Virus record (IMG/VR): IMGVR_UViG_3300009506_000018
Span: 1 to 64,000 of that record
Origin: a virus
Strand: one strand, 5' to 3'
DNA length: 64,000 nt
The translations under genes were made by a program, and so were the position numbers. The notes under the pieces were generated by a model, which was not told where the DNA came from, searched no databases, and saw only the letters and a program-made list of their open reading frames with translations. The stretch's first letter is position 1; each line of letters opens with the position of its first letter. This document shows, in pieces, positions 1 through 64,000 of this stretch.

Positions 1-1
1 G

Positions 2-868
2 GTGCCGGTGTCGGATCCGAACGTGTTCAGCTCCACCCAGCGCATCGCACAGGCGCAGGCGCTGCTGGAACGCTCGCAGCTGGCCCCGGACCTGTACGAC
101 CGCAACAAGGTCGAGCAGCGATTCCTGCAGGCGATCAGGATCCCCGACTACGAGGAGTTGCTGGTCAGCAACGAGGTCAAGCGGTGCGACCCGGTCACCG
201 AGAACGCGAGGATGCTCACCGGGCGTCCGGCGAAGGCGTTCCTCGAACAGGACCACGATTCCCACATACAGGTCCACATGAGCTTCCTGCAGGGACTCAA
301 CGATCAGGCGCTGGAAATGACCGGGCCAATCATGCAGGCGCACCTCGCCGAACATTACGCCCAGAAGTACTGGGTCAACATGAACGCCCGGCTGGAAGGG
401 GCGCTGCCGCCGCTGGATCTCAATGGCAGCGACGAGGAGCAGGAGGAGCTGGCCCCCGAGGTCGAGGCCCTGATCGCACAAGCGGCTGCCATGGAAGGCA
501 CCATGCAGCTGATGCCGCCATCTGAACCACCGCCGACCGAGGAGGAGCTGAAGCAGATCGCGTTCGAGAACGAGGAGAAGCGCAAGGATCAGGAGCATCA
601 GGCCAGACTCGCCCGCGAGGCCGAGGCACATGCGGAGAAGCTCCGTCAGGCGGCGGAAGCTGCCCTGACCGAGGAAGCCCGCAAGGAACTGATGGCGATG
701 TCCGAGCAGGCTCGCAAGGACGCCGAGAGTCGGCGCGAGCAGAGTCGCGAGGACAAGGAATTCAAACGGGAACAGTCGCGTGAGGACAAGGAGACAGATG
801 CTGAGATAAAGAGACAGAACCGGAAAGCGAAGGCGTCAGGAAATCAAGATGGCGCACGTAAAGCCTGA
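2..868 (+). CDS. Portal protein, C-terminal part (start lies outside the window)
   Basis: The frame is open from the window edge, so the first GTG at base 2 is probably internal. The N-terminal part of what remains has the style of large podovirus portal proteins (PVSDPN...S..QR.AQAQ.LL, then a passage on tail-end helices). The last 130 residues are a long, highly charged helix rich in Glu, Lys, Arg and Gln, with a near-repeat of REQSREDKE around residues 245-265, as expected for a portal barrel or tail extension. In the virion the portal forms the dodecameric DNA channel and docks the terminase and the adaptors. It lies directly upstream of the GroES-like, scaffold and capsid genes, the classical order. 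The family call rests on recall of sequence style and on gene order. Confidence 0.75.
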   Translation: MPVSDPNVFSSTQRIAQAQALLERSQLAPDLYDRNKVEQRFLQAIRIPDYEELLVSNEVKRCDPVTENARMLTGRPAKAFLEQDHDSHIQVHMSFLQGLNDQALEMTGPIMQAHLAEHYAQKYWVNMNARLEGALPPLDLNGSDEEQEELAPEVEALIAQAAAMEGTMQLMPPSEPPPTEEELKQIAFENEEKRKDQEHQARLAREAEAHAEKLRQAAEAALTEEARKELMAMSEQARKDAESRREQSREDKEFKREQSREDKETDAEIKRQNRKAKASGNQDGARKA

Positions 869-1031
869 GGACGTCCGGGCTGCCAGAGCGTTCCTGCGAA
901 AGCGGGGCGTTCGGAACGTGTCCCCTCGGAAATTCGCCCGCTCCAGTGAGGAGACGGGCCTCTCGTATAGAGCACTGCTCGAATTCATAGCAGGAGTATC
1001 AAGTGAACCTAATCGTAAGATTCGTGAATGA
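849..1031 (+). CDS. Small basic hypothetical protein
   Basis: A 60-residue frame overlapping the portal end by 20 nt and the next gene by 29 nt, with AGGAAAT upstream of its ATG. The product is basic and predicted helical (RAARAFLRKRG...). No family is recognised. The tight overlaps fit translational coupling in the late operon, but the short length leaves some doubt that it is expressed. Confidence 0.55.
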   Translation: MAHVKPEDVRAARAFLRKRGVRNVSPRKFARSSEETGLSYRALLEFIAGVSSEPNRKIRE

Positions 1032-1218
1032 TCTGGACCGGAATTGCCAGAACGACATCGCTTCCCGCAGCGCCAACATCGGTCAGGGCGGCTGCGCGAA
1101 CATCGAGGCATACCGGGAGCAGGTGGGCATCAACAAGGGCATGAGCCGGGCCGTCGAGATGGCGCGGGCCATGCTGCGCAAGATCGAGCTGGACGCCGAC
1201 GAGGGTGACGGGGAATGA
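1003..1218 (+). CDS. Small hypothetical protein between portal and co-chaperonin
   Basis: A 71-residue frame starting at GTG with CAGGAG about 8 nt upstream, and overlapping the following ATG in an ATGA junction. The product is mostly helical with an acidic tail (ELDADEGDGE). No domain is recognised. It sits in an unbroken chain of overlapping late genes, which supports it being real. Confidence 0.6.
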   Translation: MNLIVRFVNDLDRNCQNDIASRSANIGQGGCANIEAYREQVGINKGMSRAVEMARAMLRKIELDADEGDGE

Positions 1219-1607
1219 GCACTCAGCAAGTTCCATTCGTCAAGCCGGAGTCAGAGCCGGAGCGTCCGAAGCCTCTGCTGTGGAGAGTTCTGGTGGAGCC
1301 GTATCGCCCACCGGACACCACCGAGGGCGGTATTGCACTGCCGCAAGAGGTGCTCGACACCAGCGCCCTGCTGGCCTCCTATGGCCGGATCGTGGACATG
1401 GGTTCCCTTGCCTACAAGGAGAAGACCAAATCCGGTTTGTCGATGGCTGACGAGAAGCACAAGCCCGAGATCGGCTCGTGGGTTCAGTATCACACGCAGG
1501 CAGGTCGCCGCATCCAGATGCGGGACGGTCGCGAGTACGTGATCCTGAACGACGACGAGATCCTCGCGGTGGTCGGAAACCCCAGTTATTACAAGCAATG
1601 GGTATAG
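1215..1607 (+). CDS. GroES-like co-chaperonin
   Basis: A 130-residue protein with the Cpn10 layout. An opening strand (LLWRVLVEPYRPPDTTEGGIALP, residues about 21-43) matches the GroES pattern 'R.lv..........G.i.lP'. It continues with a loop (about 46-70), a G..V.Y....G..I pattern, and a final acidic strand (REYVILNDDEILAVV) like the GroES C-terminal strand. Known phage homologues (T4 gp31 and others) cap host GroEL during folding of the major capsid protein. Its place just before scaffold and capsid fits that job. It is longer than bacterial GroES (about 97 residues) owing to an N-terminal tail and an insertion near residues 72-85. No GroEL gene is present. The ATG overlaps the previous stop. 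Confidence 0.75.
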   Translation: MSTQQVPFVKPESEPERPKPLLWRVLVEPYRPPDTTEGGIALPQEVLDTSALLASYGRIVDMGSLAYKEKTKSGLSMADEKHKPEIGSWVQYHTQAGRRIQMRDGREYVILNDDEILAVVGNPSYYKQWV

Positions 1608-1608
1608 C

Positions 1609-1638
1609 TTGTCCTGACTGAGTCAGCAAACCTATAAT
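1609..1638 (+). promoter_or_regulatory. Sigma70-like promoter with palindromic operator before the scaffold gene
   Basis: TTGTCC at 1609-1614, an 18-bp spacer, and a perfect TATAAT at 1633-1638, 14 nt before the scaffold ATG. A perfect palindrome, CTGACTGAGTCAG (1614-1626), fills the spacer next to the -35 box, so a bound dimer would block polymerase. It is the only clear promoter in the structural region and would drive scaffold and capsid genes separately from the portal. Confidence 0.65.
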
Positions 1639-1651
1639 CGAAGGCAAGATC

Positions 1652-2662
1652 ATGTCCGATAAATATGAAATTCAATTTGAAGATCTCCATGGCGTGCCGG
1701 ACGGCAAGGCTGTGGAGGTAGACCTTGAAGCCGAGTCGAAAGGCATTCGTGACGTTCTCCCCGGTGACGGCGAGGACGACGATGCCCGGAAGCCGTCCGA
1801 CGATGCCGGTGCCTCGAAGCGAGCCGCCGATAAGCCGGATGAAGGCGACGAGGACGAGGGCGACGCGAAGTTCAGCAAGAAGTTTCGGGATCGTCTCTCT
1901 CGCGAACAGCGGGCCAAAAAGAAGGCACAGGACGAAGCTCGGCAAATACGCGAGCAAAATGCACGCCTTGAGGCCCGGCTAAAGAAGCTGGAAAGCTCGC
2001 ATTCCGAGCGCGAGCTGAGCGAGATTGAGCGCAACATCGGCGAGATCGAGAAGCAGCTGGAGGACGCCATTGAAAAAGGCGAAACCAAAACCCAGCTGCA
2101 GCTCACCCGCAAGATGACCGACCTTCAGGCGGAACTGAAAGTCTCCCGCAAGGCCGCTGAGCTGATGGGCGACGATGACGATCGTGGCTCTACGCAAGGC
2201 GGACAGCCGTCCGGCAAACCTGAGAACCCCTATGCCGATGAATGGATGGAGGCACACTCCGACTGGTACGGCATGAAAGGGTTCGAGCGCCAGACCCGTC
2301 TGGTCAACCGACTGGACAAGGAGATCTTCAAGGACGGGTATGACCCGAACACCGAAGAGTACTTCGAGGAACTCGACCGGCGTCTGAAGGAGAAGGCCCC
2401 GGAAGTTTTCGACGATGAAGTTGAAGCCAAAGACCTGACGCCGTCAGGCAAGCGCAACCGGGATCGACCCCCCGTTGCACCCACCGGAAGCGGTGAAGAC
2501 CGTACATCGGGACGCACCACCGGGCTGGGTTCAAAGGTCGTTCTGGACGACAACGACTTCCGAGTCATGCGTACGTTCGGACTCGACCCCAATGACCCTG
2601 AAACCCTAAAGGAGTTCGCTCGCAACAAACGCGAGGCTGATCTTCAGGAGGCGAACCGATGA
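1652..2662 (+). CDS. Probable capsid scaffolding protein
   Basis: A 336-residue, strongly charged protein. The N-terminal 75 residues are very acidic (Asp/Glu), followed by a long coiled coil from about 80 to 170 (repeats of KK.Q.EAR.I.EQNARLEARLKKLE type), then a Pro/Gly-rich linker and a helical C-terminal segment. This composition, and its position between portal and major capsid gene, fit an internal scaffold that guides procapsid assembly. No protease motif is seen. Identity is inferred from position and coiled coil, not from a conserved domain. Confidence 0.65.
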   Translation: MSDKYEIQFEDLHGVPDGKAVEVDLEAESKGIRDVLPGDGEDDDARKPSDDAGASKRAADKPDEGDEDEGDAKFSKKFRDRLSREQRAKKKAQDEARQIREQNARLEARLKKLESSHSERELSEIERNIGEIEKQLEDAIEKGETKTQLQLTRKMTDLQAELKVSRKAAELMGDDDDRGSTQGGQPSGKPENPYADEWMEAHSDWYGMKGFERQTRLVNRLDKEIFKDGYDPNTEEYFEELDRRLKEKAPEVFDDEVEAKDLTPSGKRNRDRPPVAPTGSGEDRTSGRTTGLGSKVVLDDNDFRVMRTFGLDPNDPETLKEFARNKREADLQEANR

Positions 2663-3243
2663 GCAGGAAAGCACCCAGCAGAAAGACGAAACCCGCCGTT
2701 GGCACGGGCAATCGCCCAGTACCGACCGTGGGTGCCCACGATGTAGAGCGTGGACACGATAGCCGTGTGGACGAGCTGTCGGAGGAGCGTGCCACCCACC
2801 GAGCGAAGGCAAGGCCATGGGAGCGGGGTTCCGCTCTCGACGCACCGCCACCGAGGGAAGGAATGGTTCAGCGATGGATCAGACGTTCCGTGCGAGGTGA
2901 GGACGATCCCATGAACCTGAACAAGGCGTATCGCATTGGCTGGGCCCCCCGGCCAGCAGACACCATTCCCGACGAGTGGAAGATGTTTTGCGTGAAGTCT
3001 TCGTCAGGCGAAGGGATTTTCGCGGTGAACGATCTGGTTCTTTGCGAGCTGCCCGAGGAGATCTACGAGGAGATCAAGGCCGATGAACAGGAGCGCAGAC
3101 GGCTCCAGATGTATTCGGTCGAGGTCGATCTGGAGAATTCTCAGATAGCTGGCGGGCCTCCGATCGTTCGGGATCACAAAACTGCGGTCACGCATCCCGC
3201 TCGCACGGTAGGACGTCGAGTGGAGGTGGCCGAAAACGAGTGA
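2659..3243 (+). CDS. Hypothetical head-region protein
   Basis: A 194-residue frame that starts in an ATGA overlap with the scaffold stop. Residues 1-84 are Arg/Lys-rich, disordered and of lower third-position GC than the neighbours. Residues 85-194 look like an ordinary folded domain (MNLNKAYRIGW...). A second ATG at 2911, preceded by GAGGTGAGGA, could be the true start of a 110-residue protein. Its position before the decoration and capsid genes suggests a head-associated role. No family is recognised. Confidence 0.6.
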   Translation: MSRKAPSRKTKPAVGTGNRPVPTVGAHDVERGHDSRVDELSEERATHRAKARPWERGSALDAPPPREGMVQRWIRRSVRGEDDPMNLNKAYRIGWAPRPADTIPDEWKMFCVKSSSGEGIFAVNDLVLCELPEEIYEEIKADEQERRRLQMYSVEVDLENSQIAGGPPIVRDHKTAVTHPARTVGRRVEVAENE

Positions 3244-3254
3244 GGTAACTCTTA

Positions 3255-3839
3255 ATGGCAAACGTAGACGCGCCATTCGGTTTCCGCCCGAACGTCCATC
3301 AGGTGGGTGGTTGTCCGAATAGGCTGAATGCGTACGAAATTGCCGATGGTTACACCACGAGCATCTTCTCCGGTGATCTGGTCCGATCCGATACCACTGC
3401 TGGTGGTAGGACGATCGAGCTGGCCCCGGATGGGACGGCTGCTCGCATCCTCGGCGTCTTCGCCGGGTGCCAGTATGTCGATGCTCAGGGTGACGTGAAG
3501 TTCAGCCAGTACTGGCCCGCCAGTACTGCGCTTGCAACCGGCACGGTAGCCACGGCATACGTGTACGACGACCCGGGCCTCGAATTGATCGCGCAGATTA
3601 CGACCGTCGCTGCGGCGGACGTGGGCGCGGCTTTCGAGTGGCAAAACGGCACAGGCAATGCCGCCAACGGCAGGAGCGGTGGTTACATCGATCAGGCCCA
3701 GACGACAACTCCCCAGATTCGCATCGAGGGACTGTCCGAGGGCATCGATGGCATCGCTCTTTCCGCGTACGGTGCCTTCGCCAAAGTTCGCTGCCGCATT
3801 CTCGCGCATGAGAAAGCTGCAGCCCTGACTGCGTTTTAA
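3255..3839 (+). CDS. Probable head decoration or capsid-associated protein
   Basis: A 194-residue protein opening MANVDAPFGFRP, an opening common to phage proteins encoded next to the major capsid gene and annotated as decoration or structural proteins. It is rich in beta-strand-forming, Gly/Ala/Thr-containing stretches and has no membrane segment. A good GAGGTAACT ribosome site precedes the ATG. It is followed 15 nt later by the major capsid gene, and both are probably made in high amounts from the 1.6-kb promoter. The role is inferred from context and the N-terminal signature. Confidence 0.6.
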   Translation: MANVDAPFGFRPNVHQVGGCPNRLNAYEIADGYTTSIFSGDLVRSDTTAGGRTIELAPDGTAARILGVFAGCQYVDAQGDVKFSQYWPASTALATGTVATAYVYDDPGLELIAQITTVAAADVGAAFEWQNGTGNAANGRSGGYIDQAQTTTPQIRIEGLSEGIDGIALSAYGAFAKVRCRILAHEKAAALTAF

Positions 3840-3854
3840 CGGAGGGTAATCACG

Positions 3855-4769
3855 ATGTCAGTAATGAATCGCGCAACCTTCCGCAAAGAACTGCAGGAAG
3901 GTCTGAACACCGTCTTCGGAATGGAGTATCGCCGCTATCCCAACGAGTGGCGTCCGCTCTTCGAAGTCGCACAGTCCAACAAGGCGTACGAGGAAGACGT
4001 GCTGCTCGCTGGTCTGGCCGGAGCGCCGGTCAAGCCCGAGGGTGGCCCGGTGTCCTACGATGCCGGTGGCGAGGCATACGTCAGCAGGTACGTCCACGAG
4101 ACGATCGCGCTGGCGTTTGCCCTGACCGAGGAAGCCGAGGAGGACAACCTCTACGGATCGATCGGTGGCAAGTATGCTCGGGCGCTGGCCCGGTCCATGC
4201 AGCACACGAAGGAAGTGAAGGGCGCAGCCATCTTCAACAATGGCTTCGACGCGAACTATCCGGGTGGTGATGCGGTACCGCTGTTCAGCACCGGGCATCC
4301 TCTCTGGGGCGGAGGCACGCAGGCGAACACGTTCGCCACGCAGGCCGACCTCTCGGAGACGTCGCTGGAAGAGGCGTTCATCGCCATCAGCAAGTTCGTG
4401 GACGAGCGGGGCATCCCGATCGCCGTCCGGGCTCAGAAGCTGGCAATCCCGTCAGACCTGATGTTCGTGGCCGAACGACTGGTGTCTTCGCCCTATCGTC
4501 CGGGCACCGCTGACAACGATGTCAACGCCATGAAGTCCATGGGCATGCTCCCCGGTGGCGTCCACGTGAACCACAGGTTCACCGATGCCAACGCATGGTT
4601 CCTGCTCACGGACTGCCCGGATGGCCTGAAGCACATGGTGCGGAAGGGTATCCAGCGTGGCATCGAAGGCGACTTCGAGACGGGCAACATGCGGTACAAG
4701 GCGCGTGAGCGGTACAGCTTCGGCTGGTCCGACTACCGTGCCGGGTTCGGCAGCTCAGGCACCGCGTAA
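3855..4769 (+). CDS. Major capsid protein (Mu gpT-like HK97-fold type)
   Basis: A 304-residue protein of the size and character of Mu-gpT-like major head proteins: N-terminal helix with RKELQEGLN.VFG, then FEV.QSNKAYEED (residues about 36-50), a central E-loop/A-domain region with NNGFD..YPGGDAVPLFSTGHPLWGG, and a late passage A.W.LLTD.P.GL. The ribosome site GGAGGGTAAT is strong. An intrinsic terminator with an 11-bp stem follows 10 nt after the stop, typical of capsid genes whose message needs to be abundant. The sequence alone supports the assignment well. Confidence 0.85.
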   Translation: MSVMNRATFRKELQEGLNTVFGMEYRRYPNEWRPLFEVAQSNKAYEEDVLLAGLAGAPVKPEGGPVSYDAGGEAYVSRYVHETIALAFALTEEAEEDNLYGSIGGKYARALARSMQHTKEVKGAAIFNNGFDANYPGGDAVPLFSTGHPLWGGGTQANTFATQADLSETSLEEAFIAISKFVDERGIPIAVRAQKLAIPSDLMFVAERLVSSPYRPGTADNDVNAMKSMGMLPGGVHVNHRFTDANAWFLLTDCPDGLKHMVRKGIQRGIEGDFETGNMRYKARERYSFGWSDYRAGFGSSGTA

Positions 4770-4776
4770 GCGGAAC

Positions 4777-4854
4777 AGTGGGCCCCCGGGATTTGGTAAA
4801 CAGGAGCTTTTAGACCGGCTGCTTTGCGTCCTCAACCCGGGGGCCCCCTTTTTA
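4777..4854 (+). terminator. Terminator after the major capsid gene
   Basis: GGGCCCCCGGG (4780-4790) pairs perfectly with CCCGGGGGCCC (4836-4846) across a 45-nt loop, followed by a T5 run at 4849-4853. The loop is long for an intrinsic terminator, so partial read-through into the downstream tail genes is likely. Confidence 0.7.
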
Positions 4855-4890
4855 CCCTGACGACCCTTTAAGGGACATTGGAGAAGACAG

Positions 4891-5343
4891 ATGGGTAAGC
4901 GTTCGACAGTGAAAGGCTACTGGCGTCAGCGCGGTAGCGGAGCGGAATCACGGGCAACTCCCGCCCCGGTTCTGTCTCATCTCGCCGTCACCTTCGACGG
5001 CGCAGCTGCAAACACGACCCTGACGGGCAAGTGGCTCCCGGCAGGTGCCATCATTCTGTCGGTGGACGTCGTATCCGGCCATACCGGCGGCACGACTCCC
5101 GCCGTCGATATCGGCGTCAACACGGCAACCCCGGACCCGGACGGCATCCTCAACGGGGCTGTGTCCACCACCACGGCACGCTACGTGGTCGGCGACGCAC
5201 AGGCTGGCGTTCTCGTCGGCGCGGCGCTGGCGGCAGACGCGGAGATCACGGCAGGCGATGACGGCACCGGCACGGCTGGCACGGGCAACATCACGGCAAT
5301 CATCACGTTCGGATTCAATGACGACGGCGTAGTCAACGACTAA
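4891..5343 (+). CDS. Small beta-rich virion protein
   Basis: A 150-residue protein with a basic N-terminus (about 25 residues), then Thr/Ala/Gly/Asp-rich beta sequence (FDGAAANTTLTGKWLPAGAI, VDIGVNT...) resembling small capsid-surface or head-fibre proteins. There is no Cys and no membrane segment. It lies just after the capsid terminator, in the head-completion block. The precise role is unknown. Confidence 0.55.
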   Translation: MGKRSTVKGYWRQRGSGAESRATPAPVLSHLAVTFDGAAANTTLTGKWLPAGAIILSVDVVSGHTGGTTPAVDIGVNTATPDPDGILNGAVSTTTARYVVGDAQAGVLVGAALAADAEITAGDDGTGTAGTGNITAIITFGFNDDGVVND

Positions 5344-5354
5344 GGGGGTGAATC

Positions 5355-5693
5355 ATGCGCCCCATTAGGAAGGAAGTGACGGCAGCCGGGACGTACTACA
5401 TCCCGGTCAACCGTTACACCGATGACACCGTCATCACCGTTCAGGTCACCGGACTGACGATCACGTCCGTGAGCTGGACCATCGACAACATCCGCGCCAA
5501 TGCAGGAGCGAATTCCTACAGCGGCGTGGCGACGGCGGTGGCCCCGGCTTCAGCGAACTGGATCGCCCGTGCGGCAGACGCGGATGGTTCCTACCGGATC
5601 ACGTGGCCGATTGACTCGGTCAGGGTGATTCTGGGAGGCACTGGTACAGGTACGATCACTGTCCTGCAGGACACGATGACAAGCGGAGGATAA
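5355..5693 (+). CDS. Small beta-rich structural protein
   Basis: A 112-residue protein starting MRPIRKEVTAAGTYYIPVNRY, followed by alternating beta-type sequence and a Gly/Thr-rich end (LGGTGTGTITVLQD). The ATG has GGGGGTGAATC upstream. Proteins of this size and style are common next to phage adaptor genes. No specific family is assigned. It forms a close unit with the preceding 150-residue protein and the following adaptor. Confidence 0.55.
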   Translation: MRPIRKEVTAAGTYYIPVNRYTDDTVITVQVTGLTITSVSWTIDNIRANAGANSYSGVATAVAPASANWIARAADADGSYRITWPIDSVRVILGGTGTGTITVLQDTMTSGG

Positions 5694-5696
5694 GCC

Positions 5697-6449
5697 ATGG
5701 CGACCAGCGGGACATTTCTCTGGTCCCCCGAGCTGGCCGACATGGTTGACGAGGCGTTCGAGCGTGCGAAGGTCGATCCTTCCACGCTCGGATACCGTCA
5801 TCTCCAGTCTGCTCGGCGGTCGATCAACTACATGCTCGCCGACTGGGCGACGCGGGATCTTCAGGAGTGGAAGATCTCCCGCGTGGACTTGCAGACGATG
5901 GCGAGTCTCGGCACGCCCATCACGCAGGGCACGGCGACTTATACCCTGTCAGCCGAGTTCCTAGATGTCATCAACGTCTTCCTCAGGCGTGACGGCATCG
6001 ATACGCCGATCGAGTTCATGTCCCGGCAGGAATGGGCAGACATCCCAGACAAGACCGTGCAGGGCCGACCTGACAGGGTCTTCGTTGACAAGCAGCGCGA
6101 TGCCATCACGGTATCGTTCTGGACGGTGCCGGAGAATTCCACCGACGCCGTCTACTTCGACATCGTCAGCAAGTTCGAAGACCACGACGCAGCTGCAGAC
6201 AACCCCGACGTCCCTTACTACGCCCGCGAGGCTTTCGTGGCGGATCTGGCGGCAAGGCTGGCCGAGAAGTTCTCGGATCCCGGGGTCGAGGACCGGCTCA
6301 GGATCAAGGCCTACGGACACCCGGCCAACCCGGGAGACAAGGGCGCTCTGGGCCGGGCGATCTCCGCGACCCGTGAGCGTGGCGACGTCAGGATCGTGCC
6401 ATCCAGCAACTGGGCCCGCAGGCGTGGCACATCGAGGAGCTATCGCTGA
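5697..6449 (+). CDS. Head-tail adaptor, SU10-adaptor-like (copy 1)
   Basis: A 250-residue protein with an N-terminal helical part (residues about 5-55, DEAFERAKVDP..L...HL.SARRSINYMLADWA) and a central beta part containing DVINVFLRRDG and QEWADIPDK.VQGRPDRVFVD. This is the plan of podovirus adaptor proteins that extend the portal (SU10-type, P22 gp4-like in function). A C-terminal helix (ARLAEKF.D) ends in an Arg-rich tail. A second, divergent adaptor is encoded at 9.2 kb. Its stop overlaps the next start (TGATG). Confidence 0.65.
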   Translation: MATSGTFLWSPELADMVDEAFERAKVDPSTLGYRHLQSARRSINYMLADWATRDLQEWKISRVDLQTMASLGTPITQGTATYTLSAEFLDVINVFLRRDGIDTPIEFMSRQEWADIPDKTVQGRPDRVFVDKQRDAITVSFWTVPENSTDAVYFDIVSKFEDHDAAADNPDVPYYAREAFVADLAARLAEKFSDPGVEDRLRIKAYGHPANPGDKGALGRAISATRERGDVRIVPSSNWARRRGTSRSYR

Positions 6450-9232
6450 TGGCTCGGTCGGGCAGGCGACAATACGCGAAAGGACGGCATGCGCTGGCTG
6501 AATGCCAGCGGTCCGGCCAGAAGATGCGTTACCGGGATCTGGTCGAAGACGGCCACGTCCCGGGCCTGCTCGTGCATCCTGACTGGTGGGAGCCGAAGCA
6601 CCCGCAGGAGATCCCGGTCAGCGTGGATGATCCGATCGCGCTGTGGCGTCCCGCCCCGGAGATCTCGAAGCCGCCGGGCGAGGGCGATGATCCCCGTACC
6701 GGATGCTGCAATCTCGATCCGTCCACCCCGGCGAACACCACCACCTCGGGCAGTCTGTCTGGCGGGGAGACGATCGTCGGCATCAACGATGCCCTCAGGT
6801 TCGACGAGGCGCAGGGCAGGGAGACGTTCGCTTACATCCAGATGGACAACGGCGATTGGTATTGCTCGCCGATCGTGGTACCGATCCGCTGCACGCCGAC
6901 CTACGTGATCAACCTGTCCTATCCGTTCGATGGGCCATCGCCAGTTTCTCCCGGCAACAAGGTCATTGCCGGGAACGACACCAATTTCGTACTGGCTGCC
7001 GCCGCCGTACCCAGCTCGCTCAGCGAGAGCGGCAGCGCCAGCTCGGAAACCAGCGCGATCCAGATCAATGCCGTGGGCGGATGCCCGCCGTATCTCTACC
7101 AGTGGGAGTGGGTCACTCAGCCTGACCCGCTGATCACGATCACTTCTCCGACGTCATCCAGCTCGACACTGACCATTGGTGCGCTGGCCGATGGTAATTA
7201 CTCCGGCGAGATACTGGTCACGATCACGGACACTGGCAGTACCCCGCAGGAGACGACAGTGAACATCCCGGTCACGATTACCCTCGCCAGCATCCTCGGT
7301 CTGATCTTCGGTGCCGATTACAACACCGGCACGGGCGATCAGAGCGTTCTGACCTCCGAGGACAATCTGACCACGCTGACAAATTTCAACCTCGACGAGG
7401 GCGCAGACAACTGGCAGAACCAGCAGGCGATGGGCTACGGCAATTACGTGGTGACCCAGTCAGACGAAACAGAAGGCTGGTTCTCCCGCGATAACGGCGC
7501 GACCTATCATCGCATCAATACCTACGCTGATACCGTCACCGGCCTCGGTAATGGCGGCGGCAACTCGATGATTCCCTACACCGTGACGTACGGCACGGAG
7601 TTCGACATCAACGCCCTGATCCGGGCAGATGGTGTGGAGATCATCAGCGACAAGATGGGCAACAAGACGATCAGCTCATCCGGCATTGCTCCGATCTATT
7701 CCGATGAAACCGGCGTGATCGACTTTGGCGATGCGTCCATCCAGCTCAATGGCAATGGCACGGGTTACCTGCGGGCCTATAACGCGGCTGACAGCGATTT
7801 CACCGCCGACGAGTACACCATCGAGTTTACCTACAAGCCGGGAACGGGTGACCTGACTGTCGATGCCACCACCGAGAAGATCATCCTGCACTCGGACAAG
7901 ACATGGGGCACGGCAGGCAGCTGGTATATCTCGTTCATAGAAAGTGCGGCCAGCACGGGTGGTATCCGGTTCGTCTCTCACAACGGAGCTACCGTCGAGG
8001 CCGAAGTGGCGCTGGCCGTATCGACCGCGAATGAGCTGGCGAGCCCGAATGGTTACCGGCACTTCATGGTGTCCCGCTGGGTTGATCATGCTGGCGATGC
8101 CCGGTTCGCAGTGCGGGTCGGTGCAACAGGCAATGTCGCCCAGACGCTGACCGGAGCCACGCACCAGATCGACAAGAACTTCAGGATCGGCAGTGATGGT
8201 TCCGGTAGTTCCACCGGCAGAAGCACGATTGCCAACCTCGGCTGGGCGGACGGGAAGATTCAGGACATCCGGGTCACGGACGGCTTCGCCCGTGGCGCTT
8301 ATTTTGGCTCTGCCATGGGCACGGGCGACAACCGGATGTACCAGCAGGAATTCTGGCCCACCGGCACGACCGAGGACATGCTGGTCTTCAACCGTACCGA
8401 CTCGAACAATGCTGGCACGGTCATTCAGGCAGTGAATGATTTTGATGTTCATATTCAGGGCTCGTGGTTCTACCGCTCGACCAACAACATCGAAGGGGCG
8501 AAAGCCCTGTACGGAATGACGCTGCATAACGGCGAGTTCTACGCATGGGAGGGCACCGCTTATTTCGGGACTTCGTCAACGAACAGGCCAATGCGGATCA
8601 CGAAGTGGAACCCGGCAACGAAGCTGACTCCGTGGAGAACGGCGGACATCACCGAAGTAGTGGACCTGACGACGTTGGTGCCGGTGGGGTGGACGAGCTA
8701 CTGGTACACCCAGCTAAGTGGCTATCCAACAGGCGATGGCGCGAATATCTGGATCGGCAGTGACGGCACTAACCTGATCGCCAGCATCCTGTCGATTCAG
8801 GACACCCAGCGGGCGATTGCGTGGTCGGCCAACAACGGTTCCACGTGGAACGTGAACAGCAACGAGATCAGCTGGGCATCGACGCTTGATTATCCGATGC
8901 AGATGGTGGTGGCCCCTGACGGTTATGTCTACTTCGTGAGCTTCGGTGGCGTCTGGTATCCGTCAGGCCCGGTATCCTCGAACCCGACCTACACCTACAC
9001 CAACATCCGCTCGCTGTACACGTCGAACCGTGGCAATTGCAATCAGGGGATCTGGGCGAACAACCGGCTGTATATCGTCGGTCAGTCCAACTTCTCCCCG
9101 GCCACGGCGGCGCTGTGGTATTCCGATGATCAGGGGGCCAGCTTCACGCAGATCACGCCGATCGAGCAGTCCGCCCTGACCGGGGAGATCAAGCTGAATA
9201 CCGTGGGCACCTACAACATAGGGACACCCTGA
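6449..9232 (+). CDS. Large virion protein with Ig/PKD-like, LamG-like and BNR-like parts (probable receptor-binding or fibre protein)
   Basis: A 927-residue protein between the two adaptor genes. Residues 1-80 are basic and contain 'KMRYRDLVEDGHVPGLLVHPDWW.PKHPQE', a head of the kind that joins phage structural proteins. Residues about 193-280 form an Ig/PKD-like module (GGCPPYLYQWEW...TLTIG...ILVTITDTG). Residues about 414-620 look like a LamG/concanavalin-A jelly roll (FTADEYTIEFTYKPG ... GKIQDIRVTDG). The C-terminal 250 residues contain sialidase-like BNR 'Asp-box' fragments (WSANNGSTWN about 790, YSDDQGASFT about 890). Such modules usually bind carbohydrate, so surface adhesion is a fair inference. 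It starts in a TGATG overlap. Confidence 0.6.
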   Translation: MARSGRRQYAKGRHALAECQRSGQKMRYRDLVEDGHVPGLLVHPDWWEPKHPQEIPVSVDDPIALWRPAPEISKPPGEGDDPRTGCCNLDPSTPANTTTSGSLSGGETIVGINDALRFDEAQGRETFAYIQMDNGDWYCSPIVVPIRCTPTYVINLSYPFDGPSPVSPGNKVIAGNDTNFVLAAAAVPSSLSESGSASSETSAIQINAVGGCPPYLYQWEWVTQPDPLITITSPTSSSSTLTIGALADGNYSGEILVTITDTGSTPQETTVNIPVTITLASILGLIFGADYNTGTGDQSVLTSEDNLTTLTNFNLDEGADNWQNQQAMGYGNYVVTQSDETEGWFSRDNGATYHRINTYADTVTGLGNGGGNSMIPYTVTYGTEFDINALIRADGVEIISDKMGNKTISSSGIAPIYSDETGVIDFGDASIQLNGNGTGYLRAYNAADSDFTADEYTIEFTYKPGTGDLTVDATTEKIILHSDKTWGTAGSWYISFIESAASTGGIRFVSHNGATVEAEVALAVSTANELASPNGYRHFMVSRWVDHAGDARFAVRVGATGNVAQTLTGATHQIDKNFRIGSDGSGSSTGRSTIANLGWADGKIQDIRVTDGFARGAYFGSAMGTGDNRMYQQEFWPTGTTEDMLVFNRTDSNNAGTVIQAVNDFDVHIQGSWFYRSTNNIEGAKALYGMTLHNGEFYAWEGTAYFGTSSTNRPMRITKWNPATKLTPWRTADITEVVDLTTLVPVGWTSYWYTQLSGYPTGDGANIWIGSDGTNLIASILSIQDTQRAIAWSANNGSTWNVNSNEISWASTLDYPMQMVVAPDGYVYFVSFGGVWYPSGPVSSNPTYTYTNIRSLYTSNRGNCNQGIWANNRLYIVGQSNFSPATAALWYSDDQGASFTQITPIEQSALTGEIKLNTVGTYNIGTP

Positions 9233-9900
9233 TGGCGTACAAGACGACAGCAACTGACCTGACCGCGAACCTTCAGGCATGGCTTGAAGATGACAGTTCG
9301 GAATTCGCCGCCTCGATCCCCCAGATCATCAATCTCGGCGAGCTTCGGCTGCTGAAGGATCTCGATCTGACGATCTTCGATTCCGCCACCACCGCCAGCA
9401 CGGCGGTCAGTAATGACATCCTCTCGAAGCCAGCGGCGTACACCAGCGACTTCCAGCTGGGGGTGCGCTGGATGTACATCTCGGTCAGCGGGGAAACAAA
9501 GTGGCTGGAGCTGCGCTCGATCGATTTCGTGCGCGACTATCTCAATGGCGTGGACGGGCTGCCGAAGTACTTTGCCGAGGACGGCGAGTCACAGTGGCGG
9601 CTGGCCCCGAGCCCGGATGCGATCTACACCGTGAACATCAATTTCCGGTCACGCCCCTCGCCACTGGTGGTGACGACCAACGAGAGTAACTGGCTGAGCG
9701 ACAACGCGGCAGACATCCTCCAGTACGCCTGTCTGGCGGAGGCCGAGAAGTTCGTCAAATCAGACGACAGGATCCCGATCTGGGAGAACGATTATGTGGC
9801 GCGTTTCCCGGCGGCGAAACGTGAGATCGACGGGCTCATAAACACCCGCTACAACCAGCTGGGCATGACCGCCATGCCGTTTCCGCAGGGAGCTAGATAA
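9232..9900 (+). CDS. Head-tail adaptor, SU10-adaptor-like (copy 2)
   Basis: A 222-residue protein with the pattern I..IINLGELRLLKDLDLTIF (residues about 25-45), a central beta part with GVRWMYIS and LELRSIDFVRDYL, and a C-terminal helical part (ILQYACLAEAEKFVK.DDRI). This matches the SU10-type phage adaptor family in style. It would form a ring between portal and nozzle. The ATG overlaps the preceding TGA, and the stop overlaps the next ATG. Confidence 0.7.
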   Translation: MAYKTTATDLTANLQAWLEDDSSEFAASIPQIINLGELRLLKDLDLTIFDSATTASTAVSNDILSKPAAYTSDFQLGVRWMYISVSGETKWLELRSIDFVRDYLNGVDGLPKYFAEDGESQWRLAPSPDAIYTVNINFRSRPSPLVVTTNESNWLSDNAADILQYACLAEAEKFVKSDDRIPIWENDYVARFPAAKREIDGLINTRYNQLGMTAMPFPQGAR

Positions 9901-10832
9901 TGTCTCAGACGACTAAGAACCTGCGTCTCACGATGCAGGACACGAACGATAACCCGGATACGTGGGGGACCGTTCTCAACACCAGCATGTTCAAGCTGCT
10001 GGAAGACTCGATCGTCAAGCGGACGAAGATCGATGGCTTCGCGCTGGGGACAACTATCGCGCTCGCCTACGGCAATGGCACTACCACCGAGCCGGACGCT
10101 CGCGGCATGCTGCTCGACTGCTACAACAATCCCGGTGGCCCGGTCACCATTACGGTGCCGATCGAGGGCGCTGGTGCTTACGGCAACGCTGATGAGTACG
10201 GCAAACTGTACATCGTCAGGAACGGGTTCGATGGCGGCTACGACATCACCTTCCAGACTTCAGGCGGGGCCAGCGTCACGGTGCCCAACGGCGAATCCCG
10301 CATCGTGTTTGTGGACAGCGCGGGGGCGTACTTCGTAAACCCGGGCGATGCCACTTTCGCCACCAGCTCAACCAATGCCACCAATGCCGACAACCTGTTG
10401 TCAGACGGCGGTTATGTGACCGGGGAGAGCTTCGTCAGGACCGACCTCGGTGTCGGCAGCTCGAAGATTCAGAAGTTCACGCAGGGGCAGAATGCCGTCC
10501 GGCAGGCCCTGACGTGGGGCGGAACCATTGCCGTGCCGAACAAGGATTCGAATTCCTTCGCGGTGACGGTGACCAGTGCGATCGCGGCGACATTCTCTAA
10601 CCCTTCGACCCAGACCGCTGATTCTGACGGGCAGGTGATTCGGATCATGATCCACCATCAGACTTCCGGGGCAACGATCACGTGGGGCACTGCCTACGCA
10701 TGGCCGGGCGGCACAGCCCCGACGCTGACCACTGGCACCGCTGGCGCGGTGGACTATGTCGCCTTCGAGTATTTCAGGGACTATCCGGGCGGCGGCAAGT
10801 GGGTCGGCTCGGCTTTGCTGGATGTATCGTAA
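9900..10832 (+). CDS. Tail fibre-like structural protein
   Basis: A 310-residue protein whose N-terminus (LRLTMQDTNDNPDTWGTVLN) carries the 'N.DTWG..LN' signature found at the start of many phage tail-fibre or tail-appendage proteins. The rest is beta-rich and includes 'TTIALAYGNGTTTEPDARGMLLDCYN' and a C-terminal half with repeated Thr/Ala strands. It sits between an adaptor and the nozzle protein. Start and stop both overlap neighbours by one base. Function as an appendage is inferred. Confidence 0.6.
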   Translation: MSQTTKNLRLTMQDTNDNPDTWGTVLNTSMFKLLEDSIVKRTKIDGFALGTTIALAYGNGTTTEPDARGMLLDCYNNPGGPVTITVPIEGAGAYGNADEYGKLYIVRNGFDGGYDITFQTSGGASVTVPNGESRIVFVDSAGAYFVNPGDATFATSSTNATNADNLLSDGGYVTGESFVRTDLGVGSSKIQKFTQGQNAVRQALTWGGTIAVPNKDSNSFAVTVTSAIAATFSNPSTQTADSDGQVIRIMIHHQTSGATITWGTAYAWPGGTAPTLTTGTAGAVDYVAFEYFRDYPGGGKWVGSALLDVS

Positions 10833-11260
10833 TGCCGTTCTGGGGCTCACCCGCGCTGCTGTATCAGCCACCGATCGTTTTCACGTTTCGCGGCGCAGAC
10901 GCGAACGTCAACGGGACGACATACGCGGGCCTGCGCCTGAATGCTGATGGCACGATGGATCAGCGAACGGCGTTCTCGACTTACACGTCTAAGGGCACGT
11001 GGGTCACGCCGACGGTCACCACTGAGGAATTCTCCGTGTACTTTCTGGCAAACGGCGCAGAGGTCACGGGCTCGACCAGAGATCAGTGGATACAAATCGG
11101 CAATGGCACGCCGCAGGAGTGGTATCACAATAGCTCGGGCCTGAACCGGCAATACACCATTTACCTGTCTTTCGACAACACGAAGTCTGGCACTACGCCG
11201 CCCTATTATCCCGGCGAAACTTACGATGGGTCGTTCACAGGGACTCTGAGCGTACCGTAA
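10832..11260 (+). CDS. Small virion-associated beta protein
   Basis: A 142-residue protein starting at the ATG that overlaps the previous stop (TAATG). The frame is open further upstream, but this start fits the operon pattern. Sequence is beta-rich with Trp, Tyr and Thr, containing TYAGLRLNADGTMDQR and WIQIGNGTPQEWYHNSSG. It resembles the small phage structural proteins that accompany fibre genes. No domain is named. Its stop overlaps the nozzle gene start. Confidence 0.55.
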   Translation: MPFWGSPALLYQPPIVFTFRGADANVNGTTYAGLRLNADGTMDQRTAFSTYTSKGTWVTPTVTTEEFSVYFLANGAEVTGSTRDQWIQIGNGTPQEWYHNSSGLNRQYTIYLSFDNTKSGTTPPYYPGETYDGSFTGTLSVP

Positions 11261-13839
11261 TGACAAAGAAGGTAATCATCGACCTGCCTGTCGCCCCGGG
11301 CATTTATACCGAGGAGACAGATCGCGGCGCAAAGGGCCGATGGAAAACTGGCGACAAGGTGCGCTTCCGCTACGGCTTGCCGGAAAAGATCGGCGGCTGG
11401 GAACAGGTGCAGCCGATGTTCCTCGGCGTTGCCCGGGATATCCATGACTGGGCCGCACTGGATGGCTCGCTCTGGACCGCCATAGGCACCGACTGGAAAC
11501 TGTACCTGTGGCAGGACAGTACCCTGTATGACATCACGCCCATCAGGCGGACCACCTCGCTGGTCGATCCGTTCGACACCACCAACGGCAGCAGCATTGT
11601 CACGGTCACGGATACCGGCCATGGATCCATTGCCAATGACTTCGTCACCTTCTCAGGGGCCACGGCTGTCGGCGGGCTGACGATCAACGGCGAGTACCAG
11701 ATCCTGTCCACGACCTTCAGCACCTACATCATCGACGTCGGGTCAAACGCGACCAGTACCGCCACTGGCGGGGGTACGGTGGCAGCCGAGTACCAGATCA
11801 ACACGGGGCTGCGTTCTGGATCTCTGGCGAACGGCTACGGCATCTACGGTTACGGTGCTGACGATACCTCACTGCCGCTGAGCGAGCAGGGCTATGACAC
11901 GCCCCGGCCCTCCAGTCAGGTGACGATCGCGGCACGGACGTGGAGCCTCGACAACTGGGGCGAAGATCTGATCGCCTGCCCGTTCGGAAAATCGATCTAC
12001 TGGTGGGACAGGACCACGGGAGCGGCCTCCAGAGCCATTCTCCTGCCCGATGCGCCCGTCAACTGCAATGTGGCTATCATTTCCCAGCGGGACCGCCATC
12101 TCTTCGCCATGGGCTCCACAGAGCGGTTCAGCGGCGTTTTCGACCCGCTCCTGATCCGCTGGTGCTCTCAGGAGGACTTCGGGGACTGGATACCCACGGA
12201 TACCAACACATCAGGCGACCTGCGGCTTTACAGGGGCTCTGCGATCATCTCGGCGGTCAAGACCCGGGGCCAGATCCTCGTCTTCACCGATGAGTCGGTT
12301 CACTCCGTGGATTACCTCGGCGGCTTCGATGTCTACGGCGTCAACGTGGTGGGCGAGAACGTCTCGATCCTCGGGCCGAATGCGGTGGTCGCCACCGACT
12401 ACCGGGTCTTTTTCATGGGCGAGGGCGACTTCTTCATGTACGACGGCGTGCTGCGGGTGCTGCCGTGCGACGTCAGGAATCAGGTTTACGACAACCTGAA
12501 CACCGACCAGAAGGCCAAATCCTTCGGTGGGCTCAACCGAGAATTCAACGAAATCTGGTTCTTCTATCCCGGGCAGGTCGGGCAGCAGGACCAGACGCAG
12601 GACACGTCCCAGACCGGCACCAATCCTTTCTTCCTGTACGAGAACGAGGGCAGCAATGTCGAGCTGGTCGGCGGCGGCGAAGAAGCGACCGTGATCGGCA
12701 CCGGGCTGACCCTGACCACCGCACAGGCGAAGTTCGGCGACTATTCGGTGCAGGGCGACGGGACCACCGATGACAACGCTCTGCAGTGGAGCGGCAGCCA
12801 GTACTCGCTGGGCACCGGCACATGGACGATAGGCGGCTGGTGTTACCTGCCGACTGGCTCGTATTCGACCGGCGCTAACCCGTATGGCATCTGCGGCAAC
12901 GAGATGCCCAACACCGGCACGTCGTGGGGCGGCACCAACCTCAAGGGCTGGAACATCCATCTGGTGCCGAACGTCGCCGGGGATTTCCAGTGGGGATTCA
13001 GCTATACGTCCGCTTCCGGCAGCCAGAACCGGATCGGGCTTACCACCATGACTACGGCGCAGTTCCCGCTCGACACGTGGAACTGGTGGGTCGCCCAGCG
13101 CAGCGCGGGCAACCGTATCGACGTGTGGATGAACGGCGCATGGCTGGCGACCGGCACGATCGATGCCAGCTTCGACGATGACCTCGGGCTGTTCACCATT
13201 GGCATGGGCAACGTGAATGGCTGGGGCGCTCCCGCCATGCGTAACTGGCCGGGTTACATCGACAACATCGTCGCCACCCGTGACGTGCTGTACAACACCA
13301 GCGGTCTGGATATCACGGTGCCTACCGTAGCCCCGACAACCGGCTACCCGTCGCCGGAGATCAATCGCTATGTGATGTACAACTACGAGGAGAACACGTG
13401 GTCGATCGGTTCGCTGGTCAGGACGGCATGGGCCGATCGCAGCCCGGTGCTGGAAAAGCCCTACGCGGCTTCCACCGACGGCTACCTGTACCAGCACGAA
13501 ACCGGCGTGGACGACAACGGAGCGGCCATGACTTCTTATCTGGAGTCATACGACATGGCGCTGCCTGAATCCGGGGAGTATCTGGTACATGTCGATCAGC
13601 TGATTCCTGATTTCCTGAGGCTGACTGGGTCAGTCGATGTCAGCCTCAACGGACTCAAATACCCACAGGACACCACGCTCATCAGCAAGGGCCCGTTCAC
13701 GGTGGCCCCGGGCACGCGGAAAATCAGCCTGCGATTCCGTGGCAGGCAGGTATCCCTCGATGTGCGCTCCGATGCTGTCGGGGACAAGTGGCGCATGGGC
13801 CAGTGGCGAGCACGGGTTGGAGCGCATGGTAAGCGGTAA
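11260..13839 (+). CDS. Tail nozzle/stabilisation protein with an inserted LamG-like domain
   Basis: An 859-residue protein. The N-terminus (residues 5-45, PVAPGIYTEETDRGAKGRWKTGDKVRFR) and repeated propeller strands (WS.DNWGEDLIACP, RWCSQEDFGDW, FTDESVHSVDY, FFMGEGDFFMYDG) match the P22 gp10/SU10 nozzle-type stabilisation proteins. The propeller is interrupted after FGGLNREFNEIWFFYP (about 421-436) and resumes with EINRYVMYNYEENTWSIG (about 695-715). Between them, residues about 455-690 are a LamG-like jelly roll (FGDYSVQGDG, TWTIGGWCYLPTG, NRIDVWMNGAWLATG, GYIDNIVATRDVLYN). The insertion would project a carbohydrate-binding module from the tail tip. It begins and ends in one-base overlaps. 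Confidence 0.75.
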   Translation: MTKKVIIDLPVAPGIYTEETDRGAKGRWKTGDKVRFRYGLPEKIGGWEQVQPMFLGVARDIHDWAALDGSLWTAIGTDWKLYLWQDSTLYDITPIRRTTSLVDPFDTTNGSSIVTVTDTGHGSIANDFVTFSGATAVGGLTINGEYQILSTTFSTYIIDVGSNATSTATGGGTVAAEYQINTGLRSGSLANGYGIYGYGADDTSLPLSEQGYDTPRPSSQVTIAARTWSLDNWGEDLIACPFGKSIYWWDRTTGAASRAILLPDAPVNCNVAIISQRDRHLFAMGSTERFSGVFDPLLIRWCSQEDFGDWIPTDTNTSGDLRLYRGSAIISAVKTRGQILVFTDESVHSVDYLGGFDVYGVNVVGENVSILGPNAVVATDYRVFFMGEGDFFMYDGVLRVLPCDVRNQVYDNLNTDQKAKSFGGLNREFNEIWFFYPGQVGQQDQTQDTSQTGTNPFFLYENEGSNVELVGGGEEATVIGTGLTLTTAQAKFGDYSVQGDGTTDDNALQWSGSQYSLGTGTWTIGGWCYLPTGSYSTGANPYGICGNEMPNTGTSWGGTNLKGWNIHLVPNVAGDFQWGFSYTSASGSQNRIGLTTMTTAQFPLDTWNWWVAQRSAGNRIDVWMNGAWLATGTIDASFDDDLGLFTIGMGNVNGWGAPAMRNWPGYIDNIVATRDVLYNTSGLDITVPTVAPTTGYPSPEINRYVMYNYEENTWSIGSLVRTAWADRSPVLEKPYAASTDGYLYQHETGVDDNGAAMTSYLESYDMALPESGEYLVHVDQLIPDFLRLTGSVDVSLNGLKYPQDTTLISKGPFTVAPGTRKISLRFRGRQVSLDVRSDAVGDKWRMGQWRARVGAHGKR

Positions 13840-15206
13840 TGGCGGACACTCGCGAAAGGCTCCCAGATTTCCCCACCGAAACCTACGATGGGTTTCGGAT
13901 GCGCTCGATGGTGGACATCATCGAGCGTCGCCTGAGGGCGATCAATACCGGCCTGCTGGACCTTGACCGCGAAGTATCCCTATTCACCAGTGGCGGTAAC
14001 TTCGCGCCCCTGAACCATACCCACGTCAGCGCAGAGATCACCGATCTCGGCAGCTACCTGACGGACATTACCGGGGAATCCATCTTCGACCTGATGGATG
14101 TCACCGGGCCAGCCGTGGATGGTTACATCCTGAAATACGACAGCGGTCTGGCATCGTTCGTGATGGTGGCCGAGGCATCTGGCGGCGGATCCGGCGATCG
14201 CTACATCGGATTCAGGGATGGCTATGGCAACTCGACGTCACTGTCCGGTGACGAGTACTTCCGCTTCATCTCCACCAACTCGCTGCTGGAAGCTGTCGTT
14301 ACCAACAACGAGGTGACCTACGGGGATGTTCTGAACCTGACGGTGCGCAATGACCTCATCGACCACAACGTCCTCACCAACTACGTCGCCGACCAGCACG
14401 TCGCTCACACCGGAGTATCTCTTACTGCTGGGGCTGGTCTTACTGGCGGGGGGGATATATCTGCTTCGAGAACTTTCGATGTTGGCGCAGGCGAAGGCAT
14501 CGCTGTCAATGCAGACGATGTGGCGCTCAGCTTCAGCAGCCTTACGTCGAACACGATCAGCGGCACAGACATCATTGCGTTCTGGAATGGCGCGAACCAC
14601 CGACAGGATACGTGGACGAACATCCAGAGCGCGATCTCGATAACCGAGTCGCAGATATCGGACTTTGGCAGCTACGGGGATCTCACTCTGAACGAGGTGA
14701 TCACCGGCAGCTGGAGATCTCAGGGCGAATTCCAGTTTGGGCAGAATACCGATGCCAGCACCAACGACACCCTGTGGGTCGGCTCACAGGGCAACTTCTC
14801 TCTGGCCGGGGATGCGCAAATCACCAGCATGGTACTGCGCTATGCCACCACGGACGGAACGACACAGGCGCTCACCACCGATGCGTCCGCCCCGGGGGCC
14901 AGCAACCAGATCCTGCTGCCAAACAATTCCTCATATCACGTGCGGGTGGAAATCACCTGCAAGAACACCGGGGCTCAGGAGTCCGGCGCATGGACGCTGG
15001 AAGGTGGCGCTGACCGGGCTGCAACTGCCGCATCGACAGGCATCAACGGGTTCGCGAAAACGACCCACCACAGGGATGACGCAACGTGGGATGTGGCAGC
15101 TGTGGCTGACACGACGAACGGGGCCGTCAGGATCAACGTCACAGGATCGGCTGGCAAGACAGTGCGCTGGGTCGGTCGCGTCTACATCACGGAGACAAGA
15201 CACTAA
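13839..15206 (+). CDS. Tail fibre protein A
   Basis: A 455-residue protein with an N-terminal helical attachment part (FRMRSMVDIIERRLRAINTGLLDLDREV, about 22-50), then the fibre motif NHTHVSAEITDLGSYLT (about 59-76) typical of trimeric phage fibres. A repetitive beta shaft follows (GAGLTGGGDISASRTFDVGAGEGIAVN..DVALSF). The C-terminal 135 residues (about 321-455) form a compact domain also found at the end of fibre B. The gene is chained by one-base overlaps to the nozzle gene and to fibre B. Confidence 0.7.
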   Translation: MADTRERLPDFPTETYDGFRMRSMVDIIERRLRAINTGLLDLDREVSLFTSGGNFAPLNHTHVSAEITDLGSYLTDITGESIFDLMDVTGPAVDGYILKYDSGLASFVMVAEASGGGSGDRYIGFRDGYGNSTSLSGDEYFRFISTNSLLEAVVTNNEVTYGDVLNLTVRNDLIDHNVLTNYVADQHVAHTGVSLTAGAGLTGGGDISASRTFDVGAGEGIAVNADDVALSFSSLTSNTISGTDIIAFWNGANHRQDTWTNIQSAISITESQISDFGSYGDLTLNEVITGSWRSQGEFQFGQNTDASTNDTLWVGSQGNFSLAGDAQITSMVLRYATTDGTTQALTTDASAPGASNQILLPNNSSYHVRVEITCKNTGAQESGAWTLEGGADRAATAASTGINGFAKTTHHRDDATWDVAAVADTTNGAVRINVTGSAGKTVRWVGRVYITETRH

Positions 15207-16861
15207 TGGCTATCAATTTCGACCACTCGCTCGCGGGTGACATTCAGGTCGATTCCAACGCCGCCGAGACGATGCGGATCGATACCTACACGGTGTTCCA
15301 CACCAACAACTATCTGTCGCTGGCGACCTCGCTGCTGAGATCCGATGCGTCGGATTCGTTCACGGGCGCGAACACGTGGAACTTCGCCTCGACCACGACG
15401 CTGGATTTCGACAACGGAGCGGCGGTCAATTTCAACATGACCACCGGCACGTCGCCGTTCACGGTGGACTCGACCACGGTGGTGGCGAACCTGAACGCAG
15501 ACCTGCTGGACGGGGTTGAGGGAGCCAGCTACCTGAGGTCTGACGCCTCGGACAATTTCACCTCCGGCACCCTGACGTTCGACTCCGGCACCACGGTGAC
15601 TTTCAACAACGTCACGGTCAGCTTCAACACGCTGCTGCCACAGTCATCGGTGGTGCCGACAGCTGGCAACGATCTGGTCAATAAGACCTACGTCGATAAT
15701 CTCGCCGCCGGGCTGAGCTGGAAGGATTCGGTGGTTGCGGCGACCACGACCAATATCACCCTGTCCGGCACGCAGACCATCGACGGTGTGTCGGTGCTGG
15801 CGACCGAGAGAGTGCTGGTCAAGAACCAGACCACGGTCGCGGACAACGGTATCTACGTGTGCGCGGCAGGCGCATGGTCAAGGGCAGCAGATGCGGACAC
15901 GTGGGACGAGCTGGTGTCTGGTGCGGTGTTCGTCGAAGAGGGAACGACCAACGGCGATACCGGCTGGGTCTGCACGGTCGATACCGGCGGCACCCTCGGT
16001 TCCACCGATGTGACTTTCGCCCAGTTCGTTGGCGGTGGCACTACTTATACCGCTGGCACGGGCCTGAGCGAATCCCCGGCGGGGCAGTTCAACGTCAATG
16101 CCGGGGCTGGCCTGATCATCAACGTGGACGACGTGGACGTGCAGGTCGGGGAAGGCATCGGCATCGCCACTGACACGGTGGTGCTCGACTTCCCGAGCCT
16201 GACCAACAACACCGACATCATCGATGCCGACAGCATCGCGATTTACGACAGCACCAACACCGAGCACCGCGAGGTTACGTGGGCTAACGTCAAGGCGGCG
16301 CTGAGCGCCGACACCCTGACGATCTCGGATGTCTGGACATTCTCGGCAGCGCCGATCATTACCGACTCCGGCACCCAGATCGGAGCCAACGGTGATTCGT
16401 CTCCGAATGGCGTGGAAGGCGTCCTGTCCATGTCGGCGGGACAGTTTGCTGCGGCGGGCGACGCACAGGCAGTGGTCTATGTGCTGAGACGCCAGACCAC
16501 CACCGCGACCAACACGGTACTGACGACCAACGGATCCGCCGAGGGCGCATCCAACACCATGGTCATGCCCAATGACACTACGTGGGGTTTCCGGGTCACT
16601 GTCTCTGCCCGGCGCACCGACGTGGACGGCGAGTCCGGCGTCTACGAGTTCAAGGGCGCGATCAAGCGCGATACAACCGCCGGGTCCACTGCCATCGTTG
16701 GCTCGGTCACGAAGAACATTTACGCGGAATCCACCACCGCATGGGACGTGAACGTGGACGCCGAAACCACCAACGGCTCGCTCAGGGTCACGGTTACCGG
16801 CGAGGCCGCTAAGACGATCCGCTGGGTTGCCTTCTGCGAGATCATTCAGGCCACAGGATAA
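15206..16861 (+). CDS. Tail fibre protein B
   Basis: A 551-residue protein. The N-terminal tag (INFDHSLAGDIQVDSNAAE) is shared in pattern with fibre C. The shaft contains 'NDLVNKTYVDN' and a known phage-fibre repeat (residues about 174-275: ATTTNITLSGTQTIDGV..L...RVLVKNQTT...GIYV..AGAW.RA.DADTWDEL). Then comes a segment like the shaft of fibre A (TYTAGTGLSESPAGQFNVNAG). Residues about 410-551 repeat the C-terminal domain of fibre A (AAGDAQAVVYVLRR ... GEAAKTIRWVAF). The modular sharing suggests recombination among fibre genes. Confidence 0.7.
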   Translation: MAINFDHSLAGDIQVDSNAAETMRIDTYTVFHTNNYLSLATSLLRSDASDSFTGANTWNFASTTTLDFDNGAAVNFNMTTGTSPFTVDSTTVVANLNADLLDGVEGASYLRSDASDNFTSGTLTFDSGTTVTFNNVTVSFNTLLPQSSVVPTAGNDLVNKTYVDNLAAGLSWKDSVVAATTTNITLSGTQTIDGVSVLATERVLVKNQTTVADNGIYVCAAGAWSRAADADTWDELVSGAVFVEEGTTNGDTGWVCTVDTGGTLGSTDVTFAQFVGGGTTYTAGTGLSESPAGQFNVNAGAGLIINVDDVDVQVGEGIGIATDTVVLDFPSLTNNTDIIDADSIAIYDSTNTEHREVTWANVKAALSADTLTISDVWTFSAAPIITDSGTQIGANGDSSPNGVEGVLSMSAGQFAAAGDAQAVVYVLRRQTTTATNTVLTTNGSAEGASNTMVMPNDTTWGFRVTVSARRTDVDGESGVYEFKGAIKRDTTAGSTAIVGSVTKNIYAESTTAWDVNVDAETTNGSLRVTVTGEAAKTIRWVAFCEIIQATG

Positions 16862-16864
16862 GTC

Positions 16865-19672
16865 ATGGCTTTGAAGATGGATCACACGGGGGCGGGGGAT
16901 ATTACCCTCGACTCGACGCAAGCCGGAGAGCTGCGCGTCGATGGCACCCCTGTGTTCTTCGCCGACACCACCGGGGTATCAACTGGCGACATCCTTTACT
17001 ACAACGGATCGAGCTGGGTAGACAGCAACGGCGACTTTTTCCTGCAGCCCGGGCTCGGCGGCACTCAGCTCAGCATTCTTCGGCATGACTTCTCGGACAG
17101 CAGTGGTGCGGGCTACTGGCAAATTCGCAAGAGCGATGCCCAGACGCTGAACATGGAGTATCAGGACGATGTGGGCACCATCAAATGGACCCACAGGTTC
17201 GATGCGTCAGAGAACATGGTCTGGATCAGTCAGGCTGCTGGCAACGTCCTCACCCTTGCCCAGACCACGGGCTACGCGACATTCAGCGGCAAGCTGCTGA
17301 CCTCGTCCAGCACCACATCCAGAGCCGGGTTCTACCTGCCATCCGGTACGCCGCCTACTGCTCCGGCAGACGGAGATATCTGGGCAACCGGCGGCGGCGC
17401 TCGCCAGTTGTATATGCGCATGGACGGGGTCACCTATTCGTTCGCTCGTCTGGAAGTCGCCAACACGTGGACTGGCAAACAGACTTTTCCGGCGACCACC
17501 ACGGGCGCGGCCAGCGTCACCCTTCCCCATGGCACGGCTCCCACAACCCCGACCAACGGCGACCTGTGGACGACTACGGCTGGCCTGTATGCCCGCATCA
17601 ACGGCTCCACCGTGGGTCCGTTCGGCACCAGCGCCGTCACCGCATTCAATGATCTCTCCGATGTCGATCTCACTGGCGCTGCCAACAATGACCTGTTGTT
17701 CCGTTCCGGCGGCAACTGGATAGATAGTGGTGGGGCTCTTACGTGGAACACCAGCATCTTTTCGGTGTCTGGCGAAATAGAGCTGATCAATACTGCGCCA
17801 GCCATCACCCACTACGCTGACGCAACAGCTGCTGCCCGGAGAATCTGGCAGACCGCGAACTGGGACGGTGTATCGGCTTACGACGACATCGCCCGGACGG
17901 TATTCAGCAACGCGACTGGCAGCGCCACAACGCAGCGCATGGAGGTCTACACCGGGTCAGTCTGGCAGGTGGTGCAGATTCTTGATCCCGATGGCGGGGC
18001 CGCGAACCGGCTGTCCTTCCCTGATGGTTTTCAGGCTGATGCCAGCGACTTCTCCGGCAACGTGTCTATCACCGGCATCCTAAATGTCTCCAATTACATC
18101 GGGGATACGACAGATACCGGCAACCTGTCATTGTTCGGCGGCACCGGCACCGGGGCGAACATCGAGCTGTACGGCAGCACCCACGCTACGCTGGCTGACA
18201 ACGCCTACTACGATGCGGCGCAACACCAATTCCGTGACGTGGATGCCAGCCCGACGATCCTGACGCTGGTGCCGAACATCGCCACGTTCGCCTGCGAGAT
18301 CAGGCTGGATACTGCCAATGACCTGATCTATCTGAATTACGATTACGCCACCGGGCTTTCGACCGCGCAGATACAGATGCGCGGCGACAACGTCACGCAA
18401 GGTGCCGGGACCAACCAGCGATTCAATCTCGGATTGGACTCCAGCGGCAACGCGATCATCAACAACACGTTCTCCACTGGCGGTACGCACAACCTGACGT
18501 TCCAGACCGGCAGCTCGACACGCTTGCTGCTTGACAACACACAGGCAGAGTTCTCTGTGCCCATCGAGGCTCAGGGTGGCTCGGCGGCTGCGCCGGGGGT
18601 TGCATTTAGCGGTGATCCCACCACCGGATTGTATAGGTCTGCCGCAAACAACATCGACATCACCGTCGGTGGCTCGCAGATGGTAAACATCAGCAACGGT
18701 ACCAGCACCGGCCTGCTCACGTGGACCGGGTCTGTTCTTACCGTTGACAGGAACGCAAACGCCACAAGCGGCATACACATTGGTGAGACGGCCACGTTGC
18801 GCGGCAATTCTCAGCAAGCGTACCTGCGCCTGTATGGAGAGCAGACCAGCACAATTACCTACGGCGGCTTCAACTACGACGGCACCAATTTGTCTGCTAT
18901 CACGAGCGGGTCAGGAGAGTTTCGTGTAGATGGCTGGGATCTGCGGGTCAGGACTGGCGGGTTGTTCTACATCAACACTGACGATGATGCCGCCGCCGCG
19001 ATAAAGATTGACCCTCCCAGTACTACCGCCGGGACCACAATCATCACCGCGACAGGTTCGTCGTACTGGGAAGGGACGATGTACTTCCGCACTGGCAGCG
19101 CGGTGAGGATGTACGACAGCGGCAATACCCAGTATGTCGGCATGGATCACAATGGCACTAACGGATTGATCCGCTGCGTCGGCGGTGATCTGGATATTGG
19201 TGTCGGCGGAACCGCTGCTGTCACTTTCCGATACAACAATCAGGAGCAAGGCGGCACTCAGGATGAAAGTGCTAACGGGGTATCTTCTGGAATGCGGCTG
19301 CGCCACCGCACCGACACTTTCTACGACGTGGGGTTCAACGTCGCGCCGCACATCACACAGGATGCCTCGTTCTCGGCAGCGGCAACGTGGGGCGATGCAC
19401 AGGGGCTCACGATTCTGCACACCAGCGCCACGGCACACACTTACACGACCCCGGCCAACACTGATACCAGCCTCGCATCCGGGGCAATGTGGCAGATCGT
19501 CAACATCGGCACCGGCAACGTCACGATAGCGGCAGGCACCAGCGTTACCCTGACGTGGCAGGATGGCGCTGGCGGCACCACCGGCTCGCGGACGCTGGCA
19601 CAGGGGGGCGTGGCTTCACTGTGGCGCAGAAGCGCAACCCTCTGGTACGTGTGGGGAACGGGGCTGACATGA
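16865..19672 (+). CDS. Tail fibre protein C (long)
   Basis: A 935-residue beta-rich fibre protein. Its N-terminus (MDHTGAGDITLDSTQAGELRVD) resembles that of fibre B. Repeats of the type 'PSGTPPTAPADGDIWATGG' and 'PHGTAPTTPTNGDLWTTT' occur around residues 158-245. Multiple short beta passages end in a Trp-rich C-terminus (LWRRSATLWYVWGTG). No chaperone or endosialidase motif is obvious. It is the longest fibre in the cluster and ends in an ATGA overlap with the next gene. Confidence 0.7.
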   Translation: MALKMDHTGAGDITLDSTQAGELRVDGTPVFFADTTGVSTGDILYYNGSSWVDSNGDFFLQPGLGGTQLSILRHDFSDSSGAGYWQIRKSDAQTLNMEYQDDVGTIKWTHRFDASENMVWISQAAGNVLTLAQTTGYATFSGKLLTSSSTTSRAGFYLPSGTPPTAPADGDIWATGGGARQLYMRMDGVTYSFARLEVANTWTGKQTFPATTTGAASVTLPHGTAPTTPTNGDLWTTTAGLYARINGSTVGPFGTSAVTAFNDLSDVDLTGAANNDLLFRSGGNWIDSGGALTWNTSIFSVSGEIELINTAPAITHYADATAAARRIWQTANWDGVSAYDDIARTVFSNATGSATTQRMEVYTGSVWQVVQILDPDGGAANRLSFPDGFQADASDFSGNVSITGILNVSNYIGDTTDTGNLSLFGGTGTGANIELYGSTHATLADNAYYDAAQHQFRDVDASPTILTLVPNIATFACEIRLDTANDLIYLNYDYATGLSTAQIQMRGDNVTQGAGTNQRFNLGLDSSGNAIINNTFSTGGTHNLTFQTGSSTRLLLDNTQAEFSVPIEAQGGSAAAPGVAFSGDPTTGLYRSAANNIDITVGGSQMVNISNGTSTGLLTWTGSVLTVDRNANATSGIHIGETATLRGNSQQAYLRLYGEQTSTITYGGFNYDGTNLSAITSGSGEFRVDGWDLRVRTGGLFYINTDDDAAAAIKIDPPSTTAGTTIITATGSSYWEGTMYFRTGSAVRMYDSGNTQYVGMDHNGTNGLIRCVGGDLDIGVGGTAAVTFRYNNQEQGGTQDESANGVSSGMRLRHRTDTFYDVGFNVAPHITQDASFSAAATWGDAQGLTILHTSATAHTYTTPANTDTSLASGAMWQIVNIGTGNVTIAAGTSVTLTWQDGAGGTTGSRTLAQGGVASLWRRSATLWYVWGTGLT

Positions 19673-20031
19673 CCATCATGACTTTCTGTGCCACGATTTG
19701 CGCAGCGCAGGATTACACCGCGCCGCTGGTGGTGAACGTCAGCCCTGCTTCGATCACTGAATCAAAAACTAATGCTTCGTCACCATGGACGAGCGGTTCT
19801 ATTACCACGTCCGTGACCGGCGGCACACCATCGTACTCCTATGCGTGGACATGGCAGTCTGGTGGTGCTGGCATCACAATCAACAGCCCGTCTTCGTCCA
19901 GCACCACGATCACGGCAAGCGGCACCGATACAGAAAGGAGCGGGACGTTGCTATGCACGGTCACCGATCAGGACACCACTGAGGCGACAGACACCTGCAT
20001 CATCAGTATCGTTTTTGGAACACCACCATAA
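19669..20031 (+). CDS. Small Ig/PKD-like virion protein
   Basis: A 120-residue protein started at the ATG that overlaps the fibre C stop. The frame is open further upstream but that part is a shadow. After a short hydrophobic, Cys-containing N-terminus comes a single Ig/PKD-like domain (TPSYSYAWTWQSGGAGITINSPSSSSTTITASG ... CTVTDQ). It is recognisably related to the module at residues 193-280 of the 927-residue protein (shared 'sYaW.W....ItI.SP.SSSsT'). It is probably a capsid- or fibre-bound adhesion module. Confidence 0.6.
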   Translation: MTIMTFCATICAAQDYTAPLVVNVSPASITESKTNASSPWTSGSITTSVTGGTPSYSYAWTWQSGGAGITINSPSSSSTTITASGTDTERSGTLLCTVTDQDTTEATDTCIISIVFGTPP

Positions 20032-20040
20032 GGGGAAATC

Positions 20041-20370
20041 ATGAGTCACACGAGCGCGAAACGCTGGCCCTACATCGAGCAGAAAGTTGGCGACTTCTGC
20101 ACGAACATGGTCGCCGTTCTCAACGAGAGCGAAGAAGCTTATCAGCAGTTTCAGGAGATCTACATCTATGCCGGTGGCACGGATCAGGGCATGGCGGATC
20201 TCCTGTTTCAGGACATCAATGGACTGGGCGTTTCTGCTACGGCGGAACAGCTGGCGATGGTCGCCGATACGAAAGCGGCAATGATCGCCCTGCACCAGCT
20301 TTGGCAGACGGCCAATAACACGGCGATGGACGCGCAGGACAGAATTACTGACTTGCGCAGAATGATCTGA
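20041..20370 (+). CDS. Small helical hypothetical protein
   Basis: A 109-residue, predicted all-helical protein with a good AAGGGGAAATC ribosome site. It contains no Cys or membrane segment (KRWPYIEQKVGDFCTNMVAVLNE aside from one Cys). It lies between the fibre cluster and a GNAT gene. No family is recognised. A virion or assembly role is possible from position only. Confidence 0.55.
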   Translation: MSHTSAKRWPYIEQKVGDFCTNMVAVLNESEEAYQQFQEIYIYAGGTDQGMADLLFQDINGLGVSATAEQLAMVADTKAAMIALHQLWQTANNTAMDAQDRITDLRRMI

Positions 20371-20380
20371 AGGAGGCAAT

Positions 20381-20836
20381 GTGATCAAAATCAGGCAGGC
20401 TAAGCCCCTCGACGCCAGCAACATCCTGCGGCTGTTGCTCAAGTGTCATGAAGATGGAGGCGCTTACCCGGAGGCCGATGAGGCACGAGCAATCAACTGG
20501 ATATCCCGTACCCTGTCAGAAGGCTACGTGATGTGCGTTGATCTATCTGGGCGCATCGTCGGCACCATGGCGCTGACGAGTTACCAGTTTCCGTGGAGTC
20601 CGAAATGGTTCCTGTACCTCGAATGGCTCTACGTGCAAAAGAAGTACCGGGAAATGGGAGCGTTCGATGCGTTGATGACGGCAGCTCATGCCTTCGCTGA
20701 CGACAAGAATGCCCCTATACTGCTCGGCATAAATTCCGGGGGCGAGGCGATAGAGATCAAAGACAGGCTGCTGAAGATGAAAGGTTACCAGTATCTGGGC
20801 GGCACATTCCTGAGGAGCGAGCATGGGCGGTTCTAG
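20381..20836 (+). CDS. GNAT-family N-acetyltransferase
   Basis: A 151-residue protein with GNAT layout: opening strand IKIRQAKPLDASNILRLL, mid strands GYVMCVDLSGRIVGTMALTSYQFPW, the substrate strand WFLYLEWLYVQKKYREMGAFDALMTAAHAFA (acetyl-CoA motif A equivalent, though Gly residues are fewer than in the usual Q/RxxGxG/A), then ILLGINS and a late GYQYLGGTFLR. It begins at GTG with an excellent AGGAGG site. The substrate is unknown. Single GNATs among late structural genes may modify virion or host proteins. Confidence 0.65.
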   Translation: MIKIRQAKPLDASNILRLLLKCHEDGGAYPEADEARAINWISRTLSEGYVMCVDLSGRIVGTMALTSYQFPWSPKWFLYLEWLYVQKKYREMGAFDALMTAAHAFADDKNAPILLGINSGGEAIEIKDRLLKMKGYQYLGGTFLRSEHGRF

Positions 20837-21902
20837 CAAGACGAAGCAAAAGAACGTCAGGTCAGTCCCAGACTGGGTTGAGCGTGGTTCCCAACAGGCG
20901 ATGGGGATCGGTCAGCGTATTGCCAATCAGCAGTACACCCCGTACACCGGAGAGCGCGTTGCCGGGCTTGACCCCAACGAGCAGATGGGTATCGGGCTGG
21001 CCCGGACATCGGCAGGTCAGTGGGCGGGGGATCTCAATACTGCCCGGGGACTGCTGGGCCGGACCACCGAGCGATTCACGGACGCGGACATCAATGCGTA
21101 TATGAATCCCTACATCGAGGGGGCGCTGAATCCAGCCGCACGAAAGATCCGTGAGTCTTCATTGCAGGAGCAGAATCGCCTGCAGGGCATGCAGTCTTCT
21201 CAGGGCGCGTTCGGTGGCGGCAGAACAGCAGCACAGTACGAGGCGCTGCAGAAAGCGACCGGACAGAACGTCAAAGACCTGTATGGGCAGGGATACTTTC
21301 AGGCTTTTGAGTCTGGTGCCAACCGCTGGGCTCAGGATCAGGACCGGGCCAGACAGGCAGCATCCGATTACGTGGCTCTCGCCCAGTCTGGCATGAACCT
21401 GAACACGCAGGACATCCAGAACCTGATGACCACGGGAGCGACGGCCCGTGGCGTCGAGCAGATGAAGAACGACTTCAATTACCAGCAGTTCGTGGAGAGC
21501 CGCGACTGGGACATGCGCGGTCTGGATGCGCTGCTCACAACGCTGGAAGGGATCAAGGGATCGTACACCGTCACCGAAACAAGCGAGACGAAGAACAAGC
21601 CCAGCGCACTCGGGCAGGCGGTAGGGCTTGCTGCCACCATCTACGGAGCCTCGACTGGCGGTCTGTTCACCGGGGCCATGGGGCTGGCGAAGAACTTCTT
21701 TGGCGGCGGGGCACAACCTGCACCGGGTTACGGCATGCCGCAGGCCTCGACGAATTCGTATGGGGGCACCACGTACACGCCGAGTCCATGGATGCAGCAG
21801 TCTGCGGCAAATACCGGGTGGGCCGGGATGCCACAAACATCGCCTGACCAGAATCCATTCTTCGGTTCGGCTGGCTCAAGCTGGGGATACGGCGGAGGAT
21901 AA
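20823..21902 (+). CDS. Probable internal virion/DNA-ejection protein
   Basis: A 359-residue protein beginning MGGSSKTKQKN, rich in Gln, Gly and Ala, with the style of podovirus internal proteins: 'Y.PYTGERVAGLDPNEQMGI..AR' and 'MNPYIEGALNPAARKIRESSLQEQNRLQG..SSQGAFGG.R'. A hydrophobic Gly/Ala stretch (about 260-285) could insert into membrane. Its place before another internal protein and the giant polyvalent protein fits the ejection-protein block. The start overlaps the GNAT end by 14 nt. Confidence 0.6.
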   Translation: MGGSSKTKQKNVRSVPDWVERGSQQAMGIGQRIANQQYTPYTGERVAGLDPNEQMGIGLARTSAGQWAGDLNTARGLLGRTTERFTDADINAYMNPYIEGALNPAARKIRESSLQEQNRLQGMQSSQGAFGGGRTAAQYEALQKATGQNVKDLYGQGYFQAFESGANRWAQDQDRARQAASDYVALAQSGMNLNTQDIQNLMTTGATARGVEQMKNDFNYQQFVESRDWDMRGLDALLTTLEGIKGSYTVTETSETKNKPSALGQAVGLAATIYGASTGGLFTGAMGLAKNFFGGGAQPAPGYGMPQASTNSYGGTTYTPSPWMQQSAANTGWAGMPQTSPDQNPFFGSAGSSWGYGGG

Positions 21903-21905
21903 GAC

Positions 21906-23279
21906 ATGGCTGACTGGATGCAATTTGAAAGAATCCCCGGCGGCGGGATCAGGCCGAAACAGGTTCCGGCCAGCGATATCTACGGGCCACCGAAGTTCGA
22001 TCTTCCGCAGATGTTCGCCAACCTTTTCGGCGGCGACAAGCAATCGACAGCGGCGGACTTCGACGCTGTCAGCGGGGCGGCTCCACCCGCACAGAATGGC
22101 TCCGGTCTGGAGAAGATGAATCCACGTACTGGAAATTGGAATCCGGCGACGTCCGCAGGGGCCTTGCCTAGCAATTCACCCCCTGCGGCGGCGCAGGGTG
22201 GTTTGCCGGGCGACCAACCAGCTGCTGCCCCTGCGCTGGCTGGGGCTCAGCAGCCCCCTGCGTCGCCCGCTTCTGGTGGAGCGGGATCCGGCCCGGAGAT
22301 GATCAAGCAGGAAGTCGATCGTGCGAAACAGGGGGCGAAGGCAGCCCCCGAGAAGGCTAAGCGCATGGCGGACGCGCTGGAAGGGACCGGCGTTGATCTG
22401 ACCGAAGCCTACAACGAGATCTTCGACCAGCTGGGCGGCGTGGAGAAACCCGACACCGAGCTGAGCAAAGAGGAGAAGGGTCTGTTCATCATGAGCTTCG
22501 GGCTCAGGATGATGGCTGCCTCCGAGACGATGAGCGCCGGGGGCGCATTCGGCGCAGCCGGTGTGCCAACCGTGCAGGAGATGCGCGGCCTGAAGGAAAG
22601 CCGCAGAGCCACGGCTCAGGAGCAGACGGAACAGCGTCGCAAGCGGGCGCTGGACATCCTGTCGGAGCGTGTGCGCCAGCGCGAGGGGGCGCTGGATCGG
22701 GCTGCCAACCCGCAGACCTACGACAGCGCCAGCGGCCTGAGGACGTGGAACCCGCAGACCGGGGCGTGGGAGCAGTCTCTGGATCCGAATACCGGCCAGC
22801 CGATTCAGCCGGGGATGACACCGGGCGGGCATAACCGGCCATTGGCACACCGCGACAAGTTCGAGCTGCTGAAAAGCCTCGGGTACTCCGACCAGCTGGC
22901 CGGGGCAATCGCCGTGGGCAATGCGCCAACCGACGAGGAGATGTACCTCGACCTGTCGAAGCGTATCGACGGCATGAAGAACACCGATCGTATTGCGCTA
23001 CCCGATGGCACGACGGTGAAGAAGAAAGACCTGACGCCGGAGCAAATCGACGCATGGATCTACGACAGGATCCAGAAGGCGAGAACTGCCTATCTCGGAG
23101 ATCAGGGCCAGCAGGGCGGAGGGCTCGGTCAGGCACAGCCCGGACTTGCCCCACAGCAGCCGGGCGGACCGCCGCCGGGCACGCAGGGCATTACGCCGCC
23201 GCCTGTTGGCACAGTCGAGGATGGTTTCGTATTCAAGGGAGGCGACCCTTCCGACCCCAGAAATTGGCAGAGGCAGTAA
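21906..23279 (+). CDS. Probable internal virion protein, Pro/Gln-rich
   Basis: A 457-residue protein with a disordered Pro/Ala-rich N-terminal part (about 55-125), a helical middle (KQEVDRAKQGAKAAPEKAKRMADALEG..VDLTEAYNEIFDQLG) and a Pro/Gly/Gln-rich C-terminus. There are no catalytic motifs. It sits immediately before the giant polyvalent protein (the stop abuts the next ATG) and is likely packaged or ejected with it. The function is inferred from context. Confidence 0.5.
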   Translation: MADWMQFERIPGGGIRPKQVPASDIYGPPKFDLPQMFANLFGGDKQSTAADFDAVSGAAPPAQNGSGLEKMNPRTGNWNPATSAGALPSNSPPAAAQGGLPGDQPAAAPALAGAQQPPASPASGGAGSGPEMIKQEVDRAKQGAKAAPEKAKRMADALEGTGVDLTEAYNEIFDQLGGVEKPDTELSKEEKGLFIMSFGLRMMAASETMSAGGAFGAAGVPTVQEMRGLKESRRATAQEQTEQRRKRALDILSERVRQREGALDRAANPQTYDSASGLRTWNPQTGAWEQSLDPNTGQPIQPGMTPGGHNRPLAHRDKFELLKSLGYSDQLAGAIAVGNAPTDEEMYLDLSKRIDGMKNTDRIALPDGTTVKKKDLTPEQIDAWIYDRIQKARTAYLGDQGQQGGGLGQAQPGLAPQQPGGPPPGTQGITPPPVGTVEDGFVFKGGDPSDPRNWQRQ

Positions 23280-26200
23280 ATGGCAACGCCCGCCGGGCCA
23301 TGGACTAAGTACCAACGGCCTCAGAATCCAGACCCTCGCCTGTTCGAGGCGGTCCGCCATGCTGAAAGCGGTGCTGATCCAAACGCGGTATCGCCAGCTG
23401 GAGCGATCGGCACGATGCAGACCATGCCGGAGACGCTGCGCGATCCGGGCTATGGTGTCGAGCCATTGCCGGAGCACCAGTGGGACGACTCGACGGCGCT
23501 GCAGAAAAAGGGCGAGGAATACTTGTCGGCCATGTACCGCAAGTACGGCGGGGATATCGAGGCGGCGCTGATCGCTTATAACGCTGGCCCGGGCAATGCC
23601 GACAAGTGGCTGAAGTCCAACCGGGATTACTCGGTGCTGCCGAAGCGGCAGGAAACCGAGCCTTACGTGCAAAAAGTCATGGCCCGGTACGAAGCGCCAC
23701 AGGAGGCCGGTCCATGGTCCCAGCATCAACCCGAGGGACCATGGTCGAAATACCAGCAGCAACCTCCGCCGCAGGAGAGCCAGTTCAACCCGGAAGGTGC
23801 CATCAATCCTGAGACGGGTCGGCCATGGACTCAGGAAGAGGTGGACGCCACGGCTCTGGACCAGAAAGACTTCCTTGCGAAATACCCGGGATCGCGGGTG
23901 CAGCAGGAGATGGACCAGAGATTTGCGGCTTCGCAGCAAGGCCTGACTCAGTCAGGAGAAGCGGCTGGCCCATGGGCAAAATATCAGCCATCCGGGGAAG
24001 CCCAGCCAGAAGACGAGAGCTGGCTGGGGCAGTTCACCAAAACACTGGGGGCGCGGATATTCAGTGGAACGCTGGGCGTTTCTAGCATGGCATGGGATAC
24101 GCCCGAGGCCGCTCATCGCTACCTTCGCGGAGCCTACAGCAAGCTCAAGGATTCTGGTGTCCCTGACTGGCTGAATCCATTCGGGGCCCCGACCCTGATC
24201 GCCGACAAGATTGCCAACGGCCATGACTTCGGCAAGTTCCATGCTGCCGGGGCCAGCGACATGGCCGACAGGATCGACCAGTCGGTGAAGTTCCTCGACG
24301 AAACCCTCCCGGCCTTCAAGGATGCAGTGGCGGGAACCGAGGAAGCGCAGCGGGCATGGGATCGATTCCTCGAAAGCGATGGTGATTTCGAGATCCTGTG
24401 GAACGCCGCTAAGGATCCAGAAGTCCTCGGTGCCGCGATTGGACAGGGGCTGCCCACACTGCTGGCCGCATATCTCGCCAATAGGACCGGGCATGGCCTG
24501 CCGTTCATGGGCTGGATGGAGGCCATGGACTCCGCCCAGAACGCCCAGCAGTTCGAGGAGATGACCGGCGAACAGATCTCCGATGGCGAGTTCGCAGCCG
24601 CTACCGCTTCAGCCGGGGCGATCAACGCCGTGCTGGAGAAGACGGGTCTGGACGCCATCCTCGGCAAGCTGCCGGGCGGCAAGTCTCTCGTGGGCCGGTT
24701 CCTGCTGGCGCTGGGCACCGAGGGCGGGACGGAATTCATTCAGGAGGTGGTGCAGAACCTCAGTGCCCTGATCTACGACGAAGAGGAGCGCGACCAGCTC
24801 AACGAGGCCATCGACAGTGGCGACTGGGAGGCTGCGGCAAAAATCGTCACCCGTGGCGGCTTCCCAGCGTTTCTGGGAGGCGCTGGGCTGGGTGCCGCTG
24901 GTGGTGGGCTGGGTTACTGGGCAGATCGCATCAGAGCGGCTGAGACGGGCTCTGAGCCGCCTCCACGGGATGACATCATCGAGAGAGCGGACGAGGTCAG
25001 CGTCAGCGAGGCCGAGGAAGCCGGGATCGAGGTCAGGGACGTCAGCAATGACACCCTCCAAAGGGTGGCTACCGGCGACCCCCTGACTGACGAGGAGATG
25101 TTCAACCTGCAGCGAGCCGGGCTGGCTCGGGTATTGAATGCCGGGGAGGGGCGGATGGCGCTCACCCCGGAGGGCAAGAGGCAGCTGGCCGGAGAAGGGC
25201 GGTCCCGGGCGCAGGCACTCGACCAGAGGATCCGGCAGTCAAGGACGCCGACGCTCAGAGATCTTACCGATGCCGAGCTGCGCCAGCGGGTCCGCACCAT
25301 CGGTGACATCGAGGGCCTGATCAAGCGGGCCCCGCCAGAAATGGATCTGGCGAAGAAAGTCACCGGCAAGGTGTTCTACGCAGACCCTGAGGCTACCGGC
25401 CTGCCCCGGCTGATGAAGAACCGCTCCGAGGGAATGCTGTCGGTGACGATCTCGCCGCAGAACCCGCTGCAGCTGCCAGCCGAAGCCTTCAACATGCTGG
25501 AGCCAGAGGAGATCGAGTTCGCCCGGCGCGAAGGTTATGACGCCATTATCAGCGATAACGGCGAGGCGATGGCGCTGGATCCGGGGATCCTGCGCTATGT
25601 GCGTGGGTCCGGCGACGACGGGGTGGACAAGTACGGCTTCACCAAAGAGGCGAAGAACGATTTCGAGGCGCTGGCAGATGCGCAGCGCGGCAAGCCCGAG
25701 ATGGCGATGCTGCGGGCCGCACGGGTGGTAGGGGGCGGCGTCATGCAGGTCATGACCGAACATCTCGGCGACCTGACTCATCGTATGTCTGAGCGCACCG
25801 CCAACGAGAACCCGGATCAGGGTCTGGAGTTCGTGTGGCCGAAGGTCAGGCGCGGAATCAGCTTCCTGACGAATCCCTATGGCTTCAAGCGAGAGTTCGA
25901 GGAGAACCTCAGGAGCAACTTCCGGCACTGGCAGGAAGAGCCTCGATACAGGCCGAGGTGGTTCAACAAGCTCGTCGAAACTACCGGCAAAGAGCCGACC
26001 TTCGAGGAATACCGGAAGCTGGTTGACCGGGCCCTCAAGGAATACGCGGACGAGCATCGCCAGCTGCCTGTCTACAACGAGGCCCAGAAGCTGGCCCGTG
26101 ATATCGCGGTGGCACTCGGTGAGCAGCGGTTCGATCTGGTCACCTCGAAGCTGGAACGCCTGCGCGAAATGATGGTCAACGACGAGGGCAAACCAGATAT

Positions 26201-29200
26201 CGAGAAGTGGGTTAGTTATGCCCGGCGGCATCCATCAATAACCTCCCCTTCCCTGTCGCGCACGCGACGTCGCCGCCGGGCACCTTCTGGAGAGTGGTAT
26301 CAGGATCGATACCCGACTCTAGGCGAGAGGCCGGTCGGAGCGCCGCCGGGGATCAAGGACATCCGGGCAGTGGGGCGCTTCGTCACGAAACTCCGCAACC
26401 GGGTGCGCCGTGGCGAGGGCAAGGATGGCGGCGGTCGCAATCTGATCCCGCCTGATGCGTGGACGTGGTACGAGGATGCCGGATCTCTCATCCGCAAGCT
26501 CGTCAAAGGCGACATGCAGGATATGGAGAAGATGGTGCGCCTGCTGGCGCTCATGTCTCCGAACACTTCCGTTGAAACCAACGTCACGAAGTGGATCACC
26601 GGGATCTACAGGGCCTACAAGGAAGGTCGTCTCAGTGATCTGACTCAGATCCCCGGGGCCCTGATGGGGAACGAAGATCTGATCAGCGCGCTCGAAGCCG
26701 ACGAGCTGACGATCAATACCCGGGGCGTTGGCCCGAAGCTGCTGAACTTCTACCGCAACCTGTGGGATGCGACGTTCGAGCAGGACCGCTACCCGGATGC
26801 GGTCACCATCGATCTGTGGATAGCGCGAGAGTTCGGGTTCACCAACCCAAAGAAGGTCATCGACACGCAGTACGAATTCGCCCGGAAAGTTCTGGTCGAT
26901 GCCACCGCTGACTACAACGAAGAGTACGGCACCAGCTGGAAGCCGCGACAGTTTCAGGCAGCCCTGTGGGTATTGGCCCGGGGTGGGAAGCGCGGGTCGT
27001 TCGCCGAGCTGATTCGCGGCTCGTCTGCCAATGCCGCTTTCGAGACGATCCCGTCAGAGAGCTTCAACGAAGGACGTGTGCTTGCCCGGTTGACCGACGA
27101 AGAGCGCGTCAAGTACACCGAGGAAATGCTCGATGTGCTCGGCACCGAGGACGGGCGCAACGAACTGCTCGATGCGATGGGTCTGCCGCTGTACGTCACG
27201 CAGCAGATGCGTGGGGCCTACATGGGCACTACCGCACCCGGGGCGCTCATGGAAGCGCCGCTGCTGAAGGCTGCCGAAGGCTATGACCGCGAGACGGCAG
27301 ACACGATCGCGATGGCGCTGCAGTACATCTACAAGCAGGACTCGGTAATCTGGTTCCGGCCCGTCAAGAGCGAGGCCAAAGAGCCGCCCTCTCCGAATGA
27401 GGAAGGCTACGATCAGGCGTTCGCCGTCAGATTCGACAAGGCCCTGACCAGCGAGGACATCGGCCTGTTGGCGGCGATGCTGGAACAGTACTTCCCGGGA
27501 CAGGGGTTCACGGTCACCGAGCCGGACGAGATCACCCTGATCAATCTGGACGGCATTGACCCGAAAACTGGGGAGGCTCCGGCCACGCCCAGAAAGAAGG
27601 CCGCGAACAACGCGAAATGGCTGGACGGGATCCGCTCGTGGCTCTCGGAAATTTCAACACCTTTCGGTATAATTGGAGCCGATACTTCGCCAATGACGGT
27701 GGAGTCGTCTGGATACAGGAGAACCATTCATGACTGGGAAGCTGACGAAAAAGGATCTCGACTACTTGATGAAATACAAGCCCGACGCCCGGGCCTTGAA
27801 TCGCGGCTTGACGATTGGCGTGGGCGGGCCGAACAAGTCACGAAGCGGTGGGTCGGTAGCGCAAAGACGGCATCAAGGCCAGCTTCCGCACCAGTACCCG
27901 TGGATCGACTCGACCACGGAGGACGAGCGCAAGTAGAAGTCTATGGTCGGTTCGGTTCCTTGCGAAAGGAACCGACTACCGATCGCCTCAAGATCTACAA
28001 CCTGCGGCCAGCGATCGAGAATCCGCAGGGCACCACCCAGAAGCTCCTAGACGATTACGGATTCGAGGTCGAAGTATTCAGCTTCGACCCCGAGCGGTTC
28101 CGCCTGCCCGAGCTGAAGAAGCGCGGCTATGAGCAGGGTGTCGTCTGGATCTATGACCCCGAGGTCAAGCGGGGTTCATTCAATGATGCCGAGTACACCC
28201 GGGCATGGCGCGTCTCGCACGAGATCGCCCACGCGATCACCGAGCAGCTCATGGAGGAAAGGTACGGGCCGAGCTTTCGCTACGGCAGGCTGGGCCGCAT
28301 CGCCTTGCTGCCACGCGGCAAGCCACCGAGGCAGACTCTGGTGGAGCAGCGCCCGCTGACGCTGAAGGAAGCGCAGCGTGCGGTGGAATGGGAAGACCTC
28401 GCCTTCAGGGTGCAGCGCATGCTGCTGGAGCAGGTCGGTATCAGCATCAACGAAGAGCAGTTCACTCAGGAGTACAACACCAACCTGTCGGATGCGATGT
28501 ATCGCAGCCTGACTGGTGAATTTGGAGATCCCGGTGAGTACGGGTTCATGCCAAATGCCGCCCGTCGGGTGCCCGTCAGGGACGTCCTCAGGGCGCTGGA
28601 GAAGACAGAGGAGCAGCTGGCGAAGGTAGCCGGTAGGAAACCCACCGAGGGTATCGATCTCGATTCATGGGAGCGCATCCCAGAGTCAGAGCTGCGCAGG
28701 GTCATGGACCAGCGCCGAGCAGACAACCAGTCCCCGACCACAGGCGAGAGCCTCGATGACATGCGTATCAGCGTCAACGAGGACGGCACTCTGCGCCTGA
28801 AGCAGCCGAGGCGGATGAGCCGCAAGATCAAGGTTTCGACGCCCGAGTACGGCAAGAACGTCGAGGCCATGGTCAAGGAGTGGATGGAGGGCACCGAGGC
28901 CAACCCGTTCGGTGCGCCAGAGCGCATCATCGAGTGGAAGGCAGCCGCCCAGATCCGCCCCGCCGACAAGGATACGGTGAGCATCGAATCCATTCGCGCC
29001 TTCGAGATGCACAAGGGCGATGGCGGCATGGCGCTGCGCCGAATTGTGGAGCTGGCCGACAAACATGGGGTGACGTTGCAGCTCAGCCCCGTTCCCTTTG
29101 GCGAGGGCGGGCTGACTCGCAAGCAATTGGTGGACTGGTACAAGCGGAATGGTTTCCGCCTGCGACCTGAGGCCCCGTTCGTTTACGAGCGCAAGCCCAG

Positions 29201-32200
29201 AAAGGCCACGCGCTTCAGCAAGAAGAGGACCAACGAGGGCAAGGGGCTGGGCAAGGCGGGCGTGCAGAACGCTGTTCGACAGGTCTACCGGCGTATGAAT
29301 TCAGCGCCCCGGGTCGTTGTCGTCGATACCGTTGAAGACCTGCCCCACGAGGTCTACCTGAAGCTGCTGGAAGAGCACCAGCGGGATCCGAAGAAGAACG
29401 CCCTCGGCAGGACACAGGGGCTGTATGACATCCATGGCGCGTTCGATACCGTTTACCTCATCGGTGCCAACATCAACACCAACGAGGAAGCGATCGACGT
29501 CCTACTGCATGAGATCGTTGGTCACTACGGGACACAGGGTGTCCTGTCCGTTCAGCAGTGGGAACGGGTCATGGACCGTATCTACAACACCTTCCCAGAT
29601 CTGGTGAAGGACGCCGCCGAGCGTAATGACCTGAACATGGCAGACCTCGCAGAGCGACGCATCGCATCGGAAGAGGTCATTGCCTACTACACCGGGCAGG
29701 CCCTGCATCGGAAATCGATCCCGCAGAAGATGAAAATGATCATCGAGGATCTGGTCGAGATGTTCCGCGTCTGGCTGAACCGGGCACTCGGCAAGGGCCA
29801 CGGGATCACGAAGCGGCAGATCCGTGGAATCATCGCGGAGGGATGGAACTTCGTTCACCGCCCCGGAGGTTACAAGCATCAGGCGGTCAGGCTGCACAAG
29901 AACCACCGCTACTCGATGTACTCGCCGTATCTTTACAGCGCCCTGCACGACTGGCTCGGCTCCGTTCCAGAGATCAAGTCTGGCGGGCGGACGAAGGCCC
30001 AGTGGGAACAGGAGATTGCTGCGGCAGTGAAGAAGGGCCTGATCAAGCAGGAAGAGCTTGACTGGTCAGAGCTGGAAATACTCCTAGAAAACCCGACCAT
30101 CAACGATATCTATCGGCACTGGAGCGGACAGCGTGATGACAAAATCGACGAGGTTTTCCATCTCTATCCCGACAAGGATGTCGAGGCGGCGTACCGTCGC
30201 AAGGATGAGATTGATATCGAACGCCGGGAGATCCTCGACGAAAAACTTCCCCACACTATTTGGCCCGGACGGACTGATATGTATCACCGCAAGTCAATCA
30301 TCAAAGCGATGGTTGACGGCACGGTCGAGATCAGCCGGGCCGGAATCGAAACCTACGACCAGAAGTACAGCTGGCAAGACTATACGCAGGGACTGAACGA
30401 CACCGACGCCGCCTACAATTCCGCGAAGCGGCTGGTCAAGCGCCTGCGCGAGATGGAGGAGGAATACGAAGACGTCCGCGACATGATCCAGCGGTATGGT
30501 GCCCGGCCAGCTAACAAGATTCCTGTTGCCGTGGTGCAGAACTGGGTGGCTGAGAACGGGGTCAAGATCGACGTCACCGGGCCCACCTCGAACGTCGATT
30601 GGGATGACGCCGCGACCTTCGATGCGAATTACCCGGACAACGAGGACCACCCAGAGTATTCGGATCTCGACGAGTTCATCGAGGAGAAGGCCTCAGAAGA
30701 GCTGGACGAACTGTTCAGCGGCGACCTGCTCGCGAAGATGGAGGACAGCTCGTGGCGCGGTATCGCCGAGGCCATGTTCGACAACGAGATGGAGCTTGAG
30801 GAGGGCGAAGACTATGAAGAGGCCCTGCTCGAATATGCCTCCCACAACGAGCATCTGATCGACGAGGACTATACCGAGAACGAAATCAAGAGCCAGATGC
30901 GGGTTGATGAATGGGAGACTGAATACAAGGAAGGGCTGATCGCGGAATACAACTGGGACTTCGAGAATGTCGAGTTCAGGGTGCAGGGCAATCGGCATAA
31001 CGACGAGTTCGATCTGTACATCGACGGGAGCGAATACGCCTCCAGCATAGCTGGCGATGATATTGACTATTACATTCGCGAGTGGGGGCAGGAGCAGGCC
31101 AACCAGCCCGGCACAAGGTGGTCGCAATACACCCTGCCCGGCGGCACTGACTATGAAGAAACCCTGCTGCGATGGGACCGCAAGGAAAACCTGTTTACCG
31201 CCAGCGCCCACTGGGACGATATCAGCAACATCATCGTCCACCTGCGGCATGATATCCGCGAAACACCTGATGGCGAGAGGGTGTTCTTTATCGACGAGAT
31301 CCAGTCCGACTGGCATCAGGAGCTGCGCGATATGGGGCGCAGGGATCCGAAGCTGGCGCAGCGCCTGAAAGAAGAGATCGTCGAGGTTCATCAGGCGTAC
31401 AACAAGAACATCAGACCGCAAGGCGAGAAGGCGATCCTCGACGCGCTTCAGACGATGAGCGTCAAGGACATTCTCGACTTCATCATCTACGGCGAGACTC
31501 ACGAGCAGTGGGATAACAATCCGATTGATGAGTTCGTCGTGTCAAAGCCATCGGCCTTCAATTACCGCAAGCAGTGGCTGGAGCAGGCGGTTGGCAAGAA
31601 CCCCAGAAACCAGTTCAAGGAGTTGAGCGGGCTCGACAGCAAGCACTCGGGGATGCTCGGCGTGGTCAGCGACAAGATGCTGGACATGCTGGGGACGTTC
31701 GCCAATGCCGATCTTCTCGCCCGGCTCACAGATACCCAGCTGGCTCCGGCGGTAGGCAAGTTCGATGCGGCTACCGGAGCGATTATCGCCAACGCCCTGA
31801 TGGGCAAGTTCCCCTACATCAAGGAGGGGTCGAACGGGCGCAAGATGATCGCTTACCCGAAGGTCAACATCGACGAGTCCGGTCCTGACCACAGCTATGT
31901 CTGGCACAACAACGACCCCGCTCCAGACTGGCGCAAGGGCGAATTCAAGGACGCGGTCATTACGCCGCAGGACTTGCAGCAGATCTTCGAGCCGGGTCGC
32001 GCTCAGGCCATCAAGGATGCGCTGATCAAGACCATGCTGCGGGAGCTGAAGATCGCAGATGAAACCTACGACCCGAGCCATCCTGAGTTCGACCAGCAGA
32101 ACAGGCTGGCGACCGGCGCGATGGCAGAGGCGCTGTACAGGTATCTGGACAAGGTCAGCAGCACCGGGCAGGGGCCATTGTTCGATATGGCCTATGGCGC

Positions 32201-35200
32201 AGACAAGCTGCCTGCCAGCAAGCTCGCGGAAGAATTTACCGAACGCGGTCATGAGTTCAGGCTCAGCTCGCTGGTCACCGACTTGAAGAGCTGGCGCAGC
32301 AACTTCATTGACGGGATCCAGCTGGAACTGCAGGAGCGCGAGGATAAGATCCAGCGTGCAGAGAGCGGCATGGATCCAGCTCCGTTCGAAAAGTCATACC
32401 ACTTGCTGGCATTGAAGTGGGCCATGGCGGAGGCGACCCGCCGTGGCATCAAGAAGGTCGCTATCGCCAACGGCGAAGTGCATGGGTTCCGCTGGTCCAG
32501 CGGCAAGCTGTACGACTACGTCGAGGTGATGGCGTCTTCGACAGTCGAGGGTTTGCAGCTGTCCAACAACCGGCAGGGCTTCAGCAACCTGCCAGCAGAA
32601 CCAATGCCGCAGAACACCGACTTCAGGGATACCAGCATCGCGAGGAAGTACCAGAAGGCACAGCAGGAAGGATACGAAGGGGGCCTGTTCGAGTGGGTCA
32701 ACGAGAACGTGGACAGAATCTACTGGATCACCACGTATGAAAATGGCGAGGCTATTACGAGGTTCGCCGCATCCCGTGAAGAACTGCCCCAGTGGCTCGG
32801 GCCGATGGTGGCCCAGAAGGTGATCGAGGACGAAGAGCTGGAGCGGTCGCGTACCGGCAATGATTCGACCTTCGTCGCCGTCGATGCGATCGAGGTGGCC
32901 GGGTACCGTCAGGCGACGGCGGGCGGCTACTCGTCGAAGCAGATGACTGGCAGCCGGGCGATATACAACACCATCCAGCCCAACGTGTTCACCAACAAGC
33001 TGTTGAAGAAGTACGGCGCGAAGGTGGTGTGGGGCCCGATCAAGGGCAAGCCTGATCTTTCTGAGGGAACGATTCCGTATTTCGACAGGCCGGTGAAAGA
33101 TGTCGAGAAGGATATCCGCAAGAACTACCGCGTTGTCGAAGATCGCCTGACCGAGGAAGAGCTTAACGACTACATGACCAACCTGTACGGGAAGAAGGTC
33201 ATGGCCCCGGAGGACGTGGATTACGGCAAGTACCGCATTCCGCTGCACGCCGTTGGTCCGGCACATCAGGATGACGCCGTTCACCGCTCGGTGATCTGGA
33301 GAGAAATCACCGAGAAGGACGAGAATGGCGAGCTTGTCGGCAGCGGCAGGTTCAAGGAGCAGGAAGTAAACGATTACTACCTGATCTCCACCGAGCAGGA
33401 ATACAACGACGAACTGGAGAAGATCAGAAAGACCCCGGTCTATGCCCTGCAAAAGCACAAGATCTTCGCCACACACGAAGGCGATAAGGCCATGTGGGCG
33501 TGGGAGCTTGACCCGGCCAACGGTTACGGTGCCAGACGCTGGCTGATGGACAAGCGGGGCAGGACTTACAACTTCGAGCGCAGGGATATCGAGCGCCAGC
33601 TGGAGCGCATGGTCAGGACCGAGGTCGAGGAGTCCGCAAGGGCATTCGGCGCATGGACCATAGAGATCACCCCGAAGCTGAGCGAGCAGCTGCGCACGAA
33701 GGGCATGCCGCTGTTCTCCCGCGCCCCTCCCGCCGAGCAGGCCGAGGGCATGAAGGAGCTGGACAGCAAGGTCGCCGGGGAAGGGCTTACCAGCCTGCAG
33801 AGATTCCAGAATTTCATATTCAAAGTGCTGGGGGTCGAGAACAAGAAGGCTCACATCGAGCAGGCGTTCATCGACCAGTTCGCCGGAATCCGCCATGCCA
33901 TCCGCGCTTACTATGGAGACGTGGGGCTGCCGCCCGAACTGGATCCCTACAAGCACGCGCACCTGACGACATCAACGGATTCGCAGATCTACATCGCCCT
34001 CATGGAAGGGACGCTGGAGTGGCGTGACGGTGCCACCCAGATCAAGGAAGGCAGTAGCGGCCTGCTGAAGATTCTCGAACCAGTCGGCAAGCACATCGAC
34101 GAGTGGGGCAAGTTCATGGTGGCCCGCCGGGCGAAGCGCCTGTACCTCGAAGGCATCAAGGAAGGCTCCCCGGTATTCTTCAACCTGCGCCAGCACTTCG
34201 AGCGGACCCGGGCCGAGAACAGGCGTCCGCGCACGATCGAGGCCATGCGCGAGGCGGCGTGGCAGGACATCCTTTCCGGCGAGCTGGGCACTGAGATCCA
34301 CGACCAGATCAAGAAGTCAGGCCGGGAACAGCTGCTGAGCCCAAAGGCGATCGAGGCTGGCATGTGGCTGGGCGAACAGAATCCGATGTTCGAGACGGTG
34401 GCGGATCGATACGCCCAGTTCATGAGCGAGATGCTGGACTGGGCGCAGACGGCTGGTGTCATCAATCCCGAGACTCGGCCCCTGTGGGAGAACGCGGACT
34501 ACATCCCGTTCTATCGCCTCAGGGACAACCAGCTGGGGGCTGGTTTCAGCGAGCAGTCCGGCACGGTGCCGCCCACCCTGACAGGTACCTCCGCCATGGC
34601 CCGGCAGTTCCTTACCCGGGGGCTGGCGAATCAGCGATCGCCGATCCGTAAGCTGCGCGGCGGCACGAGCATGCTCGGCAATCCGCTGGAAAATATCCTG
34701 ATCAACCTGAACATGCTGATGCAGACCACCATGCGTAACAACGCGGCGGTGCTCACCATCGATTCACTCAATGGTTCCGGCATGGTCACGAAGGCGCAGG
34801 GCTACGAGTTCCTCGAAGAGAAGACGATCGCCGAGGGCGACCTGAAGCGCAGGCTGCGGGCGGTCGGCATTGATACCGAAGACATGGATCAGGCTGCTCT
34901 CGCGGCACTGAAGAAGATGTGGGTGGTGGATACGCCGAAGGATCCGAACATCATCACCATCCTGAGGAACGGCAAGAAAGAATACTGGCACGTCCATGAC
35001 GAGCTGCTGTTCCGTTCGCTGACGGCAATCAACCAGCGCCACTTCCAGAGTTTCTTCGGGTCCATGGCGATGGCCCCGTTCCGATGGACGAAGCGCCTGC
35101 TGACCACGATGATCACGCTGGACCCTGCATTCATGGGTGCCAACTGGATGCGAGACGGGCCGATGGCGTTCGTCAACAGCCGGTACGCTAAGATGCTGCG

Positions 35201-36914
35201 ACCCGATCGCTCACTGCAGGGCATCGGCGAGGCGCTGTTCCTGTCGAAAGAAATGAAATCGATGATGGCTGCGGGCGGCGCTTTCTACTCCGGCTACATC
35301 AATTCCGGCGATCCGGCAGCCATCAGCAAGGCGATGAAACGCGCCATCAGGCGCAGCGGCGTTCGCGGCAAGATCCTGAACACACCGTTCCGGCTGGCGC
35401 ATGCCTACAACGACGTCGCTGCCGCCATGGAGAATTCGAACCGCATCGCCTATGGCTACAAGCCAGCTCTCGATACCACTGGCTCGGTCATCGAGGCGGT
35501 GTTCGAATCGAAAGACCTGATGAACTTCGCGAAGCACGGCGACCTGCCGATCGTTTCGTTCTTCATCCAGACCGTGCCGTTCCTCAATGCTCGCCTGCAG
35601 GGCCTGTATCGCTACGGCCAGCGGCAGATGGGCGAGGGTGTGAAGGCTGCCGGGGTGACCCTGTTGAAGGCCATGATCATTACCATGGCGACGCTCGCGC
35701 TCTACTGGTACAACCGTGACGACGAGCGATACAAGCGGCTGACTCAGGAGGACAAGGATCTCTACTGGCACTTCTGGATCAACGATATGCACTATCGTCA
35801 GCCGAAGCCGTTCGAGGTCGGAGCCCTGTACGGAACCATTCCAGAGCGCATGTGGGAATGGATCGAGTCCGATGCTGACGATGCCACGAAGGTCGCCATG
35901 GACAGGCTGGGCTGGATCATCGGGGAGATGTTCAACTTCGACCTCAGGCAGATCCAGCTGGTGAATCCTCTGGTGGAGGCGGCACGTAACTACGACAGCT
36001 TCTTCAAGGGCCCGATCGTGCCCTATTACCTTGAGAAAGTGGATCCGCGCTATCAGTACACGGAGACGACCAGCCCGACTGCCCGGGAGATCTCTGAGAT
36101 CATGCCGTACGACTGGCCGATGCTGCCGGACTTCATCGAATCTCCGATCATGATCGACCACATCCTGCGCGGGTATTTCGGCACACTGGGCAGCTATACC
36201 CTGCTGACCATAGACACCATGCTGCGATCCTCGGGCAAGTACCCGTCAGCGCCGAAGATGAGGGCGGACCAGCTGCCCGTCATGAAGCGATTCTGGCGCG
36301 GCTACGAGCCGCCAGTACGGTATGAGAAGGACAGCACCGGGCGCACCGTGATCGTTCTTCCTGAGGCCACCGAGGGCGCGACGTTCCCGCGCAGGACCGC
36401 ATGGGAGTCGATGCTGTATGACTTCCGACGGGCGGCAGTGCAGGTCGAGGAGACGATGCGTGACATCGAAGAGGGCGAGCGCGTGCCGGATACTCAGGAG
36501 GAAGGCTATCTGGCCCGGCGTGCCCGCTACTTCAAGGGGCTGACCAACGAGCAGGTACTCGACGCGGTCGAGGACGTGAAGGAAGCCTCGGCTGAAATCA
36601 GGGAGATCCGTAAAGAGATCGACGAGATCATGCGGGCCCCGTTGCGGCCAGAAGAAAAGCTCCGCCAGATGGAGCAGAAGTATCGCGAGATCGAGCAGGC
36701 GGCGCTGGACTGGTATGTCAACCGCCCGGGATCCGGGTTCAAGCAGCAAGACAAGGGCGTGAAGCCGGAGGAGCTGCCGCCGCTGATCATGATGGAAGAA
36801 GACTGGAAGCGCCGCAAAAGCATGACCAGTACCGAAGTCATCAGCTGGTTGCAGAAAGATTACCCGGTCACCGCCGAGCTGGTGGCTGACATGCGGGCAG
36901 GAGGGATGAAGTGA
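23280..36914 (+). CDS. Giant polyvalent virion protein (4,544 residues)
   Basis: It begins with a lytic transglycosylase domain (about 18-120; HAESG with the catalytic Glu29, GTMQTMP, YNAGPGN), suited to opening a hole in peptidoglycan during DNA entry. Four copies of GPW(S/T/A)xxQ surround it (6, 144, 153, 230). Later parts, in order: a possible ART-PolyVal-like stretch (about 700-780), a helical domain (about 1060-1430), a zinc-peptidase motif HEIAH (H1647), a GNAT-like stretch (about 1895-1960), a second motif HEIVGH (H2077), an LPD-type region with DEIQSDWHQ (about 2672) and EKSYHLLALKWA (about 3031), and an LPD38-like helical C-terminal third with a hydrophobic segment near 4131. Large phage polyvalent proteins of this kind are thought to be ejected into the host to act on early defences. 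A separate small gene is overprinted near residues 1484-1552. Confidence 0.8.
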   Translation: MATPAGPWTKYQRPQNPDPRLFEAVRHAESGADPNAVSPAGAIGTMQTMPETLRDPGYGVEPLPEHQWDDSTALQKKGEEYLSAMYRKYGGDIEAALIAYNAGPGNADKWLKSNRDYSVLPKRQETEPYVQKVMARYEAPQEAGPWSQHQPEGPWSKYQQQPPPQESQFNPEGAINPETGRPWTQEEVDATALDQKDFLAKYPGSRVQQEMDQRFAASQQGLTQSGEAAGPWAKYQPSGEAQPEDESWLGQFTKTLGARIFSGTLGVSSMAWDTPEAAHRYLRGAYSKLKDSGVPDWLNPFGAPTLIADKIANGHDFGKFHAAGASDMADRIDQSVKFLDETLPAFKDAVAGTEEAQRAWDRFLESDGDFEILWNAAKDPEVLGAAIGQGLPTLLAAYLANRTGHGLPFMGWMEAMDSAQNAQQFEEMTGEQISDGEFAAATASAGAINAVLEKTGLDAILGKLPGGKSLVGRFLLALGTEGGTEFIQEVVQNLSALIYDEEERDQLNEAIDSGDWEAAAKIVTRGGFPAFLGGAGLGAAGGGLGYWADRIRAAETGSEPPPRDDIIERADEVSVSEAEEAGIEVRDVSNDTLQRVATGDPLTDEEMFNLQRAGLARVLNAGEGRMALTPEGKRQLAGEGRSRAQALDQRIRQSRTPTLRDLTDAELRQRVRTIGDIEGLIKRAPPEMDLAKKVTGKVFYADPEATGLPRLMKNRSEGMLSVTISPQNPLQLPAEAFNMLEPEEIEFARREGYDAIISDNGEAMALDPGILRYVRGSGDDGVDKYGFTKEAKNDFEALADAQRGKPEMAMLRAARVVGGGVMQVMTEHLGDLTHRMSERTANENPDQGLEFVWPKVRRGISFLTNPYGFKREFEENLRSNFRHWQEEPRYRPRWFNKLVETTGKEPTFEEYRKLVDRALKEYADEHRQLPVYNEAQKLARDIAVALGEQRFDLVTSKLERLREMMVNDEGKPDIEKWVSYARRHPSITSPSLSRTRRRRRAPSGEWYQDRYPTLGERPVGAPPGIKDIRAVGRFVTKLRNRVRRGEGKDGGGRNLIPPDAWTWYEDAGSLIRKLVKGDMQDMEKMVRLLALMSPNTSVETNVTKWITGIYRAYKEGRLSDLTQIPGALMGNEDLISALEADELTINTRGVGPKLLNFYRNLWDATFEQDRYPDAVTIDLWIAREFGFTNPKKVIDTQYEFARKVLVDATADYNEEYGTSWKPRQFQAALWVLARGGKRGSFAELIRGSSANAAFETIPSESFNEGRVLARLTDEERVKYTEEMLDVLGTEDGRNELLDAMGLPLYVTQQMRGAYMGTTAPGALMEAPLLKAAEGYDRETADTIAMALQYIYKQDSVIWFRPVKSEAKEPPSPNEEGYDQAFAVRFDKALTSEDIGLLAAMLEQYFPGQGFTVTEPDEITLINLDGIDPKTGEAPATPRKKAANNAKWLDGIRSWLSEISTPFGIIGADTSPMTVESSGYRRTIHDWEADEKGSRLLDEIQARRPGLESRLDDWRGRAEQVTKRWVGSAKTASRPASAPVPVDRLDHGGRAQVEVYGRFGSLRKEPTTDRLKIYNLRPAIENPQGTTQKLLDDYGFEVEVFSFDPERFRLPELKKRGYEQGVVWIYDPEVKRGSFNDAEYTRAWRVSHEIAHAITEQLMEERYGPSFRYGRLGRIALLPRGKPPRQTLVEQRPLTLKEAQRAVEWEDLAFRVQRMLLEQVGISINEEQFTQEYNTNLSDAMYRSLTGEFGDPGEYGFMPNAARRVPVRDVLRALEKTEEQLAKVAGRKPTEGIDLDSWERIPESELRRVMDQRRADNQSPTTGESLDDMRISVNEDGTLRLKQPRRMSRKIKVSTPEYGKNVEAMVKEWMEGTEANPFGAPERIIEWKAAAQIRPADKDTVSIESIRAFEMHKGDGGMALRRIVELADKHGVTLQLSPVPFGEGGLTRKQLVDWYKRNGFRLRPEAPFVYERKPRKATRFSKKRTNEGKGLGKAGVQNAVRQVYRRMNSAPRVVVVDTVEDLPHEVYLKLLEEHQRDPKKNALGRTQGLYDIHGAFDTVYLIGANINTNEEAIDVLLHEIVGHYGTQGVLSVQQWERVMDRIYNTFPDLVKDAAERNDLNMADLAERRIASEEVIAYYTGQALHRKSIPQKMKMIIEDLVEMFRVWLNRALGKGHGITKRQIRGIIAEGWNFVHRPGGYKHQAVRLHKNHRYSMYSPYLYSALHDWLGSVPEIKSGGRTKAQWEQEIAAAVKKGLIKQEELDWSELEILLENPTINDIYRHWSGQRDDKIDEVFHLYPDKDVEAAYRRKDEIDIERREILDEKLPHTIWPGRTDMYHRKSIIKAMVDGTVEISRAGIETYDQKYSWQDYTQGLNDTDAAYNSAKRLVKRLREMEEEYEDVRDMIQRYGARPANKIPVAVVQNWVAENGVKIDVTGPTSNVDWDDAATFDANYPDNEDHPEYSDLDEFIEEKASEELDELFSGDLLAKMEDSSWRGIAEAMFDNEMELEEGEDYEEALLEYASHNEHLIDEDYTENEIKSQMRVDEWETEYKEGLIAEYNWDFENVEFRVQGNRHNDEFDLYIDGSEYASSIAGDDIDYYIREWGQEQANQPGTRWSQYTLPGGTDYEETLLRWDRKENLFTASAHWDDISNIIVHLRHDIRETPDGERVFFIDEIQSDWHQELRDMGRRDPKLAQRLKEEIVEVHQAYNKNIRPQGEKAILDALQTMSVKDILDFIIYGETHEQWDNNPIDEFVVSKPSAFNYRKQWLEQAVGKNPRNQFKELSGLDSKHSGMLGVVSDKMLDMLGTFANADLLARLTDTQLAPAVGKFDAATGAIIANALMGKFPYIKEGSNGRKMIAYPKVNIDESGPDHSYVWHNNDPAPDWRKGEFKDAVITPQDLQQIFEPGRAQAIKDALIKTMLRELKIADETYDPSHPEFDQQNRLATGAMAEALYRYLDKVSSTGQGPLFDMAYGADKLPASKLAEEFTERGHEFRLSSLVTDLKSWRSNFIDGIQLELQEREDKIQRAESGMDPAPFEKSYHLLALKWAMAEATRRGIKKVAIANGEVHGFRWSSGKLYDYVEVMASSTVEGLQLSNNRQGFSNLPAEPMPQNTDFRDTSIARKYQKAQQEGYEGGLFEWVNENVDRIYWITTYENGEAITRFAASREELPQWLGPMVAQKVIEDEELERSRTGNDSTFVAVDAIEVAGYRQATAGGYSSKQMTGSRAIYNTIQPNVFTNKLLKKYGAKVVWGPIKGKPDLSEGTIPYFDRPVKDVEKDIRKNYRVVEDRLTEEELNDYMTNLYGKKVMAPEDVDYGKYRIPLHAVGPAHQDDAVHRSVIWREITEKDENGELVGSGRFKEQEVNDYYLISTEQEYNDELEKIRKTPVYALQKHKIFATHEGDKAMWAWELDPANGYGARRWLMDKRGRTYNFERRDIERQLERMVRTEVEESARAFGAWTIEITPKLSEQLRTKGMPLFSRAPPAEQAEGMKELDSKVAGEGLTSLQRFQNFIFKVLGVENKKAHIEQAFIDQFAGIRHAIRAYYGDVGLPPELDPYKHAHLTTSTDSQIYIALMEGTLEWRDGATQIKEGSSGLLKILEPVGKHIDEWGKFMVARRAKRLYLEGIKEGSPVFFNLRQHFERTRAENRRPRTIEAMREAAWQDILSGELGTEIHDQIKKSGREQLLSPKAIEAGMWLGEQNPMFETVADRYAQFMSEMLDWAQTAGVINPETRPLWENADYIPFYRLRDNQLGAGFSEQSGTVPPTLTGTSAMARQFLTRGLANQRSPIRKLRGGTSMLGNPLENILINLNMLMQTTMRNNAAVLTIDSLNGSGMVTKAQGYEFLEEKTIAEGDLKRRLRAVGIDTEDMDQAALAALKKMWVVDTPKDPNIITILRNGKKEYWHVHDELLFRSLTAINQRHFQSFFGSMAMAPFRWTKRLLTTMITLDPAFMGANWMRDGPMAFVNSRYAKMLRPDRSLQGIGEALFLSKEMKSMMAAGGAFYSGYINSGDPAAISKAMKRAIRRSGVRGKILNTPFRLAHAYNDVAAAMENSNRIAYGYKPALDTTGSVIEAVFESKDLMNFAKHGDLPIVSFFIQTVPFLNARLQGLYRYGQRQMGEGVKAAGVTLLKAMIITMATLALYWYNRDDERYKRLTQEDKDLYWHFWINDMHYRQPKPFEVGALYGTIPERMWEWIESDADDATKVAMDRLGWIIGEMFNFDLRQIQLVNPLVEAARNYDSFFKGPIVPYYLEKVDPRYQYTETTSPTAREISEIMPYDWPMLPDFIESPIMIDHILRGYFGTLGSYTLLTIDTMLRSSGKYPSAPKMRADQLPVMKRFWRGYEPPVRYEKDSTGRTVIVLPEATEGATFPRRTAWESMLYDFRRAAVQVEETMRDIEEGERVPDTQEEGYLARRARYFKGLTNEQVLDAVEDVKEASAEIREIRKEIDEIMRAPLRPEEKLRQMEQKYREIEQAALDWYVNRPGSGFKQQDKGVKPEELPPLIMMEEDWKRRKSMTSTEVISWLQKDYPVTAELVADMRAGGMK
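27730..27936 (+). CDS. Small basic protein overprinted in another frame inside the giant gene
   Basis: A 68-residue frame in +1 relative to the host gene. AGGAGAACC lies at 27717-27725, 4 nt before its ATG, the same extended ribosome-binding signature used by the early and replication genes of this phage. Third-position GC is about 76% in this frame against about 48% in the giant frame over the same bases, the reverse of what is seen on both sides. A TATAAT at 27668-27673 could be a -10 box, though no good -35 is visible. The product is Lys/Arg-rich (KLTKKDLDYLMKYKP). No family is recognised. It looks like a small gene cassette captured in frame by the giant gene. Confidence 0.6.
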   Translation: MTGKLTKKDLDYLMKYKPDARALNRGLTIGVGGPNKSRSGGSVAQRRHQGQLPHQYPWIDSTTEDERK

Positions 36915-37417
36915 CCAAATCTGAATACGCCATCGAGAAGACGCTGGAGCATGAAGGCGGGTATGTCGATCACCCGGCGGACCCGGGCGGTGCGACCCAG
37001 TTCGGCATCAGCCTGCGCTGGTACCGGGAGCACGTGGATCCAGACGCGGATGTTGGCGCGATCATGCGCCTGACAAAGTCAGATGCGATTGACCTGTACG
37101 AAAAATACTTCTGGGACGAGAAGTACGATCTCATCCATGATCGCGACGTGGCGGCAAAGGTGTTCGACATGGCTGTCAACATGGGGTCGAAGCAGGCACA
37201 CAAGTTATTCCAGCGGGCGCTGCTCGCCTGTGGCAAGGATGTAGATGACGATGGCATCGTTGGCCCGGCCACGCTCAAGGCAGCCAACGGTGTCGAGGCC
37301 GGTGTGCTGATGGCGGCGCTGCGGGCAACGCAGGCCGGTTTCTATCGGGGGTTGGTGATGAAGAAGGCCAGCAACGAGGCGTTTATCAAGGGCTGGCTGC
37401 GGAGGGCATACGCATGA
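36911..37417 (+). CDS. Endolysin, glycoside hydrolase 108 (N-acetylmuramidase) type
   Basis: A 168-residue lysozyme starting at GTG with AGGAGG upstream. The GH108 hallmark HEGGYVDHPADPGGATQFGIS (residues 14-34) gives the catalytic Glu15. The C-terminal half (MAVNMG...KLFQRAL..........DGIVGPATLKAAN) is the PG-binding-3 type domain that normally follows. It cleaves the glycan strands of peptidoglycan at the end of infection. There is no signal peptide, so release depends on the holin encoded next. It overlaps the giant gene stop. Confidence 0.9.
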   Translation: MTKSEYAIEKTLEHEGGYVDHPADPGGATQFGISLRWYREHVDPDADVGAIMRLTKSDAIDLYEKYFWDEKYDLIHDRDVAAKVFDMAVNMGSKQAHKLFQRALLACGKDVDDDGIVGPATLKAANGVEAGVLMAALRATQAGFYRGLVMKKASNEAFIKGWLRRAYA

Positions 37418-37932
37418 GCTTCGGAAAGAAGGCACTGTCGGTACTGAAGAAGCTGGCTCCGACAGTCGCCACTGCGGTGGGCGGTCCGTTCGGTGGCATG
37501 GCGGCTGCAGTGCTGGGCGAAGTACTGGGCGTGGACGGGGACTCTGTCGAAGAGGCAATCCTGTCCGGTAACCCGGAGGTACTGATGAAGGTGAAGGAAG
37601 CCGACCAGACCTTCAAGGTGAAGATGCGCGAGCTGGGGATCCGCGAGGAAGAGCTGCACCAGAGGGACCGGGCCAGCGCCCGGGAGATGGCGGCGAAGCT
37701 GGGCATGTGGCCGCAAGTGGTGCTGTCCATCATCTACACGATGGGCTACTTCGTGATGCTCTACCTGCTGGTGTCTGGCGAGTGGCATCCGCCGCCGGAT
37801 TCGCAAGAGCTGGTCGCTGGCCTCATCGGCGTCCTGACTGCTGGCGTCGTCAAGGTCATGGACTTCTGGTTCGGCTCCAGCATCGGCAGCAAGCAGAAGA
37901 CGCAGGTCATGGCTGCGCAGGAGGTACCGTAA
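37414..37932 (+). CDS. Holin of the 3TM (GTA-type) family
   Basis: A 172-residue protein with a hydrophobic Gly/Ala N-terminal stretch (about 14-42), a charged middle with 'QRDRASAREMAAKLGMWPQVVLSIIYTMGY' (about 84-113), and two clear membrane helices (about 100-120 and 131-152). The DR.SARE..AK motif followed by membrane helices is typical of 3TM holins, including those of gene transfer agents. It would permeabilise the inner membrane to release the endolysin encoded just upstream (ATGA overlap). Confidence 0.75.
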   Translation: MSFGKKALSVLKKLAPTVATAVGGPFGGMAAAVLGEVLGVDGDSVEEAILSGNPEVLMKVKEADQTFKVKMRELGIREEELHQRDRASAREMAAKLGMWPQVVLSIIYTMGYFVMLYLLVSGEWHPPPDSQELVAGLIGVLTAGVVKVMDFWFGSSIGSKQKTQVMAAQEVP

Positions 37933-38231
37933 TGGCAGAGGTCAGCAAGAGCCTGCACATCGGCTCGGTCGTCATGAACATCGCCCTGCTGGCCGGGTTC
38001 GTCTCGACCGTCTTCGCCGTCGATACCCGCTACGTCAAGGTCGCTGAATTCCAGCACTTCCATCAGGACTACATGGAGTCCGATGTCCGCGACCTGCGAG
38101 CCGAGCTGCGGGAGGCTGAGCGTGCCGGGGACGCCGACTGGTACGAGGACGTACTGGGGGAGCTGGAGGAACTACTCGACGAGCTGTGCCTCCAGTACCC
38201 CAATAGCCGGTACTGCAAGGACGGGGATTAG
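37932..38231 (+). CDS. Small membrane protein of the lysis cassette (possible i-spanin)
   Basis: A 99-residue protein started at the ATG that overlaps the holin stop. It has one N-terminal membrane segment (SLHIGSVVMNIALLAGFVSTVFAV, about 6-29) and a periplasmic, acidic coiled-coil tail (VRDLRAELREAER...LGELEELLDELC) ending in two Cys. Topology and position after endolysin and holin resemble an inner-membrane spanin, but no outer-membrane partner is seen. Confidence 0.5.
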   Translation: MAEVSKSLHIGSVVMNIALLAGFVSTVFAVDTRYVKVAEFQHFHQDYMESDVRDLRAELREAERAGDADWYEDVLGELEELLDELCLQYPNSRYCKDGD

Positions 38232-38413
38232 TAGCGGTAGACTTCCTGCCGCACGTTTGCGGCGGGCGCACCATGCTTTTCACAGACGGCAGGCGTGTCC
38301 TGCTTCGTCCATGGACCAATGGTCTTCGTACAGCCGCACCGATAGGCGATGCGCGTGACTCGTACTTCGGTTGGCGGCTGTTCGACCCACTTCTGGGCGG
38401 TCGCAGTCGTCAT
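38228..38413 (-). CDS. Small Cys-containing hypothetical protein
   Basis: A 61-residue frame convergent with the lysis cassette and overlapping it by 4 nt. It carries CGC...CEKH, a possible metal-binding set. Third-position GC is about 72%, consistent with coding. The ribosome site is weak, and the terminator at 38466-38499 lies between it and the next leftward genes, so it would need read-through or its own promoter. Confidence 0.5.
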   Translation of the reverse strand: MTTATAQKWVEQPPTEVRVTRIAYRCGCTKTIGPWTKQDTPAVCEKHGAPAANVRQEVYRY

Positions 38414-38465
38414 CTCGTGTTACCCGTGTTGACATGGCATCACCAGTATCGGGTAAGTCAGCGCG

Positions 38466-38499
38466 AAAAAAAAGAGGGCCCCTATCACAAGGGGCCCTC
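38466..38499 (-). terminator. Terminator of the short leftward operon
   Basis: GAGGGCCCC (38474-38482) pairs perfectly with GGGGCCCTC (38491-38499) with an 8-nt loop. Read leftward, the hairpin is followed by a U8 run (A-run 38466-38473). It ends transcripts of the two genes at 38.5-39.0 kb. Confidence 0.85.
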
Positions 38500-38530
38500 G
38501 AAGTCTCGTGGACAACCGGATGAAAGTGGG

Positions 38531-38797
38531 TCAGTTGTCCACGGACAGGAAGCGCCGGGCAGCCTTCGTCATGCCATGGGCCTTGCCGTACCGCTTGAAG
38601 ATCCGCTTCGCCCGGGCCAGCGGATAGGGCTTGTCGCGGTAGGTAGCCGGGGCCATGAAGCGGCGCTCGTTTTTCGGGACTGGCCGGGGGTGCAGCTTGC
38701 CATCCATAGTCAGGACGTGGAGCTTCGTCCGCTTCTCCTCGACCAGCACCGCCTTCGTGCCGATCTGCTGCGGGGCCTTGTAGAGCAGGACTTCCAT
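38531..38797 (-). CDS. Small basic hypothetical protein
   Basis: An 88-residue, Lys/Arg-rich protein (KRIFKRYGKAHGMTKAARRFLS at the end, RRFMAPATYRDKPYPLARAKR before it). The start chosen has AGGGGGTGGTGAC upstream; the upstream extension of the frame is a shadow. It may be a nucleic-acid-binding or host-takeover protein. It is second in a two-gene leftward operon. No family is known. Confidence 0.6.
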   Translation of the reverse strand: MEVLLYKAPQQIGTKAVLVEEKRTKLHVLTMDGKLHPRPVPKNERRFMAPATYRDKPYPLARAKRIFKRYGKAHGMTKAARRFLSVDN

Positions 38798-38798
38798 G

Positions 38799-39038
38799 TC
38801 ACCACCCCCTGAGCTGGCGGAGCCGGGCACGGGCCGCGCTGATGGCGGCGATCCGGTGAGAGTAGGTGCCGACCGGGTCAGGATCGTCGCTGCGCCTGCC
38901 TTCCCGGGAGTCGGCCTCGACGAAGAAGATCGGGAAGCTGGGGACGATGCGGTCGATGTAGCCAACGGTCCACACCCAGCGCCCGGCGTTCGGTCCCCGG
39001 AGGATCCGGCGGACTTCGTAGGTCAGCTTGTTTTGCAT
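38799..39038 (-). CDS. Small hypothetical protein, first gene of the short leftward operon
   Basis: A 79-residue protein. The start is the ATG with AAGGAGAACC 4 nt upstream. Product: LTYEVRRILRGPNAGRWVWTVGYIDRIVPSF..FFVEADSREGRR, a mixed alpha/beta sequence with Trp/Arg. It is preceded by an extended -10 promoter and a palindromic operator. It is probably an early gene. The function is unknown. Confidence 0.65.
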   Translation of the reverse strand: MQNKLTYEVRRILRGPNAGRWVWTVGYIDRIVPSFPIFFVEADSREGRRSDDPDPVGTYSHRIAAISAARARLRQLRGW

Positions 39039-39071
39039 GGCGGTTCTCCTTCGCATGCGGGTTGATAATGT

Positions 39072-39106
39072 GTGGGAAAACAGTGATTTCCCACGACATC
39101 ATTATA
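39072..39106 (-). promoter_or_regulatory. Leftward extended -10 promoter with palindromic operator
   Basis: Read leftward, TGTTATAAT (TATAAT at 39106-39101) is a perfect extended -10 element; the -35 is poor. The start point would fall near 39094, inside the perfect 8-bp inverted repeat GTGGGAAA (39072-39079) / TTTCCCAC (39087-39094). A repressor bound there would block initiation. Confidence 0.65.
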
Positions 39107-39132
39107 ACACACAATAGATTTCGGCCTTAGAT

Positions 39133-39181
39133 CAATGACTTACAAGGCTGCTTTCATATAGAAATCAGCCGTAAGTTATTG
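39133..39181. repeat. 49-bp hyphenated palindrome in an AT-rich intergenic region
   Basis: CAATGACTTAC-aa-GGCTG (39133-39150) matches the reverse of CAGCC-GTAAGTTATTG (39166-39181). A nested TTTC/GAAA pair (39152-39155 and 39161-39164) closes an ATATA loop. The whole could form one long cruciform or RNA hairpin. It lies between the leftward terminator and the 39.1-kb promoter. It could be an operator array, a processed RNA or a replication element. Confidence 0.5.
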
Positions 39182-39210
39182 AGCCTGCGTGACCTTGCGC
39201 GGATTTGCGC

Positions 39211-39240
39211 AAAAAAAAGCCCCCGGAATTACCGGGGGCT
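39211..39240 (-). terminator. Terminator of the leftward recombination operon
   Basis: AGCCCCCGG (39218-39226) pairs with CCGGGGGCT (39232-39240) around an AATTA loop. Read leftward it is followed by U8 (39211-39218). Confidence 0.9.
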
Positions 39241-39370
39241 AGTCTCACTGCCGGTCACCCGGCCCCATCAAGGCTTTGCAATCCAATCCGGGGCCGACGC
39301 CGTTTGCACCTATGGAGGGGAGAACCGGGTGCATTCCAAAAGTAGCACCTAAATGCCCCCGTACCAACCC
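39241..39370 (-). other. Structured leftward 3' region without a clear gene
   Basis: The stretch from 39039 to 39370 contains no gene I can support. Its right part (transcribed leftward after the 94-residue gene) holds hairpins: GGTGC/GCACC (39329-39349), CGGCCCC/GGGGCCG (39260-39266 with 39290-39296) and CCGG/CCGG around 39251-39261. A 29-codon frame crosses it without a convincing ribosome site. It resembles a structured 3' UTR or a small RNA. Confidence 0.35.
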
Positions 39371-39655
39371 TCATGTGTCGCCATAGTCACCGTGCCAGCC
39401 GGGGCGGCGGTACTTCTCCCATGGCCGACCATAGTGGTAGACCTCCGGGTTCCTTTCGCACCAGCGCGATTCTCCGGCCATCTCAGCCGCGTTCTCGCAT
39501 TGGCGCGGGGTGGTGTAGTAGCACTCGTAGATGTCGCCGTCTGTCGCACACCACGGCTCTTCGCCGACGAACAAAGTCTCTGCCCTCAGGTTAACCCACA
39601 GGGCGCAGCCCAGTCCGATCGCGACGATCGCAATCCACCATTGTCTCTGGTTCAT
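39371..39655 (-). CDS. Exported Cys-rich small protein, DUF3551-like
   Basis: A 94-residue protein started at the ATG that overlaps the upstream gene's stop (ATGA), with GAGGTGA before it. N-terminal signal or membrane segment (WWIAIVAIGLGCALWVNL, 6-23), then EEPWCA...YECYYTTPRQCENAAEMAGESRWCERNPEVY. The spacing of W-C-A, C, T..QC and WC..NP is that of DUF3551-like small exported proteins, mainly known from alphaproteobacteria. It probably acts in the periplasm. Last gene before the terminator. Confidence 0.6.
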   Translation of the reverse strand: MNQRQWWIAIVAIGLGCALWVNLRAETLFVGEEPWCATDGDIYECYYTTPRQCENAAEMAGESRWCERNPEVYHYGRPWEKYRRPGWHGDYGDT

Positions 39656-40068
39656 ATCGTCACCTCGCATGGCTTGAAATCGCTCTTCGGAATCAGCAGC
39701 TGGGGCGGGCCGAACCTGACCGTGTGGTCGTAGCGCAGCCCAGACTGGACCGGCCACGCCTTGTGATAGAGCGCAAACGAGTCGTCCGCGTCTTCCTCGT
39801 AGTGAGCCATGAACCAGACGTGCGGGACCAGCAGCCTCACCGACCAGTCGCGCAGCAGGTAAAAGGACATGGCGTCGATCAGGTAGTGCCCCTTGTCCTC
39901 GACGATCTCCTGCCCCGAGTACAGGTTGGCGATGCTGACCACCTTGTCGTTGCGGGTCAGGGTCGCATGGAAAGGGCGGAAGGTTTCCGCCACCTTCGTC
40001 AGGCTCGTGTTCCAGACGCTGCACTTTCCCCACTTGCCGACGGCATCCCAGATCTTGTTGTCAGTCAT
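39652..40068 (-). CDS. Hypothetical protein
   Basis: A 138-residue protein; the ATG follows GGAGGACC. Mixed alpha/beta, Trp- and Tyr-rich (DAVGKWGKCSVWNTS, MSFYLLRDWSVRLLVPHVWFMAHYEED). No known motif. It forms a tight leftward chain with the exported gene below and the 75-residue gene above. Function unknown. Confidence 0.65.
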   Translation of the reverse strand: MTDNKIWDAVGKWGKCSVWNTSLTKVAETFRPFHATLTRNDKVVSIANLYSGQEIVEDKGHYLIDAMSFYLLRDWSVRLLVPHVWFMAHYEEDADDSFALYHKAWPVQSGLRYDHTVRFGPPQLLIPKSDFKPCEVTI

Positions 40069-40288
40069 CGTCCCGGTCCTCCGTGAAGTATCGGTGAACC
40101 TGCACCGTCTCGCCTTCAGGAAGCATCGGCAGCGGGTCGCCCACCGGGAGCAAAGACCCTCTGTAGGATGCGACAGTCTGGATCCCCGGGGCATCGTTGG
40201 GGAGTGACGCCGGAGCAGCCAATAAGTACGCAGAACCCAGCCAGTCGCGAGCGATCGAACGTCGGCGGGCCAGCGTCTTCTCCTGCAT
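40061..40288 (-). CDS. Small hypothetical protein (start uncertain)
   Basis: A 75-residue protein from the ATG at 40288 (MQEKTLARRRSIARDWLGSAYLL...). The frame also opens at an ATG at 40384 inside the SSB gene with AGGGAGGGC upstream, which would give 107 residues. The first has a weak ribosome site, the second a better one but a 44-nt overlap with SSB. No family recognised. Confidence 0.5.
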   Translation of the reverse strand: MQEKTLARRRSIARDWLGSAYLLAAPASLPNDAPGIQTVASYRGSLLPVGDPLPMLPEGETVQVHRYFTEDRDDD

Positions 40289-40340
40289 GCGGGCGTCGTC
40301 GCCCCGGAGATCCAGATACGGTGGGAGCGTCAGGCATCGC

Positions 40341-40763
40341 TCAGAAGGGGATGTCGTCGTCGAGCTGCGGCTCTTTGGGCGCATTGCTCTGCCCTCCCTG
40401 TTGCGGGCGCTGGGCCGGGCGGCTGTCGTTGCGCGGGCTAAGGTTCTCCCATAGCGCCACCCGCACCTTCGTGGTGTACCTGTCGTTGCCGTCGCGGTCC
40501 TGCCACTTGTCGGTCTGCAGCTTGCCCTCGACGTACACGAGATTGCCCTTCGAAAGCCATTCTCCGGCCCTCTCAGCCGAGTTTCCCCAGACCTCGCACC
40601 GATGCCATTCGGTGCGCTCCTGAAGCTCCCCAGTGTTCTTGTCCTTCCATTTCTCAGTGGTCGCCACCGAGAAGTTTGCGACGGCGGTGCCGCCCTGCGT
40701 GTATCGGACCTCTGGATCCTGCCCGAGGTGGCCGATCAACTGTAGTTTCTGCATGCTAGGCAT
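40341..40763 (-). CDS. ssb: Single-stranded DNA-binding protein
   Basis: A 140-residue SSB with an N-terminal OB fold ([39 protein letters not shown], then [32 protein letters not shown]) and a Gln/Pro/Arg-rich linker. The acidic tip DDDIPF is the protein-docking tail of bacterial SSBs. The start is the ATG after AAGGAAG; a further upstream ATG lacks a good site. It protects single strands during replication and supports the RecT/YqaJ recombination genes upstream in the same operon. Confidence 0.95.
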
Positions 40764-40959
40764 CGTGGCTTCCTTTATCACTCCGCAGTGGAGTGGTTGT
40801 CATGTTCATTCTGACCTCGGGCACATCAAGGGCGCGAAACTGCACGTCCACGCCCTCCGCGAGAAGCGTCTGGTGGGCCCTTGTCTTGCGCCGAGATCTC
40901 CCGCTGTCTGTGGTGTCATCGAGGATCTCGACGACCGTTACCCATAGCCTCCTTCTCAT
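40756..40959 (-). CDS. Small hypothetical protein
   Basis: A 67-residue protein ([32 protein letters not shown]...). It begins in an ATGA overlap with the upstream gene and overlaps the SSB start by 8 nt, which supports translation by coupling. The internal RSRRKTRA is basic. No family is known. Confidence 0.55.
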
Positions 40960-41510
40960 GCTGCCGCCATGGCCGTTCTGACCGGCTCCAGCCAGTGATC
41001 TGTTTCTCGCTGCATCTTCTCCAGCAGGGAGCCGGGCCCGTCCAGCCAGCGCACATCGAAGGGGTTCCTGCGATGCCGTTGGCTGGCCCGGGCCACGGGC
41101 TTGTCCTCCATGATCTGCTCGGCCACCTGCCGATGCAGCCTGCGTGACACCAATTCCAGCACGTGCTCTCCGGCCAGCTCCATTTCCTCGTCGCTCATCT
41201 CGTACCGAGCGTGATAGACCTTCTGCTGGGTGCGCTCCGAATAGGTCGCGATCCAGCGGGTCCGCTGCGACTCGTAGTCTCGATGGCGGCGGATCTCGAT
41301 GCCCTTGTAGGTGTACAGATCGTGATCCACCTGCTTCACCCTGTTGTCCGGGCCTCCGCTGACGATGTAACTACCGCTCATGCTGGCCGGGTTGATGTAG
41401 ATTGTCCCGCCAGTGGTAGTTCCAGTGGTGGCGATGGTTGAGGTGGTGGTCGAAGTGTCCGACCAGATCCCGCCCATCCCCATGTTCGCGTAGCTGCTGA
41501 TTGGTGCCAT
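40956..41510 (-). CDS. Hypothetical protein
   Basis: A 184-residue protein with a low-complexity Ser/Thr/Gly N-terminus (about 1-45: STTTSTIATTGTTTGGT) followed by a mostly helical, charged C-terminal part (YKGIEIRRHRDYESQRTRWIATYSERTQQKVYHARYEMSDEEMELAGEHVLELVSRRLHRQVAEQI). GAGGAAG precedes the ATG. Operon position among SSB, coiled-coil and RecT genes suggests a role in DNA metabolism, unproven. Confidence 0.6.
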   Translation of the reverse strand: MAPISSYANMGMGGIWSDTSTTTSTIATTGTTTGGTIYINPASMSGSYIVSGGPDNRVKQVDHDLYTYKGIEIRRHRDYESQRTRWIATYSERTQQKVYHARYEMSDEEMELAGEHVLELVSRRLHRQVAEQIMEDKPVARASQRHRRNPFDVRWLDGPGSLLEKMQRETDHWLEPVRTAMAAA

Positions 41511-41513
41511 GGA

Positions 41514-41933
41514 TTACTTCCTCGTCTGTCGCTTCTCGGTGATCTCCATGTTCACGTTGGGCAGCCGTTCGAGGATTTCCTTGTACATGCCACGGATCTC
41601 GTCGCCGCGCTTCTCCAGCTGCTTCTCCAGCTTGTCGCGGTACTGGTCCTTGACCTTCGCGATCTCGTTCTGCGTCTTGCGATCCTCCTCGACGCAGCGG
41701 CGATCGAACTGCAGATCCAGCTTCTCCATGTGCTGGCGGATCTGGTGCTGGATGACCTCCTCCTCGATCTGCTTCTGCTTCTTCACCTCGGCCAGCTCAC
41801 CCTTCGTCTCGCGCAGCTTGTCTTTCAGGTCAGCCCGCTCATCGCGCAGCTTGTCCACATCGGCCTGCAGCTCATCGATCCGCGCCAGCAATCTGGTGCG
41901 GCGTTGCTTCAAAAACGGAATGCTCAGGTTCAC
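41514..41933 (-). CDS. Coiled-coil protein
   Basis: A 139-residue protein starting at GTG with AGGAGAACC upstream. Nearly the whole length is a highly charged coiled coil (LLARIDELQADVDKLRDERADLKDKLRETKGELAEVKKQKQ). It lies between RecT and SSB-related genes and overlaps the RecT stop by 4 nt. It may be a partner or regulator of the recombination proteins, by position only. Confidence 0.65.
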   Translation of the reverse strand: MNLSIPFLKQRRTRLLARIDELQADVDKLRDERADLKDKLRETKGELAEVKKQKQIEEEVIQHQIRQHMEKLDLQFDRRCVEEDRKTQNEIAKVKDQYRDKLEKQLEKRGDEIRGMYKEILERLPNVNMEITEKRQTRK

Positions 41934-42736
41934 TTCTGGTTCTCCTTCAGTTCGGCCCTTCGGTCAGCGTAGGCGTCGCGTGCCTTCGCCCTGTCGCTCT
42001 CTGACAGCCTCTTCGCACGGTCCCCCGCCTTCAGCAGGTCAGCCATGGTCGCGGCGTCCTTGATATCCTCCAGCACGTCTTCGAGGCTGGTGTCTTCCTC
42101 GACGATCTTCGGCTCGGCCTGCTCGACGGGATCCTTGTGCTCCGGCACGTCTTGCGGCGGCACTGGCGAATCATAGTCCAGCACCTCCTCGGCCATGCCG
42201 ACGCCCTTGAGGATGTCAGCATAGACGTCACGCAGGCAGAACCCCCGGGCCCGCATCTGCAGCATGCGCTGCGGATCCTTGCGCCAGATCGGCTTACCCA
42301 GCAGCCCGTTGGCCCGGGCCCGCTCCATGGAGTAGGAGCGCACCACGGGCTCCGGCTCGCCCCGGCGCTTCGTCTCACAGTGCGCCACGTTACCGTCCTC
42401 GGACAGCCATTCCCTGACGTACTCGCAGACCTTGCTGCCCCGGACCACGGCGAGCAACCCGTCGCCCCACAGGGTCGGGCGGCATTCGTCGTTCTTCTCG
42501 GAGTAGATCGGTGCGATGAACTGGATCGCCTGAAACGGCGGCAGCCCCAGCTCGGCTCCCATCTGGATGGCGACGAAGGCGTCGTTGACGTTGCCCCGGT
42601 AGTACTTCGGCACCATCGAGGATTTCGCACACACCTGCGCGAGCTTGTGGATCAGCGCGTAGCGGCGCTCGGCCTCGGTGATGTCGTCGATGTTGGACAG
42701 GGTCAGCTCGTCTGGATTCTGGTTCATGTCAGCCAT
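41930..42736 (-). CDS. recT: RecT-family single-strand annealing protein
   Basis: A 268-residue protein with RecT features: 'VPKYYRGNVNDAFVAIQMGAELGLPPFQAIQFIAPIYSEKNDECRPTLWGDGLLAVVRGS', then 'RAKANG-like' basic passages (ERARANGLLGKPIWRKDPQRMLQMRARGFCLRDVYADILKG), and an acidic C-terminal tail. RecT proteins anneal complementary strands, working with a 5'-3' exonuclease. The YqaJ gene directly upstream is the expected partner. The start is the ATG after GAGGAGGTG. Confidence 0.85.
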   Translation of the reverse strand: MADMNQNPDELTLSNIDDITEAERRYALIHKLAQVCAKSSMVPKYYRGNVNDAFVAIQMGAELGLPPFQAIQFIAPIYSEKNDECRPTLWGDGLLAVVRGSKVCEYVREWLSEDGNVAHCETKRRGEPEPVVRSYSMERARANGLLGKPIWRKDPQRMLQMRARGFCLRDVYADILKGVGMAEEVLDYDSPVPPQDVPEHKDPVEQAEPKIVEEDTSLEDVLEDIKDAATMADLLKAGDRAKRLSESDRAKARDAYADRRAELKENQK

Positions 42737-43700
42737 TGGACACCTCCTCGGAAGCCACGCTGCCGACCAGCAGATTCCCCACCGGCTGGACATCGCCGCT
42801 GTCAATCGCCTCCTGCGCGATCTTCGGCACGCGGGTCGTGTGCGAGAAGGTCATGTAGGTGGTGTCGGCCACGGTGTAGCCCTTGCGGGCGACTTCCTTG
42901 CGAGTGAAGCACGAGCCGTCCGGCATCAGCGCCACCGAGGCCTCGCCCATCAGCATCTGGATGCGAGCCTTGCAACCCTCCGCCACGGCGCTGTAAGTCT
43001 TCACCACTTCCTTCGCGTCGTTCATGACGTCGAGATACTTCTGCGCGACCTCCGGCAGCTCGACCACGGAACCATTGGTCCCGGGATACATGCGCTGCAG
43101 GGTCTTGATCAGCTCGCTGTGTTCCCACGTTGGCTGGGGCGGTACCCGGGCCTCGACCCGGTCCCAGAATTCTTCCTCGGCCTCGATCAGCCGGGCAATG
43201 AATTCGTCGTCCCTGCCGATCTCGTAGATCCTCAGGTCGTTGCCGCCGACCAGACAGGCGACATCCCACTGATCAAACTCGCGGACCTTCACGTAGTGCT
43301 GGACCTGAGCGTAGACGTAGGGCGGGATCTCATTGGTGCCTGACAGGCCCCAGCCGATACCGAAGGCCGAGGTCTTGCACTCCAGCCCGCGCTTCTCGCC
43401 CACGACCTTGCGGTCAAGGTGAGCGATCATGAACGGGTGATCCTTGTGGCGGTAGGAGCGGTTGTCGCGCTGGACCTTGCGCCCGGTCTTCTCCACGTAC
43501 GCCTGCGCGACGGGCTCTTCGAGCAGATGGCCCCAGCGGATCTGCGGCTGGCCCGAGATGTCCTCCGGTTCCAGCTCGCCGATCTTTTCGAGGTAGAGGG
43601 TGTACGGTTCCTGAAATGGGCTGACCCTGAGGATAGCCCCGGCATCTGAACCGCCGATGCCGGAGAGCCGAAACTCTCGTTGCTTGTCGGTGATCGCCAT
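42729..43700 (-). CDS. YqaJ-family recombination exonuclease
   Basis: A 323-residue protein with YqaJ nuclease motifs: the GIGGSDAGAILRVSPF opening (about 14-29), HLD (about 93) and GLECKTSAFG (about 103, the ExK catalytic pair), then VYAQVQHYVKV. The C-terminal part is helical. It resects double strands for RecT-mediated annealing. ATG after AGGAGAATC. First gene of the leftward recombination operon, facing the HTH regulator. Confidence 0.9.
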   Translation of the reverse strand: MAITDKQREFRLSGIGGSDAGAILRVSPFQEPYTLYLEKIGELEPEDISGQPQIRWGHLLEEPVAQAYVEKTGRKVQRDNRSYRHKDHPFMIAHLDRKVVGEKRGLECKTSAFGIGWGLSGTNEIPPYVYAQVQHYVKVREFDQWDVACLVGGNDLRIYEIGRDDEFIARLIEAEEEFWDRVEARVPPQPTWEHSELIKTLQRMYPGTNGSVVELPEVAQKYLDVMNDAKEVVKTYSAVAEGCKARIQMLMGEASVALMPDGSCFTRKEVARKGYTVADTTYMTFSHTTRVPKIAQEAIDSGDVQPVGNLLVGSVASEEVSNG

Positions 43701-43744
43701 GCGATTCTCCTGTGTGGCCCGGACACCGCGCCCGGGGTCACTCA

Positions 43745-43810
43745 AATCCTACACCCGGGGCCCCATCCGGGCAACCACTTTCTGGTAGGATTCACCCACC
43801 GCCTACACCC
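43745..43810. promoter_or_regulatory. Divergent promoter/operator region between YqaJ and HTH genes
   Basis: Leftward: TTGCCC (43774-43769), 17-bp spacer, TAGGAT (43751-43746). Rightward: an extended -10-like TGGTAGGAT (43783-43791) without a clear -35. AATCCTAC (43745-43752) and GTAGGATT (43785-43792) form an 8-bp inverted repeat, with a further direct copy of CCTACACCC at 43748-43756 and 43802-43810. The sites overlap both promoters and are natural targets for the neighbouring HTH protein. Confidence 0.6.
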
Positions 43811-43825
43811 CTTCAGGAGACGACG

Positions 43826-44077
43826 ATGTCAGAGCCGATCATGCCCGATCAGATCCCGCCCCATCCCAACCCGGTCCGCCGGTTTCGCGAGTGTCTGCGG
43901 ATGACGCGGGAGCAGTTCGCCGAGTTGATCGGTGTGTCCCACGAAACCCTCAGGGTCTGGGAAAAGCGCGTCCCCTCCATCCCCCGGCCAGCCGCCATGA
44001 GTAAGCTGATCCACGTGGCCGAGCGCAACGGTTACCCACTGACGGCTGATGAGATCAAGGAATTCGCCCGGCGCTGA
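43826..44077 (+). CDS. HTH transcriptional regulator (XRE-like)
   Basis: An 83-residue protein with a helix-turn-helix: RRFRECLRMTREQFAELIGVSHETLRVWEKRVPSIPRPA (about 18-56). That spacing is typical of Cro/CI-type domains. The start is the ATG following AGGAGACGACG. It sits opposite the recombination operon and just before the candidate origin. It is likely to control one or both. Confidence 0.75.
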   Translation: MSEPIMPDQIPPHPNPVRRFRECLRMTREQFAELIGVSHETLRVWEKRVPSIPRPAAMSKLIHVAERNGYPLTADEIKEFARR

Positions 44078-44348
44078 AAAGTGTCGCTGCGCGCAGAGAC
44101 ATATCTTCTGCGAGCAGACGCTATATTTTTCTTCCCCATTGTGTGGTAGCGTCGGACCCGCTACTAGGAGTTACTGGGAGTTACTAGGAGTCTCCTAGTA
44201 AACGGGCAGTTTACTGGGAGTTACTAGGAAACACGCAGTAACACATAGGAGTTTTGTCTATACAGATACAGATACAGATAGAAGATAAGACCTAGCCAGA
44301 GAGGTAAGTAGGTAGGTCTTAAGATCTAGAACAGACTAGGAGAACCGC
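44078..44348. other. Candidate replication origin with iterons
   Basis: A 271-bp region without a gene. TACTAGGAGT, TACTGGGAGT, TACTAGGAGT stand in tandem at 10-bp spacing (44162-44191). An inverted copy follows (44192-44201), and further direct copies occur at 44212-44221 and 44222-44231 (last two bases differ). A hexamer TACAGA is repeated three times (44261-44278). An AT-rich block ctatattttt (44121-44130) lies to the left. The last 40 bp carry AAGACCT/AGGTCTT arms (44287-44293, 44314-44320). The region precedes the replication genes. Confidence 0.65.
44181..44201. repeat. 21-bp perfect palindrome in the iteron array
   Basis: TTACTAGGAG (44181-44190), one central T, and CTCCTAGTAA (44192-44201). 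It joins the third direct iteron to the inverted one and could form a cruciform or bind a dimeric initiator. Confidence 0.75.
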
Positions 44349-44747
44349 ATGGCTTACGGAAAAGTGTGGGACACCATGTTCGATGGTTCCCTCGTGATGG
44401 CTGGCTGGGAGGGGGTCGTCACGTTCATGGTGATGATCGTGCTGGCGGACAAGGACGGCTTCGTTGACATGATGCCCGTTGCCATCAGCAACCGAACTAC
44501 CATTCCGCTCAAGGTGATTGAGACAGGGATCGCCCAGCTGGAGGCAGAGGATCCGCACAGCAGGGATGCAGACCACAACGGTCGTCGCATAGAACGGCTG
44601 GACGAGCACCGGGAGTGGGGCTGGCGCATTCTCAACTACGAGAAGTATCGCAACGCCCGGGACGACGCCGCCCTGAAGGCGCACTGGCGCGAGCAGTACA
44701 AGAAGCGCAAGGCGAAGCAGCAGAGAGTGAAGCGGAAGGCGTCATGA
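44349..44747 (+). CDS. Replication-associated hypothetical protein
   Basis: A 132-residue protein beginning MAYGKVWDTMFDGSL, with ACTAGGAGAACCGC before the ATG. The N-terminal part (about 1-60) looks like the small winged-helix-like proteins phages encode before their replication genes (GW.VFVMMI..AD..G.V). It continues with 'LEAEDPHSRD.D..GRRIERLDEHREWGWRILNYEKYR' (about 60-100) and an Arg/Lys-rich tail. Its place between iterons and helicase suggests origin recognition or helicase loading. The family name is uncertain. Confidence 0.6.
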   Translation: MAYGKVWDTMFDGSLVMAGWEGVVTFMVMIVLADKDGFVDMMPVAISNRTTIPLKVIETGIAQLEAEDPHSRDADHNGRRIERLDEHREWGWRILNYEKYRNARDDAALKAHWREQYKKRKAKQQRVKRKAS

Positions 44748-46297
44748 TCACGCTCCGCCAGTACCAGATCGATGCCGTCCAAAACCTGCGCATGGGCGTC
44801 GCAGCCGGGCACAAACGACTGCTGCTGGTCGCCCCAACTGGCTCGGGGAAGACCGTGATCGGAGCCCACGTGATCGAGCGGGCGGCAGACAAGGGTAGCC
44901 GGATTCTTTTCCTCGCTCACAGGCGTGAGCTTGTCCACCAGTGTGGCGACAAGCTGATGAAGTTCGGCTGCGATCACGGGATCATCATGGCGGGTGAGTT
45001 CCTGCAGTACGAGTTCGAGGTGCAGGTCGCATCGATCGACACGCTGCGCGTCAGGGCGATGAATTCGAATCGCATCCCGCTGCCGAAGGCCGACATCATC
45101 TTCATCGACGAGGCCCACCGATCGCTGGCCCCGACCTATCGCAAGCTGATCGACGAGTACCCGGACGCGGTGGTCATTGGCATGACCGCCACCCCGGTAC
45201 GCTCGGACGGCAAGGGGCTGGGCCACATCTACGAGCACATGGTCCAGTGCCCCAGCGTGGCCGAGCTGACCCAGATGGGCCACCTCGTGCCGGTCAGGTA
45301 CTGGGCCCCGACCATCCCAGACCTGACTGGCGTGAAGGTTCGCGGCGGAGACTACGTCGAGAAGGATCTGCAGGAGGCGCTCGACAAGCGCAAGCTGGTC
45401 GGCGACATCTACACGAACTGGGCGCGGATCTCGCCCAACGACAAGACCATCATCTTCGCCTCGGGCGTGCAGCACTCGATGCACATCGCCGAGGAGTTTC
45501 AGAAGCATGGCATCAGGGCGGCTCATATCGACGGCGACACACCGAGATCGGATCGCGACCGCATGCTTCAGGAGCTGCAGCGGGGGGAGATTCAGGTGAT
45601 CTCGAACTGCATGGTCCTGACCGAAGGATTCGACGAGCCAGCCCTGACCACCAACGTGCTGGCGCGACCGACGAAGAACGTCGGCCTGTACCTGCAGATG
45701 GCTGGGCGCACGCTGCGGCCTTCCGATGGCAAGGGCCACTGCAAGCTGATCGATCACTCCGGCAACATTTACGAGCACGGCTTCGTTACCGACTGCCGCG
45801 ACTGGGCGCTGACCGAGGGCAAGGCGCTTGAGGACAACAAGCAGCACGAGGACAGGCTCAGGGAACAGCGCATCATCACCTGTCGAGAATGCGGCCATAC
45901 CTACGACAGCCAGCCCGAGTGCCCCGAGTGCGGATACAAGCCGCAGCGCCGGGGCAAATGGCTGGAGACGCGCCACGCTGACCTGATGGAGCTGAAGGGC
46001 AGGAAGACCGCGAAGAAGCGCACCTTCACCATGCAGGAGAAACAAGAGTGGTATTGCCAGCTGCAGCACATCAAGGCGCAGCGCAATCGCAGCGATGGCT
46101 GGGTGGCGCATACCTACCGGAAGAAGTTCGGCGTTTGGCCCAACGGCCCGGCGCAGGAGATGTACCAGAAGTGGGGGGCGGTGCCGCCCTCGAAAGAGGT
46201 GACCGGATTCGTCCGGCACTGTGACATCGCATTCGCGAAAGCGATGCAAAGGAGAACCGAGAATGAAAGCAAAAACGAGAGAGCTGGCGCAGGGTAA
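44744..46297 (+). CDS. SF2 DEAD-like helicase with C-terminal zinc motif
   Basis: A 517-residue helicase. Q-motif-like RQYQIDAVQNLR (5-16), Walker A APTGSGKT (30-37), DEAH box (122-125), motif III TATP (148-151). The second RecA domain has 'IIFASGVQHSMHIAEEF...HIDGDTP.SDRDRMLQEL' and motif VI 'QMAGRTLRPSDGKGHCKLIDH'. A CRECGH...CPECGY zinc motif lies at about 380-396. Related phage helicases (UvsW- or YeeB-like) unwind forks or recombination intermediates. The start overlaps the previous stop (ATGA). Confidence 0.9.
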   Translation: MITLRQYQIDAVQNLRMGVAAGHKRLLLVAPTGSGKTVIGAHVIERAADKGSRILFLAHRRELVHQCGDKLMKFGCDHGIIMAGEFLQYEFEVQVASIDTLRVRAMNSNRIPLPKADIIFIDEAHRSLAPTYRKLIDEYPDAVVIGMTATPVRSDGKGLGHIYEHMVQCPSVAELTQMGHLVPVRYWAPTIPDLTGVKVRGGDYVEKDLQEALDKRKLVGDIYTNWARISPNDKTIIFASGVQHSMHIAEEFQKHGIRAAHIDGDTPRSDRDRMLQELQRGEIQVISNCMVLTEGFDEPALTTNVLARPTKNVGLYLQMAGRTLRPSDGKGHCKLIDHSGNIYEHGFVTDCRDWALTEGKALEDNKQHEDRLREQRIITCRECGHTYDSQPECPECGYKPQRRGKWLETRHADLMELKGRKTAKKRTFTMQEKQEWYCQLQHIKAQRNRSDGWVAHTYRKKFGVWPNGPAQEMYQKWGAVPPSKEVTGFVRHCDIAFAKAMQRRTENESKNERAGAG

Positions 46298-47228
46298 GTG
46301 GCGAGAGATCCTGTCGCAGCTGGCGGTCGATGAGAAGTTCCTGAAGAACGAGCACGGGCCCTGCCCGATGTGCGGCGGCAAGGACCGCTTCCGCTTCGAC
46401 GACAAGGAAGGGCGGGGGACGTTCTACTGCAACAGCTGCGGTCCCGGCGACGGGTTTGACCTGCTGATGAAGGTGCAGGGGTGGAGTTTCGAGGACGCCG
46501 CCAAACACATCGACCAGATCGTGGGCACCATCGAGCCCAAACCGTTCAAGCCGACCCAGTCCGAAGAGGACAAGCGGCGCAACCTGAATGCGGTCTGGCG
46601 GGCCTCTCAAGCCCAGCAGGCGCTGCTTACCTATCTGGAATCCAGACGGCTGCCGTCGCGCATCCTTGAGGGCGTGAAGACCATGCGCGGCAGCACGCGC
46701 CTGTGGGACAGCAAGACCGGCCAGCATCATGTCGGGGTCGTCTCGCTCGTGCAGAACGCAGAGGGTCACCCGGTGAGCCTGCACCGGATTTATTTTGAGA
46801 ACGGCAAGCGGTGGAAGAAGGTCATGCCGCCGGTCGGCACCATCACCGGGGCTGCCGTCAGGCTGGGCGAGATCGAGGACAGGATCCTGTGCGTGGCCGA
46901 GGGCATCGAGTCCGGGCTGGCGGTGCGTGGCGCAACGAAGGGCCTGCCGGTGTGGTGCGGCATCTCGGCCAACGGCATGCGCGAGATCAAGCTACCGGAT
47001 GGCCTGAGGGGGCTGCACGTGTTCGCCGACCACGATGGCAACTTCGTGGGCCCGGCGGCGGGGATGGAGCTGGCGCATCGGTACAAGCGCCAGAACAAGG
47101 ATGCCGTGGTCTGCGTGTATATACCGAAGGTCTGTTACGAAGATCCGCTGGACATCTGGCAGCGCCACCGGATCTGGCCGCAGTTCAGAGACGAGTTCAA
47201 CATCATCGGGGAGAAGCAACATGGGTGA
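46263..47228 (+). CDS. DNA primase (zinc ribbon plus Toprim)
   Basis: A 321-residue protein with an AGGAGAACC site. The N-terminal P4-type zinc ribbon has Cys34-x2-Cys37 ... Cys56-x2-Cys59 (CPMCGG..RFRF.D..GRG.FYCNSCG). The C-terminal Toprim part shows CVAEGIESGLAV (Glu about 213) and FADHDGN (about 255). There is no helicase motif, so it is a primase-only form; the SF2 helicase is encoded upstream. It lays primers at the nearby origin. Confidence 0.9.
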   Translation: MKAKTRELAQGKWREILSQLAVDEKFLKNEHGPCPMCGGKDRFRFDDKEGRGTFYCNSCGPGDGFDLLMKVQGWSFEDAAKHIDQIVGTIEPKPFKPTQSEEDKRRNLNAVWRASQAQQALLTYLESRRLPSRILEGVKTMRGSTRLWDSKTGQHHVGVVSLVQNAEGHPVSLHRIYFENGKRWKKVMPPVGTITGAAVRLGEIEDRILCVAEGIESGLAVRGATKGLPVWCGISANGMREIKLPDGLRGLHVFADHDGNFVGPAAGMELAHRYKRQNKDAVVCVYIPKVCYEDPLDIWQRHRIWPQFRDEFNIIGEKQHG

Positions 47229-47946
47229 CGTAGTTGCGTGGAGAGGGGAGCTGGTTCTTGCCGCCGCCACGTGGTCCGACAAGGATGGGCACAAGGTGAA
47301 GTTCAAGGTCGTCGGTGGCCGGGAAGGGCCGAACCCGTTCAAGTACTTCACGAAGCGCAGGAAGGGGAAGGCGGGGACGCGGTTCAACGCAGTCATGGTC
47401 AAGGTCTTCGATCCGCCAGCGAAGACCGCCGAAGACCTGTCCCGTGGAGTACAGGAAGTGCAGTGCGAGCTGATGCTGGCGAACTGGTCTGACAGCTCCA
47501 CGGCGGGACACGCGGTAGAGTTCTGGTGCCCGCCCCCGGACAGGGGGATGCACGTCTTCGAGGGATTCGAGCGTGGCAAGGACTCCTTCATGGTCGCCCT
47601 CGCGGAGCTGGATGACGATGACGAGCCGATTGACCAGAAGGCAAGGGCTAGGGTCGAGGCGGCGGCTGCGAAGCCCACAGAGCCGGAGAATGGCTCTCAG
47701 GGGCCCCACAGAAGACAGCAGCGCCTGTCGCAGGTGGCGGCGCTGATGTGCATGAACCCGGACTTCAAACGCTGGATCCAGAGCGAGCATCCTGACGTGA
47801 AGGATCCGGCCCAGTGGATGCGCGACAGGCTGCAGATCGAATCCCGGGCGGAGCTGGATTCCAACGACAAGGTCGCCTTCAACTTCCACGAGGTAATCCG
47901 CAAGCCGTTCGCCCAGTGGGTCGAGAACGGGGGCGTGCCGTTTTGA
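47221..47946 (+). CDS. Hypothetical protein in the replication operon
   Basis: A 241-residue protein starting inside the primase end (8-nt overlap). N-terminal half is beta-rich (VVAWRGELVLAAATWSDKDGHKVKFKVVGGREGPNPFKYF) and resembles phage proteins found with replication genes. The C-terminal part is charged, with MRDRLQIESRAELDSN. No catalytic motif is evident. Possibly a primase or helicase accessory. Confidence 0.6.
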   Translation: MGDVVAWRGELVLAAATWSDKDGHKVKFKVVGGREGPNPFKYFTKRRKGKAGTRFNAVMVKVFDPPAKTAEDLSRGVQEVQCELMLANWSDSSTAGHAVEFWCPPPDRGMHVFEGFERGKDSFMVALAELDDDDEPIDQKARARVEAAAAKPTEPENGSQGPHRRQQRLSQVAALMCMNPDFKRWIQSEHPDVKDPAQWMRDRLQIESRAELDSNDKVAFNFHEVIRKPFAQWVENGGVPF

Positions 47947-48476
47947 AATGGCAGCAGCTGAACACAGAGCAGCTGGTTGACGCGCTGATCATCGGCGCGA
48001 GCCGTCAGGTCAACGCCATGGCGGGGAAGCGAAAGCCGAACTTCCCCGGGAATCCGTTTGACCTGCTCAGGTATCACATGAGCGGCGCGGTAGCCGAGTG
48101 CTTCGCGTGCATCCAGATGGATGTCGAGTGGGACCGGCACATCAAGAGCGGCATCGGTCGCGCCGATATCAAGGTGGTCTGCGCAGACGGCAAGGAAGGC
48201 TGGGTCGAGGTGCGCTGGAGCGAGGGCCGGAAAGACATCAAGGTCAGGCCAGAGGATGAAGATGACATTGTGGTGCTGGGCGTGCGCGGGCCGCTTACGG
48301 ATCTTGAGATCGTTGGCTGGGTCAACGCGGGCACGGTAAAGCGCGAGGTGCCGCTGGCCTCCCCGGCACCGGGCAACCCGGCGCACTTTGCACCGAAGCG
48401 GTATCATCAGGACTTTCAGAAACTGGTCGATCGGATTCATGGTCAGCGTCAGCCAACACGAGAAGAGCCTGCGTGA
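47943..48476 (+). CDS. Hypothetical protein of the replication operon
   Basis: A 177-residue protein starting at TTG, with GGGGGCG about 7 nt upstream and a 4-nt overlap with the previous stop. It includes an acidic middle (EWDRHIKSGIGRADIKVVCADGKEGWVEVRWSEGRKDIKVRPEDEDDIVVLGVRGP). This reads like a small alpha/beta domain with a D..VE.. pattern that could be a nuclease remnant (I cannot confirm an active site). No firm family. Confidence 0.6.
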   Translation: MKWQQLNTEQLVDALIIGASRQVNAMAGKRKPNFPGNPFDLLRYHMSGAVAECFACIQMDVEWDRHIKSGIGRADIKVVCADGKEGWVEVRWSEGRKDIKVRPEDEDDIVVLGVRGPLTDLEIVGWVNAGTVKREVPLASPAPGNPAHFAPKRYHQDFQKLVDRIHGQRQPTREEPA

Positions 48477-48798
48477 GCTGCCGTGCGCGGTAAGCAGGAA
48501 AAAGCCCGTCACCCTGCACCACTGCCACGGCGGGTCGATGGTGGGTTTCCCAGTCGGCATGGGCCAGCGCCAGAACCCGTTCCTGCAGATCCCGTTGCAC
48601 GCCGACTATCACACCGGGGACTTCGGCATCGACTCCGGCATGGGCATGTGGGTAGATCGCTGGGAGGACACCTTCGGCACCCAGCTTTCCCATCTGGCGT
48701 GGGTGGAGCAGCGACTGGGCTACAACCTCGCCGAGCTGGCGGACGAGTGGGAAAGGCGGCACCGGGCAAAGAGCTTGAATGGCAGGCGGCGGCTATGA
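48439..48798 (+). CDS. Ref-like RecA-dependent nuclease/HNH protein
   Basis: A 119-residue protein. The run PVTLHHCHGGSMVG (23-36), IPLHADYHTGDFGIDSG (51-67) and WEQRLGYNL near the end match the Ref/RecA-dependent nuclease family, an HNH-type fold known from phage P1 that cleaves displaced DNA strands at RecA filaments. The ATG chosen removes a short extension that overlaps the previous gene. Its presence next to RecT/YqaJ/SSB suggests recombination-linked replication. Last gene before the terminator. Confidence 0.65.
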   Translation: MVSVSQHEKSLRELPCAVSRKKPVTLHHCHGGSMVGFPVGMGQRQNPFLQIPLHADYHTGDFGIDSGMGMWVDRWEDTFGTQLSHLAWVEQRLGYNLAELADEWERRHRAKSLNGRRRL

Positions 48799-48867
48799 GA
48801 AGATGAAGATCGCAGTGGAGGTGGTTCGCAGCTTGTTCCTCCTCCGATGCGGTTCTCCACAGTGAGA

Positions 48868-48898
48868 AAGGGCCCCGTTGCGGGGCCCTTGCTTTTTG
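48868..48898 (+). terminator. Terminator of the replication operon
   Basis: AAGGGCCCC (48868-48876) pairs with GGGGCCCTT (48882-48890) over a 5-nt loop, then gcTTTTT. It also sits at the end of the convergent leftward operon and may stop both. Confidence 0.9.
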
Positions 48899-48913
48899 TG
48901 GACGAGGCGAACG

Positions 48914-49453
48914 CTACGCAGCCTTGCTGATCCCCACGTCCTTGACGATCTCCACCAGCTGGAGGAATGTCTCGGACAGGTTCATGGCCCGGCCAGACGG
49001 CCCGTGCTCCAGTCCCAGCTGGTGCAGCAGGCTCATCACCTCGGCGTAGTCATCCTTCGACAGCGAGAACGCGACGGTGCGGGTGTTCTCACGGATCTGC
49101 TGGATGGTGGTGCTGATCTTCTTGAGCGTCTCCTTGCTCTTCGCGACGCGCAGGTACTGGAGCATGCGCCACATACCGAAGCGCCGGATCAACGAAAGCG
49201 ATTCCAGCTTTGAGTACTTCAGGCGGCGCAGCCCACGGTACAGGTGCATGTAGTTGTAGCCGGTCTGGGCAGAGAAGGTCAGCTCCTCATCGACCAGATG
49301 CGCGAACGACTGGTAGCCGAGAACCTGCCAGAGCCTGCCGTGCTCGATGGCCGACAGGATCTGTCCCATCTCGTAGCAGTGGCCGTTGACGACCTGATCC
49401 AGCTCGACGAGCCGGTCCAGCAGCTGAGCTGCGTGTTCTTTTGGTGTTGCCAT
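48914..49453 (-). CDS. Hypothetical helical protein
   Basis: A 179-residue protein, ATG after AAAGGGGAAACC. Helical with 'GRLWQVLGYQSFAHLVDEELTFSAQTGYNYMHLYRGLRRL' (about 40-80), a pattern seen in phage and plasmid proteins with a DUF3102-like helical N-terminus; the match is loose. Further helices have hydrophobic heptads (FLQLVEIVKDVGI). Last gene of the long leftward operon. Confidence 0.6.
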   Translation of the reverse strand: MATPKEHAAQLLDRLVELDQVVNGHCYEMGQILSAIEHGRLWQVLGYQSFAHLVDEELTFSAQTGYNYMHLYRGLRRLKYSKLESLSLIRRFGMWRMLQYLRVAKSKETLKKISTTIQQIRENTRTVAFSLSKDDYAEVMSLLHQLGLEHGPSGRAMNLSETFLQLVEIVKDVGISKAA

Positions 49454-49471
49454 TGGTTTCCCCTTTGAAGA

Positions 49472-49493
49472 GGGGCCGGGCGAACCCGGCCCC
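49472..49493 (-). other. Intercistronic hairpin
   Basis: GGGGCCGGG and CCCGGCCCC (9-bp perfect stem) around a CGAA loop, UUCG on the leftward transcript. There is no U-run, so it probably affects message stability or attenuation rather than ending transcription. Confidence 0.6.
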
Positions 49494-49499
49494 GGTTGG

Positions 49500-49796
49500 T
49501 TACGAGAGTGAGTCCAGAGCGGCCTGTAAGAAGCGACGTGCCGCTTCCGGGCCGTCAAGGGGCTCCCCCTCCTCCTCGACCTTGATCGCGTCGGAGAGCG
49601 CCCCGGCGAGGCTGTGCCAGTTGGCATCGGTCAGGGCCTCGACGGTGATCTTCAGCGGGACCACGCAGTCCCAGTCCGACCAGTTGGCGACGAGGATGCC
49701 GAACGCCTCGACGTCCTCGGCCTGCTCTGGCTGGGTGAAGGACAGTCCCTTCTGCTGATTGATCAGCTCCTGCAGGGCGTCGGTCAGGGTGCTCAT
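49500..49796 (-). CDS. Small acidic hypothetical protein
   Basis: A 98-residue acidic protein (LTDALQELINQQKGLSFTQPEQAEDVEAFGILVANWSDWDCVV...). AGAGGGTAG precedes the ATG. The start overlaps the DUF932-like stop by 4 nt. Unknown function. Confidence 0.6.
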   Translation of the reverse strand: MSTLTDALQELINQQKGLSFTQPEQAEDVEAFGILVANWSDWDCVVPLKITVEALTDANWHSLAGALSDAIKVEEEGEPLDGPEAARRFLQAALDSLS

Positions 49797-50941
49797 GCTG
49801 CTACCCTCTGGACCCCCGCCTCGGCGATCCGCTTCCACTGGTTGCGCGGCAGCTCAAGGATCTTGCCGCCCAGCTGTTCCAGCTCGAACTGGCGATCGGG
49901 AGACTCGACCTCCTGCGCGAAGCGCGTGACCGCCGCCTGCATGCCGAACTGGGACAGGTCGCCGCCCTTGACGAGGAACGTCAGGATGCCGTCCTGCTCG
50001 GCCTGTGTAACCGAGGTATCAGGCAGCAGCTTGATGGCTTCGATCGGGGCCTCGACCTGCTCGCCTCTGATGGCCTCCTCGCACTGGCGGACCATCTTTT
50101 CGAACAGCTTGCCCTCGAAGCTGGCCCGGACCATGTCGCGGACCTGCATCCAGAACCCGGCGTCCTGCACCCGGCGCGTCTCCTCGGAGAGGATCGTCCA
50201 GATGTCATCGTCGCCGTTCTGCTTGCGCCCGACGTGGAACTTGCGCATGGCGTCCCGGGAAAAGATGGCGAGGTTCGAGCAGTGCTTCTCATGCACGCCC
50301 GGCTGGAAGAACAGCGAGCCAGCGCCGACTTCCGAGTTGCCGATCACGCAGCCCGGCTTGAGCACGTGGATGGTGTGGTGTCCGCCGTCGCCGAAGAACA
50401 CGCCATCGGCCTTCACCTCGCGGACGACGCCGGGGATGATGGCCTTGATGTACATGCGCGTCTCGGTGATGGCGCAGCTGAACACGTCAGCCTCCATCCT
50501 GATCAGCTCGGGCAGCACTGCCTCCGCCAGATCGAAGTTGTCGAGCGGGCGGTAGCTGTCGGACATGAACGCCCGGGCAACGCCGTCGAGGGTCCGCACC
50601 ATGCGGGCCTTCGGTTCGCGCCTGAACAGCTCGTTGACAGTCCACGCCAGCATGTCCGGGTGGTTGTCCTTCAGCTTGTCCACGAACGGAGCCGGGATGC
50701 CGAGGGTGCTGCCGAGCTGGCGCAGGGCGTGGTTGTTGATCGGCATCACTGCCGCCTCGACCTTCTCCTGCAGCGGCTCGGGCACCGTGAAGGCGAGCCC
50801 GGTCGTCTCGTGGGGAATGACTTCGAGCTGACGGGTGTCAGCGGTGAAGTCCACTTTGGCCTTGCGCTGGCGCTCCAGCTCCTCGGCCAGTTGAGTCAGG
50901 GACAGGCGTCCCGCGTCTTTTTTCAGCTTTTGGGTTTCCAT
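49793..50941 (-). CDS. DUF932-like protein
   Basis: A 382-residue protein with DUF932 features: 'RAFMSDSYRPLDNFDLAEAVLPEL' (about 122-145), 'FFQPGVHEKHCSNLAIF' and 'MRKFHVGRKQNGDDD' in the middle, helical C-terminus. DUF932 proteins are common in phages and plasmids and were named from conservation only; no activity is assigned. The AGGAGAACCC site precedes the ATG. Confidence 0.75.
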   Translation of the reverse strand: METQKLKKDAGRLSLTQLAEELERQRKAKVDFTADTRQLEVIPHETTGLAFTVPEPLQEKVEAAVMPINNHALRQLGSTLGIPAPFVDKLKDNHPDMLAWTVNELFRREPKARMVRTLDGVARAFMSDSYRPLDNFDLAEAVLPELIRMEADVFSCAITETRMYIKAIIPGVVREVKADGVFFGDGGHHTIHVLKPGCVIGNSEVGAGSLFFQPGVHEKHCSNLAIFSRDAMRKFHVGRKQNGDDDIWTILSEETRRVQDAGFWMQVRDMVRASFEGKLFEKMVRQCEEAIRGEQVEAPIEAIKLLPDTSVTQAEQDGILTFLVKGGDLSQFGMQAAVTRFAQEVESPDRQFELEQLGGKILELPRNQWKRIAEAGVQRVAA

Positions 50942-50955
50942 TGCTATGGGTTCTC

Positions 50956-51195
50956 CTACTTGTCGTTACGTTGCTCGACGACCTTCATCGAGCCCAGTGC
51001 CACACGCAGCGCCCAGAGCCTGACATCAGGCATGTGGCGGTGCGTGGGGTTCGGTGCGCCACCTTTGGTGGCAGGAGCGAGCCAGCGATCGACCGTGCTG
51101 ACGTTCTTGCATCTCGTCAGGCTGGCGATCTGGGCCCGGGTCAGTTCCGGGTTGGCTCGCATGATCTTCTTCAGTTCTGTGTTGGTGCTAGGCAT
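50956..51195 (-). CDS. Small HTH-like DNA-binding protein
   Basis: A 79-residue basic protein: LKKIMRANPELTRAQIASLTRCKNVSTVDRWLAP (about 8-41) fits a helix-turn-helix. It is in the middle of the leftward operon and overlaps the next gene by 8 nt. It could regulate the phage's own operon. Confidence 0.6.
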   Translation of the reverse strand: MPSTNTELKKIMRANPELTRAQIASLTRCKNVSTVDRWLAPATKGGAPNPTHRHMPDVRLWALRVALGSMKVVEQRNDK

Positions 51196-51526
51196 TCAGT
51201 TTCCCCTTGATGCGCTCATCGATGTAGTTGTTGACGGCGAACATACTGTCCTGCGCACAGGACAGATCGTTGCGCTTTTTCACCGCCATGGATCCCGAGC
51301 CGGGGACGTAGTAAACGCGCCATCCCTCTTCGTTGGCTCGGCCTGAATCGGCAATCTCCAGAACGGTGATGCCGTAGATCGTGGTGCCGGGTCGGAATCC
51401 GCTTCCGCGTGATACCTCCACGAGGAGGTTACCGGCCTTACGAAACTGGACGATGTCTGGTGTCATGAAGTTTCTCTGGCCGCTATACACGGTGCGGAAA
51501 ACCTCGCCGATCTCTGTAATGTTCAC
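51188..51526 (-). CDS. Hypothetical protein
   Basis: A 112-residue protein starting at GTG with AGGAGAACCACC directly before it. Mixed alpha/beta, including RTVYSGQRNFMTPDIVQFRKAGNLLVEVSRG and a MAVKKRNDLSCAQDS region. The frame is open upstream but this start matches the local signature. No family. Confidence 0.6.
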   Translation of the reverse strand: MNITEIGEVFRTVYSGQRNFMTPDIVQFRKAGNLLVEVSRGSGFRPGTTIYGITVLEIADSGRANEEGWRVYYVPGSGSMAVKKRNDLSCAQDSMFAVNNYIDERIKGKLNA

Positions 51527-51875
51527 GGTGGTTCTCCTGCAGTACGATTCGATGCACATGGCGGAATGGCAGGACGTAGCAGTCAAAGACCTGCCTGCCA
51601 TCCTGCCAGCCACGCAACATGCGGTGATAGCCATCGACGATGAGCATCGACTTGCGATCGCTCAGCTGGATGGCGAACAACGGTTTCACAGCCTCCTCGG
51701 GCTTCATGGTTCTGATGCGCTCCCAGTCGATCCTGATCAGCTTCTGGGCGAAGGCGACATAGGAATCGTCAACGCGAAGCCGTGAGCGCCACTTGTCGGG
51801 TTTCTGCTGCACCATGCGCTCGAACTTGTCGATGTCGTAGCGCGTGCGGCCCAGTGTGAAAACCTCCCGGTTCAC
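51483..51875 (-). CDS. ParB-like nuclease-domain protein
   Basis: A 130-residue protein starting at GTG that overlaps the stop of the tiny membrane gene (GTGTGA). Contains IQLSDRKSMLIVDGYHRMLRGWQDG (about 85-109), the 'DG.HR' element of ParB/Srx-like domains. Such domains occur in partition proteins, in DNA modification helpers and in phage early proteins. The C-terminal part overlaps the next gene by 44 nt. Confidence 0.6.
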   Translation of the reverse strand: MNREVFTLGRTRYDIDKFERMVQQKPDKWRSRLRVDDSYVAFAQKLIRIDWERIRTMKPEEAVKPLFAIQLSDRKSMLIVDGYHRMLRGWQDGRQVFDCYVLPFRHVHRIVLQENHREHYRDRRGFPHRV

Positions 51876-51976
51876 ACAAGGGCCCAGATCAGCAGCAGGA
51901 TGAGCAGCGTGTCGATCACGCCGGAGACGTACCACGTCATGCGGTAGCGGGTCAGCTTGTAGAGAGCTTCCATCAT
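51872..51976 (-). CDS. Tiny single-span membrane protein
   Basis: A 34-residue protein, MMEALYKLTRYRM then a hydrophobic helix (YVSGVIDTLLILLLIWALV). AGGAGAACC lies 3 nt before the ATG, and the ATG overlaps the stop of the zinc-ribbon gene upstream. The stop overlaps the next start. Tight coupling and a perfect site make it credible despite its size. Confidence 0.65.
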   Translation of the reverse strand: MMEALYKLTRYRMTWYVSGVIDTLLILLLIWALV

Positions 51977-52140
51977 TGGTTCTCCTCGATCTCGATGTGA
52001 CCGCACTCGGGGCAGCAGAGCACCTCGCGAGTGCCGGTCAGGGGGCGGTCGTACATCTGGTCCCGGTCATCGGGAATGACCACCGTGTTGGCTTCGGTAT
52101 CGCTGAAGCGGGCGTCGCAGTGCGGGCAGTAGTACATCAT
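51973..52140 (-). CDS. Small zinc-ribbon protein
   Basis: A 55-residue protein with YCPHCDARF (4-12) and CCPECGH (42-48), two CxxC pairs spaced as a zinc ribbon. Begins ATGATG, overlapping the previous stop; ends in an overlap with the tiny membrane gene. Confidence 0.7.
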   Translation of the reverse strand: MMYYCPHCDARFSDTEANTVVIPDDRDQMYDRPLTGTREVLCCPECGHIEIEENQ

Positions 52141-52346
52141 CCGAGCACCACCTTGAGGCCAGCGTCGGCGATGGCCGTCGCGATCTCCTCGTAGTAGCGC
52201 GGCTCAATGATGTGCCCACCACACCACGTCAGGTCATCCTGAGGCAGGTGCTTCATCGCCCACTCTTCGCCCTGTGCGGACACCGGGGTGAGCACGCCGA
52301 TCGTGCCCTGCGGATTCCAGACGAAGTCATGCTCAGGCTGTGCCAT
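52137..52346 (-). CDS. Small hypothetical protein
   Basis: A 69-residue protein (PEHDFVWNPQGTIGVLTPVSAQGEEWAMKHL...) with AAGGAGGGCG before the ATG. The middle and end are alpha/beta. It overlaps the next gene at both ends. Unknown. Confidence 0.65.
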   Translation of the reverse strand: MAQPEHDFVWNPQGTIGVLTPVSAQGEEWAMKHLPQDDLTWCGGHIIEPRYYEEIATAIADAGLKVVLG

Positions 52347-52824
52347 CGTTCTCGCCCTCCTTCGTTCGCTCGGCGTACGGCGTCCAGTCCCGGGGGGACT
52401 TCATCTCGTCGCCGTAGCGGGCGATGTTGAACGGCAGCGTGTTAGCCACGGCGATGAGCCCGCCGATGATCTCGAACTCAGTTGAGTCCGAGCGGGCGGC
52501 GATGTCCTTCGAGGACTGGATCATGCGCAGCGTGGCGTGGGTCGCCTTGCGCAGAACGCTGTCTGCCTTCTTGCGACGCGGGTCGGACTCGGGCATGCGC
52601 GTATCGAGAAGGAGCGGGCCCTTGCCCCTGACCGTCTCGATGCGCTGCCACCGCTTCCACGTCCCCTTCACCAGATTGCCGGAGTCAGCGAACGTGGTGT
52701 CCACCTTCTCCAGTATCCAGCCATTGGAACGAACAGACAGGGTCTGCTCGGCGGATCCGAGGGCCGTCTGCACCTTGCGGCGCAGACGGGCGATCTCGAA
52801 ACCGTTCGCTTTCAGTGTTGCCAT
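52333..52824 (-). CDS. Hypothetical helical protein
   Basis: A 163-residue mostly helical, basic protein (EIARLRRKVQTALGSAEQTLSVR ... RMIQSSKDIAARSDSTEFEIIGGLIAVANTLPFNIARYG). GGAGAACCC precedes the ATG. A possible operator-promoter lies just upstream at 52855-52883. Unknown function. Confidence 0.65.
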   Translation of the reverse strand: MATLKANGFEIARLRRKVQTALGSAEQTLSVRSNGWILEKVDTTFADSGNLVKGTWKRWQRIETVRGKGPLLLDTRMPESDPRRKKADSVLRKATHATLRMIQSSKDIAARSDSTEFEIIGGLIAVANTLPFNIARYGDEMKSPRDWTPYAERTKEGENDGTA

Positions 52825-52854
52825 TGGGTTCTCCAGTTCCCAGTGAGTGGTGAA

Positions 52855-52883
52855 ATAATACCTGACTCAGTCGGTCCCGTACA
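52855..52883 (-). promoter_or_regulatory. Possible internal leftward promoter with the TGACTSAGTCA operator
   Basis: TGTACG (52883-52878), a 17-bp spacer and TATTAT (52860-52855), read leftward. In the spacer lies CGACTGAGTCA (52873-52863), 10 of 11 bases matching the operator at 1615-1625, where it is also placed between -35 and -10. The -35 is weak. Confidence 0.4.
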
Positions 52884-53166
52884 GCTTCTCGACCAGCGCC
52901 ATGAAGGTCTTCGTTTCCTTGCTGGTGAGACGCTGCGACATCACGCCCACGGTGGTGGCCTTGACGATCCGGCGGACGTCCTCGTTATCCAGCTCGATGT
53001 GGATCCGGTCGCCCTCCTGAATGGTCACGCCGTAGTGGTTCGGGATGTCGGTGTGCCAGCGTTGCCAGCGCGGATGCTGGTTGAGCGGGCTGCCGGTCCA
53101 GACGGGGATGGCGTGCTCGATGTTGCGCCGTTCCTTTCTGGCCCGGGAGATCTTCCAGATAAGCAT
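52867..53166 (-). CDS. Small hypothetical protein
   Basis: A 99-residue protein with GGAGGTGTAACG before the ATG. N-terminal part is very basic (KISRARKERRNIEH), the rest alpha/beta with 'GDRIHIELDNEDVRRIVKATTVG'. Unknown. Confidence 0.65.
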   Translation of the reverse strand: MLIWKISRARKERRNIEHAIPVWTGSPLNQHPRWQRWHTDIPNHYGVTIQEGDRIHIELDNEDVRRIVKATTVGVMSQRLTSKETKTFMALVEKLYGTD

Positions 53167-53168
53167 CG

Positions 53169-53714
53169 TTACACCTCCGCCTGATATACGTAGTCGGTCA
53201 TATCGGAGACGGCGCTTTCGAGGTGGCTTTCCAGCTGCTCCTGCCAGTCGTTGTGGTCGGACTGGAATTCATCCGTGCCTTCCTCGCCATCGTCGTAGTG
53301 ATTGCGATCAGGTTCCTCTTCCGCGTACTCATCGATTGACTCGATGTCGCTGATGGCGGACTCGACCGCATCGATGCGCTCCTGCAGAAGCTCTCCGGTC
53401 GGGGAGTACTGCAGCTCGTCGGGCATGTTGTCGAGGCTCGACTGCGTCTCGTCCCTGAGATCCTCCAGCTGGCTGACGACCTCGTCGCGCAGCTCGATCA
53501 GCTCATCGTTGGTTTCGACATTGCTGTCCTCGATGAACTCGCCGATGCTGCGCACCGTGCCGTAGTAAGCCGACTGGGTCAGCTGGCTCCCGCGTGGCGG
53601 GGTCTTCGAGTATCGCTTACCGCCGTAGCGGAACTTCCACCAGTAGTAGGGCTCGCCCGGCTGGGCGACTGGGTTGGCCTTGCGGGCCTTCTTCACGTAA
53701 TGCACTCGTGGCAT
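53169..53714 (-). CDS. Acidic hypothetical protein
   Basis: A 181-residue protein started at the ATG with AGGAGAACC 4 nt upstream. A 30-residue longer form could start at the ATG overlapping the previous stop (53801). After a basic N-terminus (YVKKARKANP, GGKRYSKTPP) it is very acidic and helical (ETNDELIELRDEVVSQLEDLRDET, then DDGEEGTDEFQSDHND). Some phage DNA mimics are this acidic, which is only an analogy. Confidence 0.65.
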   Translation of the reverse strand: MPRVHYVKKARKANPVAQPGEPYYWWKFRYGGKRYSKTPPRGSQLTQSAYYGTVRSIGEFIEDSNVETNDELIELRDEVVSQLEDLRDETQSSLDNMPDELQYSPTGELLQERIDAVESAISDIESIDEYAEEEPDRNHYDDGEEGTDEFQSDHNDWQEQLESHLESAVSDMTDYVYQAEV

Positions 53715-53774
53715 GTTGGTTCTCCTAAGTTGTGGCTTGCCATCATCGGGCCGGAGGGAGCCACCCTTCCGACG

Positions 53775-53793
53775 ACCCCGGGAGTCCCGGGGT
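53775..53793 (-). other. Intercistronic hairpin
   Basis: ACCCCGGG (53775-53782) and CCCGGGGT (53786-53793) with a 3-nt loop, between two leftward genes. No U-run. It overlaps the possible N-terminal extension of the downstream gene. Confidence 0.5.
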
Positions 53794-53800
53794 TTCGGCA

Positions 53801-54271
53801 TCAGGCCGTCTCTGCGGCCTCAGGGCCGTAGATCTGGTAGTCATCGAGGGTATCCCCGTACTGGCGCTCCAGCGTCTCTACCACCTCGTCTCTGGAGGCG
53901 GCATCGATCTGGATGGTGCGTCGCTTGCAGCAGCCCTCGGGTACGCCGTCCTGATCCCTGAGCCAGAGGTCGCACTTGAAGCTGGTCAGGAAGTTGCCAG
54001 CGGCGGAGCCATAGACGCCCCGATACCAGTCGGCCTCGCCGAAGATGTCCACGTCGTTGACGCGGCACACGACCCAGCCGAAGCTGGACCAGCGGTCCTT
54101 CGTCGGGGCCCAGTGGCGCTGCTCGCCGTAGTGGACCAGCCTGACCTCACGGCGCTGGCCGACGTCCATGTTGGCGACGTCGTCCGGGCCGAACGGGAAG
54201 CACTGGTCGTAGCGCAGCATGTCGAGCGGGAACGAGCCGCGCCCGGTGACGGTGAAAGTGACGGTGTTCAT
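53801..54271 (-). CDS. Hypothetical protein
   Basis: A 156-residue alpha/beta protein (TVTFTVTGRGSFPLDMLRYDQCFPFGPDD...). Contains DLWLRDQDGVPEGCCKRRTIQ with a paired Cys and an acidic end. It has a GGAGAACACC site. It forms an ATGA junction with the preceding gene. Unknown function. Confidence 0.65.
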   Translation of the reverse strand: MNTVTFTVTGRGSFPLDMLRYDQCFPFGPDDVANMDVGQRREVRLVHYGEQRHWAPTKDRWSSFGWVVCRVNDVDIFGEADWYRGVYGSAAGNFLTSFKCDLWLRDQDGVPEGCCKRRTIQIDAASRDEVVETLERQYGDTLDDYQIYGPEAAETA

Positions 54272-54480
54272 TCGGTGTTCTCCTTCATGGCGCGGGCGAT
54301 CTGCTCGCCCAGTGAATAGGTGCAGCTGTCCGAGAAGAACTTACCGTTCCAGCGGCAGCCGTAGCGATCGCGCATGATCTTCTTCCCGGCGACCGTATCA
54401 GGCTGCTGGAAGTAGAAAGCGTTCTCGCGGACGAGCTTCAGGGCCTCGTCCAGAACCGTATCGTTGACGTTGTCCTTCAT
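54268..54480 (-). CDS. Small hypothetical protein
   Basis: A 70-residue protein from the ATG following AGGAGGCTGCG; the upstream extension of the frame is a shadow. Contains NAFYFQQPDTVAGKKIMRDRYGCRW and two Cys. Unknown. Confidence 0.65.
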   Translation of the reverse strand: MKDNVNDTVLDEALKLVRENAFYFQQPDTVAGKKIMRDRYGCRWNGKFFSDSCTYSLGEQIARAMKENTE

Positions 54481-55241
54481 CGCAGCCTCCTGATCGTGCC
54501 CAGCACGCGCCGCCCCATCAGGGACTGCTGGTTGCGGAGCATGCGCTCGTCGTCGTCGGCCTTGCTGTCGATCGACCAGAGCTTGCCGGAGTCGATGATG
54601 ACCTCGACCTCGCTCTCGCCGTACCTGTCGGCCACCATCTTTTTGGCGTTCTTGATGGCGGTGCCGAGATTGGCCCACGTCACTTCCATGCGACGGTCGC
54701 GGGCGAACTCCAGCACGGACTTGTTGTTGTAGTCCTTGCCCCTGACAAGCGTGTCACGGATCTCGTAGGGCTCTTCCTTGCCCGTCTGCCAATTGCGGCG
54801 GGTGGTCTGGCGCAGCCGGGCCAGCGTGAAGCGAGCGTGCCTGTGGTCGGTTCTCAGCTCGTTGTCGAGCAGCTTCTGGTAGGCCGCGCCGATGGCATCT
54901 TCCTGAGACTTCTCCACCGCCTTGCGGAAGACCTCCCGAACGCGCTCGAACAGGTCGGCACGCTCGATGATCACGCGGGCCGCGCCGACAGCCTTCTCGA
55001 AGTCCTCGCGGTTTCCGGCGCGGATCTTGTCGCATGCCTCGCGGGCCAGCCGACGAAGATCCTGTTCGGCCAGTCGGCAGAACTCGAACGCAGCGTAGGC
55101 GGCGTCCGGGTCGTAGCGATCGGTACCGGCCCACAGGTCCATGGCGAAGGTCGCTCCGCTGGTGAGCAGATTGACCTTCTCGAATTCCTCGGCTCGCTGG
55201 CGAACAGCGGCGGAGGTGTGGCTGGAAAGATTCAGTTTCAT
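54477..55241 (-). CDS. Hypothetical helical protein
   Basis: A 254-residue mostly helical protein with AAGGAGAACC upstream of the ATG. The middle is rich in Arg/Glu heptads (REACDKIRAGNREDFEKAVGAARVIIERADLFERVREVFRK), the end is 'IKNAKKMVADRYGESEVEVIIDSGKLWSIDSK'. No motif recognised. It overlaps the next gene by 4 nt. Confidence 0.65.
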   Translation of the reverse strand: MKLNLSSHTSAAVRQRAEEFEKVNLLTSGATFAMDLWAGTDRYDPDAAYAAFEFCRLAEQDLRRLAREACDKIRAGNREDFEKAVGAARVIIERADLFERVREVFRKAVEKSQEDAIGAAYQKLLDNELRTDHRHARFTLARLRQTTRRNWQTGKEEPYEIRDTLVRGKDYNNKSVLEFARDRRMEVTWANLGTAIKNAKKMVADRYGESEVEVIIDSGKLWSIDSKADDDERMLRNQQSLMGRRVLGTIRRLR

Positions 55242-55251
55242 GTGGTTCTCC

Positions 55252-56139
55252 TTACAGTCCAAACTTCGATCGGCAGATCGGGCCGATGCCCAGCTCGATC
55301 GACACTCCGTTGGTCAGCTCGCGACCGCAGCAGCAGCACTGCCCGGTCCGCTGACCCTGCACCTTGACGGCGTTGGCCGGATCCTTGTCGATCTCGACCA
55401 GCGTCTCGACCACCTCGGGCGGGCAGTTCCGCGCCGGGGTGAACTTGCCATCGGTGTCGATGCGCCCGAACCAGCGGTTGTCCGGGTAGCGCCGACCGTC
55501 GGTGATGTTGACCGAGCCCGGGTTGCGGGAGCGGCCACCGGCCAGCTGCAGAACGATGCGTGCGCCTGACGAATCCACCAGCCGCAGCTTCGGGTACTTC
55601 AGGCCGTTCTCCCGGGCCGTCTGCAGGTAGCGCAGGCAGTTCGGCAGCTCGGCCACTGGCTGGGGCTGGCTGGCCTTGTGCTCGGCATCCTTCGCGAGGA
55701 TCTTCTCGACCGCCGCCTGCTGGCGCTCGGTGAGGGATCCGTACTGGTGGATGGCGGAGTGCAGGCTGGCAGCGAACTCGGAGCGGTGCTCGTTGGCCTT
55801 CAGCCACGCGGTCACCTGCGGGTGGGCCTCCATGTACGCCTGCGCCGCGTTCGCCTTCTCAGCGGCCTGACGTTCGCTCCTGCGGGCAGCCTGCTCGCGA
55901 CGCTTCGCCCGGGCAGCCACACCGGCAGCATCGGTGCGGATCTTCTGGTTGCTCTTGCCAGTGCCGTTGCAGCTGAAGCAGCGCCCGGCGGACCAGTTGC
56001 CGCGCCAGACACCGGAACCGCCGCACTTGCGACAGGGGGCGTTGGCGTACTCGGCGGCGTGCTCAAGGAAGTCCTTGTGCTGCGCCTCGCCCTCGGGGGC
56101 GGTGATGATCTCGTCGAGATCGGTGAAGTCAATGCTCAT
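55252..56139 (-). CDS. Zinc-finger protein with DUF6011-like C-terminus
   Basis: A 295-residue protein. N-terminal DnaJ-type zinc motif (CRKCGGSG about 36, CFSCNGTG about 54), an Arg/Ala-rich helix, then a beta domain (RLVDSSGARIVLQLAGGRSRNPGSVNIT) and a C-terminal CCCCGRELTNGVSIELGIGPICRSKFG typical of DUF6011 modules. AAGGAGAACCACATG at the start. Probably a nucleic-acid-binding early protein. Its function is unknown. Confidence 0.7.
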   Translation of the reverse strand: MSIDFTDLDEIITAPEGEAQHKDFLEHAAEYANAPCRKCGGSGVWRGNWSAGRCFSCNGTGKSNQKIRTDAAGVAARAKRREQAARRSERQAAEKANAAQAYMEAHPQVTAWLKANEHRSEFAASLHSAIHQYGSLTERQQAAVEKILAKDAEHKASQPQPVAELPNCLRYLQTARENGLKYPKLRLVDSSGARIVLQLAGGRSRNPGSVNITDGRRYPDNRWFGRIDTDGKFTPARNCPPEVVETLVEIDKDPANAVKVQGQRTGQCCCCGRELTNGVSIELGIGPICRSKFGL

Positions 56140-56194
56140 GTGGTTCTCCTTCAGTGGGCCTGTCTCATCAGTGCCGGTAGGCCATCTCCGGCAG

Positions 56195-56216
56195 ACCCCG
56201 CACCTCCGGGCGGGGT
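56195..56216 (-). other. Intercistronic hairpin
   Basis: ACCCCGC (56195-56201) and GCGGGGT (56210-56216) around an 8-nt loop in the 85-bp gap between two leftward genes. No U-run on the leftward message, so likely a stability or processing element. Confidence 0.5.
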
Positions 56217-56224
56217 TTCGACTG

Positions 56225-57058
56225 TCAGTACCTGCGCCCGCCGAACGCGCCGGATTCCAGCGCGGGCGATTCGTTGATCAGCAGCTTCTCGACGCGCTCC
56301 TTGATCACGTCGCCGTAGTGGTTGCCAGCCCGCTTCCAGACGGCGCGGCGGATGGCGTCCTTCTTCTGGATCAGGGCGGCTTCGCGACGGCCCCTCAGGA
56401 TCTCCAGCTGGGCCTCGACGTCGGCGATCTCCTGCTCGGCTGCCCGATGCAGGGCGTAGTAGCGCAGGTCATCGCCCAGCGCCTTCTCGACGTACTCGGC
56501 GTTCAGGTTCTTCACGAACACGAAGTTGTCGCGCAGGATCTGCTCGGCGTCCTTGTTGGCGTGGTCGGCGACGACCTGCAGGTGCTTCGTGATGGTCTGG
56601 CAGGCCTCCCAGATCAGCCGGTCGCGCCCGCCGTCCTCGCGCAGCGTGTGCAGCAGGTCATGGATGAGCTGCTTCTTCTTGTTGCGCTTGCTCAGCTCGG
56701 TGCGGCAGCCGCGCACGCTCAGCTCAATCCTGCGCTCGACGGTGAACACGCCGGGCTTGCTCTCGTGCCCGCCGTAGCCGGTGCCTCGCGACTGCGACAG
56801 CTCCTTCGTGGATCCGGGGACGGCTTCGTACAGGCGCTCCCACAGTTCGTCGGCGAGGCGCACGGACACGCTGACGACGAAGCTGGCGTACTCAGGATGG
56901 TTGTCGAGCCAGTCAGGCACGTTGGTGACCTTGCCGTCGAGCAGCTGGGTGTTGCGCTCGGACTGGATGACGAGGTCACCCTCGTTGACTTCGCGGTTGA
57001 CCGTCACGAACGCACGGTTGTCGTTGTACGGGCTGATGGTGAAAAGCTGGTTGGTCAT
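56225..57058 (-). CDS. Hypothetical helical protein
   Basis: A 277-residue protein; the ATG is preceded by GGAGAACCGAC. The first third is beta (RAFVTVNREVNEGDLVIQSERNTQLL), then long helices (LRYYALHRAAEQEIADVEAQLEILRGRREAALIQKKDAIRR). No known domain. Together with its neighbours it probably belongs to an early, host-takeover set, as inferred from position. Confidence 0.65.
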   Translation of the reverse strand: MTNQLFTISPYNDNRAFVTVNREVNEGDLVIQSERNTQLLDGKVTNVPDWLDNHPEYASFVVSVSVRLADELWERLYEAVPGSTKELSQSRGTGYGGHESKPGVFTVERRIELSVRGCRTELSKRNKKKQLIHDLLHTLREDGGRDRLIWEACQTITKHLQVVADHANKDAEQILRDNFVFVKNLNAEYVEKALGDDLRYYALHRAAEQEIADVEAQLEILRGRREAALIQKKDAIRRAVWKRAGNHYGDVIKERVEKLLINESPALESGAFGGRRY

Positions 57059-57071
57059 GTCGGTTCTCCAG

Positions 57072-57323
57072 TTACTTGCGAAGGGCCCGCTCGATGCGGG
57101 CTTCGATGACGTCGTACTCTCCGGCGCTGACGATCTCGTTCTGTTCGAGGTCGATGGCGTCGTCCAGAGACAGGTGGCCCAGATTGCCGCCGAGGATCTC
57201 GACGAACCGCTCTTCCACCTGCCACAGGTCATCGCCCCATTCGAGGCAGTAGTCGATGGCGAGCTGGTGGGCGGTCATGGCGACCTTGTGGGCGCACAGC
57301 TTCGGGTTGGTGTCGATGCTCAT
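57072..57323 (-). CDS. Small acidic hypothetical protein
   Basis: An 83-residue protein with GAGGAGATC before its ATG; the upstream open frame is a shadow. Acidic and helical (YCLEWGDDLWQVEERFVEILGGNLGHLSLDDAIDLEQNEI). Unknown. Confidence 0.65.
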   Translation of the reverse strand: MSIDTNPKLCAHKVAMTAHQLAIDYCLEWGDDLWQVEERFVEILGGNLGHLSLDDAIDLEQNEIVSAGEYDVIEARIERALRK

Positions 57324-57333
57324 GGCGATCTCC

Positions 57334-57513
57334 TCAGAACGAGCCGATGGCGGAGTTGGCGGGGGACCGGACGCCCAGCACGAAGATCCGCTCACCCTGA
57401 AGGCGGCGGACGATGCGGACGGCGTCGGAGTTGTTGAGTCCCTTGACCCGGGACACGTTGACCAGACCACGCTGATCGTTGGCAGAGCGCCAGTGGACTT
57501 CGAACTTTCTCAT
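57334..57513 (-). CDS. Small basic hypothetical protein, first gene of the long leftward operon
   Basis: A 59-residue protein (MRKFEVHWRSANDQRGLVNVSRVKGL ... FVLGVRSPANSAIGSF) with GGAGAACCGAC before the ATG. It lies directly after the promoter and leader. Alpha/beta, basic. No family. Confidence 0.65.
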   Translation of the reverse strand: MRKFEVHWRSANDQRGLVNVSRVKGLNNSDAVRIVRRLQGERIFVLGVRSPANSAIGSF

Positions 57514-57531
57514 GTCGGTTCTCCAGTTGTG

Positions 57532-57550
57532 CCCCCGAACAACTCGGGGG
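57532..57550 (-). other. Leader hairpin before the long leftward operon
   Basis: CCCCCGA (57532-57538) and TCGGGGG (57544-57550) around a 5-nt loop, placed between the -10 box and the first gene. Probably shapes the 5' end of the message. Confidence 0.6.
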
Positions 57551-57558
57551 GAGACTTA

Positions 57559-57587
57559 AAAATACGCCTGACAATGTCACTAGTCAA
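57559..57587 (-). promoter_or_regulatory. Main leftward promoter of the long operon
   Basis: Read leftward: TTGACT (57587-57582), 17-bp spacer, TATTTT (57564-57559), near the sigma70 consensus. CACTA/TAGTG arms around 57578-57596 overlap the -35, a possible operator. It drives the leftward genes from 57.5 to 48.9 kb. On the other side the small terminase gene starts. Confidence 0.7.
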
Positions 57588-57634
57588 CACTTAGTGGTGA
57601 GACGTGGCTCCCGGCTGTTGGTTACACTCCGGGG

Positions 57635-58273
57635 ATGACGAAGCGCGAACTGGCCTTCTGTGATTACTACGTCGAGCGACGCAGCGCAGGAATTGCGGCG
57701 GAGCTGGCCGGGTATTCGCCGGGCTGGACGAAGCGGGCCTACCAGATCCTCCAGCGACCGCACATACGGGAGCGCATCGCTCAGCTGTCGAAAGCGGTGG
57801 AGGAAAGGTCAGTCACCAACGGTGCCGAGGTCGTCAACGAGATCGCGAAGGTGGCCTTCCTCGATGTGGCCTCCTTCCTGAAGGACGATCCGCACCAGCC
57901 GGGGGGCAAGATCTGGAAGTCTCCAGACGAGCTGACACCCGAACAGCGGGCAGCCATCTCACAGGTCCACATCCACGACTTCGAGTTCGTGGCTGGGCAG
58001 GACGACGACGGCAACGATGTCGTCGAGATCCGCCAGACCTACAGCTACCAGTTCCACGACAAGATGAACGCGCTGGAGAAGCTCGGCAAGCACTTCCAGA
58101 TCTTCGGCGAAACCCACACCACCAACATCAATCTCAACCGTTTCTCGAACCTCCCAGAAGACGTGCTGCACAGGCTGGAAGATGAGCTGCGCGACGTGCT
58201 GGAGGGCGAGTACCGGGTGATGGAGCCTGCTGATGCCCCGCGTCTACCTGATGATCGAAGACCTAAGCACTGA
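57635..58273 (+). CDS. terS: Terminase small subunit
   Basis: A 212-residue protein with the small-terminase plan. An N-terminal HTH-like part (TKRELAFCDYYVERRSAGIAAELAGYSPGWTKRAYQILQRPHIRERI, 2-48) is followed by a helical oligomerisation middle (VTNGAEVVNEIAKVAFLDVASFL) and DKMNALEKLGKHFQIFGE near 147-164, a typical passage of this family. It recognises packaging sites and loads the large terminase, which is not in this window. It overlaps the next gene by 41 nt. Confidence 0.85.
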   Translation: MTKRELAFCDYYVERRSAGIAAELAGYSPGWTKRAYQILQRPHIRERIAQLSKAVEERSVTNGAEVVNEIAKVAFLDVASFLKDDPHQPGGKIWKSPDELTPEQRAAISQVHIHDFEFVAGQDDDGNDVVEIRQTYSYQFHDKMNALEKLGKHFQIFGETHTTNINLNRFSNLPEDVLHRLEDELRDVLEGEYRVMEPADAPRLPDDRRPKH

Positions 58274-58478
58274 TGAAGCCGGAATCACGTGGTCAGTTGA
58301 CTGGGGCCTGAAAGAAGGGGAGGTGCTCCCCGAGAACGTCGAGGAGATGAGCGACGCCCAGTACACGGCGTGGCGGTTCGTGGCAGTCCTGCGGGACATG
58401 GAGCGAGGGGACGACCGGGCGCATGTCGTGGCTCCCAGCACGAAGCTGATCCTGCCCGGCTCCCACAAGGTGCAGTGA
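58233..58478 (+). CDS. Small acidic hypothetical protein
   Basis: An 81-residue protein (YLMIEDLSTDEAGITWSVDWGLKEGEVLPENVEEMSDAQYTAWRFVAVLRDM), beginning inside the terS end. Acidic N-terminal half and helical middle. Unknown; similar small genes often follow terS. Confidence 0.6.
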   Translation: MPRVYLMIEDLSTDEAGITWSVDWGLKEGEVLPENVEEMSDAQYTAWRFVAVLRDMERGDDRAHVVAPSTKLILPGSHKVQ

Positions 58479-58479
58479 C

Positions 58480-58857
58480 GTGGCCCGGTGGGCGCACAGC
58501 TGTCTGCGATGTCACCACTTCCTGCCGAAGTGGAAGGTCGAGGCCGGACTCACTCTCTGCTCATCGAAGTGCTTCCAGATGTATGCGGAGCACAAGGCCC
58601 AGCTCGATCTGGTGGAGGTGTGTGATGCCGAAGGGCTACGAGAAGATGCGGGACAAGTTCAAGAGCGAGGGGATGAGCGACAAGGCGGCGAAGCGCAAGG
58701 CCGCGAAGATCTGGAACAGCAAGCACCCGGGCAACCCGGTGACCAGCCGCAAGCACGAGAAGCGCGGTGCCTGAGATCGACTGGCTCCGGGTACTCGTCT
58801 GGGGCGGCAGCATCGCAGTCGGCATCTGGTTCTGGTACTGCGTCGCCCACACCCTGA
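58480..58857 (+). CDS. Zinc-finger-like small protein, C-terminal half overlapping two genes
   Basis: A 125-residue frame starting at GTG. Residues 1-48 are plausible coding sequence with CLRCHHF (9-15) and CSSKCF (27-32), a treble-clef-like Cys set. From about residue 50 on, the frame runs over the next two genes and turns into Gln/Gly/Ser-rich sequence, typical of a shadow frame. Either the true protein is longer and overprinted, or a small indel removed its stop near 58620. Confidence 0.45.
   Translation: MARWAHSCLRCHHFLPKWKVEAGLTLCSSKCFQMYAEHKAQLDLVEVCDAEGLREDAGQVQERGDERQGGEAQGREDLEQQAPGQPGDQPQAREARCLRSTGSGYSSGAAASQSASGSGTASPTP
58625..58774 (+). CDS. Small basic protein (YEKMRDKF-type)
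   Basis: A 49-residue Lys-rich protein (MPKGYEKMRDKFKSEGMSDKA then KRKAAKIWNSKHPG). Nearly all codons end in G or C. GGAGGTG precedes the ATG. The 'YEKMRDKF....S.KAAK.KAAKIWN..HPG.PV' pattern is frequent among small phage proteins of unknown function. Confidence 0.75.
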   Translation: MPKGYEKMRDKFKSEGMSDKAAKRKAAKIWNSKHPGNPVTSRKHEKRGA

Positions 58858-58868
58858 TGAACCTCTGA
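58767..58868 (+). CDS. Tiny single-span membrane protein
   Basis: A 33-residue protein starting at GTG (PEIDWLRVLVWGGSIAVGIW...), almost all one membrane helix. It overlaps the previous stop by 8 nt and shares a base with the following ATG (TGATG), so it is read by coupling. Confidence 0.55.
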   Translation: MPEIDWLRVLVWGGSIAVGIWFWYCVAHTLMNL

Positions 58869-59341
58869 TGGCCCTCTACAGACGCAAGCGGCTCGTGTTC
58901 GAAGCTCACCAGTTTACGGGGACACCAGAGAGCGCCGAGGCCCTCGGGCTCGAAGGAGAGATGAGCCCCGTCCCGCTGGATGACGACCGCCGATTCATCA
59001 TCCTCGGCAACGACACACGTGATGCACTGGGCGTTGCTGGCTGGGTGGCCGAAGGCGACTACATCCTGACCGACGTCTCCGGTAGACGATTCATCGTCTC
59101 CGGCCCCATCTTCGAACAACAGTACGAGGCCTGCGAGGCTCCCGCCAGAGAAGAGCAGGAAGTACAGATCCCCATCTCCCAGTTCACCCACTGCAACAAG
59201 CTCCAGAACGCACTGGACTACGCATGGGTGGCAATCGCAGAGATGCGAAGACATCTCCCCACAGGCACTCTCAGCGGGACACCCAGACTCCGAGAAACTC
59301 TCGGAGTTGCAGAGAGATTACTCAGAGACTCCGAGAGGTAG
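58868..59341 (+). CDS. Small phage protein with a PGDWI-type core
   Basis: A 157-residue protein. MALYRRKRLVFEAHQF at the start and GWVAEGDYILTDVSGRRFIVSGPIFEQQYEA in the middle (about 58-88) match a common small phage protein that opens 'YRKKPVVIEA.QF' and carries 'GDWI..G..GE....P..F..TY'. A helical, Arg-rich tail follows (about 105-157). The function of that family is not known. A direct repeat AGACTCCGAGA and a 9-bp inverted repeat sit in its 3' end. Confidence 0.6.
   Translation: MALYRRKRLVFEAHQFTGTPESAEALGLEGEMSPVPLDDDRRFIILGNDTRDALGVAGWVAEGDYILTDVSGRRFIVSGPIFEQQYEACEAPAREEQEVQIPISQFTHCNKLQNALDYAWVAIAEMRRHLPTGTLSGTPRLRETLGVAERLLRDSER
59285..59336. repeat. Direct and inverted repeats at a gene 3' end
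   Basis: AGACTCCGAGA occurs at 59285-59295 and 59326-59336. ACTCCGAGA (59287-59295) also pairs perfectly with TCTCGGAGT (59299-59307) over 3 nt. All lie in the coding end of the previous gene (residues LRETLGVAERLLRDSER). Confidence 0.55.
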
Positions 59342-59355
59342 GTAAAAGGTAGGTC

Positions 59356-59859
59356 ATGAACATGGATATCAGAGCATTCTGGACAGAGCACAAGTGGTGC
59401 ATCATCGCAGCAGTGGTCGCGTTCATCCTCGGTGGCATGGTGTCCACCTCGGCACAGGCGCAGACGTGTACACCAGCGACTGGTGACGGGCCCGTCGCCC
59501 AGCAGAAGTCAGCGGTCAAGAAGCTGGCGGATACCGTGGTGGTCAGCTGGACAGCGCCCACCGAGCTGAATGACGAGAACTGCACACCGATCAGTGATGA
59601 TCCGACGTATGCCGTCATCCGCTACAACCTGTACGTCAGTCTGGACGCGCCTGCGACATCCGGGCTGCCACCGATCGAGATCCCGGCCAACCAGACCAGC
59701 GTCACCATCAACGTGGACAGCACCACGGGGGTGAGGCCGGGCTCGCGGCTGTACTACGCCATCTCGGCGGAGAACGAATATGGGGCGTCCTACCTGAGCA
59801 ATCAGGAATGGGTGCAGGTAGGTGGCCCGCCGGGGCGACCAGACTCCTCGGTCCAATAG
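59356..59859 (+). CDS. Exported fibronectin-type-III protein
   Basis: A 167-residue protein. Signal peptide or anchor at 14-36 (CIIAAVVAFILGGMVSTSAQAQT, with a likely signal-peptidase-I site after AQA). Then one FN3-like domain (KLADTVVVSWTAPTELND ... YAVIRYNLYVSLD ... SVTINVDSTTG..PGSRLYYAISAENEYG). FN3 domains in phages occur on virions or as exported cell-surface proteins. Here the signal points to export from the infected cell. Confidence 0.65.
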   Translation: MNMDIRAFWTEHKWCIIAAVVAFILGGMVSTSAQAQTCTPATGDGPVAQQKSAVKKLADTVVVSWTAPTELNDENCTPISDDPTYAVIRYNLYVSLDAPATSGLPPIEIPANQTSVTINVDSTTGVRPGSRLYYAISAENEYGASYLSNQEWVQVGGPPGRPDSSVQ

Positions 59860-59886
59860 GGGCCGAGGCAACAACGGGAGAGACTG

Positions 59887-60039
59887 ATGGCAGACAAGGC
59901 ATGCGCCGCCTGTGGCGGTGAGATGAAGGGCAACACCTGCACGGTGTGTGGCTGGGTCGATCACGACGCGAAGCCAGCGAAGGCAGAGGCTCCGGCAGAG
60001 GCCCCGGCGAAGAAGGCCGCGAAGAAGAAGGGCGGCTGA
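59887..60039 (+). CDS. Small zinc-ribbon protein with Ala/Lys/Pro tail
   Basis: A 50-residue protein with CAACGG (6-11) and CTVCGW (18-23), a zinc ribbon, then an AKPAKAEAPAEAPAKKAAKKK tail. GGGAGAGACTG precedes the ATG. Its stop overlaps the next ATG (TGATG). Too short to classify further. Confidence 0.7.
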   Translation: MADKACAACGGEMKGNTCTVCGWVDHDAKPAKAEAPAEAPAKKAAKKKGG

Positions 60040-60206
60040 TGGAGCAGGTCCAGCTGAAGGGTGACATCGTGTCGGTGGACAAGGACGAGAAGGTCGTCGT
60101 TGTGTCGAGCTACACGCCCGAGGAAGCGGAGGCGCTCGCCGCCTTCGGCTGGATCCTCCGAACGGTTCTCGAACAGGAGCGGGCAGACCATGGACCCAGT
60201 CACTGA
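60039..60206 (+). CDS. Small hypothetical protein
   Basis: A 55-residue protein (EQVQLKGDIVSVDKDEKVVVVSSYT, EEAEALAAFGWILRTVL). Starts in a TGATG overlap. Beta hairpin then a helix. Unknown. Confidence 0.6.
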   Translation: MEQVQLKGDIVSVDKDEKVVVVSSYTPEEAEALAAFGWILRTVLEQERADHGPSH

Positions 60207-60438
60207 ACGGTGCGAGCACGGCAACGAGCCACGCACGTGCCTGACGTGTCGCCGCTCGTGGCAGGAGATGCTGGCGACGCAGGAGATCACTGATGCCGAC
60301 TACCTACTGAACCCGCCGCTGAATCCTGACGTCACGTTCGAGGAGATCATGACCACGCTGGGCAAGGTCAACAACATGCTGTTCGGCGTCAACAACCTGC
60401 TCAGGGATCTGGTGTTCAGGCTGGAGGGCAAGCGATGA
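60190..60438 (+). CDS. Small Cys-containing hypothetical protein
   Basis: An 82-residue protein with CEHGNEPRTCLTC (8-20), a possible metal-binding set, then a helical C-terminus. The ATG lies 17 nt inside the previous gene. Unknown. Confidence 0.6.
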   Translation: MDPVTERCEHGNEPRTCLTCRRSWQEMLATQEITDADYLLNPPLNPDVTFEEIMTTLGKVNNMLFGVNNLLRDLVFRLEGKR

Positions 60439-60677
60439 CCATCTGCACTGGCGATTTCAAGTGCGACTTCTGCAAGGGCCACTGCGAGCAGCGCCCCGAG
60501 ACGTTGTGCGACGGCTGCCTGATCGCGACCCACTACGCGCCGACCGGCGGCTACCCGCCCGTGCTGGTGCATCGGCTGGAGGAGCTGGGCACGAAACTCG
60601 ATACCCTCGAAGCTCTGGGCCAGAAGCTCGACACGCTGATCGACCTGACCCAGCAACTGGTGGACTCCCAGACATGA
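60435..60677 (+). CDS. Small Cys-rich zinc-finger-like protein
   Basis: An 80-residue protein with CTGDFKCDFCKGHCEQRP and LCDGC (about 4-28), five or six Cys in a zinc-finger spacing. A C-terminal heptad helix with LDTLEALGQKLDTLIDLTQQL follows, likely a coiled coil. ATGA junction with the previous gene. Confidence 0.65.
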   Translation: MTICTGDFKCDFCKGHCEQRPETLCDGCLIATHYAPTGGYPPVLVHRLEELGTKLDTLEALGQKLDTLIDLTQQLVDSQT

Positions 60678-60985
60678 GCCTGCGGCTGGAGATCGGCAGC
60701 TGGCGGGTGTGGGAGCTGTGGGAGGTCGAGTGGCCCGCGCTGCGTCCGCTGATGCGCGGCTACCGGGACCAGTGGGGGCGGCTCGGCATGGCCCTCGCAG
60801 GCAGGCTCAGGGAGAAGGATCGTGGCTACGTGCGACAGCTGCTGCACGAAGCCATGGATTGTGTCACCGAGACGATCAGGCTGGCCGGTCGGGCGGTGGC
60901 GATCTTCGCTTACACGATTGCCCACGTACTGGTGATGATTGCAGCGGCTGGAGCATTGGTATGGATCGGACTGTCCGTTGGTTAA
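60674..60985 (+). CDS. Small membrane protein
   Basis: A 103-residue protein. Trp-rich N-terminus (SWRVWELWEVEWP), basic helices, and a C-terminal membrane segment (AVAIFAYTIAHVLVMIAAAGALVWIGL, about 75-101). Started at the ATGA overlap. Unknown. Confidence 0.6.
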   Translation: MSLRLEIGSWRVWELWEVEWPALRPLMRGYRDQWGRLGMALAGRLREKDRGYVRQLLHEAMDCVTETIRLAGRAVAIFAYTIAHVLVMIAAAGALVWIGLSVG

Positions 60986-61053
60986 TCGTCATCACGTTGC
61001 TGGCGCTGGTGTTCATCGGCCTGCGGGCCGGATACATCGCCGGGACGTACTGA
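60961..61053 (+). CDS. Tiny single-span membrane protein
   Basis: A 30-residue protein (MDRTVRWLIVITLLALVFIG, then LRAGYIAGTY) overlapping the previous gene by 25 nt in another frame. GGAGC lies upstream. The hydrophobic helix is clear. Translation is likely but unproven. Confidence 0.5.
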   Translation: MDRTVRWLIVITLLALVFIGLRAGYIAGTY

Positions 61054-61077
61054 CGTGGAGGTGATAGGAGATGACCG

Positions 61078-61278
61078 TTGAAAGTTACCGGCCACGTGGA
61101 ACGCCGGGTGGGTGGCCGTTTCTGGCTCATAGCGGAGAGCATGAGCCCGTTTCCATGGCGTCGGGTAGCGAAGCTCTCGAACGCCAGCAACTGGGAAGAG
61201 GCAAGCACACAGTTAGCCACCTTCCTAAGCGCGAAAGAAAGCGACAGGCTCGCGTGCAACGAAGGGCGACTCACATGA
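61078..61278 (+). CDS. Small hypothetical protein (TTG start)
   Basis: A 66-residue protein starting at TTG with AGGAG 7 nt upstream (KVTGHVERRVGGRFWLIAES ... NWEEASTQLATFLSAKESDRL). A competing ATG at 61071 in another frame has poorer spacing. Ends in an ATGA overlap with the next gene. Unknown. Confidence 0.5.
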   Translation: MKVTGHVERRVGGRFWLIAESMSPFPWRRVAKLSNASNWEEASTQLATFLSAKESDRLACNEGRLT

Positions 61279-61373
61279 GGACCGCGAAGGACTGTTTCAT
61301 CGACATCCTCGTGCTGGTCGGGCTGCTGTCGGCGGCGTTCATGCTGGGCGTGCAATTTGGGATGTCCTTGTGA
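61275..61373 (+). CDS. Tiny single-span membrane protein
   Basis: A 32-residue protein (MRTAKDCFIDILVLVGLLSA then AFMLGVQFGMSL) with one membrane helix, started in an ATGA overlap. A terminator follows 30 nt later. Confidence 0.6.
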   Translation: MRTAKDCFIDILVLVGLLSAAFMLGVQFGMSL

Positions 61374-61402
61374 GAGCAATTTGGTAGACTGCCTGACATT
61401 GG

Positions 61403-61437
61403 AAGGGGCCCGCATCTGCGAGGCCCTTTTGTCTTTC
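61403..61437 (+). terminator. Terminator after the small-gene string
   Basis: AAGGGGCC (61403-61410) pairs with GGCCCTTT (61422-61429) with one G-U pair over an 11-nt loop, followed by a T-rich run (ttttgtcttt). It separates the small genes from the collagen-repeat and fibre genes. Confidence 0.65.
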
Positions 61438-61466
61438 CATCAGGGGCCCGAACATGGAACAGCACA

Positions 61467-61676
61467 GTGGAGCAAGAGGTAGTTACGACACTCAAGGTGG
61501 TGCCGGTCGGATGGCTGATCGGACTGGTGGGATTCATCGTTGTCACCGCTATCGGGGTGATCAGGGAGATCGTCAGGAACAACGCGGCTGAGCACACCCG
61601 GCTGTGGACGAAGATCGACGACATCTACAAGATCCTCATGGAGATCGCGGGGGACAACAAGCGACGGAGTAGCTGA
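61467..61676 (+). CDS. Small membrane protein
   Basis: A 69-residue protein starting at GTG. One membrane helix (VGWLIGLVGFIVVTAIGVI, about 14-32), then a basic-acidic amphipathic helix (NAAEHTRLWTKIDDIYKILMEIAGDNKRR). Resembles small phage membrane proteins such as a second holin or anti-holin, without proof. The stop overlaps the next ATG. Confidence 0.55.
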   Translation: MEQEVVTTLKVVPVGWLIGLVGFIVVTAIGVIREIVRNNAAEHTRLWTKIDDIYKILMEIAGDNKRRSS

Positions 61677-62299
61677 TGGCCTACCGGGGGCAGGAGCGGG
61701 TCGCGTTCGACACCGGATACAACGACGCGCTGTACGGTCGTCCACGCGACAACCCGTACAACCTGTCCACGGTACCGAAGAGCTACAACGCTTACGAGGA
61801 AGGCTACGACGAGGGCGAGGGGTCCACGGATCCGCCGAAGGGTCTGCCGGGACCAGCAGGACCAGCCGGGCCGACAGGTCCGCAGGGACCGCAGGGCCCA
61901 GCCGGGACGAACGGTGCTCCCGGGACCAACGGCACCGATGGCATCGACGGCAACCAGACGTACGTGACGGCTGGCCCGCCTGCGTCAGGACTGGGTCAGG
62001 ACGGCGACATCGCGATCGACTCGACCAGCGGCGAGGTGTGGAACAAGGTCGCTGGCACGTGGGTACTGCAGGGAGGATTCGGCACAGTGGCACTGGCGAC
62101 TCAGGTGGACTTCATCGACGGCTCACCGCAGATCATCTACTCGGGCAAGGCCAACCCGGGCACGGCGACGTCAGCGTCATCGTGGCAGATCAGCAAGATC
62201 GTGCTGCAGTCCGACAACGACGTCTCCGTGGAATGGGCAGACGGTGACGGCAACTTCGACAACGTGTGGGACAACCACCTGAGTCTGGCGTATTCATGA
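61676..62299 (+). CDS. Collagen-repeat virion protein
   Basis: A 207-residue protein. The first 55 residues have RPRDNPYN and YNAYEEGYDEG, a tag seen on phage proteins of this kind. Residues 56-92 are Gly-X-Y triplets (GLPGPAGPAGPTGPQGPQG...) that should form a triple helix. The C-terminal part is a small beta domain (WQISKIVLQSDNDVSVEWADGDG). A trimeric fibre or appendage is likely. It starts in a TGATG overlap. Confidence 0.7.
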   Translation: MAYRGQERVAFDTGYNDALYGRPRDNPYNLSTVPKSYNAYEEGYDEGEGSTDPPKGLPGPAGPAGPTGPQGPQGPAGTNGAPGTNGTDGIDGNQTYVTAGPPASGLGQDGDIAIDSTSGEVWNKVAGTWVLQGGFGTVALATQVDFIDGSPQIIYSGKANPGTATSASSWQISKIVLQSDNDVSVEWADGDGNFDNVWDNHLSLAYS

Positions 62300-62706
62300 T
62301 CAAGATCGTCACACGCTGGGACGCGAGCCAGATGACGCCTGAAGTGGAGTTCAGGATGTGGCGTCAGCTGATGGGTTCGTTCGACGTCCAGCAGCTGATC
62401 GTGACGCCGACCATCTACGGATTCGAGAACGGCATCATGCGTCAGGCCGACACCTTCGAGGAGGCGCTGGAGCTGTGCGGCGACATGCCCCGGGTGTTCC
62501 TCGAACCTGATGGAATGAACAACCTGTACGAGCTTCCGCGTGGCACCGACATGGCGCTGATCATCGGTAACACCGAGCACTCGAACATGGCGTTCGCCGA
62601 GCCAGACGAAACGTACCGCATCGACACTCCCGCCGGGCCGAAGCGTTCGCACCTGTACGGGCCGAATGCCGCCGCCATCGCGCTGGCCTACTACTGGGGG
62701 CAATGA
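62296..62706 (+). CDS. SPOUT-like (alpha/beta-knot methyltransferase-like) protein
   Basis: A 136-residue protein started in an ATGA overlap. In order: MIKIVTRWDAS, LMGSFDVQQLIVTPTIYGFENG, FEEALELCGDMPRVFLEPDG, then ELPRGTDMALIIGNTEHSN (about 94-112) and YRIDTPAG...YGPNAAAIALAYYW (about 117-135). The last two pieces resemble SPOUT motifs 2 and 3 (I/LGN.....; I..P.....N..AAAI), which form the knot that binds S-adenosylmethionine. It is short, and the substrate is unknown. Fold-level inference only. Confidence 0.4.
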   Translation: MIKIVTRWDASQMTPEVEFRMWRQLMGSFDVQQLIVTPTIYGFENGIMRQADTFEEALELCGDMPRVFLEPDGMNNLYELPRGTDMALIIGNTEHSNMAFAEPDETYRIDTPAGPKRSHLYGPNAAAIALAYYWGQ

Positions 62707-64000
62707 TGGCAACCGACCTGCGCACCCAGATCACCGGCTTCGACTCGACCACCAACGTCACCACCACGGGCTCCGGCCCGACGCTGCAGACAGCGACCGG
62801 CCTGTGGTACGAGACGACCGGAGCGATGTCGAGCCAGTGGTCGAACACCGGGCAGGAAGAGATCCACGAGTCCAGCCTGACCAGCCGCAACCTGTCTGAT
62901 GCGGTCCTGTATGGACTGATCAAGGACAACCTCGTCGATACCTACGCCAATCAGGGCATCCAGCTCGTGATCGGCGATGGCACGGACCTGATCGGTTACG
63001 ACGTCGCAGGAGCGGACGCGCAGGGCATCCCGCTGGAGAACTACTACTTCGGGATCAAGCTGGACGTGTCGGTGATCGTGGCGACGCCCGGCACCGCGTT
63101 CACCGCCTTCGCCGGGTCGGAAGCTAACCTCGACCAGACCGCGATCACGCAGGCGGGCTATGGCGGCATCCACCTGTCGAAGGCCTCGGGCAACTCGGTC
63201 AACTGCTTCTTCGATGCGCTGTACTTCGGTGCCAACGACAGCTATCACCTGCGCATCAACGGCGGCACATCTGGAACGCCAGAGACGACCGCCGACGTGG
63301 TCGCCGACGATGTCACTGGCGGCTGGGGCATCATGTCCAACCCGGTGGGCTCGGTGTTCTACTTCTTCGCCCCGACCGAGTGGGGCGAGCCGACCGCCAA
63401 CGCCGACGTGTACTTCAACATCGATGGCGAGACATGGCTGTGGCTGGGAGATAACGGCGGCGGTCGGGCGATCGACTTCAATCACTGGCTCTTCAGGCTG
63501 GTCGGCAACGCCACCGATACCATCGACATCTCATGGTCGAACCTGTCGATCACATCGGTTGGCGTTGCGGCGACGTTCTTCTGCGGCGTGGACGGCTCGC
63601 TCAACGACACCAACGTCGATAACATCGCCTTCGACAGCGTCTCATTCACCGACCTGTCCACCATCGGATTCCCACCGCAGAACGCCAACCACACGTTCGA
63701 CAACATCACCTTCAACACGTGTCTTGCGGCTTACCCGAACAGCTGCAATGGCACGAACTGGATCTTCAACGACTGCACCTCGATCTCCGGCGCAATGGGG
63801 CTGGGGGTGGCGGGCGATTGCGACAACCTCGACGGGGTGATTTTCAATTACGTCAGCGGTACGCCGCGACACGCGATCATCATCACTGCGACAGGCACCT
63901 ATGACTTCAACAACTTCTTCTTCAACGGTTACGGCGCGGATGGCTCGGCTACCGCCGCCGTGAACAACCAGTCTGGAGGAGCAGTCACGATCAACGTCCT
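62703..64000 (+). CDS. Fibre-like virion protein, 3' end beyond the window
   Basis: An open frame of 432 codons reaching the right edge without a stop. It begins ATGATG, overlapping the previous stop. The translated part (TDLRTQITGFDSTTNVTTTG..., later VVADDVTGGWGIMSNPVGSVFYFFAPTEWGEP and a long Asn/Asp/Thr-rich beta passage with DTIDISWSNLSITS) looks like a beta-helix or fibre. Its frame is clean throughout and codons end mostly in G/C. Probably the last structural gene before terL. Confidence 0.65.
   Translation, partial: MMATDLRTQITGFDSTTNVTTTGSGPTLQTATGLWYETTGAMSSQWSNTGQEEIHESSLTSRNLSDAVLYGLIKDNLVDTYANQGIQLVIGDGTDLIGYDVAGADAQGIPLENYYFGIKLDVSVIVATPGTAFTAFAGSEANLDQTAITQAGYGGIHLSKASGNSVNCFFDALYFGANDSYHLRINGGTSGTPETTADVVADDVTGGWGIMSNPVGSVFYFFAPTEWGEPTANADVYFNIDGETWLWLGDNGGGRAIDFNHWLFRLVGNATDTIDISWSNLSITSVGVAATFFCGVDGSLNDTNVDNIAFDSVSFTDLSTIGFPPQNANHTFDNITFNTCLAAYPNSCNGTNWIFNDCTSISGAMGLGVAGDCDNLDGVIFNYVSGTPRHAIIITATGTYDFNNFFFNGYGADGSATAAVNNQSGGAVTINV

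Follow-up and report, generated by a model that had tools for sequence, protein, structure and literature searches.

A small gene of 68 codons is nested in frame +1 within the giant gene of this phage, and comparison with related phages indicates that it is a real overlapping gene. The protein family that it encodes is new, and the genetic arrangement belongs to a known class. Three properties of overlapping genes were observed: the second frame is conserved in relatives, it is selected beyond what the first frame imposes, and the first frame is functional as well. The DNA analysed, here called the window, comprises positions 1 to 64,000 (64,000 nucleotides) of the IMG/VR record IMGVR_UViG_3300009506_000018. 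The full phage record (G000) is 72,059 bp long and has a 144-bp direct terminal repeat at positions 1-144 and 71916-72059, by which it is probably a complete genome. The main features, in window coordinates, are as follows.

23280-36914, + strand: giant gene, 4,544 residues (from the ORF list)
Giant residues 8-116: SLT transglycosylase domain (Pfam match above cut-off)
26463-26987: DUF7178, giant residues 1062-1236 (Pfam match above cut-off)
27717-27725, + strand: ribosome-binding site AGGAGAACC with AGGAG core, 4 nt upstream of the small ATG
27730-27936, + strand: small overlapping gene, ATG start, 68 codons plus TAG, frame +1 of the giant gene
27793-27819, + strand: central conserved stretch ALNRGLTIG of the small protein (IFSNGFVLG and IYSRGFVIG in relatives), z of +1-frame conservation up to 8.4
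27883-27909, + strand: C-terminal motif LPHQYPWID of the small protein, z = 25, with variation at third positions
Giant residues ~1569-1760: HExxH domain (HExxH and conservation of the domain in relatives)
28218-28232, + strand: HEIAH at giant residues 1647-1651, the HExxH motif of the putative zincin-like domain (both H and the E invariant in 14 of 14)
Giant residues 4148-4334: LPD38 (Pfam match above cut-off)

The giant gene product combines several unrelated domains, a peptidoglycan hydrolase and an LPD domain among them, as is the criterion for phage polyvalent proteins. SLT, DUF7178, and LPD38 together represent the make-up of polyvalent proteins, which some phages inject with their DNA, and HExxH is the motif named for the metallopeptidases of such proteins (PMC5512222). 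On sequence comparison, about 1,300 contiguous giant residues around DUF7178 and the HExxH domain form an exchangeable module. Giant residues ~640-1966 (window 25200-29180), which include both domains, were undetectable in relatives that still match residues 392-636 and later regions. A first set of relatives, defined by matches to the capsid protein or the giant C terminus, had no detectable module and was silent on an empty site. In mycobacteriophages, cyanophages, and the Tunturiibacter phage Tunturi_3, DUF7178 apparently also exists as a small gene of its own (weak tblastn matches); these free-standing modules were uninformative for the small-gene locus. A DUF7178 relative with 38% identity is located at positions 5001-5285 of the phage contig L131, where no RLPHQYPW motif is present within 8.5 kb.

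The preliminary description had listed the 68-codon frame with AGGAGAACC 4 nt ahead of its ATG, which was borne out by the sequence and the ORF list. AGGAGAACC is made from the giant Arg-Arg codons AGG AGA, and its duplex with the anti-Shine-Dalgarno (SD) sequence has an energy of -7.4 kcal/mol, with only 4-5% of background positions being equally strong. Four copies of AGGAGAACC are present in the window. Two others of these precede ATGs, at 44349 and 46263, and for two other genes the designation as the ribosome site of early and replication genes is fair, but one copy (25900) lies inside the giant gene. The third-position GC contents given previously, about 76% for the small and 48% for the giant frame, agree with the values measured over the overlap (0.78 and 0.45, respectively), and the minimum of the giant gene is found in the 300-nt interval at 27660 (0.46; mean 0.78, sd 0.064). 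The small frame stays open in 38% of the synonymous recodings that preserve the giant protein. The openness of the small ORF alone is unremarkable, and its significance comes from the comparison with relatives.

A search of IMG/VR records with the domain located just downstream of the overlap led to more distant phages, giving a locus set of 14 that includes this window and 13 further phages, with GC contents of 42-65%. L127 is cut by the contig end, L119 equals L118 over the region and was not counted, and L129 was too short to judge. Two scans of bacterial genome contigs revealed no relative. The close relative G001 (IMGVR_UViG_3300027917_000042, 71.7 kb) has kept both the giant gene and the small ORF, the latter with 85% amino acid identity and with start, stop, and AGGAGAACC all unchanged. 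A small ORF in frame +1 is present at the matching position in all 13 further phages, its length being 64-82 residues in the 12 complete copies, and the small ORFs of the relatives all end in a (G)RLPHQYP[W/Y][I/L]D-type motif, with variants such as QPHRYPWLD, LPHQYPYLD, LPHQFPWID, and LPTQYPWIN in place of the LPHQYPWID found here. The stops in relatives that might have spoken against the gene were not found, as the ORF, its stop, and the C-terminal motif are retained in all 12 complete copies. In several relatives, the small ATG is formed by giant H/N-D-W codons and the SD-like sequence by giant Gly or Arg codons. An SD-like sequence precedes the small ATG in most phages of the locus set, being of the GGAG(G) type in many relatives; it is weak or absent in L122, L123, and L128 and clearly above the recoding null only in this phage, G001, and L120.

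To quantify the conservation of the small frame, the giant protein of each of ten representatives was given 300 synonymous recodings, drawn from the codon usage of its genome. Relative to this null, z for the +1-frame conservation peaked at 25 over the C-terminal motif and at 8.4 around small codons 22-30, compared with a mean of 0.5 (sd 0.98, maximum 3.7) in 420 windows outside the overlap. At the motif, the giant gene uses CCA, TCA, or CCG followed by ATA or GTA in 13 of the 14 phages, yet ATA makes up only 1-17% of the Ile codons. In four independent close pairs, substitutions that are silent in the giant frame and change the small protein occurred at 39 of 222 sites in the overlap (0.175 per site) versus 575 of 1142 in the flanks (0.503; Fisher p=1.5e-20), and giant-changing substitutions were not reduced in the overlap. 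Between this phage and G001, the share of synonymous changes at giant codons 1457-1516 was 0.058, the minimum among 452 windows covering the 13.6 kb of the gene (mean 0.417, sd 0.107). A recombination tract was rejected as the cause of the low divergence, which the four independent pairs show with identical boundaries. The z of 25 at the motif and the deficit of silent changes argue that the small gene is translated and under purifying selection. Thus, as far as patterns of substitution can show it, the small +1 frame is a conserved coding frame in which the central stretch and RLPHQYP[W/Y][I/L]D are selected independently of the giant protein. The overprinting claimed at the outset was in this way corroborated, the ORF, the stop, and the C-terminal motif being kept in relatives and the frame being under selection, and the suggested synonymous-site analysis of both frames placed small-frame selection above the giant-frame recoding and giant-frame selection above the reverse null.

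The same locus had been read as a promoter-plus-gene cassette captured without breaking the larger frame, by which the giant protein gained about 100 accidental residues (about 1457-1560). Morons, i.e., promoter-gene-terminator insertions in phage genomes, would be the model for such an event, and the locus resembles them in being a short stretch of odd composition with a ribosome-binding site, a possible -10 element, and a hairpin. Three features have to be considered here.

27668-27673, + strand: TATAAT, possible -10 element; the + strand of the window has one other TATAAT
27729-27854, + strand: conserved giant segment HDWEADEKG...RRPGLESRLDDW..., residues 1484-1525, aligned in 12 other phages
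27952-27975, + strand: hairpin TCGGTTCC-ttgcgaaa-GGAACCGA, perfect 8-bp stem and 8-nt loop, directly past the small stop

The giant frame runs on through the overlap in the 12 other phages with a full locus, and its own segment there, which covers the small gene for the first two thirds of its length, follows the pattern NDW....G..Y...I...GRPDL or HDW....G....I..RRPGL. When the small frame was recoded synonymously as a reverse null, the conservation of the giant frame had an overall z of 14; by window, z was about 3-7 over small codons 1-45 and hardly above the null over codons 46-56. By these comparisons, both frames are old here, the giant segment taking the 5′ two thirds and the small motif the 3′ third. 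The accidental residues are consequently not accidental over the first two thirds of the overlap, where the segment is homologous in relatives. No empty site was seen among the relatives, none of which keeps both flanks without residues about 1457-1560, and neither the fetched loci nor isolated phages contained the small gene in free-standing form, so that both relationships predicted for a cassette failed to appear. The locus thus differs from a moron in being no insertion.

The composition of the locus leads to the same view. The dip in third-position GC, the TATAAT, the ribosome-binding site, the ORF, and the hairpin all lie within one stretch, as a captured cassette would have them, but the direction of the shift depends on the genome. 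Third-position GC of the giant gene falls from 0.76 outside to 0.45 in the overlap and from 0.85 to 0.65 in GC-rich genomes, and it goes upward in AT-rich ones (0.34 to 0.46 and 0.35 to 0.43), with L128 as the exception (0.38 to 0.33). In the small frame, the giant wobble positions come second in each codon, and judged from the composition, the dip is the mark that the small frame leaves on them, values of ~0.45-0.65 being approached from either side. The opposite shifts in GC-rich and AT-rich genomes therefore argue for dual coding and against an inserted foreign segment. Upstream of the ATG (27648-27729), the small frame does not account for the dip, which may there be a trace of initiation or promoter signals in this phage and G001. 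At the locus, TATAAT was found in these two phages only, and a scan for sigma-70-type sites called no promoter at 27668-27673 and no -35 element; a family-wide TATAAT promoter was therefore rejected, the element being confined to two sister phages and lacking a -35. The description of an early-type gene within a late gene loses its promoter half on the same grounds. Taken together, the recent capture of a moron-like cassette with an unbroken giant frame is extremely unlikely.

A cis-acting DNA or RNA element, such as a regulatory RNA or a packaging or recombination signal, could in principle impose conservation without any coding, and the stable hairpin right after the small stop and a weaker peak of +2-frame conservation at the same position are what one would cite for it. 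The stem of the hairpin is unchanged in G001, and the folding of 27930-27985 gave a z of about -5 in both phages (mononucleotide shuffles). The hairpin has no U-run and hence differs from the usual intrinsic terminators. On the + strand, folding of the entire stretch 27640-27980 was not unusual (z -1.1 to -2.6, mononucleotide shuffles), and no Rfam match above the gathering score was obtained. Within the motif, the entropy in the small frame averages 0.94 at third positions, 0.30 at first, and 0.37 at second positions, with synonymous swaps of Leu, Pro, His, Gln, Tyr, and Asp codons. Owing to this third-position periodicity, a DNA or RNA signal is not expected as the cause. Moreover, the giant-silent rate is 0.045 in the last sixth of the small ORF and 0.54 within 30 nt past the stop, and on this substitution record the constraint on the small frame ends at the small stop codon. 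We therefore regard a noncoding element as highly improbable, and the conserved stretch is further considered as coding sequence.

The small protein would be produced by internal initiation at the small ATG, within the giant H/N-D-W codons, from the Shine-Dalgarno sequence, and the small and giant proteins would then be made together from the giant mRNA. Internal initiation appears to be the simplest route, given a Shine-Dalgarno sequence plus an ATG and a silent change reduced already in the first third of the ORF. Alternatively, the +1 sequence might be read by programmed +1 frameshifting, yielding a shortened giant protein that ends in RLPHQYPWID. Small codons 1-20 are unconserved across the whole family, so that family-wide +1 conservation starts only near small codon 20, and the SD sites of some relatives are poor, both of which would suit a frameshift. 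Nevertheless, giant-silent changes are lowered in the first third of the small ORF (0.22, 16 per 73 sites, versus 0.50 in the flanks), with 0 of 18 between this phage and G001, and an AGGAG is located 8 nt ahead of the ATG here, with GGAG(G)-type sites in many relatives. Frameshifting is accordingly improbable in our view.

AlphaFold2 predicted no confident fold for the small protein (mean pLDDT 59.6), which is thus predicted to be without a stable fold and to carry a short conserved C-terminal motif of the partner-binding kind. Nothing convincing was found for it in isolated phages by tblastn (E<=1 with this copy, E<=10 with that of L135) or in Pfam, PHROGs, PADLOC-DB, and PDB sequences. A tblastn search of plasmids with the giant segment gave weak matches in Rhodococcus and Massilia, which fell mostly between genes or else into a ParB-type gene that is unrelated, and these were discarded as unconvincing. 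For the giant protein, the model delimits two further regions around the overlap.

27402-27716, + strand: predicted ferredoxin-like domain, giant residues 1375-1479 (AlphaFold2 with 14 sequences, pLDDT 76-84 over most of it)
27816-27899, + strand: linker, giant residues 1513-1540 (model segment 139-166, pLDDT <50)

For residues 1375-1479, Foldseek and VIA-align returned common ferredoxin-like arrangements only, with a best VIA-align Z of 7.7. Residues 1513-1540, which the small gene overlies with its conserved 3′ part, are likely a flexible or disordered linker according to the model. The HExxH motif is positioned on a predicted helix, with the invariant residues E329/E331 on a later helix; the domain is without a Pfam, PDB-sequence, or fold match, the HExxH part being barely covered by the Foldseek and VIA-align comparisons.

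The small gene is present in every record that contains the HExxH domain and the preceding sequence, 13 being recognized by profile search (including G047, the region of which is identical to that of G046) and L127 by eye, and it is absent from seven relatives whose giant genes lack the HExxH module. Because the small gene always accompanies the adjacent HExxH domain and is absent where the giants lack the module, a function in trans on or with the HExxH part of the giant virion protein can be suggested tentatively, although we consider it rather doubtful; the small protein might serve as, e.g., an inhibitor, maturation cofactor, or packaging chaperone, binding through its C-terminal motif. 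HExxH domains of polyvalent proteins have been proposed to process the giant chain or to act after injection (PMC5512222). The small gene lies inside the module, and physical linkage alone could explain the co-occurrence. The capsid-protein type of this phage was found in five related records and was not seen in ten, two of them 57.7 and 62.3 kb long, and although most of the records are fragments, the HExxH module has likely moved between capsid lineages. That the HExxH domain and the nested peptide form a self-contained enzyme-plus-regulator module, with the regulator encoded within the gene of the enzyme and the two hence inseparable on exchange between phages, is unlikely.

A real small protein unrelated to the giant one, i.e., a peptide for host takeover or regulation whose origin at this site was accidental, is nearly an even prospect, and such an accessory role is at least as likely as control or assistance of the HExxH domain. 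Proteins born from overlaps in viruses tend to disorder (PMC8227390), and no sequence feature links the small protein to the HExxH domain; against this stands the occurrence of the small gene only with the HExxH module, whether or not the capsid protein of this phage is recognizable, for which linkage alone would suffice. Overall, we hold the explanation by a genuine nested gene, presumably expressed by internal initiation, to be quite probable, the role in trans beside the HExxH domain being its weaker part.

Overprinted viral genes are exemplified by E within D of phiX174 and Rz1 within Rz of lambda. Like these, the small gene is a complete nested ORF on the same strand with both frames selected and a short product predicted to be mostly disordered. 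Unlike phiX174 E and lambda Rz1, it resides in a polyvalent virion-protein gene that measures 13.6 kb and belongs to a tailed phage, its protein family has no named relative, and at the C-terminal motif the small frame is more constrained than the host frame. Overprinted viral genes have been reviewed, and their products are often disordered (PMC8227390). The giant protein resembles the zincin-metallopeptidase polyvalent proteins (PMC5512222) in being giant and multidomain with a transglycosylase, LPD38, DUF7178, and an invariant HExxH, and in a module content that differs among related phages, but unlike them it carries an overlapping gene beside the HExxH domain; the term "overlapping" is absent from the main text of that report.

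The protein family is uncatalogued and would probably escape standard annotation, in which long overlaps are generally shunned. Here, dual coding is backed quantitatively across genomes of 42-65% GC, and giant polyvalent genes, known as domain mixers, would thus be able to hold a second protein in another frame. The locus offers a natural case of shared constraint, in which the 5′ two thirds are governed by the giant frame and the 3′ third, over a likely flexible linker, by the small one, and the conserved C-terminal motif provides a concrete handle for a partner search.

Low synonymous divergence between this phage and G001 was also noted at window positions 26448-26655, 33990-34240, and 34632-34840 (0.20-0.23 versus 0.42). 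These stretches of the giant gene possibly represent further overlapping signals, weaker than that at the small gene.
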